From assembly GCA_903927345.1 (NCBI GenBank), contig CAIYMO010000031.1:62001-126000 (forward strand): a stretch of 64,000 nt of DNA. Reading direction: 5' to 3'. How positions within the stretch are numbered: position 1 is the stretch's first letter; each line of letters starts with the position of its first letter. Both the position numbers and the translations under genes were made by a program. The notes under the pieces are model-generated. The model did not search any database and was not told where the DNA came from. It saw only the letters and a program-made list of their open reading frames with translations. This document shows, piece after piece, positions 1-64,000 of this stretch. The DNA is from an uncultured Armatimonadota bacterium. GTDB lineage: Bacteria > Armatimonadota > Fimbriimonadia > Fimbriimonadales > Fimbriimonadaceae.

Positions 1-1
1 A

Positions 2-337
2 TCCGTCGTCCTTGCCTATCAAGGCGGTGCGATGATGCAACCCGCATCGGTTGGTCTAATCTTGTCGGCTTCCCAAATCCGAACAATGCAAAACACCGTG
101 ACCATCAAGGGGTTCTCACCCAACACCGAAAGCTTGGCTGCCGTCACGGTGAGCCCACAAGGTCGCAGAGGCTATAAGTTCGAAGGAGTCTCCTACCGAG
201 GCAACCAAGCGGTCGCACTCTTCTCTCGACCAACGACGACGCCTGATTCGAAATCGGAGACGTACTTGATCCGAGTTCCCCGCGGAGTCGGTTCGATCAT
301 CGTGGAAGACCTTCCGGCCAAACGCGCAACGCGCTAG
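2..337 (+). CDS. Hypothetical protein, 3' part of a CDS truncated by the window start
   Basis: Frame is open to the left window edge (SVVLAYQGGAMMQ...); stop at 335-337. Confidence 0.55.
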   Translation, partial: SVVLAYQGGAMMQPASVGLILSASQIRTMQNTVTIKGFSPNTESLAAVTVSPQGRRGYKFEGVSYRGNQAVALFSRPTTTPDSKSETYLIRVPRGVGSIIVEDLPAKRATR

Positions 338-1128
338 CGCTTCGCCAGGCCTTGGGAGTGCAAAAAGTCGCTCAGTCGCTCGCGACCAGAGAGTCCCTCG
401 TCACGTGTGCGGGCCGCATTCTTCAGCGACCACGGCATGTCTGTCGCCATGCCTTGTGATCCAAAGAACTCGGCGGCGCGGGCGTCATATTCCGCCGGAT
501 CCAACTCCGCACCATAGACTTCTTCGAACCACACCTGATCCTGCCGTAAGCGCGGCTTGATCTCGGCATGTGCCGATTCCGCCGGAGTTCCAATGCACAA
601 GCCAAAGACTGGGGCAACGTGGGATGGTAATTGAAGAAGCTGCTTGATCGTGTCCGGCTGATTCCGCAATCCGCCGATATAACAAATTCCGAAGCCCAAG
701 GACTCCGCGGCGCAAACCATTCTCTCCGCTGCTAGTGCGGCATCGATAATTGCGACCGTGTACATCTCGATGGTGTCCAGTCCGCTGGGCACTTCTCCGG
801 CGTATTCAGCGGTGCGATGAAGGTCTGCGAGAAACGCAAAGAAAAGCGGAGCTGTGAGAACCTGTTTCTGACTCCCACACGCTTCCGCAACTGCCGCTCG
901 ACGCGTAGGGTCCTTGACCGAGATGACAGACCAAGTCTGCAGATTGCTGCTTGTTGCGGCTGATTGAGCTGCGGCAACGAGGCCCTGCACCATAGAATCG
1001 GGAATCTCTTCCTCCTTGAATCGGCGAACCGATCGGTGAGTCAGTAACGAGCCAATTTCATTGAGAGAAAATCCGGCTTCGGATCCAAATCGCTTCTGCC
1101 AAGCTTCTTCGAAGGTTTCGCCAAACAT
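334..1128 (-). CDS. Nitroreductase family / NADPH-dependent oxidoreductase
   Basis: 264 aa; LLTHRSVRRFKEEEIP...AAQSAATSSNLQTWSVI and GICYIGGLRNQPD match the NfsA-like nitroreductase fold. Confidence 0.88.
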   Translation of the reverse strand: MFGETFEEAWQKRFGSEAGFSLNEIGSLLTHRSVRRFKEEEIPDSMVQGLVAAAQSAATSSNLQTWSVISVKDPTRRAAVAEACGSQKQVLTAPLFFAFLADLHRTAEYAGEVPSGLDTIEMYTVAIIDAALAAERMVCAAESLGFGICYIGGLRNQPDTIKQLLQLPSHVAPVFGLCIGTPAESAHAEIKPRLRQDQVWFEEVYGAELDPAEYDARAAEFFGSQGMATDMPWSLKNAARTRDEGLSGRERLSDFLHSQGLAKR

Positions 1129-1130
1129 GA

Positions 1131-1358
1131 CTAGCGAACGCCCTTTGCTTCGTGCTCTTTCATCCGATCCATCTCGATCTGTCGTTCCTTCTCGAGTGCT
1201 CGTTTACTCAACGCATTTCCCCAAGCCCGACCGCCATAGTACGTTGCAGCAAGGCAGAAGACAAAGAACAAGAGGGTGCCGATAAGCAGGCCAATCGCGA
1301 ATTTTTTGCCGTTGATCGGCTTCGGTGAATCAAATGTTCCCGGAATGTGTTCGCTCAT
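1131..1358 (-). CDS. Small hypothetical single-TM protein
   Basis: 75 aa with one TM segment; ATGA overlap with the upstream gene. Confidence 0.6.
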   Translation of the reverse strand: MSEHIPGTFDSPKPINGKKFAIGLLIGTLLFFVFCLAATYYGGRAWGNALSKRALEKERQIEMDRMKEHEAKGVR

Positions 1359-2101
1359 TTTTTGTCGTCCTCTAAACTTCCCTCAAATAGTTTACGCAAC
1401 CTTTCGCGCTCGGCTCTCTCCTGTTCTCGTAAAAACACGTCGTTTAGGTAAGCGTCTTCCTTTTGTTTCTGAGCTTTGGTCGGTTTAGCGTTGCCCGCAA
1501 ATGTTCTCAACTGACCATATCGAATTGGCAATCGATTCGAGGCGTACAGATAAGCCAGCAAGCAACTGATGAGCGACAGTACACCAAGAGGTAAGTTCCC
1601 GGCCCCATAGGTGACCAATACGGAAGCTACGCCGAACCATCCGATCCACTTTGCCTTGACCGGAATCAGACCGAAAATCATAACCGTCGCTTCTGGTTGC
1701 CGCGTTGCCCAAATTACGGTTAGCGCGGAGTTCGGAATCAGAATCCCGTAAAGCCGCTGTTGAAAAATGACGAACGGCAAGAGGCTTACCACGATCAGAA
1801 CCGCAAGGATCATCCCGAACCGGGCGGTCGAATGGTCCCGCTCAACTGAACCACCAATCGACAACAGCCACAACGGCAAAAAGACGAGTCCAAGCGCGCC
1901 TAGATCGTTAACCAAAGGGTAGGTCACGGCCGTCCAGAACTTGGGCAACATGGACCCGTTGAACCCAAAATTGGACACCATCAACTGTTGCGACCCAAGT
2001 GTTAGAATCGCACCCAAAAGAACGAGTCCCGTCAAACCAAGCGTGACCGGAGTTCTTCGTCCAGCATCGCCAAAGAGTGTGCCGAGTTGCGGCGTAGCCA
2101 T
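1355..2101 (-). CDS. Rhomboid/Derlin-like multi-pass membrane protein, probably not catalytic
   Basis: 248 aa; FWTAVTYPLVN, GSVERDHSTARFGMI and LIPVKAKWIGW resemble rhomboid-family proteins; no GxSG serine motif seen. Confidence 0.65.
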   Translation of the reverse strand: MATPQLGTLFGDAGRRTPVTLGLTGLVLLGAILTLGSQQLMVSNFGFNGSMLPKFWTAVTYPLVNDLGALGLVFLPLWLLSIGGSVERDHSTARFGMILAVLIVVSLLPFVIFQQRLYGILIPNSALTVIWATRQPEATVMIFGLIPVKAKWIGWFGVASVLVTYGAGNLPLGVLSLISCLLAYLYASNRLPIRYGQLRTFAGNAKPTKAQKQKEDAYLNDVFLREQERAERERLRKLFEGSLEDDKK

Positions 2102-2138
2102 ATGTTCCTATTATGGTTCAACGTCTCAATTCGCTTAT

Positions 2139-2160
2139 GATTCAGTCAAATTCCTGAATC
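2139..2160. promoter_or_regulatory. Inverted repeat GATTCAG-N8-CTGAATC, candidate operator between divergent genes
   Basis: Perfect 7-bp arms in the intergenic region upstream of the exporter leader. Confidence 0.3.
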
Positions 2161-2217
2161 TCTACTGTTTTGTGTAGTTTCATGAAACGGCACGCCGACT
2201 TTTCTCGTTAGTAAAAC

Positions 2218-2329
2218 GCGAAAGGGAGTAACCGCTCGGGCTTGCCCGAGACATGGATTCGTCAGTACGGGTGAACGCCCCGGATTCATGAGCCACCAAG
2301 AGATTGGTGCTGCGCGGTGAGACTTTTGG
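2218..2329 (+). promoter_or_regulatory. yybP-ykoY family (Mn2+-sensing) riboswitch
   Basis: AAAGGGAGUAACCG, hairpin CUCGGG-CUUG-CCCGAG, arm CAUGGAUUCGUCAGUACGGG...CCCCGGAUUCAUG, hairpin CACCAA-GAGA-UUGGUG, then GGUGAGACUUUU; same order as known yybP-ykoY aptamers (GGGGAGUAG...CGUCA...CACCGG...GCAAGACCUUU). Confidence 0.78.
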
Positions 2330-2381
2330 GGGGCGAAACAGCCTGTTTGTTTCGTCACATCTTGTTGAGGTCGCCCACTAG

Positions 2382-3767
2382 TTGAATCTATCTTTTCTTG
2401 CTGCCGTACTCAATGTGCTGAATCCGTCTCAGGCAAATCTGAATCTAGATGCTGTCTTAAGAGATGTTGACCGAGCATTTCCAAAGCTCATGGCAACCCG
2501 ACTTGAAGCGGCGGTTGCACGAGCCAAGAGCCAAGAAAAGCGCGGAGCATTCGATCCAGTGCTGTCTTTCGATACCGAGTTCTTACGATACAACTCGTCA
2601 AGTGACCCCGGCAAGGCAAAGACGACCTCGATGTCTGACGCCGTCGTCGAAGTCCTCGACCGAAGCGGTGTCAAGTTCTCCGTTGGCGGCAGGCTCAACC
2701 GTGGCGCAGTAAAATCTCCCGCCTCCTTTACTGGCTCATCCGGGGAGTACTTCGTCTCGGCAAAGATCCCTCTACTGAGAGACCGGATCAATAACGCCAA
2801 AACTGTCGCCGAACAACAAGCCCTCCTCGGCGAGCCAATTGCCGACCAGTTCATCCGCGAAGCGCAGCTTGGACTCTTCGAAAAAGCCGGAGCCGCATAC
2901 TGGGAACTCGTCGGCGCCAAAGCCAAGCTGGATGTCGCGGCAAGACTTCTCAAAGTAGCAACCGACCGAGCCGAATACATCCGAGAGCGAATTGCAAAAG
3001 GAGCAAATCCTCCGATCGACCAGCAGGAAGCCAACGCCGAGGTTGCCCGGCGGCAAGGCGGGTTGGACAAGGCAGAGCGTGACGTCCAAAAGGCGGAGAT
3101 CAAACTCGGTCTTTACCGCTGGCGAGAGGATGGTTCCACAATCGATGTCTCACGAACTCAGGTCAATGTCTCAGACTTGGAAGGTCGTTCAGCTGTTGTT
3201 GACGCCAAGAAGGCCCGAGACACCGCCACCCAAGATCGCCCAGAACTACTCGCTCTCCGACTGAGCCAGCAAGTACTGGGTCTAGAACTCGGTCTTGCGC
3301 AAAACGATCGGAAGCCGGGACTCGATTTGGTTATTGGCCCAGGCCTTGATCTTGGGGCCGATTCGATCGGAAACACGATGAAGGCCGGCGTGTTCTACAC
3401 AATTCCGTTACGGCAGAACTCCGCCGACGGTCGGATCAATGCCACTAAGTCCAAGCTCCAGAAACTGGACTTGGAATACAAGCAGCTTGAGCGAGCGGTC
3501 CAGATCGAGGTCAACGACGCCCTCTCGGCCCTCGCTCAAACTGAAAAACGAGTCGGTGCTGCTGTCGAAGAGGTCGCGGCGAACTTAGCCGTCGAAGAGG
3601 GAGAAAAAATCAAGTTTCTAGAAGGTGCAAGCACCCTGTTCCTCGTCAACCAACGAGAACGAGCACGGGCAGAATCGGAGTCAAGGCTAATCGAGGTCAA
3701 AGTTGAGCTTCAGCTCGCTCGACTTGCCTTACTTGCCTCGACCGCACAGCTAGGAGGTGCCAAATGA
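2382..3767 (+). CDS. TolC family outer membrane efflux protein
   Basis: 461 aa, TTG start, signal-like N-terminus, long coiled-coil OEP pattern; first gene of a TolC/ABC/HlyD operon. Confidence 0.85.
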   Translation: MNLSFLAAVLNVLNPSQANLNLDAVLRDVDRAFPKLMATRLEAAVARAKSQEKRGAFDPVLSFDTEFLRYNSSSDPGKAKTTSMSDAVVEVLDRSGVKFSVGGRLNRGAVKSPASFTGSSGEYFVSAKIPLLRDRINNAKTVAEQQALLGEPIADQFIREAQLGLFEKAGAAYWELVGAKAKLDVAARLLKVATDRAEYIRERIAKGANPPIDQQEANAEVARRQGGLDKAERDVQKAEIKLGLYRWREDGSTIDVSRTQVNVSDLEGRSAVVDAKKARDTATQDRPELLALRLSQQVLGLELGLAQNDRKPGLDLVIGPGLDLGADSIGNTMKAGVFYTIPLRQNSADGRINATKSKLQKLDLEYKQLERAVQIEVNDALSALAQTEKRVGAAVEEVAANLAVEEGEKIKFLEGASTLFLVNQRERARAESESRLIEVKVELQLARLALLASTAQLGGAK

Positions 3768-5518
3768 TCAAAGTCTCGCCATTGAAACGCGTAGGGAATC
3801 TGTTGGTTCATGAACGGAGCGAGCTCTGGGTCCTCCTGACATACACAATCACCCTGGTCATCTTCTCGTTGCTCATTCCGTTAGCGATGAACGCGTTGGT
3901 GAACTCAGTCGCAGCTGGTCTCTTCGTTCAGCCGGTTGTGATCCTGGCCCTCCTCGTCTTTGGCGCGCTCTTTATGGGCGGTGTCATGCAGATGATGCAA
4001 CTCAACTTAGTTGAGGCGATTCAACAGCGGATCTTTGCCGAAAATGCAATGAAGATCGCCGACGTACTTGCCCGAGCATGTCCCCGAAGTCTCCGCGCCG
4101 AGTACATCCCCGAACTCGTCAATCGCTTCTTTGACGTTCTCACTGTCCAAAAGGCGGTTGCGAAGCTGCTTGTCGACGGCGCGACTGCGGTTGTCCAAGC
4201 CGTCCTCGGTCTTGCCATTCTGGGCTTTTATAGCCCTGGTCTTTTGCTTCTTGACTTGATCCTCATTGTTGGACTTCTGGTGATCACGGTTGTCTTTGGT
4301 GCAGGCGGGCTCCGAACGTCGATTGTTGAGTCGAAAGAGAAGTATCACGTCGCGGATTGGCTCGAAGACATCGCGCGCTGCAATGTCTCTCTCAAAGTCC
4401 ACGGTAATCGAGACTATCTAACTCACCGAGCGGACGATTCTGTTCTGCGATACATCAAGCAACGGCAACAACACTACGCCGTCACGATTCGGCAGGCCGG
4501 TAGCTTCTACTTCTTCCAAGCTGTCGTACAAGCATCCGCCCTCGCAGGTGGAGGTTGGCAAGTGATCAACGGCGAGCTCACTCTGGGACAACTCGTCGCC
4601 GCTCAGATTATCATCACCACAGTTCTTGCCGCGCTTGAAAAGCTCGTCCGGCAGTCGGACGTATTCTTTGATCTCCTCACGGGCCTCGATAAGGTTGGTC
4701 ACGTCGCCGACATCGAAACCGAACGCACTGGCGGCAGAGAACTCCCCCATCCTGATCAATCCAAGGGCCTCGAAGTGATCTGCCGGAACGTTCGATTCCA
4801 CTATGATGCTCTCAACCCCATTCTCAATGGAATCGATCTGATTCTGAACGCTGGCGAGCGAGTCTCTCTAGTCGGAGCAAGTGGTGCGGGCAAGAGCACC
4901 CTCGGAGCGCTACTCTGTGGCCTCGACGACCCCTCTCATGGAACCATCGAACTCGACGGCGTTGAGTCAAGAACCCTGTCTCTCGACTCACTCAGAAGCC
5001 ACGTCTCCATGATCGGCTACGAAAACGAACTATTCGACGGGACCATCGAAGAGAATATCCTGGTCGGTCGCGAGCACATCTCACCGCAAGATGTCCGATG
5101 GGCGCTAGACGTATCGCAGCTCACTGACGAACTCTCCGAAATGCCCGATGGCCTACGAACCAAGGTGATTTCGATGGGCAAAAACCTCTCTCGAGGTCAA
5201 GTGCAACGGCTCCTCATTGCGCGAGCAATTGTCGGTCGCCCTCGGCTTCTCATCCTCGACGAAGCGTTCACCGGGATTGACGAGCGCCAAACTCTGAAAA
5301 TCCTCGACGCGATCTTCAAGGAGTCCAATCATTGGACGATTATCGATATCTCACACGACCCTGAGGTGGTTCTCCGGTCCGACAAAATATATGTGCTCCA
5401 AGATGGCATTATCATGGAGGCGGGTCAGGCTCTTCAACTGTCGAACAACGAGTTTGGCTCGTTCTGCCAGCTGTTCCCCAGGCTCAGCCGCCAAATCCGA
5501 ATGGGAGGTGCGAACTAA
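3764..5518 (+). CDS. ABC transporter, fused permease/ATP-binding (type I secretion/exporter type)
   Basis: 584 aa; Walker A GASGAGKST, signature LSRGQ, Walker B RLLILDEAF; ATGA overlap with the TolC gene. Confidence 0.9.
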   Translation: MIKVSPLKRVGNLLVHERSELWVLLTYTITLVIFSLLIPLAMNALVNSVAAGLFVQPVVILALLVFGALFMGGVMQMMQLNLVEAIQQRIFAENAMKIADVLARACPRSLRAEYIPELVNRFFDVLTVQKAVAKLLVDGATAVVQAVLGLAILGFYSPGLLLLDLILIVGLLVITVVFGAGGLRTSIVESKEKYHVADWLEDIARCNVSLKVHGNRDYLTHRADDSVLRYIKQRQQHYAVTIRQAGSFYFFQAVVQASALAGGGWQVINGELTLGQLVAAQIIITTVLAALEKLVRQSDVFFDLLTGLDKVGHVADIETERTGGRELPHPDQSKGLEVICRNVRFHYDALNPILNGIDLILNAGERVSLVGASGAGKSTLGALLCGLDDPSHGTIELDGVESRTLSLDSLRSHVSMIGYENELFDGTIEENILVGREHISPQDVRWALDVSQLTDELSEMPDGLRTKVISMGKNLSRGQVQRLLIARAIVGRPRLLILDEAFTGIDERQTLKILDAIFKESNHWTIIDISHDPEVVLRSDKIYVLQDGIIMEAGQALQLSNNEFGSFCQLFPRLSRQIRMGGAN

Positions 5519-7150
5519 ATGCGACGCGCGTTAAAGGAAGTTAGGTCAAAGTCGTCAGGAAAGCGAATTGCCCGAGTAATCCTGTTCCTTCTGGTGCTCT
5601 CAATTCTCATCCTGTGGCTTGTGCCCTGGCAGCAAACCATTGTGGGAGGGGGGCAAGTCTCGGTCTTCAACCCCGCCTTTCGGCCCCAAACGATTGAAGC
5701 CCAGATTCCCGGAAGGATCGTCAAATGGAACGTATCCGAAGGACAGTTTGTCAAGGAAGGGGACGTCTTAGCGGAGATCGAAGACATTGATCAAAAATTC
5801 CTCGATCCAGAAATCGAGCAGAGAATGTCCGGTCAGCAATCGGCCCTCACTCAGAGCCAAGAGTCCGAATCAGCCCGAATCGCTCGCATCACCTCGCAGG
5901 TCGGCGAAGTTCGCTCCTCTAAGATTCAGCAGCTCAAGAACGCTAACGAGCGCATTAGCCAAGCCGAGAACCGACTGAAGGCATCAAAAGCAGCGCAGGC
6001 TCAAGCTGAGCAGAACCTTAAGGCCTTCATCAAAGTCGCAAAGGCTTCTGCAGAGCAACGAAAGCTCCAAGCCCAAGATATCGTCCGCCAAAATGAGCAA
6101 CTGTTGATCACAGCCCGGCAACAATTCGAAGTTGAGAAGAAAAACTTCGACCGAGTTTCATACTTGGCGAGCAAGGGCCTCGAATCCACCCGAAACTTTG
6201 AACTTGCTGAAGCGAGCCAAGTCGCCGCCCAAGCCCGGGTTAAGCAACTTGAAGAGACCGTTGCCGCAGCAAAGCGGACAGTCGCCCTCGGCGCGCTCGG
6301 CCAAGACCAAGCTGAAATCGACATCGCGCGTCAACGCGAAGCGGTAACCCAGGCAAAAGAAGGCGTCCTCGCGGCAGATCGGGATGTCTCCATCGCAAAG
6401 AATGATCTCGTCCGAATCGAGAACGATGCAAGCGCCACCATCGCGAGCCTAGAGGCCTCCCTGCAAAGCGCAGAGAGCACGAGAGCCAAAGCCTCCTCTG
6501 ATCTCGAAAAGATCAAACTGGAATCGGCTAACGTAACCGGTCGACGCAACCAAGCGCAAATCAAAGCCCCTGCCTCTGGACGATTGATCAATATCGCCCG
6601 GTTCGGCGCAGGTTCAACGGTAAAAGCTGGTGATGTCCTTGCCACGATCGCCCCCGAAACGAAAGATCGTATCGTCGAGATGTTGGTTACCGACAACGAC
6701 GTGCGCTTCATCAGTCTCGGACGCCCTGTCCGGCTGCAGTTCGCCGGATACCCTGCAGTTCAGTTCTCAGGCGCTCCCGGAGTCTCTGTCGGTACCTTCG
6801 GTGGAACGGTCCAATTCATCGACCCCGTCGACGACGGATCCTCGCGATTCCGGGTCCTGGTCAAAGAAGCTCAGCACGTGTTGCCGGGTGGAAAGAAAGA
6901 TGGTCCCTGGCCCCCCTCTGAAAATCTGCGCCCTGGCGCCGAAGCCGTCGGATGGATCATGCTCGATACTGTCCCACTTGGCTTCGAACTCTGGCGACAG
7001 TTCAACAACTTCCCGCCGAGAATTCCAAAGGGTGACCCGTTGCTCGGAAAGGCCGGAAAGAAGGAAAGCACGGACCAAAAGGTCAAAGTCGACAAGGAAG
7101 ACAAAGCCGACTACCTCAGCCCAACCATCAAGGTGAAGGTAAAGCGATAA
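5519..7150 (+). CDS. HlyD family periplasmic adaptor (membrane fusion protein)
   Basis: 543 aa; N-terminal TM, lipoyl/barrel-sandwich halves (EAQIPGRIVKWNVSEGQFVKEGDVLAEI ... IKAPASGRLINIARFGAGSTVKAGDVLATI) around a long coiled coil. Confidence 0.9.
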   Translation: MRRALKEVRSKSSGKRIARVILFLLVLSILILWLVPWQQTIVGGGQVSVFNPAFRPQTIEAQIPGRIVKWNVSEGQFVKEGDVLAEIEDIDQKFLDPEIEQRMSGQQSALTQSQESESARIARITSQVGEVRSSKIQQLKNANERISQAENRLKASKAAQAQAEQNLKAFIKVAKASAEQRKLQAQDIVRQNEQLLITARQQFEVEKKNFDRVSYLASKGLESTRNFELAEASQVAAQARVKQLEETVAAAKRTVALGALGQDQAEIDIARQREAVTQAKEGVLAADRDVSIAKNDLVRIENDASATIASLEASLQSAESTRAKASSDLEKIKLESANVTGRRNQAQIKAPASGRLINIARFGAGSTVKAGDVLATIAPETKDRIVEMLVTDNDVRFISLGRPVRLQFAGYPAVQFSGAPGVSVGTFGGTVQFIDPVDDGSSRFRVLVKEAQHVLPGGKKDGPWPPSENLRPGAEAVGWIMLDTVPLGFELWRQFNNFPPRIPKGDPLLGKAGKKESTDQKVKVDKEDKADYLSPTIKVKVKR

Positions 7151-7153
7151 ACT
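7148..7153 (+). promoter_or_regulatory. -10-like TAAACT, 6 nt before queC ATG; overlaps the HlyD TAA stop
   Basis: TAAACT-AATCGC-ATG. Confidence 0.5.
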
Positions 7154-7159
7154 AATCGC

Positions 7160-7852
7160 ATGGCTCGTTGTGCGGTAGTTCTTCTTTCAGGCGGACTCGA
7201 TTCCGCCACCGCTCTCTCTATCGCAAGAGCAGAGGGGTTCGAAACCTACGCGATGTCGTTTGACTATGGGCAACGACATCGCGTAGAGCTCCAACTCGCT
7301 GGCGAGCAAGCACGCCTTCAAAAGGCATCGAAGCACATCTCGGTCATGATTGACCTCCGCCAGTTCGGTGGCTCGGCCCTCACCGACGCGATGGAAGTCC
7401 CCAAGGACCGGAGTGAATCCGAGATGGAATCGGAAATCCCGATCACCTATGTCCCTGCCCGAAACACCGTCTTCCTCTCCTATGCCCTCGCATGGGCAGA
7501 GGTGCTGGGTGCGCTCGACATCTTCATCGGCGTCAACGCAGTTGACTACTCTGGCTACCCAGACTGCCGACCGGAGTTCATCTCTGCCTACGAAGAGATG
7601 GCGAATCTAGCTACCAAGGCCGGAGTCGAAGGAAAAGGCCTCACCATCCATACCCCGCTAATCGACCTTAGAAAATCTGAAATCATCGCCACGGGCCTAG
7701 CGAAAGGTGTCGATTACTCCCTCACCTCAAGTTGTTACGATCCTTCACCCGAAGGGAAGCCCTGCCGTCGCTGCGATTCTTGCCAAATACGAGAAAAGGG
7801 ATTCGCTATGCTCGGCCTCACAGACCCCCTGGTGAAAAAATTTGAAGGTTAA
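7160..7852 (+). CDS. queC: 7-cyano-7-deazaguanine synthase QueC
   Basis: 230 aa; [16 protein letters not shown]-loop, [11 protein letters not shown]-terminal CxxCxxC zinc motif ([17 protein letters not shown]). Confidence 0.96.
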
Positions 7853-8528
7853 GGTCTCCGAGATCTTCCACTCCGTTCAAGGCGAAGGTCTCCTCGCCGG
7901 AGTCCCATCGACCTTCGTCCGCCTCTCCGGCTGCAATCTCCGCTGCACTTGGTGTGACACGCCCTACGCCAGCTGGAACCCCGAAGGCGACAGCATGGAA
8001 GCGAACGAGATCGTCGACAGAATTGTCGAAGGTGGTCTCAACCACGTCGTCCTGACCGGCGGCGAGCCCATGCTGTTCGAGGCAACCGAACTCATCTCCC
8101 AAGCCTGCCACGACCTCGGCAAGCACGTCACTATCGAAACCGCCGGAACAATCAGTCGAAAAGTTCACTGCGACCTGATGTCGATCAGCCCAAAGCTTAA
8201 GAACTCTGTTCCTACCGAATCTCCAGATTGGGCATCGCGACACGATCAGCTCCGCATCCAAATTCCCGTGCTTGCCCAGCTCCTCAACGACTTCGATCAC
8301 CAACTCAAATTCGTTGTAACAAGCGCCACAGACCTCCTCGAAATCGATCAAATTCTGGAGCAACTGCCCCCCATCCAGCCCTCCAGAGTCCTCGTCATGC
8401 CCGAGGGTCGCGATTCCCAGAAGCTGTGGCAAAGCGCGCGCGAGCTTGTCCCGCTTGTTATGGAGCGCAATTGGCGCCTAGCCCCCCGGATGCAGATCGA
8501 CCTCTTCGGGGACACGAAAGGAACCTAA
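7842..8528 (+). CDS. queE: 7-carboxy-7-deazaguanine synthase QueE (radical SAM)
   Basis: 228 aa, TTG start; [38 protein letters not shown]. Confidence 0.96.
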
Positions 8529-8551
8529 ACGGGTACCATTATGGTTCCGAA

Positions 8552-9697
8552 ATGAAGATTTACACCTCCGAGAGCGTGAGCATTGGCCACCCGGACAAAG
8601 TAGCCGACCAGATTTCCGACGCCCTCCTCGACGAGTTCCTAAAAAAAGACCCGAAGAGCCGCGTTGCTGTCGAAACGATGATGGCCCACGGCGTCGCCAT
8701 CGTTTCCGGCGAAGTCTCGACCACAGCTTACGTGAACGTTCAGGATGTGGTTCGACGAACGATCAAAGAAATCGGCTACACCAGCACCGCAGTCGGCTTT
8801 GACGGCGACAACTGTGGTGTCCTCGTTGCCATCCAAGGCCAGTCGGAGGATATCGCCCAAGGCGTTGACACCGGCGGCGCAGGCGACCAGGGAATGATGT
8901 TCGGTTACGCAACCAACGAAACCGACGAACTGATGCCCCTGCCCATCACCATTGCCCACGCAATCATGCGCAAGGCAGTCGAAGTTCGACGAAACAATCC
9001 GAAGCTCGGTCTGCGACCTGACGCAAAGAGCCAAGTTTCCGTCATCTACGAAAACGACAAGCCGGTCTCCATCGACACCGTCGTTGTTTCGCACCAGCAC
9101 GATGACGTTGACGTTCTCGGAATCGAAATTCCTCAAGAGGAAATTCAGCGACGCGTGCAGGAGTTCATAATCCAGCCCGTCCTTGAAGAGTACAAGCGGT
9201 TCATCACCAAGGATATCACCTACCACATCAACCCAACCGGTCGATTCGTTAAGGGTGGCCCAGCAGGTGACACCGGTCTCACCGGACGAAAAATCATCGT
9301 CGACACCTACGGCGGAATGGCTCCCCACGGCGGTGGCGCGTTCAGCGGAAAGGACCCCACAAAGGTCGACCGATCGGCTGCCTACGTTGCGCGCTTCCTT
9401 GCTAAGAACATCGTCGCTGCCGGCCTTGCCGAGCGAGCCGTCGTTCAGCTTGCCTACGCAATCGGTGTCGCCCAGCCAGTCGCGGTAAACGTCGATACCT
9501 TCGGCACCGAGACCATCGATCCAAACGAGATCATTAAGCGAGTTCGAGATAAGGATCGATTCGATCTCTCGCCAGAAGGGATTAAGAACGAACTCGACCT
9601 GCTTAATGTGACCTACCGTCCAACAGCAATGAACGGCCACTTCGGCAACAGCGCCTTCCCATGGGAAAGCACGAAGGCTGTTTCCAGGCTCAAGTAA
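8552..9697 (+). CDS. metK: S-adenosylmethionine synthetase
   Basis: Starts [41 protein letters not shown] and [16 protein letters not shown] motifs; the longer ORF from 8228 is an upstream overextension. Confidence 0.97.
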
Positions 9698-9708
9698 TTG
9701 GGCGAACC

Positions 9709-9746
9709 CAAAGACTACATCTTGTTATAAACAGATGTAGTCTTTG
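9709..9746. terminator. Bidirectional intrinsic terminator between metK and the convergent lipoprotein gene
   Basis: Perfect stem CAAAGACTACATCT / AGATGTAGTCTTTG around a 10-nt loop. Confidence 0.7.
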
Positions 9747-10110
9747 CGGTTGAGAGTTCAAGGGTGCTTCCCTTGATCTTAATGCCATAAGCGGACTTGG
9801 TGCCGTCCTCATTCAAGAACAGAAGATTCTTTCCGTCAATCTTCCACTCCATCTTCGTGTTGACATCCTTCTCTCCGCCAGGAGATGAAATCTTTCCGAT
9901 CATCGAAGCCGCTCCAGTTTCCTCGAGCGTAAGAACTAGCTTCTTATCGGGTGTTTGCCACTTACCAGCGTAAACCTTATCAACTGCTCCCTTGAACTCA
10001 ATGGTCGGCATGGTTGGCGCGTTCTGGGCCTCATCTTCCTCGTTCTTGCAACCTGCAAGCAAAACGGAGGCGATCACAACGGCGAATAGGGGTTTGATGG
10101 TTTGGTACAT
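9715..10110 (-). CDS. Small lipoprotein, unknown function
   Basis: MYQTIKPLFAVVIASVLLAGC lipobox; start at 10110 preferred over 10131, which lies in a hairpin loop. Confidence 0.65.
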   Translation of the reverse strand: MYQTIKPLFAVVIASVLLAGCKNEEDEAQNAPTMPTIEFKGAVDKVYAGKWQTPDKKLVLTLEETGAASMIGKISSPGGEKDVNTKMEWKIDGKNLLFLNEDGTKSAYGIKIKGSTLELSTAKTTSVYNKM

Positions 10111-10118
10111 AGAAAAAT

Positions 10119-10146
10119 TGGCAAGATTCATTTCTGAATCTTGCCA
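10119..10146 (-). terminator. Intrinsic terminator/attenuator immediately upstream of the 9715-10110 lipoprotein gene
   Basis: Perfect 12-bp stem TGGCAAGATTCA-GAAA-TGAATCTTGCCA followed on the minus strand by ATTTTTCT. Confidence 0.7.
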
Positions 10147-10160
10147 TATTGTTTAGGGAA

Positions 10161-10370
10161 TTATCTTCCCTGGCTGCCTTGGCGCTGCGACATTGATTTT
10201 GTGTAAGCGTCCATTTCCTGTGCGTGCTTAGCCGCCTCAGGAGGCATTTCCTTCAACTGCGCCTCGGTAGGAGGAGGAGTTGGAGGGTTGGTTTTGACTT
10301 CGCCCTCGCCGGAGCCGCAACCCGCGAGGATTGCAGCAACGGCTACGATTACTAAGAAGCGTGTCGTCAT
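10161..10370 (-). CDS. Small lipoprotein translationally coupled to a pseudopilin-like gene
   Basis: MTTRFLVIVAVAAILAGCGSGEG lipobox; ATGA overlap with the gene ending at 10367. Confidence 0.7.
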   Translation of the reverse strand: MTTRFLVIVAVAAILAGCGSGEGEVKTNPPTPPPTEAQLKEMPPEAAKHAQEMDAYTKSMSQRQGSQGR

Positions 10371-11245
10371 AGAGGTGAGTCTTGTCCTGCGCATGGGTTG
10401 CCTGGAGCGAACATCCAAGTCCACGAATCGCCGTAAGGGAAGTGGCTGAAGCCAGGATAGACCTGGGTGCACCAGTTGAGGGCGAACTTTCGAACGCTCT
10501 TCGCGTGGCCGTCAGCCCAAACTGCGTTGGCCTGAAGGGTGTATCGGTAGCGAGGCATGGACCACTGGTTGTAGTTGTTGCCGTCGCCTTCGTTCTTAGC
10601 ACCCGAGTTTGGTCCACCGGTAACGTTTGGTGGCCAGGTTTCTCCGCCGTAGAACCACCAGTCGCCTTCGAGGGTTCGTGCACCCTCTGGACCGCCGCCC
10701 CACTGGGTCGTAAGACCGATTGAGGTGATGATCAACTGGTTAGCTGGTCGTGAGAATCGAGTTTGGCTGATCGATGGCTTAGGAGCCACGGTGCCACCTG
10801 GGTATCCGGTTTCAATGAGACCAGAGTAGTCGCCAGGAGCGATTGCTTCTGGGAAGATCGCGTTGTGAGCAGCATAGCCGTTCTTCGAGTTGGAAGGCTC
10901 AGCTGGTCCGCGCCAGAGTCCGCCTACTGCTCGTGCCTCGCCTTGGGTCCAAGGATCGCTCTTGTCGGAGCCATTCTTGATGTAAGGCATGGTGAGCTCT
11001 CGCCAGCTGTACCAGAACTGGTTGGACTGGTTAGGATCCTTAGCATAGCCACCGCGTGGGAAGTAGTCGTCAGCATCCGCAGAGTACATCATGACGCCAA
11101 GGCCAATCTGCTTCTGGTTCGAAAGGTCTGCAGTCTTCTTAGCAGCTTGTTTGGCTTGTGCGAAGACAGGGAAGAGGATAGCGGCCAAAATCGCAATAAT
11201 CGCGATAACCACTAGGAGTTCAATGAGCGTAAACGCTTTTTTCAT
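10367..11245 (-). CDS. Prepilin-type N-terminal cleavage/methylation domain protein (DUF1559-like)
   Basis: 292 aa; MKKAFTLIELLVVIAIIAILAAILFPVFAQAK...; C-terminal WADGHAKSV. Confidence 0.92.
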   Translation of the reverse strand: MKKAFTLIELLVVIAIIAILAAILFPVFAQAKQAAKKTADLSNQKQIGLGVMMYSADADDYFPRGGYAKDPNQSNQFWYSWRELTMPYIKNGSDKSDPWTQGEARAVGGLWRGPAEPSNSKNGYAAHNAIFPEAIAPGDYSGLIETGYPGGTVAPKPSISQTRFSRPANQLIITSIGLTTQWGGGPEGARTLEGDWWFYGGETWPPNVTGGPNSGAKNEGDGNNYNQWSMPRYRYTLQANAVWADGHAKSVRKFALNWCTQVYPGFSHFPYGDSWTWMFAPGNPCAGQDSPL

Positions 11246-11253
11246 GATTTCAA

Positions 11254-11267
11254 CACCTTCATTGGTG
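11254..11267 (-). promoter_or_regulatory. Short 5'-leader hairpin CACC-N6-GGTG, shared with the paralogue at 12503
   Basis: Minus strand CACCAATGAAGGTGTTGAAATCATG. Confidence 0.4.
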
Positions 11268-11387
11268 AATTACCGCGTTCGGAACAACCCAAACACAGCA
11301 ACTTCATTAGCATTATACAAATGTTTTGCCAAAATGCGCGAAAAATATTTATCTGTAAATCATTTTTTTGTGCAGGCCTAAAAAGAC

Positions 11388-11420
11388 AACTCCCCCCACG
11401 AAGATTTCGTGGGGGGAGTT
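11388..11420 (-). terminator. Intrinsic terminator after the second pseudopilin/lipoprotein pair
   Basis: Perfect 15-bp stem AACTCCCCCCACGAA / TTCGTGGGGGGAGTT, 3-nt loop, then GTCTTTTTAGG on the minus strand. Confidence 0.88.
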
Positions 11421-11430
11421 GTAGCTCGCC

Positions 11431-11676
11431 TTACTTACCTGAGTTCTGGCCTGGTACCGGGCCCTTCAGAGCTTCCGGCGGAGGTCCCATTTTCGCTGGG
11501 TCATAGGTTGCACCGCTCGGAGCAGATGGTGGCCCACCTGCTTCGGGAGGAGGAGTCTTACTAGGATTTCGGAAGTGCTCTTCTTCATCCTTGGTGGCGG
11601 TTGCTTCGGAGCTTCCGCATCCGGCAAAGGCCATTCCTACTGCGATACAACAAGTTAAGGCGATCAGTTTTCTCAT
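11431..11676 (-). CDS. Small lipoprotein translationally coupled to a pseudopilin-like gene
   Basis: MRKLIALTCCIAVGMAFAGCGSSEA lipobox; ATGA overlap with the gene ending at 11673. Confidence 0.7.
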   Translation of the reverse strand: MRKLIALTCCIAVGMAFAGCGSSEATATKDEEEHFRNPSKTPPPEAGGPPSAPSGATYDPAKMGPPPEALKGPVPGQNSGK

Positions 11677-12503
11677 CGATATGCGTTCCACATGTTTCTT
11701 TCTGGATTTGCAGACTCGTTCGGGTTGGTGGATCGAGGATCCAAGGTCTTTGCGTGGCTGTCAGCAAATACGAAGTTCTGCTTTTCGCCATAGGCTCCAA
11801 CCGTGACTGCTCCGAACTGTCGGTTCTTGTTTACGAGTGCGCCATTAGCCGAGTAAGGCGTGTTTGCTGCGGTTCCGCTAGGAATGAGTCCAGCGTGACC
11901 AGTCCAGTCCCACCAGTCTTGACCAAGAATCGAAGATCCAGGACCCCATGCGATCTGGCTGCCATAACGTGCGGTGAGAGCAATTGTCTCTGCCGAGTTC
12001 GTAACTGCAGTTGCGTTCGTGGTGTCTCGTCCCATCCATGGAGTAGATCCGCATCGGTTACCACCGGAGCCACTTCCCTGCACCATTCCCATGATGCCAA
12101 ACAGCGAGTTCGTCGTTCCGTCCCATCGGATCATTCCGTTTGAAACAAACGAGATATTGACGCCGTCAGCATTCGTGGTCAACCAGTTTTGCCATCCAGC
12201 CTTGCTGAGTGGGTCGCTAGGGTCGCGCAGGATTGGAAGATTCTTGATGTAAGGCTTCGTATCCTGTGCCCAACCTCCGTCGGAAGGTTGCCACCAGCAG
12301 GCTCCAAATCCCATTGGGAACTGATCGTCAGCGTCGGCAAGATAAATCTGGATTGCGGTACCAGTTTGCTTCATGCCGGAGAGTGCAGAAATTTTCTTTG
12401 CCGCTGCTTTTGCTTGCGCAAAAACAGGGAAAAGGATCGCGGCCAAGATCGCAATGATTGCGATGACCACGAGTAGCTCGATAAGCGTAAATGCTCGTTT
12501 CAT
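11673..12503 (-). CDS. Prepilin-type N-terminal cleavage/methylation domain protein (DUF1559-like)
   Basis: 276 aa; MKRAFTLIELLVVIAIIAILAAILFPVFAQAKAAAKK; FADSHAKTL near the C-terminus. Confidence 0.92.
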   Translation of the reverse strand: MKRAFTLIELLVVIAIIAILAAILFPVFAQAKAAAKKISALSGMKQTGTAIQIYLADADDQFPMGFGACWWQPSDGGWAQDTKPYIKNLPILRDPSDPLSKAGWQNWLTTNADGVNISFVSNGMIRWDGTTNSLFGIMGMVQGSGSGGNRCGSTPWMGRDTTNATAVTNSAETIALTARYGSQIAWGPGSSILGQDWWDWTGHAGLIPSGTAANTPYSANGALVNKNRQFGAVTVGAYGEKQNFVFADSHAKTLDPRSTNPNESANPERNMWNAYR

Positions 12504-12510
12504 GATTTCT

Positions 12511-12526
12511 TCACCAACAGTGGTGA
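12511..12526 (-). promoter_or_regulatory. Short 5'-leader hairpin TCACC-N6-GGTGA, shared with the paralogue at 11245
   Basis: Minus strand TCACCACTGTTGGTGAAGAAATCATG. Confidence 0.4.
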
Positions 12527-12720
12527 TCTGGCAGGCGGGAACGTTCCCACCGCTAGACTCACTGTAAGAATAAAGGCAAACTGAACTCTTGTGGCAGATT
12601 TTCGTTACAAAATTGATTCAAGGTCAATGATGTACAGTGAAATCTCGGAGAAATTTAGAAAAATATATGAAAACAAACAGTGATATGATGTTAAATCAAT
12701 TGCCTTCTTCGGCTCGCTGA

Positions 12721-12726
12721 TAAACT
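12721..12726 (+). promoter_or_regulatory. -10-like TAAACT, 6 nt before ATG (leaderless)
   Basis: TAAACT-CTCAGC-ATG. Confidence 0.5.
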
Positions 12727-12732
12727 CTCAGC

Positions 12733-13242
12733 ATGCTCGACCTGTTAGTGCCGCCTATCGCACCGATATTGAAGCCGCAAAGCAGCGACTTTGAACTTGC
12801 AAGCAACTACTACGGAATCGGCGCAGGAAACCGATCTCGGGGCGCGCTGTTTGGCGGAATCCGCCGTGGAAAAGTCGCCTACCAGCTCGGACTATTCAAC
12901 AACCTCGACATCGATCCATTCGTGCTGAGAGAGCCCTCGCTCACGGACACCATCAGCGCGCTCGGCGACTACCGAGCCCAGCCCGGCGCAGGAATTGATA
13001 TCCTCTTCTTCCCCGGCGACGAGCAACGCTCGCTCTTTTTCGGTATCGGCCTCTACCAGCAGACCTACACATATGTCGGGCGAGGCATCTTCACCGGCAA
13101 CCTCTACGACCTCGGCCAGCGCTACGTCTTCGAAGGCGCATTCAGCATGGGCTTCATGGGCGAACTTGAGCGCGGAACAAGCGTCGGCATCGGCTGGCAC
13201 ACGCACCTGGGCTGGAACTTCACGTTCAGCAGTCGTCGCTAG
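12733..13242 (+). CDS. Hypothetical protein, possible beta-barrel
   Basis: 169 aa; glycine/aromatic alternating pattern; isolated ORF with a leaderless-type promoter. Confidence 0.6.
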   Translation: MLDLLVPPIAPILKPQSSDFELASNYYGIGAGNRSRGALFGGIRRGKVAYQLGLFNNLDIDPFVLREPSLTDTISALGDYRAQPGAGIDILFFPGDEQRSLFFGIGLYQQTYTYVGRGIFTGNLYDLGQRYVFEGAFSMGFMGELERGTSVGIGWHTHLGWNFTFSSRR

Positions 13243-13297
13243 AACCCAGTAGTTTTACGGTGGCTACTCTAGGTTTCTCTGCGCAAAACTTAACACA

Positions 13298-13321
13298 GTT
13301 CCTCCACTTAAGGAGAGGAAC
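13298..13321. terminator. Possible terminator hairpin between convergent genes
   Basis: GTTCCTC-N10-GAGGAAC inverted repeat; no strong U-tract. Confidence 0.3.
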
Positions 13322-13379
13322 GTGAGACCAGACTTGGGCGCAACTCGAACTATCTTCCGAGACGCGCCTATTTTTTCGC

Positions 13380-14417
13380 CTACAATTTCGTTGACTGAAT
13401 CGCGTTGACAAGTTCCTCGCAACCAAACCGGACGGGATCCACCGCCGGCACCCCGGCCAGCGCAGTCAAATCCGCCAGCTCGCGACGAGCCGCATCCTCG
13501 TCCAGCTCGCTCGTATTGGCGCAAAGTCCCCGAACTTGAGCCGCAGGGAACGTCCCACCCGCACAAGCGATGTCCTCGTACAACCGCATCAAAGTCGGCA
13601 ACGGCGGAATCTCAACCGCTGGCAATCGCCGCAAATGGGTCTGTCCAACCTTAAGGCAAAGAACCAAATCCGTCGGCATCGAACCTCTCAGCAGAGGCAT
13701 CGTCGAAGTCGAACCAGGGTGCACAATCGACCCCTGCCCCTCAACAATCACCCACTCCTTACTCTCGTTCCGCATCACCTCGCGCTCGACTGCGCCGCTG
13801 GCGTAATCCACGCGAATCGCGTCAAGCGGAATCCCCGATCCCGTCACCGTAATCCCAATCTGACCCGTCGCCACAAACCCCGCTCCGATTCCGGAAGCAT
13901 TGGCCGCCTTCCAAAGCTCGAGACCCGCCGTCATCTTCCCCACGGCCATATCGGTCCCGACCATCAGAATCCTGCGGTTCGTGCAGAATCTCGCCGCCCC
14001 TGTCCCGGTGTCGAGCCCTTCCGGCTCCTGTCGAATATCCCAAACAACCTGACCAGCCTTCAAGTTCGGAAACTGAGGAGCTAAGCGCTCATGCAAGCCG
14101 TTAAAGACGCTCATCCCCGCATCAACCGCCGCCGAAATTGCCCCTCGCCACGCATCTGGCAACTTCCCACCGGGAGGCGCTGTGCCCAGTGCCAAGATCT
14201 TCGCACCCAACGCGACCGCTTCCTCGACCGATCCAACGATGGGACAATCGCGCGGAGTAGCGACGACGTCCGAAACCATCTTCCCGGCGTGGCGACCATC
14301 AATCACACAAGCCACCGGGTTTGGCGAATAGCGCAAAATCCCGTAGCCCATCTTGCCGATATCGAGGCCAAGCGCGTCCTGCATGTAGATCGCGATCGGC
14401 TGAGTCGTATCAAGCAT
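13380..14417 (-). CDS. DUF1611 family protein (DgcN-like)
   Basis: TNRRILMVGTDMAVGKMTAGLEL P-loop-like motif, EGQGSIVHPG; start at MLDTTQPIAI; overlaps the epimerase gene. Confidence 0.8.
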   Translation of the reverse strand: MLDTTQPIAIYMQDALGLDIGKMGYGILRYSPNPVACVIDGRHAGKMVSDVVATPRDCPIVGSVEEAVALGAKILALGTAPPGGKLPDAWRGAISAAVDAGMSVFNGLHERLAPQFPNLKAGQVVWDIRQEPEGLDTGTGAARFCTNRRILMVGTDMAVGKMTAGLELWKAANASGIGAGFVATGQIGITVTGSGIPLDAIRVDYASGAVEREVMRNESKEWVIVEGQGSIVHPGSTSTMPLLRGSMPTDLVLCLKVGQTHLRRLPAVEIPPLPTLMRLYEDIACAGGTFPAAQVRGLCANTSELDEDAARRELADLTALAGVPAVDPVRFGCEELVNAIQSTKL

Positions 14418-15441
14418 TGAGCGACGCTCCGTGTCCGGGCAAATCAAGCGGAACAATCACACCATCCACGATCGGCGCGCCGCTGGCCGGATCGGGATTC
14501 AGATTCAAGTGCGAGTCAAGGTCGATGTGATCGAACAAAGCCCCCATTGCCGCGCCCGCAGCAATTGCAACGCTGCTCTCGCTCATGCATCCAATCATCG
14601 TCTTCAGATTGTGCTTCCGCGCTTCGTCAACGATGCGCAATGCCTCAGTGACCCCGCCGCACTTCATCAGCTTCAGATTCACACCGTCCACACGGTCTGC
14701 CCACTTTTCAACGTCGGATGCCCATCGGCAAGACTCGTCCACAAAGATCGGCAACTCGCGGTTCTGGTACAGCGCGAGCAGTCCCTCCTCGCCGCCCTCG
14801 ACCAACGGCTGCTCCACATAATCCACACCGTGCCCCTTCAGCCACGAGATCATCTCGACTGCTTCCTCAACCGTCCAACCGCCGTTCGCATCCACTCGTA
14901 GAATCGATCCAAACGGTGCTGAGGCTTCTTTTGCCGCCAAGAAGTGCTCCTTGTCGTGCGCCCGCCCTTCCGGCGAGCCGAGCTTGATCTTCAAACACTT
15001 CGCGCCGGTGCGGCGCAGAATGTCCGACACTCGCTCCAGAGTGACCGCCGGCGGATTGATCCCAATGGTGACGCTCGTCGGAACTGACTTCTTCTCTAGC
15101 CCAAGCAACTCATACAAAGGCGTCCCCGCCTTCTTCGCCCGCAAGTCCCAAAGCGCGATATCCAGCGCTGCCATCGCAGGAGGATCAATCTCTGCCGCCC
15201 GCATTGCTGCCCACGTCTCTTCTGGCTCCAACGAGAACCCCTTCGCACAAAACTCGGCGAGTTGCTGATGAGCACGTTCGGCAGTCCACGCTTTCCCGGT
15301 TGCCGGAGCGTGTTCACCCAAACCGACAACGCCATCGGACTCGACCATGACAAACAAATTGTCTGACGAGGACATCGTCCCCCGGCTAATCGCGAGCGGA
15401 TACAACTTCGGAAGGGTGAGGGTCTTAAATGTGACGTTCAT
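14410..15441 (-). CDS. Dipeptide epimerase / mandelate racemase-muconate lactonizing enzyme family (DgcA or L-Ala-D/L-Glu epimerase type)
   Basis: 343 aa enolase superfamily; CLKIKLG, LRVDANGGWTVEEA, YVEQPL, FVDESC, NLKLMKCGG. Confidence 0.9.
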   Translation of the reverse strand: MNVTFKTLTLPKLYPLAISRGTMSSSDNLFVMVESDGVVGLGEHAPATGKAWTAERAHQQLAEFCAKGFSLEPEETWAAMRAAEIDPPAMAALDIALWDLRAKKAGTPLYELLGLEKKSVPTSVTIGINPPAVTLERVSDILRRTGAKCLKIKLGSPEGRAHDKEHFLAAKEASAPFGSILRVDANGGWTVEEAVEMISWLKGHGVDYVEQPLVEGGEEGLLALYQNRELPIFVDESCRWASDVEKWADRVDGVNLKLMKCGGVTEALRIVDEARKHNLKTMIGCMSESSVAIAAGAAMGALFDHIDLDSHLNLNPDPASGAPIVDGVIVPLDLPGHGASLNA

Positions 15442-16391
15442 TCAGTCGGTCTCCAGATATCTCCAACGCGGCTGATCTGCCGCTCTTCAACAAGCTCTTG
15501 CTTTGGTCCAAACGGGTGTCCACCAAAACCGTGGCGCATCATCGCGATGCCCTTCGCCCAATCCTTTTGGTTGTCACGGCTTGTAAATAGTTGCATCACA
15601 GACTGAGCAATAACCGGAATCGGAACCTCCATCCGCATCGCATCCGAAACGAGCCAGTTCACCTCGCCCGTATCTTCGATGTATCCAGGCACATCCTCCA
15701 AGCCACCCTTATCGACGTACTGTTCATGCATTAAATCAACGAGCCAGGAGCGAACCACCGAGCCGTTTCGCCAGCAGGAAAGAACGTCCGCAACTGGCAG
15801 CTTTTGATCGAACTTTTCAAGGAGGTCCAGCCCCTCACCAATCGCTTGAAGCATTCCAAACTCGATACCGTTATGAACCAGCTTGACGAAATGTCCTGAA
15901 CCCGGACCACCCGCTCGAACATAACCGCCTTCGCACGAGAGGTCCAGCAGAATAGGCTCGACATGATCAAGCGAACTCTCATCTCCCCCGACCATGAAGC
16001 AGGCGCCCTGCCGTGCCCCGCCAACCCCGCCGCTGGTTCCAAGATCAACAAGCCGGATCCCGAGCTCAGCGAGACGAGCATGCCGCCGAATTGAGTCTCC
16101 CCAATAGGAGTTCCCTCCATCAACAATGATGTCGCCCGGATCCAGCACCTCGGCCAATCGCTCAAGCATTGAGTCGATTGCCGGTCCAGCATGGATGTAA
16201 ACAAAAACGACGCGAGGACCGGAAAGCTCACGAAGCCCTTCAAGCGCAGAAGCGTATTCGATGCCCCTCTCCATCAGGTCTTCATGGGGTGGCTCAAGGT
16301 CGACCCCGACGACACGATAACCCTTCCCGAGAGCCTGCCAAGCGAGCCCTCCCCCGATCCGGCCCAGCCCAACGACTCCGAACTCCTTCAC
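15438..16391 (-). CDS. 6-phosphogluconate dehydrogenase, decarboxylating (short form)
   Basis: 317 aa; GLGRIGGGLAWQ Rossmann motif, IVDGGNSYWGDSIRR, GSGHFVKLVHNGIEFGMLQAIGEG; GTG start. Confidence 0.92.
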   Translation of the reverse strand: MKEFGVVGLGRIGGGLAWQALGKGYRVVGVDLEPPHEDLMERGIEYASALEGLRELSGPRVVFVYIHAGPAIDSMLERLAEVLDPGDIIVDGGNSYWGDSIRRHARLAELGIRLVDLGTSGGVGGARQGACFMVGGDESSLDHVEPILLDLSCEGGYVRAGGPGSGHFVKLVHNGIEFGMLQAIGEGLDLLEKFDQKLPVADVLSCWRNGSVVRSWLVDLMHEQYVDKGGLEDVPGYIEDTGEVNWLVSDAMRMEVPIPVIAQSVMQLFTSRDNQKDWAKGIAMMRHGFGGHPFGPKQELVEERQISRVGDIWRPTE

Positions 16392-16470
16392 CCTTCTATT
16401 TTGCCCGTTTGCAACCTTCCGGCGGGGGATTACGTTGTAGACAGGTACCCTTTACGTTCGCCGGAGACCT

Positions 16471-17139
16471 ATGGTTCAGCTATTGGAATGGTTCAGAAAC
16501 CTCGATAAACACCTCGTCGAGCTCATTGCACAATACGGCAATACTGTCTATCTGATCCTTGCTGGGATCATCTTCGCCGAAACCGCGGTCGTCATCTTCC
16601 CGTTCCTTCCAGGTGACTCTCTACTCTTCGCAGTCGGCCTCATCGCCGCCGATGAAAAGAAAGGTCTCAGCATCCCTGTCCTGTTTCTTCTGCTAACTTC
16701 TGCGGCCGTCGGAGGCAATATTGTCAACTACTGGATCGGAAGATTCTTTGGTGAGCGCGCATTCCAGAACCCGAACGCAAAGTTCTTCTCGCAGAAGAAC
16801 CTAGCCAAAACCCACGAATTTTTTGAGAACTACGGCGGCAAGGCCATCGTGATCACTCGATTCGTCCCCGTCGTCCGTGCCTTCGCCCCGTTCGTTGCGG
16901 GAATGGGTGCGATGACCTTCGGCCGATTTATGGTTTACAACGTCATCGGCGGCGTCTTGTGGGTCGCAATCTGCATGTTCGCCGGAGTGTTTCTGGGTGA
17001 CCAGCCGATCGTCAAGGATCACTTCGAAGTCGCCGTGCTCGTACTCGTTCTCATCTCGGTACTGCCGATCGCGTTTGAGTTCTATATGCACAAGCGCCGA
17101 GCAAAGTCAAAGGCTCAGTCCGCAAGCAATTCCGAATAA
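16471..17139 (+). CDS. DedA family membrane protein
   Basis: 222 aa; ETAVVIFPFLPGDSLLF, GGKAIVITRFVPVVRAFAPFVAGMGAM. Confidence 0.92.
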   Translation: MVQLLEWFRNLDKHLVELIAQYGNTVYLILAGIIFAETAVVIFPFLPGDSLLFAVGLIAADEKKGLSIPVLFLLLTSAAVGGNIVNYWIGRFFGERAFQNPNAKFFSQKNLAKTHEFFENYGGKAIVITRFVPVVRAFAPFVAGMGAMTFGRFMVYNVIGGVLWVAICMFAGVFLGDQPIVKDHFEVAVLVLVLISVLPIAFEFYMHKRRAKSKAQSASNSE

Positions 17140-18329
17140 ACCTTCAATAGCTCTTCAAGGTGGGCGTCCATCGTTGGCGGCGATGCCCAATAGGAGTCGT
17201 ATCCACTCTTGCTCAACTTCTCGACCAGCTCGTCGGATTTGAGTTGGTTGATCCGGTCAACAAGACCTTCGACCGAACCCGCAGGGAAGGTTAATCCGCT
17301 TCCCAGACGGGTCACGGTATCAACTGCGGCAGTGCAGTCCGAAACAATCGCCGGAACGCCGTTCGCCGCCGCCTCGTCCACCACCATTCCCTGGGTTTCG
17401 TACCAAATCGAAGGAAAGACTAGCGCTCGGGCCCCTCGCACAATCTCCGCAACTTCACTCGGAGATCGCCATCCCATCAGCTCAGCGTCCGGATTCAGTT
17501 CACGAATCTTCTCCGGAAGTGAACCGGTTCCCACAAATCGGATGTGAGTCTTCGTCTTATAAGCCGCCAAAGCCGCTAGATCCGGTCCCTTCTCGGGAGA
17601 GAATCGCCCGACAAACACCAGCGAATTCGATGCCACTGGGTTGGCCCTGGCTTGTTGCTGGACCGAGATCGGATTTCTCACAAAGTGCCGTTTGGCGGTT
17701 TCAGGCAGATAGGTATCCAGCACCTGAGCACTGAACGACGACACAAAAATGAAATGCTTGATCGCCGAAGGAGTTCGACCACGCCCTGACTGAATTGCAT
17801 GCCGAGCCACAAACCAAGACTTCTTGACATAAGAGCCTGCGGTACACGATTTCGTGAGGCACCCCATCCCCAGCCCCCGTTCGTGGCAAACCTTCCGATG
17901 TCGCTCGTCAAAGAATCCCGCCAACGGGCAAGCGACGCCAAAATCATGGCAGGTGACAACCACCTTAAAGCCCATCTTGATCGCCATCGTGAGGGGACTC
18001 ACGGTGAGCGCATCGCGCCAAGAGTGTAAATGAATCACCGTATCCGCAGGCGAGAGCTTGGATAGCAACGCGCTGAACTTCTGCTCCGCCTCACGATTCC
18101 AAAGCCCCTTTGTTATCGCCTCGATCATCGGCATTTCGGTAACTTTGTGCTGTCCAAGCGAAGTCACGTTCAGATTCTCGACCGTCTTGAGAGACTCGGG
18201 AATCTCTCCGACAGCAGTGAACAGATAAACGTGGTCCACCGCTTTGGTCAGCGCGAGCGCGGACTCCAACGCGACTTTCCCGGCTCCGCCATTGACGTAG
18301 GCGTAGTCGGTCAAGATGACGACGTTCAA
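17115..18329 (-). CDS. Glycosyltransferase family 4-like
   Basis: VFVGRFSPEKGPDLAALAA, ALVFPSIWYETQGMVVDEAAANGVPAIVSD; TTG start coupled (TTGA) to the helicase stop. Confidence 0.88.
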   Translation of the reverse strand: MNVVILTDYAYVNGGAGKVALESALALTKAVDHVYLFTAVGEIPESLKTVENLNVTSLGQHKVTEMPMIEAITKGLWNREAEQKFSALLSKLSPADTVIHLHSWRDALTVSPLTMAIKMGFKVVVTCHDFGVACPLAGFFDERHRKVCHERGLGMGCLTKSCTAGSYVKKSWFVARHAIQSGRGRTPSAIKHFIFVSSFSAQVLDTYLPETAKRHFVRNPISVQQQARANPVASNSLVFVGRFSPEKGPDLAALAAYKTKTHIRFVGTGSLPEKIRELNPDAELMGWRSPSEVAEIVRGARALVFPSIWYETQGMVVDEAAANGVPAIVSDCTAAVDTVTRLGSGLTFPAGSVEGLVDRINQLKSDELVEKLSKSGYDSYWASPPTMDAHLEELLKVYSELLAD

Positions 18330-20374
18330 GCACCACCCCCGATGCCAATCCATCCGGCCGCGTCGGCGAAGTCATTGAACACCCTCATGCCGTCTGGGAA
18401 GTTGCTTAGGATCTGCTCGCCGTAGCGCTTAGTGCGCAGACGAGGATCAAGCAAGGCGATAATCCCCTTATCTCCGGTCTTCCGGATAAGCCTTCCTGCA
18501 CCCTGTCGCATCATCATTTTGGCGTTCGGCAAAGTATGAACCTGGAACGGATCAAGTCCTTGCTGATGTAAGTATGCCATTCTTGCAACCACTTGTGGCT
18601 CACTTGGTACTTCAAAAGGAATCCGTACTACCGCAACGCAGGAGCAAGTTTCCCCGGGAGCATCAAATCCTGTCCAGAATGTACGCAGTGCAAAGAGCGA
18701 AGCGTAGATGTTCTTCTTGAACTGCTCACCAACCAACGCCGTCCCGGTTTTTCCTTGGATCAAGATCGGCAGGTCCGGGCTGACGCGCATGTGGGCATAA
18801 ACCCCCTCCATCTCTTTTCGGCTGTGAAAAAGGGCCAGCGTCCGCCCATCACAAATCTCAATAATCTGCGTCAGCTCCTCGGCCAAAGCGCGGTAGTAAA
18901 TCTGCTCCATCTCACCGCCCCGGCTCTGAGTTGGGTCTGGAATACGGTTTGCGGGAGGCAAATAGAGGGCAGATTGGGTTGAGAAGTCAAACGGGGAGGG
19001 CAGAACCTCAGTGAAGGTCGCCTTAGCCCCGGTTGTCCGCTCGAAGTGCTCGAACTCGTTGTCAATAGTCAGCGTCGCGGAAAGGCAAGCGTAAGGCGTT
19101 CGGTCCCACAAAAGAGCCCGAAGCGGCTCTTGCAAGTCGATCAAGTCATGCCGAAGAATCGCCTCCGATCGGCTGGTCCCTACGTAGCTGACACTCGCCC
19201 CTTCCGGTCGGCTGAGCGAATGAGCTCCCACCGCGAAGTCGCGGATAAAGGAAATGTAGTTACGCGTGCTTTCCGAAAGTTGCTTTGCTTCAGGCGTCCT
19301 CGCCTCCTGGCGGTAGCGCTCAATCGTGAGTAAGACGTACGTCGCATGGTGATCACAGGCCAATCGAACCCGCTCGGCAATCGCCTCAACCTGACTCAGA
19401 TACTGCTTCGCATTCGCCTTCTGAACCGCAGGATGCTCGTCAACTTCAGCCGGAGAAACCGCGACGATTCCCCCGTCGTTCAGGGCCAAGCCCATTGCCA
19501 ACAGGTCCTTCTGGGCCTGACCAACCTGCTCCCGAAGCTCGTCCGACTTTGAAGCCCATTCATGATCCTCGCCGTAAACGTGGGCAACCGGCGCAACATG
19601 CTGCTCCAGCCGAGTCGCAATTCCCTGAAGCGCGCTCAACTTCGGTCCCGTGATCTCAAACTCCAACCCGTTGATGGCCGCCGAAGGGAAGTCATGCGCC
19701 TCATCCAAGACGAGGAAGTCATATTTCCCAAGGATTCCTTCTTTGTCCAGCTCAGGGTCGGCAGACTGCGCGTCTGAAATCACCACACTGTGGTTGGTGA
19801 TCACCACCTTGCCCTTTTCAAGCTTGCGTCGTGCCTTGTAGTAGTAACAATCGTCGTAAGCAGGGCAAGCCTTTGCCGGACAAACGGGAGGTACCTGAAC
19901 CCGTTGCCACAGCCGGTTAATCTCCCGGTCAGGCTTCCGGATGATCTTGCGGAACTCGTTCTCAGTTCCCAGTTCCGCATGGCGTCGAAACTCGTCCACC
20001 TCGTTCGGAAGGGCATCATCAAGCCCAATCAAACAGGTGTAACGTTGTCGCCCAATCAAAAACGCCGTCTCTACGTGATCGTCAAAGAGGGTCAACGCCA
20101 GAGGCAAGTCCTTTGTCCAATACTGGTCAGCCAGAACGTTGGTATATGTCGCAATCACAGTTCGCTTCTCGCCTGCAATCGCGTTGGCAATTGCCGGAAT
20201 CAGCGTCGCCAAAGATTTCCCCAATCCTGTAGGTGCCTCAAACATTCCCGTCTGACCTTGTTCGATCAGATCACTCAAAAGCAGGGAAAGCTGAACCTGA
20301 TCCTGCCGGGTATCAAACCCAGACCGTTTTGCAAGTCGGTCGAAGGCGAGTTGCACCAGTTCGGCCGCGGTCAT
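18326..20374 (-). CDS. ATP-dependent DNA helicase, DinG/XPD-like with Fe-S cysteines
   Basis: FEAPTGLGKSLA Walker A, LDEAHD, Cys pattern CLIG...CPAKACPAYDDC, QGAGRLIRKTGDKG; start at MTAAELVQ behind TATTCT-7nt-ATG. Confidence 0.88.
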   Translation of the reverse strand: MTAAELVQLAFDRLAKRSGFDTRQDQVQLSLLLSDLIEQGQTGMFEAPTGLGKSLATLIPAIANAIAGEKRTVIATYTNVLADQYWTKDLPLALTLFDDHVETAFLIGRQRYTCLIGLDDALPNEVDEFRRHAELGTENEFRKIIRKPDREINRLWQRVQVPPVCPAKACPAYDDCYYYKARRKLEKGKVVITNHSVVISDAQSADPELDKEGILGKYDFLVLDEAHDFPSAAINGLEFEITGPKLSALQGIATRLEQHVAPVAHVYGEDHEWASKSDELREQVGQAQKDLLAMGLALNDGGIVAVSPAEVDEHPAVQKANAKQYLSQVEAIAERVRLACDHHATYVLLTIERYRQEARTPEAKQLSESTRNYISFIRDFAVGAHSLSRPEGASVSYVGTSRSEAILRHDLIDLQEPLRALLWDRTPYACLSATLTIDNEFEHFERTTGAKATFTEVLPSPFDFSTQSALYLPPANRIPDPTQSRGGEMEQIYYRALAEELTQIIEICDGRTLALFHSRKEMEGVYAHMRVSPDLPILIQGKTGTALVGEQFKKNIYASLFALRTFWTGFDAPGETCSCVAVVRIPFEVPSEPQVVARMAYLHQQGLDPFQVHTLPNAKMMMRQGAGRLIRKTGDKGIIALLDPRLRTKRYGEQILSNFPDGMRVFNDFADAAGWIGIGGGA

Positions 20375-20450
20375 AGAATCTAGAATACTCTCGGTATCCC
20401 GACTTCCCGCCGTTGATCCATCAGGATTGACTAGATAATCGAAACCGCCC

Positions 20451-20870
20451 TCACTTGAGCGTGAGTAGCACTCCAAAGATGATCAACCCGTATCCCGCCA
20501 TGAGCCGCAGATCAAGCTTCTCTTTGAGCACGATCGCCCCCAAAGCAACCGCAATCACAAAGCTAAGCTTATCAATTGGTGCAACCCGCGAAACTGCACC
20601 ATCTTTATCGGCCAACGCTCTGAAGTAGCAAGCCCAAGAAGCCCAAGTCGCAACCGCGCTCAACGCCAGAAATCCAAGGTTGCGTGAGGAGAGATTTTGG
20701 ACTTCCACCTGCTTTGTCGCGAGCGCCAATGCAACAGAAAACAGGAGTACGAAGAACACGCGCACTGCGAGAGCCAGATTCGGCGGAACGCCCTCAACAC
20801 CCTTTTTGCTCAGCACCGCCGTGAGTCCGGCAAAAAGCGCCGACAAAAGAGCCCAGATGCGATAGTCCAC
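20451..20870 (-). CDS. EamA/DMT-family small membrane transporter
   Basis: 139 aa single EamA-like unit; IWALLSALFAGLTAVLSKKG...GAIVLKEKLDLRLMAGYGLIIFGVLL. Confidence 0.85.
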   Translation of the reverse strand: MDYRIWALLSALFAGLTAVLSKKGVEGVPPNLALAVRVFFVLLFSVALALATKQVEVQNLSSRNLGFLALSAVATWASWACYFRALADKDGAVSRVAPIDKLSFVIAVALGAIVLKEKLDLRLMAGYGLIIFGVLLTLK

Positions 20871-20927
20871 GACTTGAAGACGAACCGTCGCACCATCACG
20901 CCCTCGGGAAATCAGTTCAAATGCAAA

Positions 20928-21758
20928 TCACTCGGTCAGGAGTAACAAGTCTCGGTCGCTCGCGTCGAACATCTCGATCCGGGTCTCATCGCCAATCTCA
21001 ACCCAATCACCGCACTTGCCGCCCCCAGCAGACTCCTCAAGTTCAACAATCGTCTTGTCCATTCGGTAAACCGGCGTGTACCATTTGCTCACCGCATTGC
21101 AGTCGCCGATCACATAGTGCGCAATCAGACTTCGCCGGAATCGATCCGCAGACGTGTTCGGATTAGAGCCGTGGATCACCTGTCCGTTGAAGAACATCAC
21201 ATCGCCCGCTTTCATCTCAACCGGAACTGCTGACATCCCCTCGGGCAACGCGACCTCAACACTTGTAAACGACTTCGTTGTGTCGCTCTTCGTCAGACAC
21301 ATCGTGGGAAGTTCGTGCGTGCCTGGAACCACCATTAGGCACCCATTTTCCTCATCACAATCGTCAACCGCCAACCAAGCCGCGATGCACGTTGATGGCG
21401 CAGCCTTCAAATAGAAATTGTCCTGGTGCAAAGCCTGCCCCCGTGCGGTCGGCGGCTTAAAGTAGAACATCGTCTGGACCGCAAGCGGGGATATCCCTGT
21501 CAACAAAGTGATCACTCGATCAATCCGAGGATCGCAGAGGAATTCGAGTGAGACGGAATCGTCACGATGCATCTGCATCTGACGTGGATACTTCTTCAGA
21601 GGGTCATCGGAAGAAGGGTTCGCCACGTTCCCATCAGAAAACCGCTCCTGCAAACGGATCTCCTCATAGTGCGACTTAAACTGTTCAATCTCATCAGGAG
21701 AAAACAGCCCTCGCTCAACGTGATACCCCTCCACCCGGTAACGGTCTTGAATGCTCAT
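20928..21758 (-). CDS. Phytanoyl-CoA dioxygenase (PhyH) family protein
   Basis: 276 aa; LHQDNFYLKAAPSTCIAAWLAVDDCDEENGCLMVVPGTHEL, FFNGQVIHGSNPNTSADRFRRSLIAHY. Confidence 0.92.
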   Translation of the reverse strand: MSIQDRYRVEGYHVERGLFSPDEIEQFKSHYEEIRLQERFSDGNVANPSSDDPLKKYPRQMQMHRDDSVSLEFLCDPRIDRVITLLTGISPLAVQTMFYFKPPTARGQALHQDNFYLKAAPSTCIAAWLAVDDCDEENGCLMVVPGTHELPTMCLTKSDTTKSFTSVEVALPEGMSAVPVEMKAGDVMFFNGQVIHGSNPNTSADRFRRSLIAHYVIGDCNAVSKWYTPVYRMDKTIVELEESAGGGKCGDWVEIGDETRIEMFDASDRDLLLLTE

Positions 21759-21779
21759 TGCATCATTTTCCGTCAGCCA

Positions 21780-21830
21780 CTAGGTGTAGAAAGGTCTGTG
21801 ATCGCCTAAAGGCATATAATAATCACCTAG
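21780..21830. promoter_or_regulatory. Divergent AraC/PhyH control region: inverted repeat CTAGGTG...CACCTAG around TATAAT
   Basis: CTAGGTG 21780-21786, TATAAT 21815-21820, CACCTAG 21824-21830. Confidence 0.4.
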
Positions 21831-22601
21831 ATGCCTCACGTAGACCCTGCCCTCCGCCGGGAAACCATTGTCATTGCCGGCTATGGGGAAGAAACGCTCG
21901 GATATAGAATTCGACGTGAAGAAGGAACCCCTAACTGGTTGGTTCTCTACACCATGGGCGGAGCCGGCCGATTCGAGCGAAATCAGTGCCCCAAAGGCAG
22001 CTTCCTCATCGTAAGACCCCAGGTGTTGCAGGATTACAGCATCGGCGCAGGTGCCGCCCATTGGGAGCAACTGTGGGTGCACGTCGCCTTCACCGGTGCA
22101 TTCGAGGGCTACGCCGATGCTCTGGTCGGGCACGCACCTTACCGCCTCTTTCTCGATGCTCCGGTCGAGTGCGAACGCTGGCTGCACCGATGTGTTCATG
22201 CCTCGTCCAAGCTCCATGCCCTCCACGCCATCCAAGGCGCGCTTTTGGAAATCGAAATTCCCCGCTCCGACGCCGCCGGAATCCATGCCGACTGTCTTGA
22301 GTTCATCCGAATCCATATGAGCGAAGACTTCGGCGTTGCAGAGATGGCCAGAGCCGTTGGCCTTTCAGCATCGAGATTGACCGCTGTCCTCCGTGCCCAA
22401 AGCTCCCTTTCCCCTCGCGAGCTCGTCGAGACAGAGCGTATGAAGGTCGCTTCCGAACTTCTGGCAATGACCAACCTCCCGATCCAGAACATCGCCGCGC
22501 GTATTGGATTGCAGTCCCCGTTTTACTTCTCGTTAAGGTTTAAGAAAGCCTTCGGGGTCTCACCCTCCGAGTATCGCAAATTGGCGACCGGTGGGGCGTA
22601 A
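21831..22601 (+). CDS. AraC family transcriptional regulator
   Basis: 256 aa; C-terminal double HTH (FGVAEMARAVGLSASRLTAVLRAQ ... PIQNIAARIGLQSPFYFSLRFKKAFGVSPSEYRK). Confidence 0.94.
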   Translation: MPHVDPALRRETIVIAGYGEETLGYRIRREEGTPNWLVLYTMGGAGRFERNQCPKGSFLIVRPQVLQDYSIGAGAAHWEQLWVHVAFTGAFEGYADALVGHAPYRLFLDAPVECERWLHRCVHASSKLHALHAIQGALLEIEIPRSDAAGIHADCLEFIRIHMSEDFGVAEMARAVGLSASRLTAVLRAQSSLSPRELVETERMKVASELLAMTNLPIQNIAARIGLQSPFYFSLRFKKAFGVSPSEYRKLATGGA

Positions 22602-22604
22602 ACT
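22599..22604 (+). promoter_or_regulatory. -10-like TAAACT, 6 nt before ATG; overlaps the AraC TAA stop
   Basis: TAAACT-GGCGGC-ATG. Confidence 0.5.
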
Positions 22605-22610
22605 GGCGGC

Positions 22611-25112
22611 ATGAAGAGCCTGTTCGTCGGTGCATTAGGCGTTGTCGCATTCGGATTTGGGTTGGGACTAACCCAAACTGCAAAGCCAATCCGCGTGGGA
22701 ATCCAGCCAGAAGGAGGGTACGTCGTCGCCACGGGTCAGCGGTTGCTCCCCGGTGCGGTCAAATTTGATCAGCGATTGAGCGATCTCGCCCCAAACCCCA
22801 AGCACGACGTCGTCGCCGTCATGCAGAAGAACCGAGTCTCTCTCATGACAGCAGCCGGCCAGGTTTCCGGTAGTGAAATCGCTCTAGGGGGCGATGCCGG
22901 ATTCCACGGAATGGCATGGACTCCTGACGGTTCTCGCCTCTTCGTTTCCACCGAAACTGGTCACATCCAAGAATTCACATTCGATGGCACCAAACTCGCC
23001 CTCGGCGCAAAGATCTCCCTCGCGGGTGGAACTCAGAAAGGGAATCCAGTTCCCGGCGGAATGTGCCTTAACCGAGCCGGTACTAAGCTCTTCGTTGCCT
23101 GCGCCGACTTCGGCGGCGTCGTTGAAGTCGACCTTGCCTCGAACCAACGCACCAAGTTCCACGCCGCCCAAATGGTCCCCTTCGGCTGCAAGCTCAGCCG
23201 TGACGAGAAGACTCTCCTTGTCTCCAACTGGGGCGGCGAGCCTCCTAAAGAAGGCGACGACACAATGTCCAGCGGAACCAAGCGGCTCAAGATCACGAAG
23301 CAGGGCTCCACTGCGACCGGAACCGTCTCGATCATCGACATAGCCTCTGGGGCAACCACCCACGTTCAGACCGGATTCCACCCAACCGAAATCGAAGTGG
23401 ATGCACAGCGCGCCTACGTCGCCTGTGCAATGAGCGACTCGATCGACGTCCTCGACCTCTCCACCAAAACCAAGGTCGCAAGCTGGCGGATCCAAACCGG
23501 AAACTACAAGCTAATCGGCTCCATGCCAAACGCCATCCACTTGGAAGGAAAGACGCTCTACGTCGCCGACGGCGGTGATAATGCGATCTGCCAAATTGAC
23601 GTCGCAACTGGAAAGGTCCAAGGCTTCCGTCCCGCAGGCTTCTATCCAACATCGGTCCGCATGCACCGTGGCAAGCTTTTCGCCCTGAACACCAAAGGCA
23701 ACGGCTCCGTCCGCAACGCCGAAAAGGGCTCGAACAGGCGAAACACCCACGACTTCCAAGGTACGGTTTCCGTCATCGACCCAGGTGCAAACCTGAAAGA
23801 CGAAACGACCCGAGTCGCCAGCCTCAACTCCTGGAACGATCCGCTCAGCAATAGGAAGCCGAACCTTAAGGTCTACCAGGGCGCGATTAAGCACGTCATT
23901 TACGTCATCAAAGAAAACCAGACGTATGACATGCTATTCGGCGACATGAAGGAAGGGAACGGAGACCCAAGTCTTTGCATCCTTGGCGAAAAGGTCGTCC
24001 CCAACCAGCGCAAACTCTCCCGCGATTTCACGCTTCTCGATAACTCGTACACCAGCGGAACGAACTCCGCCGACGGCCACCAGTGGTGCGACCAGGCGAT
24101 GGCTAACGAATACCTCGAGCACTTCTACGTGGGTTACTCGCGAACCTACCCTGACGACGGAACTGACGCCCTCGCCCTCAACTCCGGCGACCGAATCTGG
24201 GATGCCGCACTCAAAAAGGGTCTCAAAGTGAGAGTCTACGGCGAATGGGCTGACGACGAAAATCCGATCTACAAGCCCCGCAAGCCAAAGGACTGGTTCG
24301 AAGCTTGGGAAGATCGCCAAAGCGGAAAGAACATGTTCCAGTTCATTCCAACCACCGAAATCCCCTCGTTAAAGCCATTGCTCGCCCCTGGCTACCACTA
24401 CTGGCCCCTCGAACAGAGCGACCAGAGCCGAATGGACACCTTCGAGAAGGAGTTCCGCAAGTTCGAACAGGGTGACAACCTTCCCAACTTGATGGTTATG
24501 TCCCTGCCATGCGACCACGGCGAAGGCACAAATCCCGCCTACCCAACCCCGCGCGCGATGCAAGCCGACAACGACTTAGCGCTTGGACGACTCGTTGAGA
24601 TGGTCAGCAAGAGCAAGTATTGGAAGGACACCGCAATCATCGTCACCGAGGATGATTCTCAAGCTGGTCCAGACCACGTCGACGGCCACCGGGTTCCTAC
24701 CCAAATCATCTCGGCGTACACCAAGCGGGGATACGTCTCGAGCGAGTTCCTCACCCAGGTCTCCCTCCACAAGACCATGCAGATGATGCTTGGATTCGGA
24801 CCGCTCTCAAAGTTCGATGCCATCGCAAGGCCGGCAACCGACTGCTTCACGAATACGCCAAACTTTGCCCCGTTCACCAAGGTGGCGAACAATGTTCCGC
24901 TTGATGAAGCCAACCCGGGTCGCAAACGCCCGATGACCTCTGCGGAACGCTATTGGTACGAGAAGACGATGTCCCTCGACTGGTCCAGCATGGACAAAGC
25001 TGATCCCTATTGGCTCAACCGAATCAACTGGTTCTCCACCACCGGCGGCACCCGTCCGTACCCTGGAAGACCAGGCGAACGGCCAGGTATGTACGCGGAA
25101 GATGAGGACTAA
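22611..25112 (+). CDS. YncE-like beta-propeller / phosphoesterase (alkaline phosphatase-like) fusion
   Basis: 833 aa; N-terminal signal and propeller repeats; IKHVIYVIKENQTYDMLFGD, DDSQAGPDHVDGHRVPTQIIS phosphoesterase motifs. Confidence 0.88.
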   Translation: MKSLFVGALGVVAFGFGLGLTQTAKPIRVGIQPEGGYVVATGQRLLPGAVKFDQRLSDLAPNPKHDVVAVMQKNRVSLMTAAGQVSGSEIALGGDAGFHGMAWTPDGSRLFVSTETGHIQEFTFDGTKLALGAKISLAGGTQKGNPVPGGMCLNRAGTKLFVACADFGGVVEVDLASNQRTKFHAAQMVPFGCKLSRDEKTLLVSNWGGEPPKEGDDTMSSGTKRLKITKQGSTATGTVSIIDIASGATTHVQTGFHPTEIEVDAQRAYVACAMSDSIDVLDLSTKTKVASWRIQTGNYKLIGSMPNAIHLEGKTLYVADGGDNAICQIDVATGKVQGFRPAGFYPTSVRMHRGKLFALNTKGNGSVRNAEKGSNRRNTHDFQGTVSVIDPGANLKDETTRVASLNSWNDPLSNRKPNLKVYQGAIKHVIYVIKENQTYDMLFGDMKEGNGDPSLCILGEKVVPNQRKLSRDFTLLDNSYTSGTNSADGHQWCDQAMANEYLEHFYVGYSRTYPDDGTDALALNSGDRIWDAALKKGLKVRVYGEWADDENPIYKPRKPKDWFEAWEDRQSGKNMFQFIPTTEIPSLKPLLAPGYHYWPLEQSDQSRMDTFEKEFRKFEQGDNLPNLMVMSLPCDHGEGTNPAYPTPRAMQADNDLALGRLVEMVSKSKYWKDTAIIVTEDDSQAGPDHVDGHRVPTQIISAYTKRGYVSSEFLTQVSLHKTMQMMLGFGPLSKFDAIARPATDCFTNTPNFAPFTKVANNVPLDEANPGRKRPMTSAERYWYEKTMSLDWSSMDKADPYWLNRINWFSTTGGTRPYPGRPGERPGMYAEDED

Positions 25113-25117
25113 CGTGT

Positions 25118-25123
25118 TAGACT
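25118..25123 (+). promoter_or_regulatory. -10-like TAGACT, 6 nt before GTG (leaderless)
   Basis: TAGACT-GAAAAG-GTG. Confidence 0.45.
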
Positions 25124-25129
25124 GAAAAG

Positions 25130-26815
25130 GTGCGTACAAAAGCAAGCTTTGCTATCAGTGGAATAGTGCTCTTCACCCTCTTGGGATGCGGCGGCTCTTC
25201 AGGAAGTAGTGCAACCTCGGTTGCCATTCTTCCTAAAGTCACCATCAACTGGCCCGACCTCACCAGAGGATTTGAAGCATCCAAGTTTGCTGCTTCGGCA
25301 CGAATCACCGTTACCCCGGCCGTCTCAGGCGGTCAGACCGCCCTTTGGATTGTTGACCGACCAGCCAGCAACTTAGCCCAAACAACAACGTATTCGGGAA
25401 CCGACGTCAAGGTCACCGGTCCTGTCGCAATCCAAGTGGAATTCTTCTCGCGTTCGGGTGTGACTGGGGCAGGCATTTCTTACGTCGCGATCTCCGGTCG
25501 GATTTCCGCAGACGGAACCTTGAGCGATTCGGAAGGCAACCCGCTCGGCAACATCGCAAGCCAGGGACGGATTGAGAGTATTGTCGCTAGCGGAAATGAT
25601 CCGCTCACCGGCCAGCTCTACACCAATGTGAACGGCTCGGCGAAGGCAGTTCTCTCCGGTCGAATGAGCGACGGCACCGTTGTCGCACTCGATCAGGAAA
25701 AGCTCGCTCCTCGAGTGACATCATCGATGACACTAGGGTCCCAGTTCGCAAGTTCCCAAGGTGTATCGATCACTGGGATAGCGGAGGGGACCGCGAACGT
25801 CAGCTACACCCTCGACGGACTCACCGCGAGCCTGCAAGTCAACGTCTCCCCCCGGAAGGTGGCGATGCGAGTGCTCGATGTCCAGGCCTCCGCCCTATCA
25901 TACGATCCTTCACGAGGTCAGTTCTGGGCAGCATTCGGCCCCACCGGATCTAATGCCTATGGATTTGCATCGGTGAACCCAACAACAGGCGCCATCGGCA
26001 CCTCGGTCTCTTTGGCAGGCGAAGCCGACCTGTTGACCGTTAGCGAAGATGGAGTCGCGGCTTACGCGGGATTCTCCTCCTCAGGCACGGTCAAGAAGAT
26101 CAATCTTGCAACGGGAACCGTCGGCTCACCCATCAGTATCGGACTCGAGGGACCCGGACGACCAACTTCGATCTCAATCAACCCTCAAAACTCCGACGAG
26201 GCCGCTGTCACGGTCAAAGGGACGGCTAGCTCAGCGCACTGGGGCCCAATCATCATTCGAGCGGGAGCCACCCTACTTAACTACATGCAGGGTCCCTACA
26301 GCGACATGAGCCGAGCCGCTTACCTCGACGACACCACCTTAGTTGGCGCCAGCGGAGAGTCTTCAAACTTCCCCGCCGCGAGGGCGACAGTCTCCGCAAC
26401 AGGCTGCAGTCAAGTGGCCTCCGGTGCTAGCGTCCTCCCGAGTTTCGGACTCGACGCTTTAGTTGTCAAAAGTGGGCAAGTCTTCACCTCAAACGGTGCC
26501 GTATTCTCCGCGAGCACACTTACCACGAGCGGACAGCTCGACTTCAACGATATCTACTCGGTAAGCAGCCGACCAAGTCTCGTTGCGACCGACTCTAGCA
26601 ACCCGATCGTCTGGCTCTTGTTCCCAACCCAAAGCGGAGGAAACTTCTATCGGATTCGAGCCGTCAATTCCAATACGTTGACGTTCATGGGCGCAGTGAC
26701 GATTGACGGAACCATCGTCGGCACCCCCAAGGGTCTCTACCGATTTGGCACCAAGGGAATTGCGGTTCACACCGAGCAAGGCATCTACGCCATCGACAAC
26801 GCTCCTGGCCTCTAA
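25130..26815 (+). CDS. Large secreted lipoprotein, unknown function
   Basis: 561 aa, GTG start; FAISGIVLFTLLGCGGSSGS lipobox; repetitive beta-rich sequence. Confidence 0.7.
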   Translation: MRTKASFAISGIVLFTLLGCGGSSGSSATSVAILPKVTINWPDLTRGFEASKFAASARITVTPAVSGGQTALWIVDRPASNLAQTTTYSGTDVKVTGPVAIQVEFFSRSGVTGAGISYVAISGRISADGTLSDSEGNPLGNIASQGRIESIVASGNDPLTGQLYTNVNGSAKAVLSGRMSDGTVVALDQEKLAPRVTSSMTLGSQFASSQGVSITGIAEGTANVSYTLDGLTASLQVNVSPRKVAMRVLDVQASALSYDPSRGQFWAAFGPTGSNAYGFASVNPTTGAIGTSVSLAGEADLLTVSEDGVAAYAGFSSSGTVKKINLATGTVGSPISIGLEGPGRPTSISINPQNSDEAAVTVKGTASSAHWGPIIIRAGATLLNYMQGPYSDMSRAAYLDDTTLVGASGESSNFPAARATVSATGCSQVASGASVLPSFGLDALVVKSGQVFTSNGAVFSASTLTTSGQLDFNDIYSVSSRPSLVATDSSNPIVWLLFPTQSGGNFYRIRAVNSNTLTFMGAVTIDGTIVGTPKGLYRFGTKGIAVHTEQGIYAIDNAPGL

Positions 26816-26836
26816 TCAACGGCCTAACGCACAAAG

Positions 26837-26868
26837 AAGCCGGGGTTCCTTTTCGGGAACCCCGGCTT
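26837..26868. terminator. Bidirectional intrinsic terminator between convergent genes
   Basis: Perfect 13-bp stem AAGCCGGGGTTCC / GGAACCCCGGCTT, 6-nt loop. Confidence 0.85.
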
Positions 26869-26876
26869 CAAGTGTT

Positions 26877-28868
26877 TTACTTCAGCTTCCCGCTGTCGCG
26901 TAGGAGCTTCGCGAACACACCACCAATAACCGTACGTGAGTTCATTCCCATCTCCTGACCCTTCTTAGTGTCGTACCAATCGGTGAACGGAACTCGCGAC
27001 GGAGTCTTGTCAATCCACTTAGCAACAGGGGCAATCAGAGCATTGAACTGATCATTGGTCCCCATCGCGGCCGCCCAAACCAGCCAGTCGGTCTTGGTGT
27101 AGTCGCGTCGCGAATCGAGCGGGACACCGAACTCGTTCTGTACCTTGATGTAGTAGTTCAACTCGGTATCAATCACGGAGCGTGGGAACAGCTTGAATCC
27201 GAAAAGATCGTCCCAAAGCAGGTTGTATTTGAGGCTCCACGTGCCTGCCTTATCAAAGACAAGCCGATAGTGATCACCGTCAGCCGCTTCCTTGATCCAC
27301 TCCTTCGCCCACTTCTCCGCAAGCGCCTTTCGCACCTTGTTTCCAGTGAGTTCGGCATGCGCCCGCAAAGCAACAATCGCCTTGATCGAAAGGTTCGTGT
27401 TGTGCGCCAAGTGTCCGGCAAAGTCGTCCGTACAAAGCTGCAATTCAGGATCAAATCCCTTGGCTTCGAGGTAGGTCGCCCACTTCTCCAGTGTCGGTCC
27501 ATAAGGCTTCAAGAACTCCTTATCCCCACTCGCGCGCTGGTAAGCAAGCGCCAAAATCAGCATGTTCGCCGACTCCTCAACCGGCATTTGGTTCTCTTCC
27601 GTGCGCTCACCGCCACCATAAACCTGACCGTTTGCCTTCGGATAAGTCCCCAGATCATGAGGAGCAAATGGGAATCGCCAGCGGCTGGACTTCGAGTAGT
27701 CCAGCAACGGCAACATCTGCGCCTTCAGCATGTCCGGGTTAAAGAACAAGTAGAACGGAGCCGCCGGGAACAAAACGTCGACCGTACCGATACAGCCATT
27801 GGAAGTGTTCTCCTTGCTGAACATGATCGTGTCGCCGTTGATGTCCTCGGCAACTCCATGACCCGCAATGCACTGCCGATAAGCCAGTGTCCCAATGGTC
27901 TGATACTCCGGCGAGACCTTACCGAGCTCTGACCAAAGCTTTGCGTCAAACTTCTCCGCTTGCTGCTCATACGATGCCTGGTTAGCATCCGCTTCCTTCA
28001 AAAGCTGAGCAACACCCTTCTCCGCGCGGTTCCAGTGCGGTCTCAGGGGGCGTCGGAAGTATTCCAAAGCCAAGTCTTCGTCGTAAGCAACCATCAAGGT
28101 CTTCTTCGAAGCCGAGCTGTTCGTTGGCAGGGCTGTCTGGAATCCAATGACTGGCCAATCATCGTGGGCGGATCGAGGGAATCGAATGTCGTCCGACTCA
28201 GGAGGCTTTCCGTCCGTGAAGGACTGCCGAGCCTCATCATGCGGAAGGATTAAGCTGTTCCAACCCTCACTCTGCCGAGCAGTAACCCACAGGGCTCCCC
28301 AATCAATGGTTACCCGGTCGCCAACTCGGTTCAGCGGAGTGGTTCCCGTCGCCCGCATCGAAAGCGCCTCCAGTGCTGGCAGCCGGTGGCGCGAAGCCGT
28401 CACCTGCTGGCCAGTATTCGAAACCGTCCACTCTCCCGAAAAGTCAACATGGACCTTAACGTCGTGGTCCTTACCATCAACCGATTTGCTCTGGAACGAC
28501 ACATAGCTCACCGGGCGCGTCATGATGTCAAGGTCATTAGCCAGCAACGGTGAGAAGAAATGCACCTGCAGCGCAACTCCGTCCTTTTCAAACTCAAAAA
28601 CTGTCTTGGTCGCAGTGATCGTCTTTGCCGTCTGAGGGAGGTTTTCAGCATTGACCTGCGGATTTCCGCAGAACTTGTAGGTCTTCCCGTCGATCCGAAC
28701 CAAGCCCGCCATCGCCTGAATAGCCTGGGTCCAGTGCCGTGGCCACTGATCGGTCAGCTTATCTCCCATCAGCCATGAGCTGAAATATGGCGTGTGGGTG
28801 AACAACGGTGTAGCGGGAACGCGGGTCGTGATCCCGTTCATCGAGGCGGCAGCAATCCATTCGATCAT
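26877..28868 (-). CDS. DUF4965 / glutaminase A-like family protein
   Basis: 663 aa; TPLFTHTPYFSSWLMGDKLTDQWPRHWTG-type N-terminus, LAYRQCIAGHG, PFAPHDLGTYPKANGQVYGGGERTEENQMPVEESANM. Confidence 0.85.
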   Translation of the reverse strand: MIEWIAAASMNGITTRVPATPLFTHTPYFSSWLMGDKLTDQWPRHWTQAIQAMAGLVRIDGKTYKFCGNPQVNAENLPQTAKTITATKTVFEFEKDGVALQVHFFSPLLANDLDIMTRPVSYVSFQSKSVDGKDHDVKVHVDFSGEWTVSNTGQQVTASRHRLPALEALSMRATGTTPLNRVGDRVTIDWGALWVTARQSEGWNSLILPHDEARQSFTDGKPPESDDIRFPRSAHDDWPVIGFQTALPTNSSASKKTLMVAYDEDLALEYFRRPLRPHWNRAEKGVAQLLKEADANQASYEQQAEKFDAKLWSELGKVSPEYQTIGTLAYRQCIAGHGVAEDINGDTIMFSKENTSNGCIGTVDVLFPAAPFYLFFNPDMLKAQMLPLLDYSKSSRWRFPFAPHDLGTYPKANGQVYGGGERTEENQMPVEESANMLILALAYQRASGDKEFLKPYGPTLEKWATYLEAKGFDPELQLCTDDFAGHLAHNTNLSIKAIVALRAHAELTGNKVRKALAEKWAKEWIKEAADGDHYRLVFDKAGTWSLKYNLLWDDLFGFKLFPRSVIDTELNYYIKVQNEFGVPLDSRRDYTKTDWLVWAAAMGTNDQFNALIAPVAKWIDKTPSRVPFTDWYDTKKGQEMGMNSRTVIGGVFAKLLRDSGKLK

Positions 28869-28928
28869 GGTTGTTGATGAGCTTATCTGGGTGCCGAACT
28901 CAAGTCAACACTAGATTTGGTACCCCAA

Positions 28929-29525
28929 TTACTCGATGATCAGTCGCTTAGCGGTCACATTCGACAGCAAACGACGAATACTCGTCTGGGCACTGGCAAA
29001 GGCCGTCTTCTCAATATCCAGATACTGAACGGAAGAGTTAAACCGAACCCGTGCCTCGCGAATAGCCTTCAGTAGAATCTCATCGTCCTTCCAGAACAGG
29101 CCCTTCTTATCGTCAATCAGCTTAAGATCGACCTCCGCTGGCTGAATCTGCAAGCGTGGAAGACGCACGTGGACTGCGTCGCGATCAATCCGGATCGTTG
29201 CCTTCGAAAGATCAATTCCCGCCGTCACTTTTCCATTCGCTTGAACCCATACGGAGTTTCGCGTCGTCGCGCGAACCAAGCTTTCCATTCCCGGAATCGC
29301 CGCGACAACACCCTCCGGCTCACGTTGAGTGCCGTACTGAAAGGCGTCGCTCAGGTTCAGCTCCGCAGTCTGAAGAAATCCAATCTCTCGAAGCGACTGC
29401 ACGATGCGAGGCGTGTCATCCAAAACCCGACCTTCTGGCACTGCAGGGCTACCCTTGGTCACCCAAAGGGTTCCAAAGACTCCAACCAGAATCCAAGGAA
29501 GGACTCGAAATTTGGGCGCACTCAC
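28929..29525 (-). CDS. DUF4230-like protein
   Basis: 198 aa; N-terminal TM, LRATTRNSVWVQANGKVTAGIDLSKATIRID. Confidence 0.7.
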   Translation of the reverse strand: MSAPKFRVLPWILVGVFGTLWVTKGSPAVPEGRVLDDTPRIVQSLREIGFLQTAELNLSDAFQYGTQREPEGVVAAIPGMESLVRATTRNSVWVQANGKVTAGIDLSKATIRIDRDAVHVRLPRLQIQPAEVDLKLIDDKKGLFWKDDEILLKAIREARVRFNSSVQYLDIEKTAFASAQTSIRRLLSNVTAKRLIIE

Positions 29526-29578
29526 AACTTGTCAGACTCGTAATTGTCAGGGCCCGTTCCACAAACCAGCCGAAGGAC

Positions 29579-31138
29579 CTAGGCGAGCTGAAACTCAGGG
29601 CTTGCGAAGATCATCTTCGTGATAGCCCGAGCTACCGCCGAAGCATTCTGAGGCGTCACTCGACCCGATCCCGCCGCCTTAGAGGCTGCATCGATTAAAT
29701 TGGCATACTTAGCGCCTGTGAACTCGATATCGTAGATCGAACACAGAGTCTTTACTGCACCATCAGGGGTCGGATTATCCGCTAGAAGCGGGAACGGTGC
29801 CGCCGCCACGCTTGGCCCCGTCCTGTTTGCTCCTGCATTTCCGCCGAGGTTTGCGGCTGGTGCTGGAGTTCCACCGACGTAGAGCCTCTCTGCCCATTTG
29901 ATGCGCTCGACCATCGTCGCCGAAGTGATCCAATACGAACCAGTTCGCCACCCAGAAACATCCGGTGGAGACATAATTTCCATTCCCATCGAGACCGTTG
30001 ATGCCATCAGCGCAAAGCAGGGACGTAGGGCGCGAACAAGATTCACATTCACCGAGATATCTCCTTCGGACTGAATCGGATTATCCGTGCCGTTCTTGAT
30101 CTCATCAAGCAACCGCTGACCAATCCCTAGCTGGCGAACAGTCGTCACCGCAAAGTCAATCGGATTCTTGATGCACCTGCGGTAGCACTTCTCCGAATAG
30201 AACTCCGGCGACTCCATGATTCCCCGCACCAGAACCTTGATGTCGTACTTCGATTCATAGAATCGCGATGCGATTCGGTCGATGACCTTAGGATCCAGGT
30301 CCTCGCTCGCAAACCACTTCCAAGCCTTTTGTGTGATGTAGATCGCAGTTTGTCGCTTCTGGCAAAGAAGGTCCAACACGTCTTCACCGTTCCATGTGCC
30401 TGTTTGCCCAAAGATTGTCTTTTTGGTGTAGTCGTGGTCCTTTGAGCTAAAAATGAACTGATCGCGCTTCGTTGGCTCCTTGTCTCGAACAAATCTTCCA
30501 ACCCCATAGCGCCAACCGGTGAACGCTCGAGCCGCTTCCTGAATATCCTTCTCGGAGTATCCATTATCGACTCCCAGCGTAAACAGCTCCATGACCTCGC
30601 GGGCAAAGTTCTCGTTGGGATGGCCAACGTTGTTCTCCTGGTTATCGAGCCAAAAGATCATCGCCGGGTTCTTACTAATCCCAAGCAACATCTCCTTGAA
30701 GTTCCCCAGCGCGTTCGATCGCAGAACCTCGATATGCTCATACATCGCAAACGAGTTCGTCACCTTCTGACTACTCGTCGCAAAGTGGTTGTGCCAGAAC
30801 AAGGTCATCTTTTCCAGCAACGGGCGCTGAGTACAGACCATCTGCGCCATCCAAACGTTCTGCATCACCTTGATGTTCACAACTCCTTTGTTGTTCGCAA
30901 AGATCATCGGATCCCAGTTCGTGACATCGGGCGCGTTCTCATAATCAAGAAGAAGGTTGATCGCCCCCGCGAGCCCATTCTTACCGTAATACTCAAGCTC
31001 GGCCTCGCTTGCGCCCATCCCAAAGCGCCGCAACAAGTGCGCGATCTTCTGCTTCTCGTTGAGTTCCATGCGCGGTTCAAACGCATCCACTGCGGGTAGG
31101 TTCACTCGAGTAGGTCTTTTGGCTGAAACCCCGACCAA
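29579..31138 (-). CDS. DUF1800 family protein
   Basis: 519 aa; HLLRRFGMGASEAELEYYG, MTLFWHNHFATS, FAREVMELFTLGVDNGYSEKDIQEAARAFTGWR, SPPDVSGWRTGSYWIT. Confidence 0.93.
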   Translation of the reverse strand: MVGVSAKRPTRVNLPAVDAFEPRMELNEKQKIAHLLRRFGMGASEAELEYYGKNGLAGAINLLLDYENAPDVTNWDPMIFANNKGVVNIKVMQNVWMAQMVCTQRPLLEKMTLFWHNHFATSSQKVTNSFAMYEHIEVLRSNALGNFKEMLLGISKNPAMIFWLDNQENNVGHPNENFAREVMELFTLGVDNGYSEKDIQEAARAFTGWRYGVGRFVRDKEPTKRDQFIFSSKDHDYTKKTIFGQTGTWNGEDVLDLLCQKRQTAIYITQKAWKWFASEDLDPKVIDRIASRFYESKYDIKVLVRGIMESPEFYSEKCYRRCIKNPIDFAVTTVRQLGIGQRLLDEIKNGTDNPIQSEGDISVNVNLVRALRPCFALMASTVSMGMEIMSPPDVSGWRTGSYWITSATMVERIKWAERLYVGGTPAPAANLGGNAGANRTGPSVAAAPFPLLADNPTPDGAVKTLCSIYDIEFTGAKYANLIDAASKAAGSGRVTPQNASAVARAITKMIFASPEFQLA

Positions 31139-31163
31139 TTCGTAATCCGTATACTAGGTCAAA

Positions 31164-32039
31164 GTGCTCGAACAATACTCCAGAGAACACATTCATCCCT
31201 CGATCTTTGAAGCAATCGACGGGCTGAACTCAGCGGCATTGGCTGGCGAGACTGCAGTAGCTAGCACGAACATGAAGGCGTATAACGCCTACAACTCTGC
31301 TTGGTTTGCCGCTCACTGGAAAGGCTTCACCGCCTGGGCTGTCGGCATCATTCCTACAATCGGAACAATTCCCTTTCTCCGAGGCGTCATCGAAATGCCC
31401 AAACCTGCGAGCGCAGGCGTCTTCTTTGTGGTCCTCGCAGCCTGGATCGGAGCCGGCATCTATGGTTGGGAGCGAACGAAGAAGGACATCACCATCAGAG
31501 AGCTCGAGTCGATCATCCCTGCACTCGAGTTGACTGAATCCCAGAAGCACTATCTCAGCTCCGTTATTGCCGTGCTTGGTTCAGCGATCCTCGATTCTGA
31601 ACAGAAGAAGTCCTGGCTCAAGGCGCTGTATCAAGCCCTCGACAACGCCCTCGGACTCGAGAAAATCCACCGTGACATGCGCCAGATGATCGGCGGATCT
31701 AGCCATGCCGAGCTCCTTGCCGAAGTCGATTCCCTCAGAGTCAGGGTTGATTCAGCCCAAGACCAAATGGCAAAGGCAACGTACGCCGAAAGTCTACGCC
31801 TCGCCGAAGGTCGCCTCTCCCGAAGCGAAGGAATGGCCGCGCAATCCGAACGTATCGAAGCTCAGCTCGAGCTCACCCGCCAAACCTTCCTCCAAACCCA
31901 CGAATCGCTCAGCGGGCTCACCGTCGGTGCCCAGCACTCGATTCACGTCTCCCTTGATCCTCTCCGGGCAAACCTGAGCCGCGTTCAGAGCGAATCCGAG
32001 TCCATCCTTCGGGCAATAGAAGAGCTAAATCAGGCGTAA
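31164..32039 (+). CDS. Hypothetical membrane/coiled-coil protein
   Basis: 291 aa, GTG start, two TM segments then coiled coil; TATACT 8 nt upstream. Confidence 0.6.
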   Translation: MLEQYSREHIHPSIFEAIDGLNSAALAGETAVASTNMKAYNAYNSAWFAAHWKGFTAWAVGIIPTIGTIPFLRGVIEMPKPASAGVFFVVLAAWIGAGIYGWERTKKDITIRELESIIPALELTESQKHYLSSVIAVLGSAILDSEQKKSWLKALYQALDNALGLEKIHRDMRQMIGGSSHAELLAEVDSLRVRVDSAQDQMAKATYAESLRLAEGRLSRSEGMAAQSERIEAQLELTRQTFLQTHESLSGLTVGAQHSIHVSLDPLRANLSRVQSESESILRAIEELNQA

Positions 32040-32042
32040 ACT
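32037..32042 (+). promoter_or_regulatory. -10-like TAAACT, 6 nt before ATG; overlaps the upstream TAA stop
   Basis: TAAACT-GGCGGC-ATG; GCGTAAACTGGCGGCATG is identical to the site at 22597-22613. Confidence 0.5.
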
Positions 32043-32048
32043 GGCGGC

Positions 32049-33050
32049 ATGCCGCTCGACGACCTCATTCCCGGGACACAGCCTCCCCGCAGAAGGCCCC
32101 CGAGACATGAGATCGTGGCGTATTGGCTCGTCAGCTTTATTGCAGCGCTCTCGATGTTTGTGTTGACGTTCATCTCGATTCGCTTCGCGACGATCTCCAA
32201 TATGTTCAGCTACACACCGTTCCTGGTGCTTCCTCTTGCTGGAGGATGGTGCGCGGGAATGATGTCGTTCAGATTTCGAAGCCTCAAAAATGCCAATTGG
32301 TCACTACCTTTTTGGAGTCTCCTTCAACTCGCCGGACTCCTTCTGATCTTCGCCCAAGAAGGCATCCTCTGCCTCATCATGTCTGCGCCGTTGGGTTACC
32401 TCGAAATGGTGATCGCCTTCAAAATTGGTCAGAAAGCGGGCGGTATTGACCCCTCCGCACCAACTGGGCCACAACTCAGCATGATCCCTGTACTTTTCGT
32501 GGCAGGTGTAGCAGGGATGCGGCTTACCCCAACCACCGCCGAGGCCGAAGAATCCACAACGCTGGTTATCAACACCACACCCGAAAAGATCTGGCCCCTC
32601 CTCTTCAATCTGGATAACGTTCCTAACCCCGAGTTCGTACCATTTCGAGCGGGGGTCGCCCACCCAACCCGGACAGAATCCGACGGCATGCAGATCGGTG
32701 ACGCTCGCCGTTGCGTCCTCTCTACAGGCACGATGGAGGAAGTCATCAGCGTCTCGGACAAGAACCGCCGCCTCCGATTCAATGTGACCAAAACTCCGGT
32801 GGCGATGACCGAGTACAACCCATTCCACAAGATCGAAACCATCCACGGAGCCGACTACTTCTGGGTTCAATGGGGCGAGTTTCGGCTCGAGCCTCTCCCA
32901 AGCGGAAGAACAAAGCTGACCGGTACCAGTCGCTACTCATTCCGACTCTATCCTGCTTCCTATTGGAAGCTCTGGGCCGACTCAATGGTGGAACAAACCC
33001 ACCTCCTTGTCATGCACGAGATCAAGCGTCGAGCCGAATCGAGTCAGTAG
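32049..33050 (+). CDS. Membrane protein with C-terminal SRPBCC/START-like domain
   Basis: 333 aa; several TM helices then STTLVINTTPEKIWPLLFNLDNVPNPEFVPF. Confidence 0.7.
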   Translation: MPLDDLIPGTQPPRRRPPRHEIVAYWLVSFIAALSMFVLTFISIRFATISNMFSYTPFLVLPLAGGWCAGMMSFRFRSLKNANWSLPFWSLLQLAGLLLIFAQEGILCLIMSAPLGYLEMVIAFKIGQKAGGIDPSAPTGPQLSMIPVLFVAGVAGMRLTPTTAEAEESTTLVINTTPEKIWPLLFNLDNVPNPEFVPFRAGVAHPTRTESDGMQIGDARRCVLSTGTMEEVISVSDKNRRLRFNVTKTPVAMTEYNPFHKIETIHGADYFWVQWGEFRLEPLPSGRTKLTGTSRYSFRLYPASYWKLWADSMVEQTHLLVMHEIKRRAESSQ

Positions 33051-33064
33051 CTCCCCGCACCAAG

Positions 33065-33070
33065 TAAACT
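33065..33070 (+). promoter_or_regulatory. -10-like TAAACT, 7 nt before ATG
   Basis: TAAACT-ACTCCCG-ATG. Confidence 0.45.
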
Positions 33071-33077
33071 ACTCCCG

Positions 33078-34979
33078 ATGCTCCTCTCTGTCTCAAATGT
33101 CAAAAAGGCGTTTGGGCCAGACCAAATTCTGCTCGGCGTGACCTTCCGTCTCGACCCCAAAGAGCGTGTGGCAATGGTCGGGCGCAACGGTGCCGGAAAA
33201 TCAACGCTCCTGAAGATCCTCACCGAGCGAGACACCCCCGACTCCGGTTCCTTCAATGTCAACCGAGGAGCAAAGATCGGGTACCTCCGGCAGGAACAAC
33301 CCGTCACCTTTGGGCGCACCGTCATCGAAGAAGCCCAAGCAGGAGCTGCCGACCGTCTCGCCATCCAAGTCCGGCTCCGCGAGCTAGAAGAACTCATTGA
33401 GGCGGATCAAGCCACCGCTGAAAACCTGGACGAATACGCACTGGTCCATGAGCACTTCCTCGATGCTGAGGGCTACTCTGCCGAGCGAGACGTCCGAACC
33501 GTTCTCACCAAAATGGGATTCGAAGAGGATGAGTTCGACAAGCCTACCGATGCTCTCAGCGGCGGAGAGAAGACCCGTCTGGCGATCGCCCGAATTCTGC
33601 TCGAAGAACCGGATCTCCTCATCCTCGACGAGCCAACAAACCACCTCGATCTCCAAGCCACTGAGTGGCTCGAAAACTGGATCACTCAGTATCACGGCGC
33701 CGTTCTCTTGGTCAGCCACGACCGAACCTTCCTTGAAGCAACCGCCCAACGTGTTCTCGAACTCCGAGACGGCCAAGTCAAGGCATACCCTGGTCCCTTT
33801 GGCAAGTACCTTGAACTGAAACAAGCCGACGAAGAACGCCAAGCCGAGGTCGCCAAGCGCCAAGCCATCGAGCTCGCCAAGATGGACGAATACGTTCGTC
33901 GATTCATGAACAGCCAGCGCACCGCCCAGGCGCGTGGACGCTTGAAGCAGATGGAGAAGCTCGAAGCAGTTCGAGTTCACGCACCCAAAAACGACAAGCA
34001 AATGGCAGGTGGATTCGGCAAAGCTGCCCGATCCGGAGAAATCGTCGTCGAAACCAAAAAACTTGGCGTCGGTTTCACCGATCTAACCCTCATCAAGGAC
34101 CTGAACTGGATCGTACGAATCGGCGAGCGCTGGGGCGTCATCGGCGAAAACGGAGCCGGGAAATCAACCCTGATCAAAACCGTTGTGGGCGCACTTCCTG
34201 CGCTCGGAGGCACCGCAAAACTGGGTTCCAGCGTCGTCGCCGGCTACTTCACTCAAGATGCCAGCGACCTCGATCCCGAAATGTCCCCCCTCGACGTCCT
34301 CTGCTACGAAGACGGCCTCACCCCTCCCGAAGCCCGAACGCTCCTCGGCAGGTTCCTGCTCATGGGCGACGACGTCTACCGGCCCGTCCGCACCCTCAGT
34401 GGCGGCGAAAAGAACAAACTCTCCCTTGCCCGACTGACTAACCTAAACCCCAATCTCCTGGTGCTCGACGAGCCAACCAACCACTTGGACATGGCGTCGC
34501 GCGAGGCCCTCGCCGACGTCCTCAAGGACTACTCCGGCACCCTGATCCTGATCTCCCACGACCGCTGGCTCCTCAGTCAAGTCACCGATAACACCCTCGA
34601 TGTCCGGCGAAACGAAGTCATCCAATACGGCGGCTCCTACACCGAATACCGAAACCGAAAGCAATCATCGAGCTCTGGCCCGTCACAAACAAACGCGGTA
34701 AAGGAAGTCGAGGACAACCAACCCAAACTCTCGCCACGAGAACTTGGGAAGGCGATCGAAAAGCTAACCAAAGAGATTTCTCAGATCGAAGACAAGATCA
34801 CGACTCTCGAAAACGATATGGCGGTTCTCGAGCTCAAACTCGCCGCCGTCGGCCCGAACGATGATGTCCTTGCTCTTTCTACTCAGCACGGTGAGCTCCA
34901 ATCCACGATAGCCGCGACTATGGCAGAGTGGGAAAGCCTCCACACCCAAGTCGCCGAACTCGAAGCCCAGCGACCATAG
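33078..34979 (+). CDS. ABC-F family ATP-binding protein
   Basis: 633 aa; two NBDs (GRNGAGKSTLLK, LSGGEKTRLAIARILLEEPDLLILDEPTNHLD; GENGAGKSTLIK, LSGGEKNKLSLARL), C-terminal coiled coil. Confidence 0.95.
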   Translation: MLLSVSNVKKAFGPDQILLGVTFRLDPKERVAMVGRNGAGKSTLLKILTERDTPDSGSFNVNRGAKIGYLRQEQPVTFGRTVIEEAQAGAADRLAIQVRLRELEELIEADQATAENLDEYALVHEHFLDAEGYSAERDVRTVLTKMGFEEDEFDKPTDALSGGEKTRLAIARILLEEPDLLILDEPTNHLDLQATEWLENWITQYHGAVLLVSHDRTFLEATAQRVLELRDGQVKAYPGPFGKYLELKQADEERQAEVAKRQAIELAKMDEYVRRFMNSQRTAQARGRLKQMEKLEAVRVHAPKNDKQMAGGFGKAARSGEIVVETKKLGVGFTDLTLIKDLNWIVRIGERWGVIGENGAGKSTLIKTVVGALPALGGTAKLGSSVVAGYFTQDASDLDPEMSPLDVLCYEDGLTPPEARTLLGRFLLMGDDVYRPVRTLSGGEKNKLSLARLTNLNPNLLVLDEPTNHLDMASREALADVLKDYSGTLILISHDRWLLSQVTDNTLDVRRNEVIQYGGSYTEYRNRKQSSSSGPSQTNAVKEVEDNQPKLSPRELGKAIEKLTKEISQIEDKITTLENDMAVLELKLAAVGPNDDVLALSTQHGELQSTIAATMAEWESLHTQVAELEAQRP

Positions 34980-35074
34980 ACGCGACCACAGTATCGGGTC
35001 ACGGGTCAAGTAAGTCTGGAGAACTTGAGTTTCTCCGACATTGCAGCTCGACCGGTAAACTGGCCCCCAGAACG

Positions 35075-36700
35075 ATGCGAACTGAGATACTCATTGCCGG
35101 CGGAGGAACCGGAGGCGTCGCGGCTGCGATGATGGCATGTGACCTCGGTCACCGAGTCATCCTCACCGAAGAAACGGACTGGATCGGAGGACAACTCACA
35201 GCCCAAATCGTCCCCCCCGATGAGCACCCCTGGATTGAGCAGTTCGGTTGCACAAGGCGATATCGCGAATTCCGAAACCGTGTCCGAACCGCATACTTCG
35301 CCCATCCCAACTTAGCCGAATCTGCGCGCAAGAATCCACTTCTGAATCCAGGCAGCGGTTGGGTCAGCTTGCTTTGCTTCGAGCCAAAGATTGGCCTCGA
35401 AGTCATCGAAGGGATGTTAGCGCCCTACGTCGGTGCCGGACTTCTTACGATCCTGCGTCGCCACAAGCCATTCTCCGCATCGACCGATGGGGATAAAGTA
35501 GAAGCTGTTCGTTTCCTGAACCTGGAGTCGGGCGAGTTCGTCACCATCGAAGCCGATGTTGTTTTGGACGCGACCGAGCTCGGCGACCTGCTCCCTATGA
35601 CCAACACCGAGTACATCGTCGGAGCCGAGTCCAAAAGCCAAACTCAAGAGCCCAATGCCGTTGACGGTGATCCGGAGTGGGACAACGTCCAAGGCATCAC
35701 GTGGTGCTTTGCTCTCGCCAACGATCCGAATTCCGAGCGGCGGATCGAAAAGCCCGCGCAATACGACAAGTGGAAAAACTGGAAGCCCAACTTCTGGCCA
35801 GGCCCCATCCTTGGCTTCGAAGTGCTCCACGCCCACACTGGCGTCATCAAGGAACTTCCTCTCTACGGCCGAAAGCCCGGTGACTGGTACGCCCTGTTCC
35901 CCTATCGCCAGATCGTCAGCGAGGATCGATTCGCTAACCCTGCCGGTGTTCACCCCGCTACCGTCGTGAACTGGCCCCAAAACGACTACTTCGAGGGCAC
36001 CATCATGGACGTTGATCCTCTGCCATCCGGAAATCAAATCCCCGACGGATTCGATGTTCCGGGCGCAATGGGTCCGGTCTCCGCATCAAGGCTGAACGAT
36101 TCCAAACAGCTGTCACTCAGCCTGCTGTACTGGCTACAAAACGATGCTCCTCGTCACGACGATCAGCCCGGTGCCTACCCCAACCTCTACATGCGCCCTG
36201 ATCTCTCAGGAACCACCGATGGCTTCGCCAAGTACCCCTACATCCGAGAAGCAAGACGGATCCAAGCCGAGTACGTCGTCAAGGAGCAAGATGTCGCCGC
36301 GTATACCAATGAGGGCAAGGACCGTGCCCCATCCTTCGCAGACTCTGTCGGCGTCGGAGCTTATCGAATCGACCTGCACCCCAGCACAAACGGGGCGAAC
36401 ACCATCGATACCTCCACGCTGCCATTCGAGATCCCTTTAAGATCGCTCGTGCCAACGCGGATGAAGAACCTGATCCCCGCCTGCAAAAACCTGGGAGTGA
36501 CGCATATCACCAACGGTTGCTACCGGCTCCATCCTGTCGAATGGAACATCGGCGAATCCGCAGCAGCGTTAGCCTCGTATACTCTTCGCATGGGCTCAAG
36601 CCAAGCCGTCTCTGCGTCAGCCGATTCGGTCAAGGAACTGCAAGCGCTCTTGGTGAGCCAAGGCGTTGAGCTTCGCTGGCCGCAGTTGCGCGCCCTGTAA
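35075..36700 (+). CDS. FAD-dependent oxidoreductase
   Basis: Starts MRTEILIAGGGTGGVAAAMMACDLGHRVILTEE; internal start preferred over 34928, which overlaps the ABC-F gene. Confidence 0.9.
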   Translation: MRTEILIAGGGTGGVAAAMMACDLGHRVILTEETDWIGGQLTAQIVPPDEHPWIEQFGCTRRYREFRNRVRTAYFAHPNLAESARKNPLLNPGSGWVSLLCFEPKIGLEVIEGMLAPYVGAGLLTILRRHKPFSASTDGDKVEAVRFLNLESGEFVTIEADVVLDATELGDLLPMTNTEYIVGAESKSQTQEPNAVDGDPEWDNVQGITWCFALANDPNSERRIEKPAQYDKWKNWKPNFWPGPILGFEVLHAHTGVIKELPLYGRKPGDWYALFPYRQIVSEDRFANPAGVHPATVVNWPQNDYFEGTIMDVDPLPSGNQIPDGFDVPGAMGPVSASRLNDSKQLSLSLLYWLQNDAPRHDDQPGAYPNLYMRPDLSGTTDGFAKYPYIREARRIQAEYVVKEQDVAAYTNEGKDRAPSFADSVGVGAYRIDLHPSTNGANTIDTSTLPFEIPLRSLVPTRMKNLIPACKNLGVTHITNGCYRLHPVEWNIGESAAALASYTLRMGSSQAVSASADSVKELQALLVSQGVELRWPQLRAL

Positions 36701-36705
36701 CAATC

Positions 36706-38097
36706 ATGGGAAACATTCCGCCAATCCAGTTTGAGCTTCCACCAAGCGTCGATGACGAGCAAAGTGGCGCGAAGCTCCCCCGCGTTTGGCTGGGTTGGGC
36801 CCTCATTGCCGTCATCTTCCTGTTTCTGATCGCAGCAAGTTTTAGCGCCGCGTCAGGAAAGCGGATCCTCTCGACGCCTCAAACCAAGAAGTCGCAGGAC
36901 AAGACGGTCGAGATGATGCTCGGACTCAAAGCAATCCAAGGCGGTTCGGGTCCCAAAGGCGAGGTCTTTGCTCAGTACATCGACGACCTCCGCGAAGACG
37001 CCAAGAAGTCGCCGAATGCCCAAAAACTCCGCGTCGCGCTCCGGGTTGAAGACGGAAAAGCCCCCTTCGCCGAGGATCTCAAAAATCTAGCAAACTCCAC
37101 GGACGAACAGGATAAGGCGTTCTCACAGCTTTACGACAAGAAGGACATCCCCAAAGCCGAAGCCGAGCCTCTGATTGCCAAGCTCGATGGTAAAGACCTC
37201 GGCGAACGCGTCGCCTCGGTCCAATTCAAAGAAAAGTTCGGGGACAAGTCCATCCGCTCAAAGACCTTCCCTGCGGAGGCTGCGCTAAAATTTGGCATCT
37301 TCGGGCTTCTCGGCTGCACAGGGTTCCTTGCCGGAGTCGTGCTGCTGGGCATCTTCACCACTCAGCGGCTCGCGGGTGGCCTAAAACCGCTCGGCATGCC
37401 TCAGCATGCAGTTCCGTTGCCCGTTGCTGATCGCCTCGCGCTCGCCGCATCGATCATCATGTGCACCTACTTGGGCCTTGGCTTGGTGGGCGAGCGATAT
37501 CTCCAAAGTGTTCCCGTCGTCGACAAAGTGCTCCCGTTTGTTGGAATCTTCGTGGCAATGGGCTTCATCTGCACCCAACCCATCATGGGCCACCGATTCA
37601 CGCTGGAGTCCCTCGGGATCAGCAAGCAGGGTCTCGGAAAGAGAATTGCCTGGGGAATAGGCAGCTACTTTGCCCTCATTCCCATCCTCTTGGTTGCTCT
37701 CTTTGTGGTGACCCTTCTCGCCAAGGTCCTTCCTGGCAATGCCCACCCAGTCGGTGAGGAAGTCCTGCAGGCAAACGGTCTTCAAGCGCTTGGTTTGCTC
37801 GTTATGGCTGCCGTGATCGCCCCCATCTGGGAGGAATTCATGTTCCGTGGTCTCTTGTTCCCGGCGTTCAGTGCAGTAACAAAAAGCCCCGTCTTAGGTG
37901 CCGTCATCTCGTGCTTCCTCTTCGCCGCGATCCATCCCCAAGGCCCCGCCGGAGTTCCGTTGCTCATGACGCTCGCCCTAGGAATGTGCTTCATCAGCTA
38001 CCAAACAAAGTCGCTAATTCCCAACATGGTGATGCACGCGATCAACAACGCTGGCGCGCTCCTGATGCTGATGCTCCTTGGAAAAGACTTCTTCTAG
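36706..38097 (+). CDS. CPBP family intramembrane metalloprotease
   Basis: 463 aa; [30 protein letters not shown]. Confidence 0.9.
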
Positions 38098-39104
38098 TCG
38101 GTCAGGTCGCGCTTAGGCGGAACCATGCCAAGGTGCTTATAAGCAAGGTCGGTCACGCATCGACCGCGCGGAGTGCGTTGCAACATCCCAATTTGCAGAA
38201 GGTACGGCTCGTACACATCCTCAATGGTTTGTGAGTCCTCACCCGTGCTTGCGGCAAGCGTTTCAATCCCAACCGGACCGCCGCGATGCCGTTCAATGAT
38301 CAACTGAAGAAGTGTCCGGTCAATTCGGTCAAGTCCCAAGTCGTCCACTTCAAGCGCTCGCGCCGCCTTCTGTACAATGCTCTGACCAATCGTCTCGTGC
38401 CCATCCACTTGCGCGAAGTCTCGAACGCGTCGAAGTAGTCGGTTCGCAATTCGAGGCGTCCCTCGCGACCGCCGCGCAATCTCCTCAGCCCCATCCGGAG
38501 CGATCTCGTAACCCAAGATCCCTGCCGATCGGCGAACGATCTCAAACAGCGCATCTTGCTCGTAATAGCGGAAGTGCGAGATGATTCCGAATCTGTCTCG
38601 GAGCGGCCCAGTTAGCAGTCCCTGGCGCGTAGTCGCCCCAACAACCGTGAACGCCGGCACTTCCATCCGCACCGAACGAGCCGCAGGACCCTGCCCAATC
38701 ATGATGTCCACCTTTCGGTCCTCCATCGCGGGGTACAGATACTCTTCAACCGTACGCGACAGCCGATGGATTTCATCGATAAACAGAATCGCCCCCTCCT
38801 CAAGATTAGTGAGAATCCCCACTAGATCCCCCGGACGCTCAATTGCCGGACCACTCGTCACGTGAACAATTGCTCCCATTTCGTTGGCGATAATGTGAGC
38901 CAGAGTCGTTTTGCCTAGTCCGGGAGGGCCATAAAGCAACACGTGGTCAACTGGCTCCCCGCGCTGTTTGGCCGCCTGAAGAAAGACCCCGAGGTTCTCC
39001 TTCAGAGTCTCCTGACCGATGAACTCACGCAAGAAACGGGGACGAAGTGAAAGTTCGTCCCCGTCTCCAGGTAGCTGATTCGGGTCAAGAGTGTCGTTGG
39101 CCAC
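38094..39104 (-). CDS. ruvB: Holliday junction branch migration DNA helicase RuvB
   Basis: 336 aa; [61 protein letters not shown] start with TATAAT 5 nt upstream. Confidence 0.98.
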
Positions 39105-39131
39105 TGCTTATTATAGAACCCTTTTGTCTAC

Positions 39132-42935
<3,804 letters not shown>

Positions 42936-43021
42936 TTAGTTTGCCAGATACCGAGCTGTTTTGCGAGGGATAACCGCCCGCTGGAGGAAAGATCAGTGAA
43001 CCTTGGATGGCGCTCCGAGCA

Positions 43022-43873
43022 TCAAGATGCGCGGCGAGTATAGTCTCCGCCGATAATTCGATCAAATTCTCCGCTAAGTACCCACTTCTCAAGTTCTTGC
43101 GTTCGGAACACGGGCATCGGGTGAGTCATTGTCTTCCCAAATGTCGCAAACAGAACAAACTTACCGAGCTTATCCAGAGCATCTGCGTCTTGGTACGCCC
43201 GCGCTTGGTCCATAAATGCGTCCTGATTCAGCTCATGCTTCAGCCTCGATGGCCCAGCCGCAAGTCGAATCAGCGACTGAATCGCAACCCCTTTGTCCTG
43301 AGCAACAAGGAGTCCTGCTCGGTCCGCTGAAAACTCTGCCTGACGAGACCACTCATAAAGCGCGAGCACCAGGGCATAAGTCGCCACGTCGGTTGCCCCC
43401 ATAGTTCGCCGCCCAAGGATATCAAGCAACGGGAACAGGAGCCAGCCAATGGAGAAGTACAAAACGTGATTCGCCTTGATGTGCCCAAGCTCGTGACCCA
43501 TGATGAAGAACAACTCCTCATCGCTCATAGTGTCAATCATCGAAGAGCGCAGACAGATATAAGGTCGCTCGACTCCACCCGCAAATGCGTTCGGGAACGG
43601 GTTAGAGGAGACATATAGCTCTGGCTCCGGCATGTCGAGAGTCTTCGCCGACTCACGCATGATCTCATATAGTGTCGGATACTGGTTTGGTCCACAGCGA
43701 ATCGAACTGCTCATGTTGTAGCAGTACATCCAGCGATCAATCCCGATTTCGTAAAACTTCGAGACCAATTGGGGAACCAGCGGAAGGTTCTGCAGCTTAT
43801 CGAGTGCCCATTTGTCGGCATCCGATACAAAGGCATCCTTCGTGATTCCGCTCAAGATTTTGCGTTCGCTCAT
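43022..43873 (-). CDS. M48 family metallopeptidase
   Basis: 283 aa; FIMGHELGHIKANH, EFSADRAGLLVAQD. Confidence 0.93.
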   Translation of the reverse strand: MSERKILSGITKDAFVSDADKWALDKLQNLPLVPQLVSKFYEIGIDRWMYCYNMSSSIRCGPNQYPTLYEIMRESAKTLDMPEPELYVSSNPFPNAFAGGVERPYICLRSSMIDTMSDEELFFIMGHELGHIKANHVLYFSIGWLLFPLLDILGRRTMGATDVATYALVLALYEWSRQAEFSADRAGLLVAQDKGVAIQSLIRLAAGPSRLKHELNQDAFMDQARAYQDADALDKLGKFVLFATFGKTMTHPMPVFRTQELEKWVLSGEFDRIIGGDYTRRAS

Positions 43874-43887
43874 GGTTAATAAACAAG

Positions 43888-43923
43888 CCTACGCCCACAA
43901 CCCGGCTGGGTTGCAGGCGTAGG
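43888..43923 (-). terminator. Terminator-like hairpin downstream of cheX
   Basis: CCTACGCC...GGCGTAGG with inner CAACCC-GGCT-GGGTTG; minus strand continues CTTGTTTATT. Confidence 0.6.
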
Positions 43924-43955
43924 ACCCAAAAGTCCCGAGTGTCCGAGAATTTTGA

Positions 43956-44450
43956 TCAGGCCGCTGCGAGGGCGATCTTCGTGTCACGGAGACTCACATT
44001 GACCTCAATCTGGCCAACTCCTTCGAAAATCAATGGGATCACGAGCGTCGGCGTGTTAAACGTCGAGATTCGGATGCTGTTGCCACGAACCAGCGTTGGA
44101 GGGGTGATGTTACAAATCACACCTTGTCCCGCAAAGATTGAGGAACTGCTTCCCGTAATCATGTTCCCAAGCTCAGAGATAGCCGAAGCAACCAACTGGT
44201 CGAAAACGCGTGATGGTGCTCCCATCATCAGACTTGCGATTGCCAAAGCCGTATCCTTGGACATGCTGTACATGACCAAGCCTTCAAGGTCGCCGTTAAC
44301 TCCGCAGAGAATATTCACCGGGAGAGCAGTAAACAACTCGGGCTTTGCGGACAACGGACCCCTGGTCGGTTTCGTACCCATCATCATTTCTGCTACCGCC
44401 GAGGTCGCCTCTGCGAATGGCGCAACAAATTCAACTTTCATAAAACCCAA
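43956..44450 (-). CDS. cheX: CheX-like chemotaxis phosphatase
   Basis: 164 aa; AISELGNMITG ExxN motif. Confidence 0.85.
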   Translation of the reverse strand: MGFMKVEFVAPFAEATSAVAEMMMGTKPTRGPLSAKPELFTALPVNILCGVNGDLEGLVMYSMSKDTALAIASLMMGAPSRVFDQLVASAISELGNMITGSSSSIFAGQGVICNITPPTLVRGNSIRISTFNTPTLVIPLIFEGVGQIEVNVSLRDTKIALAAA

Positions 44451-44471
44451 TAACTCCTTTGTCGTCCGATG

Positions 44472-44834
44472 TTAGGCGGCATGACGGTTGATGACTTCAA
44501 GCACCTTATCTGCCTGGAACGGTTTAACAATGAACTCCTTGGCACCAGCCTGAAGAGCTTCAACCATCAGGTTTTGCTGCCCCATTGCCGAGCACATCAC
44601 TACCGTAGCGTTTGGATCACTGGCCCGAATCGCTTTGAGCGCCTCGATTCCGTCCATTTCCGGCATGGTGATATCCATGGTGACTAGGTCTGGTTTGAGA
44701 TCATTGTAAAGAGAAACGGATTCAACTCCGTTTGCTGCCTCTCCAACAACTTCAAATCCTGCATCCGTGAGAATGCGCTTGAGAGTAACTCGCATGAACA
44801 ATGCGTCGTCAGTGATTAAGATGCGTTTAGCCAT
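44472..44834 (-). CDS. cheY: CheY-type single-domain response regulator
   Basis: MAKRILITDDALFMRVTLKRIL...DLVTMDITMPEMDGIEAL...KPFQADKVLEVI; start at 44834. Confidence 0.93.
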   Translation of the reverse strand: MAKRILITDDALFMRVTLKRILTDAGFEVVGEAANGVESVSLYNDLKPDLVTMDITMPEMDGIEALKAIRASDPNATVVMCSAMGQQNLMVEALQAGAKEFIVKPFQADKVLEVINRHAA

Positions 44835-45628
44835 TTTTTCTCCTCGCTTGGTTTTTGATAGAAATACGGTCTCGGACACTCGAAGCCGATTCCTTTTGGA
44901 TTGAAGATGCGCTCACTGCCCCCGATGAATAGGTATCCACCCGGTCGCAAGGCATCAAAGAATCGTCGGAAGATCTGCTCCTTCGCTTCTTCAACGAAGT
45001 AGATCAAAACGTTCCGACAAACAATTAGGTCGTAGCCAGTTCCGTAGCTGTCTGCAAGAAGGTTATGGCGTTGGAACGTCATGTACTTCTTCAGCTCGTC
45101 ACTAACTGCGGCCCCTCGCGGCGTTCTGCTGAAGTACTTCTGGTACTCCTTGGGAACGTCACGAAACTCTGTGCCGAACAACACGCCATCTTTGGCCTGT
45201 TGCATTGCCGCGGCATCGATGTCAGTGCAGACAATGCGATGCGGCTTTCGAGGCGAGTGAACATCCAGAATGGAGGCCAAGCTATACGCCTCAGCACCCG
45301 TCGAACATCCCGCACTCCAAACCTTGAGCGGCTTTCCGGCTTTTAACAAATCGTCTTTGATGAACTGTTCAAGGAACACCCAGTGCTCCGGATTTCGAAA
45401 CACCTCAGTGACGTTGATCGCCAGTCGGTCCAAGAACCACTCGCGTGCCTCTCGATCCTTCAAAACGAGATCTGTCAGTTCCTCAAAGGTCTTCAGCTTT
45501 CGTTGCTCAACAAGCATCACCATTCTTCGGGTCAGCTGATCTTGCTTATACTGGTTGAAATCAATTCCTGCCACCGAATTGAATCGACGGTAGAAGTCAC
45601 AAAACTGTTTTTCACTAGGCGGCGGCAC
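44816..45628 (-). CDS. cheR: CheR-type protein-glutamate O-methyltransferase
   Basis: VTEVFRNPEHW, LKVWSAGCSTGAEAYSLA, YDLIVCRNVLIYF; GTG start at 45628 overlapping cheB. Confidence 0.94.
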   Translation of the reverse strand: MPPPSEKQFCDFYRRFNSVAGIDFNQYKQDQLTRRMVMLVEQRKLKTFEELTDLVLKDREAREWFLDRLAINVTEVFRNPEHWVFLEQFIKDDLLKAGKPLKVWSAGCSTGAEAYSLASILDVHSPRKPHRIVCTDIDAAAMQQAKDGVLFGTEFRDVPKEYQKYFSRTPRGAAVSDELKKYMTFQRHNLLADSYGTGYDLIVCRNVLIYFVEEAKEQIFRRFFDALRPGGYLFIGGSERIFNPKGIGFECPRPYFYQKPSEEKKWLNAS

Positions 45629-46643
45629 GTTTTCCTCCTTGAAGCGCAGCCATGATTGCCAAATGCAACTCATGAACTGGGAACTCACCATCGACCGCGC
45701 CGGCTTCTTTGGCTGACCTTGGCATTCCATAAACCGTGCAGGTCTCCGCAGATTCGCCCAAAACCATTCCCCCGGCCTGCTTGATCGCAAGCGCACCGTG
45801 TGTGGCGTCCTTACCCATTCCTGTGAGAATCACACCCAAAGTTCGATCTCCCAAGTGCTTTGCGCCACTCTCGAACAAGTAGTCAGCACAAGGCTTGACT
45901 CCCAGCCGCTCGGGGGCGTCGTTAAACCTCACCCGGCTCGCAGATTCAAACTCAAGGTGCTTCCCGCCCTGCGCAAGAAGCGCCAGCCCTGGCTCAAGCT
46001 TGTCGCCAGGCTCAGCTTCCCGAACCTTAAACGATCCTGCTCCAGCAAGCCTGTGGGCCAGGCTCTTGGTGAATCCAACCGGCATGTGCTGAACAATCAC
46101 GCAAGGCACAGTCATGTCCTTGGGAAAAGTCTCAAACAATGTCATCAGAGCCTTCGGACCACCCGTTGAGGAAGCGATGAGCAACACTTTGTTGCTGTTA
46201 ACGGCCTTCATCACCGGTCGGCTGCCAATCGACGGACCTCGTCCGACCCGTGCCTTAGCCGCCGTTCTAATCTTCGGAATCAACTCATTAAATGTGAGTT
46301 TCATCGTCTCAGCCGTAATCTGAGTCGGCTTCGCAATAAAGTCAATCGCGCCTATCTCAAGTGCCGCCATCGTGGCTTGTGTGCCCGAAGCCGTCAGAGT
46401 AGAGCACATCACTACCGGAGTTGGGCAGTCGGTCATGACTTCTTGCAGAGCAATCAGCCCGTTCTTGCGCGGCATCTCGATGTCCAGCGTAATCACATCT
46501 GGATTAAGATCTCGAACCTGCTTTAGAACCTCATCGCCGTTGGCAACAGTTCCAACCACAACCATATCGCCGGCCGCATTCACGGCATCGCTGATCACGC
46601 GCCGCATGAAAATTGAGTCATCAACGACCAAAACCTTGATCAT
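45615..46643 (-). CDS. cheB: CheB protein-glutamate methylesterase/response regulator
   Basis: 342 aa; REC domain plus IASSTGGPKALMTLFE, VQHMPVGFTKSLAHRL, GVILTGMGKDATHG. Confidence 0.97.
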   Translation of the reverse strand: MIKVLVVDDSIFMRRVISDAVNAAGDMVVVGTVANGDEVLKQVRDLNPDVITLDIEMPRKNGLIALQEVMTDCPTPVVMCSTLTASGTQATMAALEIGAIDFIAKPTQITAETMKLTFNELIPKIRTAAKARVGRGPSIGSRPVMKAVNSNKVLLIASSTGGPKALMTLFETFPKDMTVPCVIVQHMPVGFTKSLAHRLAGAGSFKVREAEPGDKLEPGLALLAQGGKHLEFESASRVRFNDAPERLGVKPCADYLFESGAKHLGDRTLGVILTGMGKDATHGALAIKQAGGMVLGESAETCTVYGMPRSAKEAGAVDGEFPVHELHLAIMAALQGGKRAAA

Positions 46644-47494
46644 GCAGCCTTCCTCTCTATGCTCTGAAGGTCCGCCCCTTGGCTTATTGCCATATCCAAC
46701 ATTTCATTGAGCTCGTCCATGGTTAGTCCGACCCTCTCAAATGCCTCTTGGTCCAATTGGTAAATCTGTCCGAATGCGCCCTCGTTGATTCCGCGCTCTC
46801 GCACCATGAAATCAGCAACGTGAATCAGGTCGGCAATCGGATCCGAAGTCTCGGGCAAACTGGGTTGGTGGTGATAGCGGATCGCGCTGCCATATACCCG
46901 CGGAAGGTTCCAAACATCACATAGCTCAGCCCCGACCTCAGCGTGATCGAATCCGTAAACTGCTCGTTCAATCTCATCGAGCGGACGCTCTTCTGCCTCG
47001 GCCCGTCGAACCAGAGAGTCAAAAGCGTTCTCCTTCCACACCGCAAACACAACGGTTCCGATATCGTGAAGGAGTCCGATGCAGAAAGGAAGCTCCGCAT
47101 CCGGCATCTGCTTTCGAGTTGCCATCGCCCGGACCAAGTAAGCAGTCGTTAGAGAGTGATTCCACAGCAGCACTGGGCTAATTCCCTTGCCATCAAGCGC
47201 CTTATGCAACCAAGGGAAGCTAGCAGCCACAAGCGAAAGGCTCTTGACTGTCCTCATACCTAGAACAACGACTGCGTCTGAGATTGAAGTCACCTCTCGA
47301 GTCATGCCATAGAATGCTGAGTTTGCAAGCCTGAGAATTCGCACCGAAAGGCTCGGATCTCGAGACAACGTAGCCGCAACCGTAATCGCGCTAGAGTCGG
47401 CCATATCTGCCACACGCATTACTTCGAACGCCACTTCCGGCATCGAAGGCAGTTCTGTGGTCTGCCGAATAAGTTTGTTAAGCTGCTCTGACAA
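46640..47494 (-). CDS. HDOD domain protein
   Basis: 284 aa; LPSMPEVAFEVMRV, DPSLSVRILRLANSAFYG, GLLHDIGTVV, FDHAEVGAELCDVWNLP. Confidence 0.93.
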   Translation of the reverse strand: MSEQLNKLIRQTTELPSMPEVAFEVMRVADMADSSAITVAATLSRDPSLSVRILRLANSAFYGMTREVTSISDAVVVLGMRTVKSLSLVAASFPWLHKALDGKGISPVLLWNHSLTTAYLVRAMATRKQMPDAELPFCIGLLHDIGTVVFAVWKENAFDSLVRRAEAEERPLDEIERAVYGFDHAEVGAELCDVWNLPRVYGSAIRYHHQPSLPETSDPIADLIHVADFMVRERGINEGAFGQIYQLDQEAFERVGLTMDELNEMLDMAISQGADLQSIERKAA

Positions 47495-48011
47495 ATCTCC
47501 CCTCCCCGACCTTGCAAAGCAAGTTCAATTCCCGAGAACCACATGCCACAAATACCTGCCCCGACACCAAGCATAATTGCGTGGACGTAGCATGTGTTCC
47601 TCCAAGAACCTCAGCCTCAAGCCGAATTCCGAGCGCGGCAAGATTGGTGCGAAGCGCCTGAATGTTTCGCTCGCCGATATTCAAGTTCAGATTCGGAGAG
47701 CCCGGTCCAAACTTAAAAACGTTCGCGCCACCGACCGCCACAAATCTCAATCGACTCCTTCCCGCGCCAGTCGCGACAAGTTTGTCGATTAGTGCAGGCA
47801 GGGCAAGATCCATGTAACGCCCAGGAAGGTCCAGGTCCTTTCGGCCAGTGCTGTCAGGAAGCACCACATGGGCAACCCCTCCGACTTGGGACAAAGAGTC
47901 ATAGGCCATTACGCCAATGCAGCTCCCCAGCCCATGACAGCCGACCATCGGTGCCTTGCGCGCAACGTGGATCTCACCCAATCGGGCGAGCAGAATGTCT
48001 TTTGTTTCCAT
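47478..48011 (-). CDS. cheD: CheD-type chemoreceptor glutamine deamidase
   Basis: 177 aa; LGSCIGVMAYDSLSQVGGVAHVVLP (Cys/His catalytic pattern), GGANVF, NIGERN. Confidence 0.94.
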   Translation of the reverse strand: METKDILLARLGEIHVARKAPMVGCHGLGSCIGVMAYDSLSQVGGVAHVVLPDSTGRKDLDLPGRYMDLALPALIDKLVATGAGRSRLRFVAVGGANVFKFGPGSPNLNLNIGERNIQALRTNLAALGIRLEAEVLGGTHATSTQLCLVSGQVFVACGSRELNLLCKVGEGRFVRAA

Positions 48012-48013
48012 GT

Positions 48014-48655
48014 TTAGGCAGCCAAGTTCAACCCTAGGCTTTCCCAGAGCAAATTGACCGATTCCTCGCTCGGTATAAGAAGGAAGCTTCCTTGGACGGA
48101 CTCTTCTTGGTCCCAGAGCTTTGTTTCAACAAACAGGGCGACATGCTGCTCAGAGGCTTCTGCAGCAATCGATCCCAAAATGGATCCGAACGAATCAACG
48201 GCAAGAATAGGAGGATTCGCATTGGTAAGCAGTCCCGTAAACTGCGTGAACGCCGACAGGAACGAGCCGTTGATAATGTTGCCCACCTCAACAACGGAGC
48301 TCCATTCCAGTTCAGTAAGATCGTCTGGCGACTCAGGAGCAGAACCAATCAGCATCTGCCAGAGCGCTTGGCAACTAGGCCAAGCCATGCAAAAAGCCAT
48401 GCGCCCATTAAAATCTCCATCAACAGCCATGTAAACGAGGGCATATGTCTCATCAATGTTGTCAACCAACTCCTGGAAACGATCAAATGTAATTGGCCGT
48501 ACTTGCGGGACTGAAATAAGGAAGTCGCGGCCACAAACTGATGCAAGTGCTCGCGCAGCGTGCCCTGTTCCTATATTTGCAATTTCATTCAACGCACTCA
48601 TGCGCATCTCCTGCTGCTCAAGAGCCGCAACAATACTGATCGAGTTATCCGCCAT
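48014..48655 (-). CDS. cheC: CheC-type CheY phosphatase
   Basis: 213 aa; two phosphatase motifs (NEIANIGTGHAARAL and VVEVGNIINGSF). Confidence 0.92.
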   Translation of the reverse strand: MADNSISIVAALEQQEMRMSALNEIANIGTGHAARALASVCGRDFLISVPQVRPITFDRFQELVDNIDETYALVYMAVDGDFNGRMAFCMAWPSCQALWQMLIGSAPESPDDLTELEWSSVVEVGNIINGSFLSAFTQFTGLLTNANPPILAVDSFGSILGSIAAEASEQHVALFVETKLWDQEESVQGSFLLIPSEESVNLLWESLGLNLAA

Positions 48656-48724
48656 GGATAGGTGGTTCCATATAATTGCCAGGACTCACCACAAAAATAT
48701 GGGTCTTGGTACACTGTTGGGGTT

Positions 48725-49138
48725 ATGGCCGCAATTGACTTCGACCTGGTTCGACACGCACTGGATATCGCCGTCCAGAGCCAGATGAACGAAGTTGAAT
48801 TAGAGGTTGGCGACGCCAAGTTCTCGGCCGTCATTCACAAAAAAGCCGCACCCAAGGCAGCTCCGGCTCCGGTTAACGAGACTTCAGTCTCCTCCGAGCA
48901 AGAAGTCGCGCCAAGCTCAAAGCCGATCAAAGCTCCTTCGGTCGGCATTTTCCGAACTGCCAAGGTCCCTCTCATCGCTGGCGCTACAGTCGAGAAAGGC
49001 GACGTCGTGGGAACCATCTTTGCCCTCGGCATTTCCTCTGATATCCAATCCAATATCGCTGGCACTATCTCCGACATCCTAGTCGAAGATGGGGACCCCG
49101 TCGAGTACGGGCAACCCGTCATGGAGGTCCTCATTTGA
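48725..49138 (+). CDS. accB: Acetyl-CoA carboxylase BCCP homologue lacking the biotin-accepting Lys
   Basis: 137 aa; KPIKAPSVGIFRTAK...VEKGDVVGTIFALGISSDIQSNIAGTISDILVEDGDPVEYGQPVMEVL; canonical EAMK reads FALG; adjacent to accC. Confidence 0.88.
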   Translation: MAAIDFDLVRHALDIAVQSQMNEVELEVGDAKFSAVIHKKAAPKAAPAPVNETSVSSEQEVAPSSKPIKAPSVGIFRTAKVPLIAGATVEKGDVVGTIFALGISSDIQSNIAGTISDILVEDGDPVEYGQPVMEVLI

Positions 49139-49497
49139 GGCGTGGACAAACCCTCGTAGCAACCCTCGCCGTACTTGCAATCATCGCAATCCTCGCCGTG
49201 GTGATGCTCAAAGGCACCGGTGGTGCGGAACCCAAAGCAAAAGCTGATGGGCGTGGTGTTACTGTTCTCGGCAACGCAATGGCAACCGCAAACGACTCCG
49301 CCTGCCAAAGCAACCTGAGCCAATTTCGCCAACTGATCCAAGTTCAGAAATCAACAGATGAGGAGTTCAAACCGACGACTCCCTCCGACGTTCCCGGTGC
49401 CGCTGGAGTCAGCAAATGCCCGGTCGGAAAGGAGCTCTACGTCATCGATGAAAACGGCCTCGCCCATTGCCCCCATTTAGGACACGAAAAATACTGA
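49135..49497 (+). CDS. Pseudopilin-like small protein inside the acc operon
   Basis: 120 aa, TTG start (TTGA overlap with accB); MRRGQTLVATLAVLAIIAILAVVML, ACQSNLSQFRQLIQVQK, CPVGKELYVIDENGLAHCPHLGH. Confidence 0.7.
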   Translation: MRRGQTLVATLAVLAIIAILAVVMLKGTGGAEPKAKADGRGVTVLGNAMATANDSACQSNLSQFRQLIQVQKSTDEEFKPTTPSDVPGAAGVSKCPVGKELYVIDENGLAHCPHLGHEKY

Positions 49498-50852
49498 TGC
49501 TTACAAAGGTTCTTATCGCCAACCGTGGAGAGATTGCATGTCGCGCAATCCGTGCCTGCCGTGAACTCGGCATAAAGAGCGTCGCGATTTACAGCGAGGC
49601 TGACCGCGAAAGCCTTCACGTTAAGCTCGCCGACGAAGCAATTTGCGTCGGCGCTGGCACCAACGCAGACTCCTATCTCAATCTCGCGAATGTGCTCATG
49701 GCAACCCAAATCAGCGGAGCTGAAGCTGTTCATCCCGGATACGGTTACTTCTCCGAGCGAGCCAACTTCGCCGTTGCCCTCGAGTCGCTAGGCGTCAAGT
49801 TCATCGGCCCTCCAACCGGCGCAATCGAAGCCATGGGTGACAAGGCAAGCGCTAAAAAAGCCGCCGTCGCCGCAGATTGTCCCGTCGTCCCAGGTTCCGA
49901 CGGCCCTGTCGCCACCGACGCAGAAGCAATTCAAGTCGCCGAAGAAATCGGCTACCCCGTCCTCCTCAAAGCCGTCGCCGGCGGTGGTGGTCGCGGAATC
50001 CGCCGAGTCAACAACTCCGAAGAGCTCAGCGGCCTCTGGAAAATGGCAACTGCCGAAGCGCAAGCATCGTTCGGTTCCGGAGAGATGCTGGTCGAAAAGT
50101 TTGTCATCAATCCTCGCCACGTCGAAATCCAAGTCTTCGGAGACACCTTCGGAAACATGGTCTATCTCGGCGAGCGTGAGTGTTCAATTCAAAACCTCCG
50201 CCACCAAAAGCTGGTCGAAGAAGCACCTTATGCCGACCTCCCCGCCGAAGTCCGAAAGAAGATGGGCGAGGCCGCGGTCCGCGTGGCGTCCAGCGTCGGC
50301 TACCAAAACGCCGGCACTGTGGAATTCCTCGTCGACACCGAATTCAACTTCTACTTCCTCGAAATGAACACGCGACTCCAGGTCGAGCACCCAGTCACGG
50401 AAGAAATCACGGGCATAGATCTCATGCAACTTATGCTTCGCACGACGAGCGGCGAAAAGCTACCGTTCACCCAGGAAGACATCACGCTCAAGGGACACGC
50501 GATAGAGGCTAGAATCACCGCCCAAGACCCTGACAACGACTTCTCGCCGTCAACCGGAAAGATCACCGGATGGCGCGCTCCAATGGGCCGAGGAGTTCGC
50601 ATGGAATCCCATTGCTACGCAGGTCTGACCGTCACCCCGTTCTACGATCCGCTTCTTGCCAAACTGATCGTGCGTGGCGAAACCCGGGCCGAAGCCGTCT
50701 CCAAGCTACAAGCCGCCCTCCACGAGTTCGAAGTCGAAGGAATCGCTACCAACATTCCATTCCTTCGCCGACTCGCCGCAACGCCGTCCTATGTGGAAGG
50801 TAACTTCGACACGGGCTTCATTCCGAAGTTCCTCGATGGTGAGGCTGTTTGA
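49497..50852 (+). CDS. accC: Acetyl-CoA carboxylase biotin carboxylase subunit
   Basis: MLTKVLIANRGEIACRAIRACRELGI; GGGGRGIRRV; EMNTRLQVEHPVTEEITG; start at 49497 overlapping the pseudopilin stop. Confidence 0.97.
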   Translation: MLTKVLIANRGEIACRAIRACRELGIKSVAIYSEADRESLHVKLADEAICVGAGTNADSYLNLANVLMATQISGAEAVHPGYGYFSERANFAVALESLGVKFIGPPTGAIEAMGDKASAKKAAVAADCPVVPGSDGPVATDAEAIQVAEEIGYPVLLKAVAGGGGRGIRRVNNSEELSGLWKMATAEAQASFGSGEMLVEKFVINPRHVEIQVFGDTFGNMVYLGERECSIQNLRHQKLVEEAPYADLPAEVRKKMGEAAVRVASSVGYQNAGTVEFLVDTEFNFYFLEMNTRLQVEHPVTEEITGIDLMQLMLRTTSGEKLPFTQEDITLKGHAIEARITAQDPDNDFSPSTGKITGWRAPMGRGVRMESHCYAGLTVTPFYDPLLAKLIVRGETRAEAVSKLQAALHEFEVEGIATNIPFLRRLAATPSYVEGNFDTGFIPKFLDGEAV

Positions 50853-51475
50853 GCACTCCCTTCGGCTTTCGACGGGTTGCCCGAGAGTGCGCTCTGCGCG
50901 CAATCTACACCTGTGAACTTTCACAAGTTGGACTCGACGAAGCACTCGAACTAACGTTCGATGCCTTCCACGACGACGAACAACTTGAAGACCTCACCAA
51001 AGGCGTGGAGTACCCCGACGCAACCCTCGACCTTGTATTCCGCTTTGCCCGAGCTCTTGCCAACGGCACTTGGAAAGGCCGAGTCGCCCTCGACCGAGCA
51101 ATCTCCGCAGCTATCCCTGATTACGACTTCAACCGGCTTGCCGCCATCGACCGCAACGTCATGCGTCTTGCCTTGTACGAGCTTAACGAATACCTCTATA
51201 TTCCGCCTGCGGTCACCATCAATGAAGCCGTCGAGATGGCGAAGAAGTACAGCACCGCCGAGAGCGGAAAGTTTGTCAATGGAGTTCTCGGAACCCTGGT
51301 CACAAAGACACCCAAAGCCAACTACGATCCCAAGACTGCGCCGAGCGATCCAGACCTTGGTGAAGCTGAGCGGATCTTCCGAGCTCCCAAAATCGAACTC
51401 GAAGAGGAAACGATCGATGCGGACTCTGAACAAGGGAAAATCGTTAACCGATTTGGCTGGACAATTAAGCAGTAG
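50849..51475 (+). CDS. nusB: Transcription antitermination protein NusB with C-terminal extension
   Basis: 208 aa, TTG start; RECALRAIYTCELSQ, AAIDRNVMRLALYEL, TINEAVEMAKKYSTAESGKFVNGVLG. Confidence 0.92.
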   Translation: MSTPFGFRRVARECALRAIYTCELSQVGLDEALELTFDAFHDDEQLEDLTKGVEYPDATLDLVFRFARALANGTWKGRVALDRAISAAIPDYDFNRLAAIDRNVMRLALYELNEYLYIPPAVTINEAVEMAKKYSTAESGKFVNGVLGTLVTKTPKANYDPKTAPSDPDLGEAERIFRAPKIELEEETIDADSEQGKIVNRFGWTIKQ

Positions 51476-51576
51476 GCACTACGCCCAAACGCACGCTACG
51501 TTCACTGATGTGGAAAAGTCGCGCTGACTTTGCGCGTCCTCAAGCTGTACTATACGCTTAAGAAATTCCTATTTCG

Positions 51577-54219
51577 GTGATAAAAATGCGTGTAAAGGCA
51601 CTAATTGCCCCCCTAATCTTGCTGGCGGTTCCAGCTTTTGGTTCCGCTGCCGGCTTCTACTTTGGCAAGAAATACGTCGAGTTTGGACCTCAACTCAATG
51701 CAATCCGTGTAAAAGCCGACCGTTCGCAAGTGCCCTACCTCGCTACAAAAGGCTTCGATGCTGGAACCCAAGTGGACGGCATCATGTACTACCGAAGCTC
51801 CAGTGAGACCCTGTCCGCCAAAATGTCCAAGGCAATGCGAACCCCAGGAATTCAGTTCGCTGCCCCAGTTTGGAAGTCGCCCGATTTCGGTGAGATCACC
51901 CTCAATGGCTCCGCTTTCGTCAAGTTCAAGCCAGAGCTCTCAGCGCAACAAATCAGCAACATTGTCTCGTCAATCCCCCAGCTCAAACTAACGACCCGAA
52001 AGATTGATGCTGTCCGACAGCTCACCATTATTGATTCAAACACGTCCGATGGCGTGGAGTTTCTCGATGCCGTTAACCGCCTCGCTCAGTCCGATGCCGT
52101 AGAGTTTGCCGAGCCTGACCTGGTGATGACTGCCAAGCAACACCTCGTTCCTAACGATCCGCTCTTCACCACCCAGTGGCATCTCCGCAACACTGGTCAG
52201 TTCAGCGGAGGACTCAGTGGCTTCGACGTCCAACCGGTTAACGCGTGGGATTGGTTGCTCGGAAACAGCGCTGTAAAGATCGGAATCTTCGATGACGGTG
52301 TTCAATCAAATCACCCCGACCTCAACGTCGTGGCCGGACAAACCTTCTCCGGTGAACCACAAAACGGAGGCGGTCCACAAACTGCGAACGACAACCACGG
52401 AACCAGCGTTGCCGGTTGCGCCGCAGCCATCACCAATAACAACCTCGGAGTTGCTGGCGTTGCTGGCGGTTGCGGAATTATCGCCGTTGATTTCGGAACC
52501 GACGCCGGCGGTGGTTCGTTCACCTTCTCAATTTCAAACTTCACCACGAGCCTCACATGGGCACGAGGTCAGGGCATGCGAGTCATGAACATGAGCTTGG
52601 GTGGAATGTCCCCGAACTCGACCATGAACACTGCCTTTGCCAACGCCCGTGCGGATGGAGTTGTCATTCTCGCCTCAACCGGAAACGAATCCGCAACCTC
52701 CATCAGCTTCCCTGCAAGTGGAACCGGAGTCCTCGCAATCGGTGCAACCAACCTCAACGGATCCCTTGCCAGCTTCTCCAACACCGGCACCGGAATCGAC
52801 TTCGTTGCTCCCGGTGTCAACTGCCGATCAACCGACCGAACCGGTGCCGATGGCTACAACACCGCCGCCAACTCCACAGGAGACTACACATACTTCAGCG
52901 GCACCTCCGCTTCCTGTCCGGTCGCTTCCGGAGTTGTGGCCCTAATTCTTGCTAAGAACCCAGCGCTCTCGCCCAGCATGGTCGAGGGGCTCCTGAGGCG
53001 ATCAGTCCGAGACATGGGCACTGCTGGCTATGACACCACCTACGGATGGGGTCAAGTCCAGGTCGATGGTGCGATGCGACGAGGCTTCCAAACCATGGGC
53101 GTCTCGAGTGGCCTCACCGCAAACGGGCGATTCCAACAGAACGCTCCTCTAAGCTCAATCATCACCAAAAACGCAGGCAATAACTACATCGTTTACCTGT
53201 TCAACTCGTCAGGCTCGGCCTACGCCGGTGCCAACTGGCTGATGGCGTCCAACTCAACGTTACAAGACGTCGTCGACGCCAACTCTGATGGTGTTGGCGA
53301 CTTCTACTTCAACAACGGAACAACCACAAAGAGCTACACGAACTGGGTGGTCAATAGCGGCGCGACCGCCATCACCTCGGGCAACTGGATCTACGACAGC
53401 GGTCTCACCTACATGAGCACCTACTTGGTGGACATGAATCAAACCGGTACCGCCGATTACGTCACCCAGAGCTCCGACGGAACTCTCCGAATCGTTCTCA
53501 CCGGCGCAAATGGAACCATCCTTGGTAGCCACCGATGGATTGCCGGTCTCGGAGCGAACGAACTCCGATTCGCATGCGACCTAGATTCCGACGGTAAGCC
53601 AGAAGTCATCACCGAAAACACCTCAACCGGTGCCATCGGTGTAGTCAAGCTCAACTCCACCGCAACCGCCTACTCCGGATTCGCAATCCTGAAAACTGGC
53701 GTTCGAGTCCTCGGTGCAGGAGACTTCAACGGTGACGGAAAGAACGACCTCGTCTTTTACAACACCACCACCAAAGCAATCAGCGTGGGCTACGTCAGCT
53801 CAGCAACCGCCCTCTCCTCCGAAGTCAGCTTCGGCGCAACGGGCGGCTTCTCAAGCAGCGGTGCTCTTCCTGCCGTCTCAACGGCGGACCTGAACGCTGA
53901 TGGCCGAGCCGACCTCCTCGTTCGCAACGTCACCAACCAGACGTTCTATTCGATCATCACCAGTTCGTCGACCACCGGCCCTGCTGGTGGCATCAACTGG
54001 ATCTTCCAGCCCGCTAACGCCGATGCAAACTTCGAGTACGTTGGCGACATGGACGGCGACAACCGAGCCGACATCCTCACCTATCTGAGTGGGTCAGCGG
54101 ACAAAACCGTGATGAAGGTCAACCTGAACTCCGGGGGAACCGCCTATAGCTCCGCAACCTGGCTCCTGGGTAACGGAATGACGGACGTCCCAATCCGGAA
54201 CTTTAACATCGGCTACTAA
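51577..54219 (+). CDS. S8 (subtilisin-like) serine protease with C-terminal FG-GAP/VCBS-type repeats
   Basis: 880 aa; IGIFDDGVQSNHPDL, NDNHGTSVAGCAAA, FSGTSASCPVASGVVAL triad; repeats such as GDFNGDGKNDLVFYN. Confidence 0.95.
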   Translation: MIKMRVKALIAPLILLAVPAFGSAAGFYFGKKYVEFGPQLNAIRVKADRSQVPYLATKGFDAGTQVDGIMYYRSSSETLSAKMSKAMRTPGIQFAAPVWKSPDFGEITLNGSAFVKFKPELSAQQISNIVSSIPQLKLTTRKIDAVRQLTIIDSNTSDGVEFLDAVNRLAQSDAVEFAEPDLVMTAKQHLVPNDPLFTTQWHLRNTGQFSGGLSGFDVQPVNAWDWLLGNSAVKIGIFDDGVQSNHPDLNVVAGQTFSGEPQNGGGPQTANDNHGTSVAGCAAAITNNNLGVAGVAGGCGIIAVDFGTDAGGGSFTFSISNFTTSLTWARGQGMRVMNMSLGGMSPNSTMNTAFANARADGVVILASTGNESATSISFPASGTGVLAIGATNLNGSLASFSNTGTGIDFVAPGVNCRSTDRTGADGYNTAANSTGDYTYFSGTSASCPVASGVVALILAKNPALSPSMVEGLLRRSVRDMGTAGYDTTYGWGQVQVDGAMRRGFQTMGVSSGLTANGRFQQNAPLSSIITKNAGNNYIVYLFNSSGSAYAGANWLMASNSTLQDVVDANSDGVGDFYFNNGTTTKSYTNWVVNSGATAITSGNWIYDSGLTYMSTYLVDMNQTGTADYVTQSSDGTLRIVLTGANGTILGSHRWIAGLGANELRFACDLDSDGKPEVITENTSTGAIGVVKLNSTATAYSGFAILKTGVRVLGAGDFNGDGKNDLVFYNTTTKAISVGYVSSATALSSEVSFGATGGFSSSGALPAVSTADLNADGRADLLVRNVTNQTFYSIITSSSTTGPAGGINWIFQPANADANFEYVGDMDGDNRADILTYLSGSADKTVMKVNLNSGGTAYSSATWLLGNGMTDVPIRNFNIGY

Positions 54220-54228
54220 GTGATGTGT

Positions 54229-54257
54229 GGGGTTTCACAGTAAACTTGTGAAACCCC
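54229..54257. promoter_or_regulatory. Perfect palindrome around a TAAACT -10-like box, abutting folD ATG
   Basis: GGGGTTTCAC-AGTAAACTT-GTGAAACCCC-ATG. Confidence 0.6.
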
Positions 54258-55109
54258 ATGGCAACCATTCTCGACGGCCTCGCCCTCTCAAAAATCGTTC
54301 GCGCCGAACTCGCAGAGCGAGTGGCCGCCCTGAAGGCAAAAGGAATAACGCCCCGCCTGGACGTCGTCGTTGCCGCTCAAGACCCCGCCTCGGTCGCCTA
54401 CGTCAACATGAAAAAGAAGTGGGCCGCCGCCGCCGGAATGATCGGCGAACAGTTCGAGATCGACGATAACACGACTCAGCAAGAGCTTATCGACATCATC
54501 GGCCAGCTAAACGCCAACCCCGAAGTCCACGGCGTTCTGCTCCAACACCCGCTTCCCAAACACCTCGACGAAAATGCCGCCTTGCTCGCTCTCGGAGCCG
54601 AGAAAGACGCAGACGGAATCACGCCCGCCTCTCTCGGTCGCCTCACCGCCGGCCTCGACGGCTTCCGGTGCGCCACCCCGCTCGGTATCACCAAAATCCT
54701 CGACCACTACAACATCGACGTCACCGGAAAGCGCGCACTTGTGATCGGGCGCAGCCACATCCTCGGCAAGCCCATGGCGCTGATGTTGCTCGAAAGAAAC
54801 GCCACCGTCACTATCGCCCACAGCAAAACCCTCGACCTCGCCGACCGTTGCCGCGAAGCCGACATCCTCGTCGCCGCAGTAGGGCGCGCCGAGATGGTCA
54901 AAGGCGATTGGATCAAGCCTGGAGCCACTGTCATTGATGCCGGATACAACAAAGTTGAAGGCCGAAAAGGCGATGTTGGGGACGTTCACTTCGAATCTGC
55001 TGTTGAAGTAGCCGGAGCGATCACTCCAGTTCCCGGCGGAGTCGGGCCAATGACGGTCGCCAGTCTATTGAGCAATGCAGTTACAGCGGCGGAAAAATCG
55101 GTTTCGTAA
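54258..55109 (+). CDS. folD: Bifunctional methylenetetrahydrofolate dehydrogenase/cyclohydrolase
   Basis: 283 aa; PASVAYVNMKKKWAAAAGM, HGVLLQHPLPKHLDE, KRALVIGRSHILGKPMALMLLERNATVTIAHSKT, PVPGGVGPMTVASLLSN. Confidence 0.97.
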   Translation: MATILDGLALSKIVRAELAERVAALKAKGITPRLDVVVAAQDPASVAYVNMKKKWAAAAGMIGEQFEIDDNTTQQELIDIIGQLNANPEVHGVLLQHPLPKHLDENAALLALGAEKDADGITPASLGRLTAGLDGFRCATPLGITKILDHYNIDVTGKRALVIGRSHILGKPMALMLLERNATVTIAHSKTLDLADRCREADILVAAVGRAEMVKGDWIKPGATVIDAGYNKVEGRKGDVGDVHFESAVEVAGAITPVPGGVGPMTVASLLSNAVTAAEKSVS

Positions 55110-55923
55110 AGTGATTCTCTGGCTCTCCCTCGGGGTTGGACTCTACTTCGGCATGTGCTACAAGCTTGCCGACGGGCTCATCCACATGCCCCGATCCAAG
55201 CCCGATAAGCCCGCCGAATACGCAACTTGGCAACCCGTCGAAGGCGTCAACGCCTGGGTCACCCCGTCGGTCGCAGACGGCAAACGAGAAACCGTCTTCG
55301 TCCTCTGCCACGGCCTCGGCGGAGATCGTGGCTACTACGCCAACACCGGTCTTGAGCTCCAAAGGCGCGGCTACCAGGTCGTCATCCTCCCCATGACCGG
55401 CCAAGACGACAACCCCTCCGAAACCGTCGGTTTCGGTCCCGCTGAGTCCGAACTCATCCGCAAAACCGTCCGCGCTCTCAAAGCCAAACAGACCATCCTC
55501 GTTGGGTGCTCCTTAGGCGGTGCCGCCGTCTGGCTCGCCTCAGACGAACCGGGCGTAAGCGCGGTCGTAAGCGACTCCGCCTTCACCCGGCTCGACGACG
55601 CCTGCAACGCCTGGCTCAAAAAGGATCTCCCTGGCGGCAACATCGTCCTCCGTCCTGTAATCTGGTTCGGCACTGGCAAAGTCGGCGTCAAACCCAGCGA
55701 AGTAAACCCGGTTGAAGTCGCCCGCAAATGGCCGACTTCCCGACCTGCACTCGTCATCCACGGCGAAAAGGACCGACTCTTCAGTGTCGCCAACGCCGAC
55801 GAACTTGCAAAAGCCTCGGGAGCAAACCTCTGGATCGTCCCCGACGCCGGCCACGCTCAACCTGTCGACGACCCAACCTATGTCGACTGCCTAGAGAAAC
55901 TCGCCCTTAAGACGAAAAGCTAA
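55075..55923 (+). CDS. Alpha/beta hydrolase
   Basis: 282 aa; N-terminal TM, VLCHGLGGDRGYYA, LVGCSLGGAAVWLAS, VIHGEKDRLF, DAGHAQPVDD. Confidence 0.9.
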   Translation: MQLQRRKNRFRKVILWLSLGVGLYFGMCYKLADGLIHMPRSKPDKPAEYATWQPVEGVNAWVTPSVADGKRETVFVLCHGLGGDRGYYANTGLELQRRGYQVVILPMTGQDDNPSETVGFGPAESELIRKTVRALKAKQTILVGCSLGGAAVWLASDEPGVSAVVSDSAFTRLDDACNAWLKKDLPGGNIVLRPVIWFGTGKVGVKPSEVNPVEVARKWPTSRPALVIHGEKDRLFSVANADELAKASGANLWIVPDAGHAQPVDDPTYVDCLEKLALKTKS

Positions 55924-56470
55924 CCGTTACCGGACGTCGCGCCACCGGATCATCGATCTCAAAGAACGGCTTGTCCTTCCGTCCACCGGCAAACACCGAG
56001 CCCGGAAACATCGCAATTGCAGTGTTAAACTCGCGAACGTTGTTGTTATAAATCCGCCGAGCCGCCGCCACCCGATCCTCGGTGTCAACGAGTTCGCGCT
56101 GAAGCTCAGTAAAAGCCGCCGAAGCCTTCAGTTCCGGATAAGCCTCAGCCCGTGCAAAAAGGTTCGCCAGAGCAGGGGCAAGCTGCTTCTCTACATCCAT
56201 CGACTGACCAACGGATCGCGACTGAACTCCCTGCTCACGCAGTTTAGAAATCTGCTCAAGAACGGTTCGCTCGTGGTCCATGTATCCCTTCACTGTCGAT
56301 ACCAGGTTCGGAATCAGGTCATATCGACGTCGCAGAACAATATCGATCCCCGACCAAGACTCCTCGCACACCTTATCAAGCTGAACAAACATGTTCATAA
56401 ACTTGACCGGGACAACAATCGCGATTAGAGCAAAAACGACGACAAGAGCGATGATGATAGGAAGAGTCAT
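55907..56470 (-). CDS. LemA family protein
   Basis: 187 aa; N-terminal TM, FVQLDKVCEESWSGIDIVLRRRYDLIPNLVSTVKGYMDHERTVLEQI, YNNNVREFNTAIAMFPGSVFA. Confidence 0.95.
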   Translation of the reverse strand: MTLPIIIALVVVFALIAIVVPVKFMNMFVQLDKVCEESWSGIDIVLRRRYDLIPNLVSTVKGYMDHERTVLEQISKLREQGVQSRSVGQSMDVEKQLAPALANLFARAEAYPELKASAAFTELQRELVDTEDRVAAARRIYNNNVREFNTAIAMFPGSVFAGGRKDKPFFEIDDPVARRPVTVSFSS

Positions 56471-56955
56471 GATAGGTTCGGGAATCCGAAGTCTTTTCGA
56501 TAGTAGCCAGGAATCAGTCGAATGAAGTCCTTGATCGCATTGTAATACGTTTCAAGGTTTTGCGAGCATGCAGTCCCGTCAAGGCAGACCATGATGTAGC
56601 GAGGACTGAACTCCCACTCCGCCGGAATCAGATACATTAAGCGGTCAATTGCCTGAGGATGCAACAAATGCAGCACCCTGTCTGGCTCTTGGGTCTCTAG
56701 GAAGTAGCGATTGTTAAACGCCTGGTTTTCAACCTGCAACTCCCGCTTACCCATGCTTTTGGCCGCACGATCTGAAGCGGTCTCCGGAGACATCTTCAAG
56801 ATGGGAAGCAAAACTGGACTCTCGGCAATCAAACACCAGTGCACCGAGCGATTCGGCTGGACATGCTGAAAAATTGTCCAAGCCACCCCATCTGCGTCAC
56901 GACCTCGCATAACCGACTGAACGTACGGCGGAGTTTCGTCCCGAACCTCGCTCAT
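56467..56955 (-). CDS. Hypothetical protein
   Basis: 162 aa; ATGA-coupled to lemA. Confidence 0.6.
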   Translation of the reverse strand: MSEVRDETPPYVQSVMRGRDADGVAWTIFQHVQPNRSVHWCLIAESPVLLPILKMSPETASDRAAKSMGKRELQVENQAFNNRYFLETQEPDRVLHLLHPQAIDRLMYLIPAEWEFSPRYIMVCLDGTACSQNLETYYNAIKDFIRLIPGYYRKDFGFPNLS

Positions 56956-56991
56956 CGCCGACCATTCGAACCGCCGAAACTGCTGTCCGAA

Positions 56992-57312
56992 CTACAAGAG
57001 CAGAGGGTTTATCCGTTGGCTGCCGAGCAGTGGTCCACTCCCTGCAAGGCTGTCTAAAGACAAATCGAAGAGCGGGTCCATCCTCCCCATCGGCGCCACC
57101 ATCTGCCCACCTCGGTCAAACGTAAACCCTTTCGAAAACGCAAACTGAGTGAACTCGTCAGATTGGCCCTTCCGCAAGGCCTTGCTCGTTCGCATTGTGC
57201 CCCAGAAGATCAGAACGGTGGCAACGATGCCAATGATATTTGAGAGATTGACCCGGTGGGCGAGGTCGACCGGAATAGCTTCAAACTTGAATTGCGCGAG
57301 GAACAGAGTCAA
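56992..57312 (-). CDS. Hypothetical protein with one TM segment
   Basis: 106 aa; IIGIVATVLIFWGTMRTSKAL. Confidence 0.5.
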   Translation of the reverse strand: MTLFLAQFKFEAIPVDLAHRVNLSNIIGIVATVLIFWGTMRTSKALRKGQSDEFTQFAFSKGFTFDRGGQMVAPMGRMDPLFDLSLDSLAGSGPLLGSQRINPLLL

Positions 57313-57352
57313 CGATCTGATTATACGGGTGCATCCCGCCCTGGGTTACCGA

Positions 57353-57358
57353 TATAAT
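57353..57358 (+). promoter_or_regulatory. -10 TATAAT, 6 nt before ATG (leaderless)
   Basis: TATAAT-TCGCCC-ATG. Confidence 0.55.
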
Positions 57359-57364
57359 TCGCCC

Positions 57365-60349
57365 ATGCTTCGCGCCATCGCCGTCGCTTGTTTGCTTTCC
57401 GCCGCCACCATGTCCGCCGCACAAACCCGACCCACCCCATCTGCCAACCAGCTCGCGTGGCACAAGATGGAGTATTACGGGTTCGTCCACTTCGGACCCA
57501 ATACGTTCAGCGGCAAGGAGTGGGGCGAAGGAAACGAAGACCCCAAGAGCTTCAACCCAACCCAACTTGACTGTCGCCAATGGGCAAGAACCTTCAAGCA
57601 AGCCGGTATGAAGGGGGTCATCCTCACCGCAAAGCACCACGACGGATTCTGCCTCTGGCCGTCCAAGTACTCCACCCACACCGTCGACCAATCTCCGATC
57701 AAACGCGACGTCCTCAAAGAACTCTCCCAAGCGTGCAAAGCCGAAGGCCTCAAGCTCGGCGTTTACCTTAGCCCCTGGGATCGCAACCACCCGACCTACG
57801 GCACCGATAAGTACAACGACACATTCGTCGGGATGCTCGAAGAAGTCCTCGGCAACTACGGCGAAGTCTTCGAAGTCTGGTTCGACGGCGCAAATGGCGA
57901 AGGTGCGAACGGGAAGAAGCAGGTCTACGACTGGAAGCGATACATCGACACCGTCCGACGTCTCCAACCTAAAGCCCTGATCTTCTCCGACGCCGGACCC
58001 GATGTTCGCTGGGTCGGCAACGAAGCTGGAAAAAGCCCAAGCACCAACTGGGCAACCATCAACCGCAGCCGCTACGTCCCCGGAACATCCCTCTACAAAG
58101 AGCTCGGCGAAGGCGATCCGTTCGGTACCGACTGGGTTCCCAGCGAATGCGACGTAAGCATCCGTCCAGGCTGGTTCTGGCGCGAATCCGAAAACGCAAA
58201 AGTCAAAACCGCTACCGAGCTCGAAAACCTCTACTACCAATCGGTCGGAAACGGCTCTTCATTCCTCCTGAACGTTCCTCCGGACACCCGCGGTCTCATC
58301 CATGAGAACGACGTCAAAGCACTGCTCGGCCTAAAGGCAAAACTCGACAAGACCTTCAAAACCCCGCTCACCGCGCCAATCAAGGTCGAGGACCCCAAAT
58401 CCCTCTCCGTCACCTTCAAAAAGCCGACCCTGATTGACCGAATCGAACTTGCCGAAGACATTGCCAAAGGCCAAACTGTCGCCCAATTCGATGTCAAAGG
58501 CCTCGTTGACGGCAAATGGGAATCCCTCGCGACCGGCACGACTGTCGGTAACAAGCGTCTCTTCCGAGTCGTGCCCACTACGGTCACCGCGCTCAAACTT
58601 ACCGTCGATAAAGCCTACGGGGGGCCAGTCATCTCTACGTTCCGTGCGTACAACAGCGGCGAGCAAAGCTTCATGACCGAAAGCAAAGCCCAAAAGGACG
58701 CTCGCATGTCCTGGTGGCGCGATGCTCGCTTTGGCATGTTTATCCACTGGGGTCTCTACAGCATCCCCGCCGGAACCTGGAACGGCAAAGAGTACGGTGG
58801 CGCATCCGAATGGTTGATCAACACCGCCAAAGTCAAAATCAAAGACTGGGAACCACTCCAAAAGCAGTTCAACCCAGTCAACTTCGACGCCAAGAAAATC
58901 GTTGGTGCCGCCAAGGCCGCCGGGATGAAGTACATCGTCATCACCAGCAAGCACCACGAAGGCTTCGCAATGTGGCCGACCAAGCAGGGAACCTGGGACA
59001 TCGGACACACGGCGTTCAAGCGTGACCCACTCAAGGAGCTATCTGACGAGTGCAAAAAGCAGGGCATCAAGTTCTGCACTTACCACTCGATCCTCGACTG
59101 GCACCACCCCGACCACACCCCACGCGAAAAGTACGACGAGCGCCCCGAGGTCAAAGCCGACTTCGAGCGCTATGTGAAGTTCATGAAGGCTCAGCTCAAA
59201 GAGGTCGTCACTCGCTACAACCCTGCAGTGATGTGGTTCGATGGAGAATGGCTCAACACCTGGAACCACGAGCGAGGAGTTGATCTTTACAACTACGTCC
59301 GGGGTCTCAAGCCCGACATCATCATCAATAACCGCGTCGACACCGGCCGCGCCGGAATGAGCGGCCTATCCGCCGCTGGCTTCGCCGGAGACTTCGGCAC
59401 CCCTGAGCAAGAGATCCCTGCCAACGGTCTCAGCATCGACTGGGAAAGCTGCATGACCATGAATGGGTCATGGGGCTACCACGCTGGCGACAACAACTGG
59501 AAGTCAACCGACACTCTGATCTTCAACCTGGTCGATTGCGCCAGTAAGGGCGGAAACTACCTCCTCAACGTCGGTCCCAACTCCCTGGGTGAAATCCCTG
59601 CGGCAAGTGTCGAACGACTTGAAGCCGTCGGGAAATGGCTGAACCAAAACGGCGAAGCCGTCTACGGCTCTAAGGCCTCCCCGTTCCCCAAGCCCCTCTC
59701 CTGGGGACGAGTTACGCGTAAAGGGAACACCCTCTACTGCACGGTCTTTGATCCCAAAATTGCTTCAATCGAGCTGACCGGTCTCCAAACCCAGATTCGG
59801 TCGGCAAGAGTTCTCGCCACCGGAAAGCAGATGCCCATCATCGACGGCCTCGCAAGCCCAGTAATCGATCTCCCAGATGGCCGAACGCAGCCAATCGTCA
59901 TCAAAGTTGAACTCGATGGCGAGCCAACTGTGGTCAAGGTTCTTCCTCAGCAGAACGCAAACGGCTCATTCGCCTTCCTTGCCGCCGATGCATCCATCAC
60001 CGGAACTACGGCAAAGTTTGAGAACGAGAAGAAGGCAATCGGCTTCTGGACGAACCAAACCGACAGCGTGTATTGGGACATCAACGTCGTCCGCCCGGGC
60101 AAGTACAAGCTCCAGCTCGAATACGCTTGCGAAGCTGGCAGCGAAGGCTCCCTCTGCTCCCTCCTCAGCGGCGATATTGAAACCCAATTCACCATCGCCA
60201 GTACCGGCGGCTGGAGTACCTTCAAAACCCTCGATCTTGGCGAAGTCACTCTCTCCAAGACCGGAAAAACTCGGTTCGAAGTCAAAGTGCGAATGATGCC
60301 CAAAGGTGCGGTAATGAACCTTCGGTCAATTAAGTTAATGACGCCCTGA
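57365..60349 (+). CDS. Secreted double alpha-L-fucosidase (two GH29 modules in one polypeptide)
   Basis: Module 1 YYGFVHFGPNTFSGKEWGEG...ILTAKHHDGFCLWPSKYS...EVWFDGANGEG; module 2 WWRDARFGMFIHWGLYSIPAGTWNGKEYGGASEW...ITSKHHEGFAMWPTK...VMWFDGEW; signal peptide at 57365. Confidence 0.92.
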   Translation: MLRAIAVACLLSAATMSAAQTRPTPSANQLAWHKMEYYGFVHFGPNTFSGKEWGEGNEDPKSFNPTQLDCRQWARTFKQAGMKGVILTAKHHDGFCLWPSKYSTHTVDQSPIKRDVLKELSQACKAEGLKLGVYLSPWDRNHPTYGTDKYNDTFVGMLEEVLGNYGEVFEVWFDGANGEGANGKKQVYDWKRYIDTVRRLQPKALIFSDAGPDVRWVGNEAGKSPSTNWATINRSRYVPGTSLYKELGEGDPFGTDWVPSECDVSIRPGWFWRESENAKVKTATELENLYYQSVGNGSSFLLNVPPDTRGLIHENDVKALLGLKAKLDKTFKTPLTAPIKVEDPKSLSVTFKKPTLIDRIELAEDIAKGQTVAQFDVKGLVDGKWESLATGTTVGNKRLFRVVPTTVTALKLTVDKAYGGPVISTFRAYNSGEQSFMTESKAQKDARMSWWRDARFGMFIHWGLYSIPAGTWNGKEYGGASEWLINTAKVKIKDWEPLQKQFNPVNFDAKKIVGAAKAAGMKYIVITSKHHEGFAMWPTKQGTWDIGHTAFKRDPLKELSDECKKQGIKFCTYHSILDWHHPDHTPREKYDERPEVKADFERYVKFMKAQLKEVVTRYNPAVMWFDGEWLNTWNHERGVDLYNYVRGLKPDIIINNRVDTGRAGMSGLSAAGFAGDFGTPEQEIPANGLSIDWESCMTMNGSWGYHAGDNNWKSTDTLIFNLVDCASKGGNYLLNVGPNSLGEIPAASVERLEAVGKWLNQNGEAVYGSKASPFPKPLSWGRVTRKGNTLYCTVFDPKIASIELTGLQTQIRSARVLATGKQMPIIDGLASPVIDLPDGRTQPIVIKVELDGEPTVVKVLPQQNANGSFAFLAADASITGTTAKFENEKKAIGFWTNQTDSVYWDINVVRPGKYKLQLEYACEAGSEGSLCSLLSGDIETQFTIASTGGWSTFKTLDLGEVTLSKTGKTRFEVKVRMMPKGAVMNLRSIKLMTP

Positions 60350-60375
60350 AGGATCGGCAAGACACTAAAGGCGGT

Positions 60376-61776
60376 TCAGGGGAGCTTGTTAAGCTCAAAA
60401 ACCTCAAAACTGAGCCGCCCCTCGTCATCCCGAATCACCTTCAGAACCCCGTCCTCAACAAACGAGTAAACCAGCCCCTCACCCAAAGCCGCCGCCACAA
60501 ACGAAGGCGCCGACAACTTCGATGCACTGAGAGCCGCATCTATATTCAGGACTCCTTCGACCTTTTTGGCGAATGTGGCCTCAAAAATGCGCACCACCGC
60601 CCTCAAATCTGGTTTCAATTTTTTCGCAGCGAGCCCGATCGAAAGATTCGTCGCGTCGTTGTCGGTCATTGAGATAACCGCCGCACAGCGACTCACCCCC
60701 GCCCGGTCAAGAACTTCCGGCTCCCTTCCATCACCGACCAGAAAGTGAACAGACGCCGGCAGAAGTTTGCGGTCACGTGCCGAGACATCAGCGTCTATTG
60801 CAACCACCTGATAGCCCATATGGCTCAGATACTCGACCGTTCGAGTTCCGACATTTCCAAGCCCAACAAGGATGATATGGTCGGAAAACGTTACTCGTTG
60901 TCGCCCCTCTAACTCCTCAAATCGGGTCGTAACAATGAAGTTGGTGATGATCGAATAGACGACGGCAACACCGGCTGAACCCAGAACCATCATGACGCAG
61001 GTGTAAAGCTTCAGTAACCAGCCTTGCTCGCGAACATTGATATCCCCATAGCCCGTAGTCGTGAGAGTCGTGGTGACGAAGTAGATCGCATCAATCAGTG
61101 AGAGCTTCATCCCCACACTGAACACAACCACGCTAGCCGCCGCAAGGATGATGATCTGTGTGAATAGAATTTTGAAGCTCTTCGGGACCGTCTCATAAAA
61201 CTGCCCGAACGTGACGCTGGGCATGCCACTCCGTCGCCTTGGCGGACTCTTTTCGCGACGATGGGCAACCAAGTCATCCGCCAGTCCAATATCGTCCGAC
61301 AGCGGAGAATTCGTCCGGATCAGCGAATATTGTTCGCCGCGCCACTCAAAAGCCCCCAACACACTGGGATCCAACGCCGCCGCCGCAAAACTCGGGGCGG
61401 CAACCATCGACATCGCTAGCGTTCGGTCGATTCCCGACTCCCGATGCAGCCGCGCTGCCAAAGTTTGATCGCCGAGTCGGATGACCACCCGGCAAGTAGC
61501 GCCGCTCTCCACGGCGTCCATCGCAATTTCCAAGTTCGCCAAATCCGAACTGGTCACCGCTAGCAACGCCCGCGCAGATGAAAGCCCAGCGGCACGCAAA
61601 ACATCAATGTCCCGCGCATCCCCGAACTCAACCGAAGCCCCCGCTTCAACAACAAGCTTCCTAAATCCACGAGGGTCGTCCGAGGTCACCACCCTTACCG
61701 GAATGCCAAGCTGTCGCAGGAGCATCGTGCACCGAAACCCCACCTGCCCCAACCCGCAAACAATGACGTGCGCCAT
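60376..61776 (-). CDS. Potassium channel with N- and C-terminal RCK (TrkA-N) domains
   Basis: HVIVCGLGQVGFRCTMLLRQLG; TTLTTTGYGDINV selectivity filter; IILVGLGNVGTRTVEYLSHMG. Confidence 0.92.
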   Translation of the reverse strand: MAHVIVCGLGQVGFRCTMLLRQLGIPVRVVTSDDPRGFRKLVVEAGASVEFGDARDIDVLRAAGLSSARALLAVTSSDLANLEIAMDAVESGATCRVVIRLGDQTLAARLHRESGIDRTLAMSMVAAPSFAAAALDPSVLGAFEWRGEQYSLIRTNSPLSDDIGLADDLVAHRREKSPPRRRSGMPSVTFGQFYETVPKSFKILFTQIIILAAASVVVFSVGMKLSLIDAIYFVTTTLTTTGYGDINVREQGWLLKLYTCVMMVLGSAGVAVVYSIITNFIVTTRFEELEGRQRVTFSDHIILVGLGNVGTRTVEYLSHMGYQVVAIDADVSARDRKLLPASVHFLVGDGREPEVLDRAGVSRCAAVISMTDNDATNLSIGLAAKKLKPDLRAVVRIFEATFAKKVEGVLNIDAALSASKLSAPSFVAAALGEGLVYSFVEDGVLKVIRDDEGRLSFEVFELNKLP

Positions 61777-61905
61777 GAACTCTTCAAGTCTACGCTCATC
61801 AGGCATCCATGCAACTCAAAACTCCCGCACCGTTACCAGGTTGAACGGCACACGGCTGTGGATTAACAAACTTGCTGCGCTGATTGGCAGTGGGGAATTT
61901 GGGCA

Positions 61906-63279
61906 TTGAACACAGGCATCAGGACGACTCATCGGCTAGAAACAGGGTTGCGCGTCGACCCAAAGCTCTTGCTCTCTAGCCAGATTTTGCAGCTATCGAT
62001 GCAAGAACTCGAGCAGAAGCTCGAGGCGGAACTCAACGAGAACCCCGCCTTCGAACGCCTCGCTCCCGAAGAAGCCGCCCTCACTGAGCGCGAAATCCTT
62101 CGCAACATTGCTCCTCGTGAACTCAAACCGCGCGGTGACGACCGCGAACTATGGCGTTCGCTCCCAACTGACGACGATACTCCCACCTGGATCGATCTCG
62201 CATCCTCAGAAACCACGCTGCACGAATATCTCAGCGCCCAGCTCCTCCCGCAACTGCCCGAGGATCTGCGCGAAGCCGGAGAGTTCGTCATCGGGTGTAT
62301 CAACGATAACGGCTACCTCTACGAACCAGTCGAAGAAATCGCCCTCGGCGGAAACTGCTCCATCGAAGACGCCGAATACGTCATCGCCCAGCTCAAAAAG
62401 TGCGAGCCCGCCGGAATCGGTGCAAGCGGAATCCAGGAGAGCCTTCTGCTCCAGCTCAAAGAAGACGAAACCTTCGAAGGCAAAATCGCCCGCAAGATCG
62501 TTCGCGATCACCTCGACCTCTTCACCGGCGGAAAGCGCATGAAGCTCGCCCGAAGATTCTCAGTAACCCCGGCGGTCATCAACGAAGTTTTCGACCTCAT
62601 TATGGGGTGCGTCCCATTCCCTGGCGACGCATTCCGACCCAGCAGCCAAAGTCACGAAGCACGGCTCCCCGCAATCCAACCCGACATCGTTCTCACCCGT
62701 TCAGAAATGGGCTGGGAAGTCAGCGTCCGAGGACCATCCGCCTCCGAATTCACCGTCAACGGCTACTACAAGAAGCGCCTCGAAGACCTTCAGAAACAAG
62801 CCAAGGTCGAAAAGGACGAGAAGCGACACCTGTCGCACTTCGTCGAGCGCGCCAGCGACTTCATCGACTGCCTCGAACAGCGCCATCGAACCATGATGCG
62901 TGTCGGCCAATATCTCATTGAGCGCCAGGCCGGATTCGTCTCCACCGGCGACGTCTCGTTCCTGATGCCGCTGACCCGAACCCAATTGGCCCACGACATC
63001 GATCTCCACGAGAGCACCGTCAGCCGCGCCACCCAAGGCAAGTTTGTCCAACTCTCAACTGGCGAAACAGTCTCGTTCGAAGTCTTCTTCAAACCGGCTC
63101 TGCGGGTCCAAAAGATGATCGAGGAAATCCTCGCCACCGAAAACCCCGACAATCCCTTGTCCGACGAGCGCATCGCCAAGATTCTCGCCGATAAGGGTGT
63201 CCACGTCGCCCGCCGTACGGTCAACAAATACCGCGACCGCACCAAGCTCCTCAGTAGCCGAAAGCGACGGTCCGCTTAA
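61906..63279 (+). CDS. rpoN: RNA polymerase sigma-54 factor
   Basis: 457 aa, TTG start; QILQLSMQELEQKLEAELNENPAFE region I; DIDLHESTVSRATQGKFVQ; RpoN box VARRTVNKYRD. Confidence 0.96.
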   Translation: MNTGIRTTHRLETGLRVDPKLLLSSQILQLSMQELEQKLEAELNENPAFERLAPEEAALTEREILRNIAPRELKPRGDDRELWRSLPTDDDTPTWIDLASSETTLHEYLSAQLLPQLPEDLREAGEFVIGCINDNGYLYEPVEEIALGGNCSIEDAEYVIAQLKKCEPAGIGASGIQESLLLQLKEDETFEGKIARKIVRDHLDLFTGGKRMKLARRFSVTPAVINEVFDLIMGCVPFPGDAFRPSSQSHEARLPAIQPDIVLTRSEMGWEVSVRGPSASEFTVNGYYKKRLEDLQKQAKVEKDEKRHLSHFVERASDFIDCLEQRHRTMMRVGQYLIERQAGFVSTGDVSFLMPLTRTQLAHDIDLHESTVSRATQGKFVQLSTGETVSFEVFFKPALRVQKMIEEILATENPDNPLSDERIAKILADKGVHVARRTVNKYRDRTKLLSSRKRRSA

Positions 63280-63299
63280 GCGAAAGATTGTCTGAACTG

Positions 63300-63322
63300 A
63301 TGGACGGACTAACTCCGTCCAT
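63300..63322. repeat. Inverted repeat ATGGACGG-N7-CCGTCCAT between rpoN and the next gene
   Basis: Perfect 8-bp arms; no U-tract, so terminator status is unclear. Confidence 0.35.
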
Positions 63323-63331
63323 AATCCAATC

Positions 63332-64000
63332 GTGACCGCAAAGCGCCGACTTCCCAAACCGCTCCTTGTTGCTGGCGGAATCTGTCTCTTCCTGCTTTCG
63401 CTCGTCGGCGTCGCCTACGCGCTCACCGACATCCCCCGCGCTGCCTCAAGCCTCAAAGAAAACGAAGCGAAAGCCAAGGCTGCCGGACTCTTCGCAAACT
63501 CAGCCGAGTTCGTCGCGACACTCCAAGTCCCCGAAAGCGAGAACGGCGCCCCGCTTCTCAAGGAAGCCATCGACCTGTACGAAGGCGAGTTCAAGAGCCT
63601 GAAATACTTCGGTCAAGACAACAAGACGATGAACAACGAAATCGTCGTCTCCGCCTACGACAAATTCGGATCCGGCTGGCAAAAGGTCGACGAACTCCCT
63701 AAGTTCAAATACTGCATCTTCCCCCGCGACCGATCTCCGATGATCGACGCGCTCTTTCCTGAATTCGCCACGGTCAAGTCAATCGCCAAACTGGCCCAAT
63801 ATCGCGCCATTGTGGCGCTAGAACGGAACGAACCAAAAGTCGCCGCAGAAGCATGGCGGCGTTGTGCCACCCTCGCCGCCGTCTGCGATGATGAACCGAT
63901 TCTGATTGGTCTCCTCGTCCGCATCGCCTGCGAAAGCATCGTCGAAGAGTCAATCCGAAAAGCGCTTAACCAGCGAGGCACCGACCCTGCTTGGCGCTCC
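63332..64000 (+). CDS. Hypothetical membrane-anchored protein, truncated by the window end
   Basis: GTG start; VTAKRRLPKPLLVAGGICLFLLSLVGVAYALTD... open to the window edge; CATAAT-6nt-GTG upstream; absent from the ORF track because there is no stop. Confidence 0.65.
   Translation, partial: MTAKRRLPKPLLVAGGICLFLLSLVGVAYALTDIPRAASSLKENEAKAKAAGLFANSAEFVATLQVPESENGAPLLKEAIDLYEGEFKSLKYFGQDNKTMNNEIVVSAYDKFGSGWQKVDELPKFKYCIFPRDRSPMIDALFPEFATVKSIAKLAQYRAIVALERNEPKVAAEAWRRCATLAAVCDDEPILIGLLVRIACESIVEESIRKALNQRGTDPAWRS

Follow-up and report, generated by a model that had tools for sequence, protein, structure and literature searches.

A yybP-ykoY (Mn2+) riboswitch predicted upstream of an OMP-ABC-HlyD exporter operon in Fimbriimonadia

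The leader of an exporter operon in an uncultured Armatimonadota bacterium raises two questions: whether it is a Mn2+-sensing riboswitch of the yybP-ykoY family, and what such a switch would govern in front of genes for a TolC-ABC-HlyD pump expected to reach across both membranes. We addressed both within the window, by which we mean the whole 64,000-nucleotide stretch analysed, and in related genomes of the same bacterial class. Our conclusion is that the leader is very probably a yybP-ykoY riboswitch which senses Mn2+ and, when cytosolic Mn2+ is high, activates translation of the OMP-ABC-HlyD operon. The identity of the aptamer and its conserved link to the operon are established computationally, by comparison of sequences, and there is good computational support for the control region as a whole. 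From the riboswitch family and the anatomy of the leader we infer that the RNA binds Mn2+, that it acts as an ON switch and that control is translational.

Covariance model searches of the leader

The check proposed by an earlier, sequence-only reading of this DNA, a cmsearch with the Rfam model RF00080, came out negative. The model returned no match in the window, whether the gathering threshold or E≤10 was applied, and nothing at the element's locus in a whole-genome search, leaving the element short of the gathering score of 45 bits. As a control, the same model (Rfam release 15, 177 positions, cut-off 45 bits) was run on E. coli K-12 regions (L130:2376-2501 and L131:2462-2558), where it scored mntP at 41.6 bits, below the gathering score, and missed alx. 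Within the class, it gave four matches among 113 genomes, none over the cut-off, and relatives of the window element matched at E-values of 7e-8 and 4e-5. We attribute the failure on the window to insensitivity of the model, as shown by the E. coli controls; the gathering score serves as a working cut-off and does not define the riboswitch. The sequence-only reading was to be given up if a failed search coincided with unmatched core nucleotides, and the core nucleotides match.

Two further covariance models were used. R1 was trained on 41 class leaders, none of them from an exporter operon, and found the element as its sole match in the 64 kb at 36.4 bits with an E-value of 2e-7 (E-values of R1 and R2 are rough because calibration was shortened); because R1 has no P4, this score is an underestimate. 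For the same reason the P1 3′ strand was forced into P4, so that the match, at 2219-2308, has a misplaced 3′ end. In the whole genome the element was again the sole match at E≤0.01. Exporter leaders of relatives scored 31 to 61 bits with R1, and the best score at 48 loci with OMP-gene homologues, exporter leaders aside, was ∼14 bits. The R1 match in the window is well beyond what chance would give. Stronger still is the reverse test, in which R2, trained only on the six exporter leaders, recovered E. coli mntP (38.9 bits, E 1.3e-9) and alx (22.8 bits, E 1.4e-4), both at the correct places, together with TerC- and M48-type elements of the class. R2 places the window element, which is part of its training set, at 2219-2329. 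Statistical homology to validated members is found in both directions, from R2 to mntP and alx and from R1 to the window, and mntP and alx have both been described as Mn-responsive (PMC9603457).

Could ordinary hairpins in an intergenic leader merely resemble the aptamer? The miss by RF00080 and a leader MFE z-score of only −1.8 would fit such a coincidence, but we consider it extremely improbable, refuted as it is by the independent-model E-value, the reciprocal recovery of the E. coli elements, and the covariation and synteny described below.

Anatomy and covariation of the aptamer

The aptamer, as defined by the R1 and R2 matches and by covariation, occupies 2220-2327 on the + strand, on which all features described here lie. 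The parts listed in the sequence-only reading are all present and in order: GGGAGUA(A) at 2224-2231, P2, P3, a GAGA-capped P4 and the closing strand. P1.1 pairs GAAAG (2220-2224) with CUUUU (2323-2327), and GUGAGACUUUU at 2317-2327 closes onto this 5′ strand. The 5′ strand of L1, GGAGUA (2225-2230), is invariant in 41 aligned class elements and present in E. coli alx; the 3′ strand, GAGA (2319-2322), matches the RAGA conserved in class elements. In P1.2, ACCGC (2231-2235) pairs with GCGGU (2314-2318), with AC/GU for GC/GC as in E. coli alx, and C2233-G2316 is replaced by U-A in G025 and G027. The P2 hairpin (2236-2249) has compensatory changes at all four counted pairs among the six exporter leaders. 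The P3 arm (2252-2290) carries the L3 loop UCAGUAC (2262-2268), a bulge between CG and CCGG (2280-2283), such that CGUCAGUACG (2260-2269) faces CCCCGG; CGUCA and CCGG are conserved, and 6 of 10 lower-arm pairs are compensatory. A2264 is the invariant adenosine predicted to contact Mn2+ through N7, its position being assigned by homology to the Mn-contacting A41 of L. lactis and A48 of X. oryzae in crystal structures (PMC6754395). P4 (2294-2309), with a GAGA tetraloop, shows compensatory changes relative to G025. Judged by sequence, class alignment and alx, the conserved core is complete, comprising L1 GGAGUA/RAGA, L3 CGUCA opposite CCGG, and the invariant adenosine.

The window element shares P1.1, L1 GGAGUA..RAGA, P2, P3 with L3 CGUCA..CCGG, and P4 with the E. 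coli alx and mntP elements of RF00080, but differs from them in lying below RF00080 detection, in its longer P1.2 and in its target, which is an OMP-ABC-HlyD operon rather than a gene for TerC, MntP or a P-type ATPase. It has the same aptamer core as the class Mn riboswitches that precede TerC/Alx and M48/HtpX genes, although the target gene is different and those elements mostly lack P4.

Across the six exporter leaders, 94% of cells were paired under this structure and 15 of 31 pairs were compensatory. On four of five measures, none of 500 shuffles did as well as the real alignment, and pairing fell to ∼50% in a control in which partners were slid by one column. Covariation supports the junction fold of P1.1, P1.2, P2 and P3, together with P4. 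Where the window departs from the class consensus it does so by compensation, A2223-U2324 replacing G-C in P1.1 and A2231-U2318 replacing G-C in P1.2. These observations bear on whether the aptamer has drifted to sense another divalent ion or has lost sensing altogether, a reading suggested by the L1/P1.2 letters off the class consensus (AC/GU for GC/GC) and by a P4 that is extra relative to most class members. We regard drift as very unlikely, given that the AC/GU variant also occurs in E. coli alx, that every core letter is kept and that the P1.1 and P1.2 differences are compensatory. The yybP-ykoY identity first proposed from the sequence alone is thus borne out by the R1 match, the R2 recovery of mntP and alx, the core letters and the covariation.

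Predicted switching of translation

The sequence GACUUU (2321-2326) in the P1 3′ strand could form an alternative 6-bp helix with GAGGUC (2367-2372), which contains the probable Shine-Dalgarno sequence GAGG (2367-2370), assigned from sequence and conserved in G025 and G027. In alx, G017, G024 and G045, the P1 3′ strand, which reads GACCUU plus varying letters, complements the Shine-Dalgarno stretch, which reads varying letters plus GGAGGUC or GAGGUC, and the varying letters on the two sides change together (CCAA/UUGG, CGA/UCG and GCC/GGC). The capacity of the P1 3′ strand for pairing with the Shine-Dalgarno region, which alx shares, suggests that translation is switched on by Mn2+, and sequestration by this strand would be a feature common to alx and the window element. 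Such pairing fits a translational ON switch like that of E. coli mntP, whose ribosome-binding site is inaccessible without Mn (PMC11647493). In the mechanism we propose, the P1 3′ strand would pair with GAGGUC when Mn2+ is absent and hide the Shine-Dalgarno sequence; Mn2+ would dock L1 and L3, stabilise P1 and free the Shine-Dalgarno sequence, so that high cytosolic Mn2+ would turn on translation of the tightly coupled OMP-ABC-HlyD operon.

Folding energies give the two states nearly equal weight, with forced folds at −60.3 kcal/mol for P1 and −60.2 kcal/mol for the sequestor, and neither of them is the MFE structure of the unconstrained leader. The anti-Shine-Dalgarno duplex of the window, GACUUU/GAGGUC, is weak (−7.4 kcal/mol) and was matched by 44 of 500 shuffles. 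No promoter-like site was found. An alternative output for the same aptamer is transcription termination, with the expression-platform hairpin found by scanning at 2332-2356 (GGCGAAACA..UGUUUCGUC) acting as an intrinsic or Rho-assisted terminator whose formation P1 would prevent. The hairpin lies directly after P1, resembles a terminator and has a stem mostly kept in G025 and G027; terminators are used by Gram-positive members of the family, and Rho is active in the leader of mntP (PMC11647493). However, the tail after the stem, ACATCTTGTT, has no U run, and G017, G024 and G045 bear clear Shine-Dalgarno sequestors instead, which makes termination unlikely in our judgement.

In the G045 leader (L080), ∼40 nt past the aptamer, a Shine-Dalgarno-like GGAGGUC is followed by a possible 9-codon frame, possibly a leader peptide, before the likely OMP ATG.

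The exporter operon and the role of the pump

The gene nearest the riboswitch encodes an OMP/TolC-like outer membrane efflux protein (2382-3767; PF02321, 2.3e-27), with a TTG start 54 nt from the 3′ end of the aptamer. Its stop overlaps by 4 nt (ATGA) the gene for an ABC exporter with a TMD-NBD arrangement (3764-5518; PF00664 and PF00005), and a HlyD-family periplasmic adaptor (5519-7150; PF13533 and PF13437) begins at the base after the ABC stop. The Pfam families of the three products (OEP, ABC_membrane/ABC_tran and HlyD) and NCBIfam assignment agree with the operon composition given in the sequence-only reading and, occurring together in one operon, make up a tripartite, type I secretion-like gene set. 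None of the three reached the cut-off of a named NCBIfam type I secretion subfamily (HlyB, PrtD, LssB, type_I_hlyD or type_I_sec_TolC); the HlyB score was 193.8 against a cut-off of 725.6, and that for type_I_hlyD 84.3 against 208.7. All three proteins are generic representatives of the ABC, OEP and HlyD families, far under the cut-offs for named secretion or efflux subfamilies, and the solved structures closest to the ABC protein are generic ABCB/bacteriocin-type exporters. With type I secretion and ABC tripartite efflux systems (HlyB-HlyD-TolC, PrtD and NHLM exporters) the operon shares a one-piece TMD-NBD exporter, a HlyD-like adaptor and a TolC-like OMP in a single operon; in contrast to them, it lacks a C39 peptidase domain, is led by the OMP gene, scores far under the NCBIfam cut-offs and has no substrate gene seen adjoining it. 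No metal-specific signature was noticed in the pump proteins.

The OMP-ABC-HlyD gene order recurs in seven genomes besides the window (G025, G027, G017, G024, G045, G022 and G023), and the riboswitch precedes the operon in six of these eight class genomes, the window and the first five relatives, with OMP identity to the window ranging from 84% down to 42%. A model search of the leaders found no element at the orthologous operons of G022 and G023. A search for OMP-gene homologues in 85,488 genomes revealed no such element outside this class, the distant homologues in Planctomycetota, Myxococcota, Legionellaceae and Halieaceae included. Members of the same ABC-HlyD-OMP exporter family are common in Planctomycetota and present in Myxococcota (L152-L190), where they lack the riboswitch and usually have the order ABC-HlyD-OMP or OMP-gap-ABC-HlyD.

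Over all targets, the class model found 66 elements in 55 of 113 class genomes, most of which a simple core pattern had already revealed. The other targets are TerC/Alx, M48/HtpX-type protease, P-type ATPase, carbonic anhydrase and universal stress protein genes, in keeping with the sequence-only reading's remark that an exporter operon is an unusual target. About 15 elements are found some 20-75 nt upstream of genes for membrane proteases of the M48/HtpX family (L118, L112, L090, L098, L101, L102, L104, L106, L113, L115-L117, L119, L123 and L124), and single cases precede genes for a P-type cation ATPase (L108), a beta carbonic anhydrase (L121) and a universal stress protein (L103). Among the papers searchable, none on Mn riboswitch control of HtpX was found. 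Likewise, no paper linking a yybP-ykoY riboswitch to HlyD, TolC or a tripartite exporter was found in the searchable literature, which left out the 2015 gene-list papers (Dambach, Price). The RNA belongs to a known class, and its type of target gene was not found to have been reported in the literature searched.

What, then, might the pump do? Searches of the genomes carrying the exporter element found no MntP (PF02659) and no GDT1/MneA-type protein (PF01169); a CDF transporter (PF01545) and at least one TerC-family protein are present in all of them, and short TerC proteins occur. The long Alx-type TerC is absent from G000, G025, G027 and G045, where the exporter element is the only Mn riboswitch found, and occurs in G017 and G024 together with a second riboswitch. 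The only Mn riboswitch found in this genome is at the exporter, which suggests that the pump serves under Mn excess. TerC proteins of B. subtilis cooperate with the secretion machinery, and HtpX co-purifies with them (PMC10550928; PMC10246235). This link, together with the class riboswitches before M48/HtpX genes, makes a role in the envelope or in secretion no less plausible than ion export. We consider the pump most likely to have an envelope function that Mn excess induces, substituting for the Mn-regulated Alx-type TerC missing from this genome.

Another reading accepts the switch and has the pump itself carry Mn2+, or a complex of Mn, out of the cytosol through both membranes; we hold this to be possible but doubtful, and it is not the reading we prefer. 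Known yybP-ykoY targets are mostly Mn exporters, the exporter-element genomes lack the MntP and GDT1/MneA-type families, and four of them also lack the long Alx-type TerC. Against export, tripartite exporters of the ABC type with this composition are known to handle peptides, proteins and drugs, no metal signature was noticed, a CDF transporter and short TerC proteins are present, and the class regulon, with its HtpX-type protease, carbonic anhydrase and stress-protein targets, is wider than Mn export. The specific proposal of a dedicated ABC-driven tripartite machine that is controlled directly by the Mn2+ riboswitch, expels cytosolic manganese, as Mn2+ or as a complex, straight to the outside and takes over from Alx-type TerC and MntP in these bacteria is rather improbable. 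Of the sequence-only interpretation, the arrangement stands, with a yybP-ykoY element upstream of the operon in six species; the export of Mn or a Mn-related molecule that it implied is at most a possibility for generic proteins in which no metal signature was noticed.

The current Rfam model overlooks most Mn riboswitches of a whole bacterial class as well as a classic E. coli element, which implies that known Mn regulons are undercounted. The finding adds a trans-envelope ABC exporter to the targets of a metal riboswitch that is widespread, and the function of an exporter family whose homologues in Planctomycetota, Myxococcota and Legionellaceae lack the riboswitch becomes testable via manganese.
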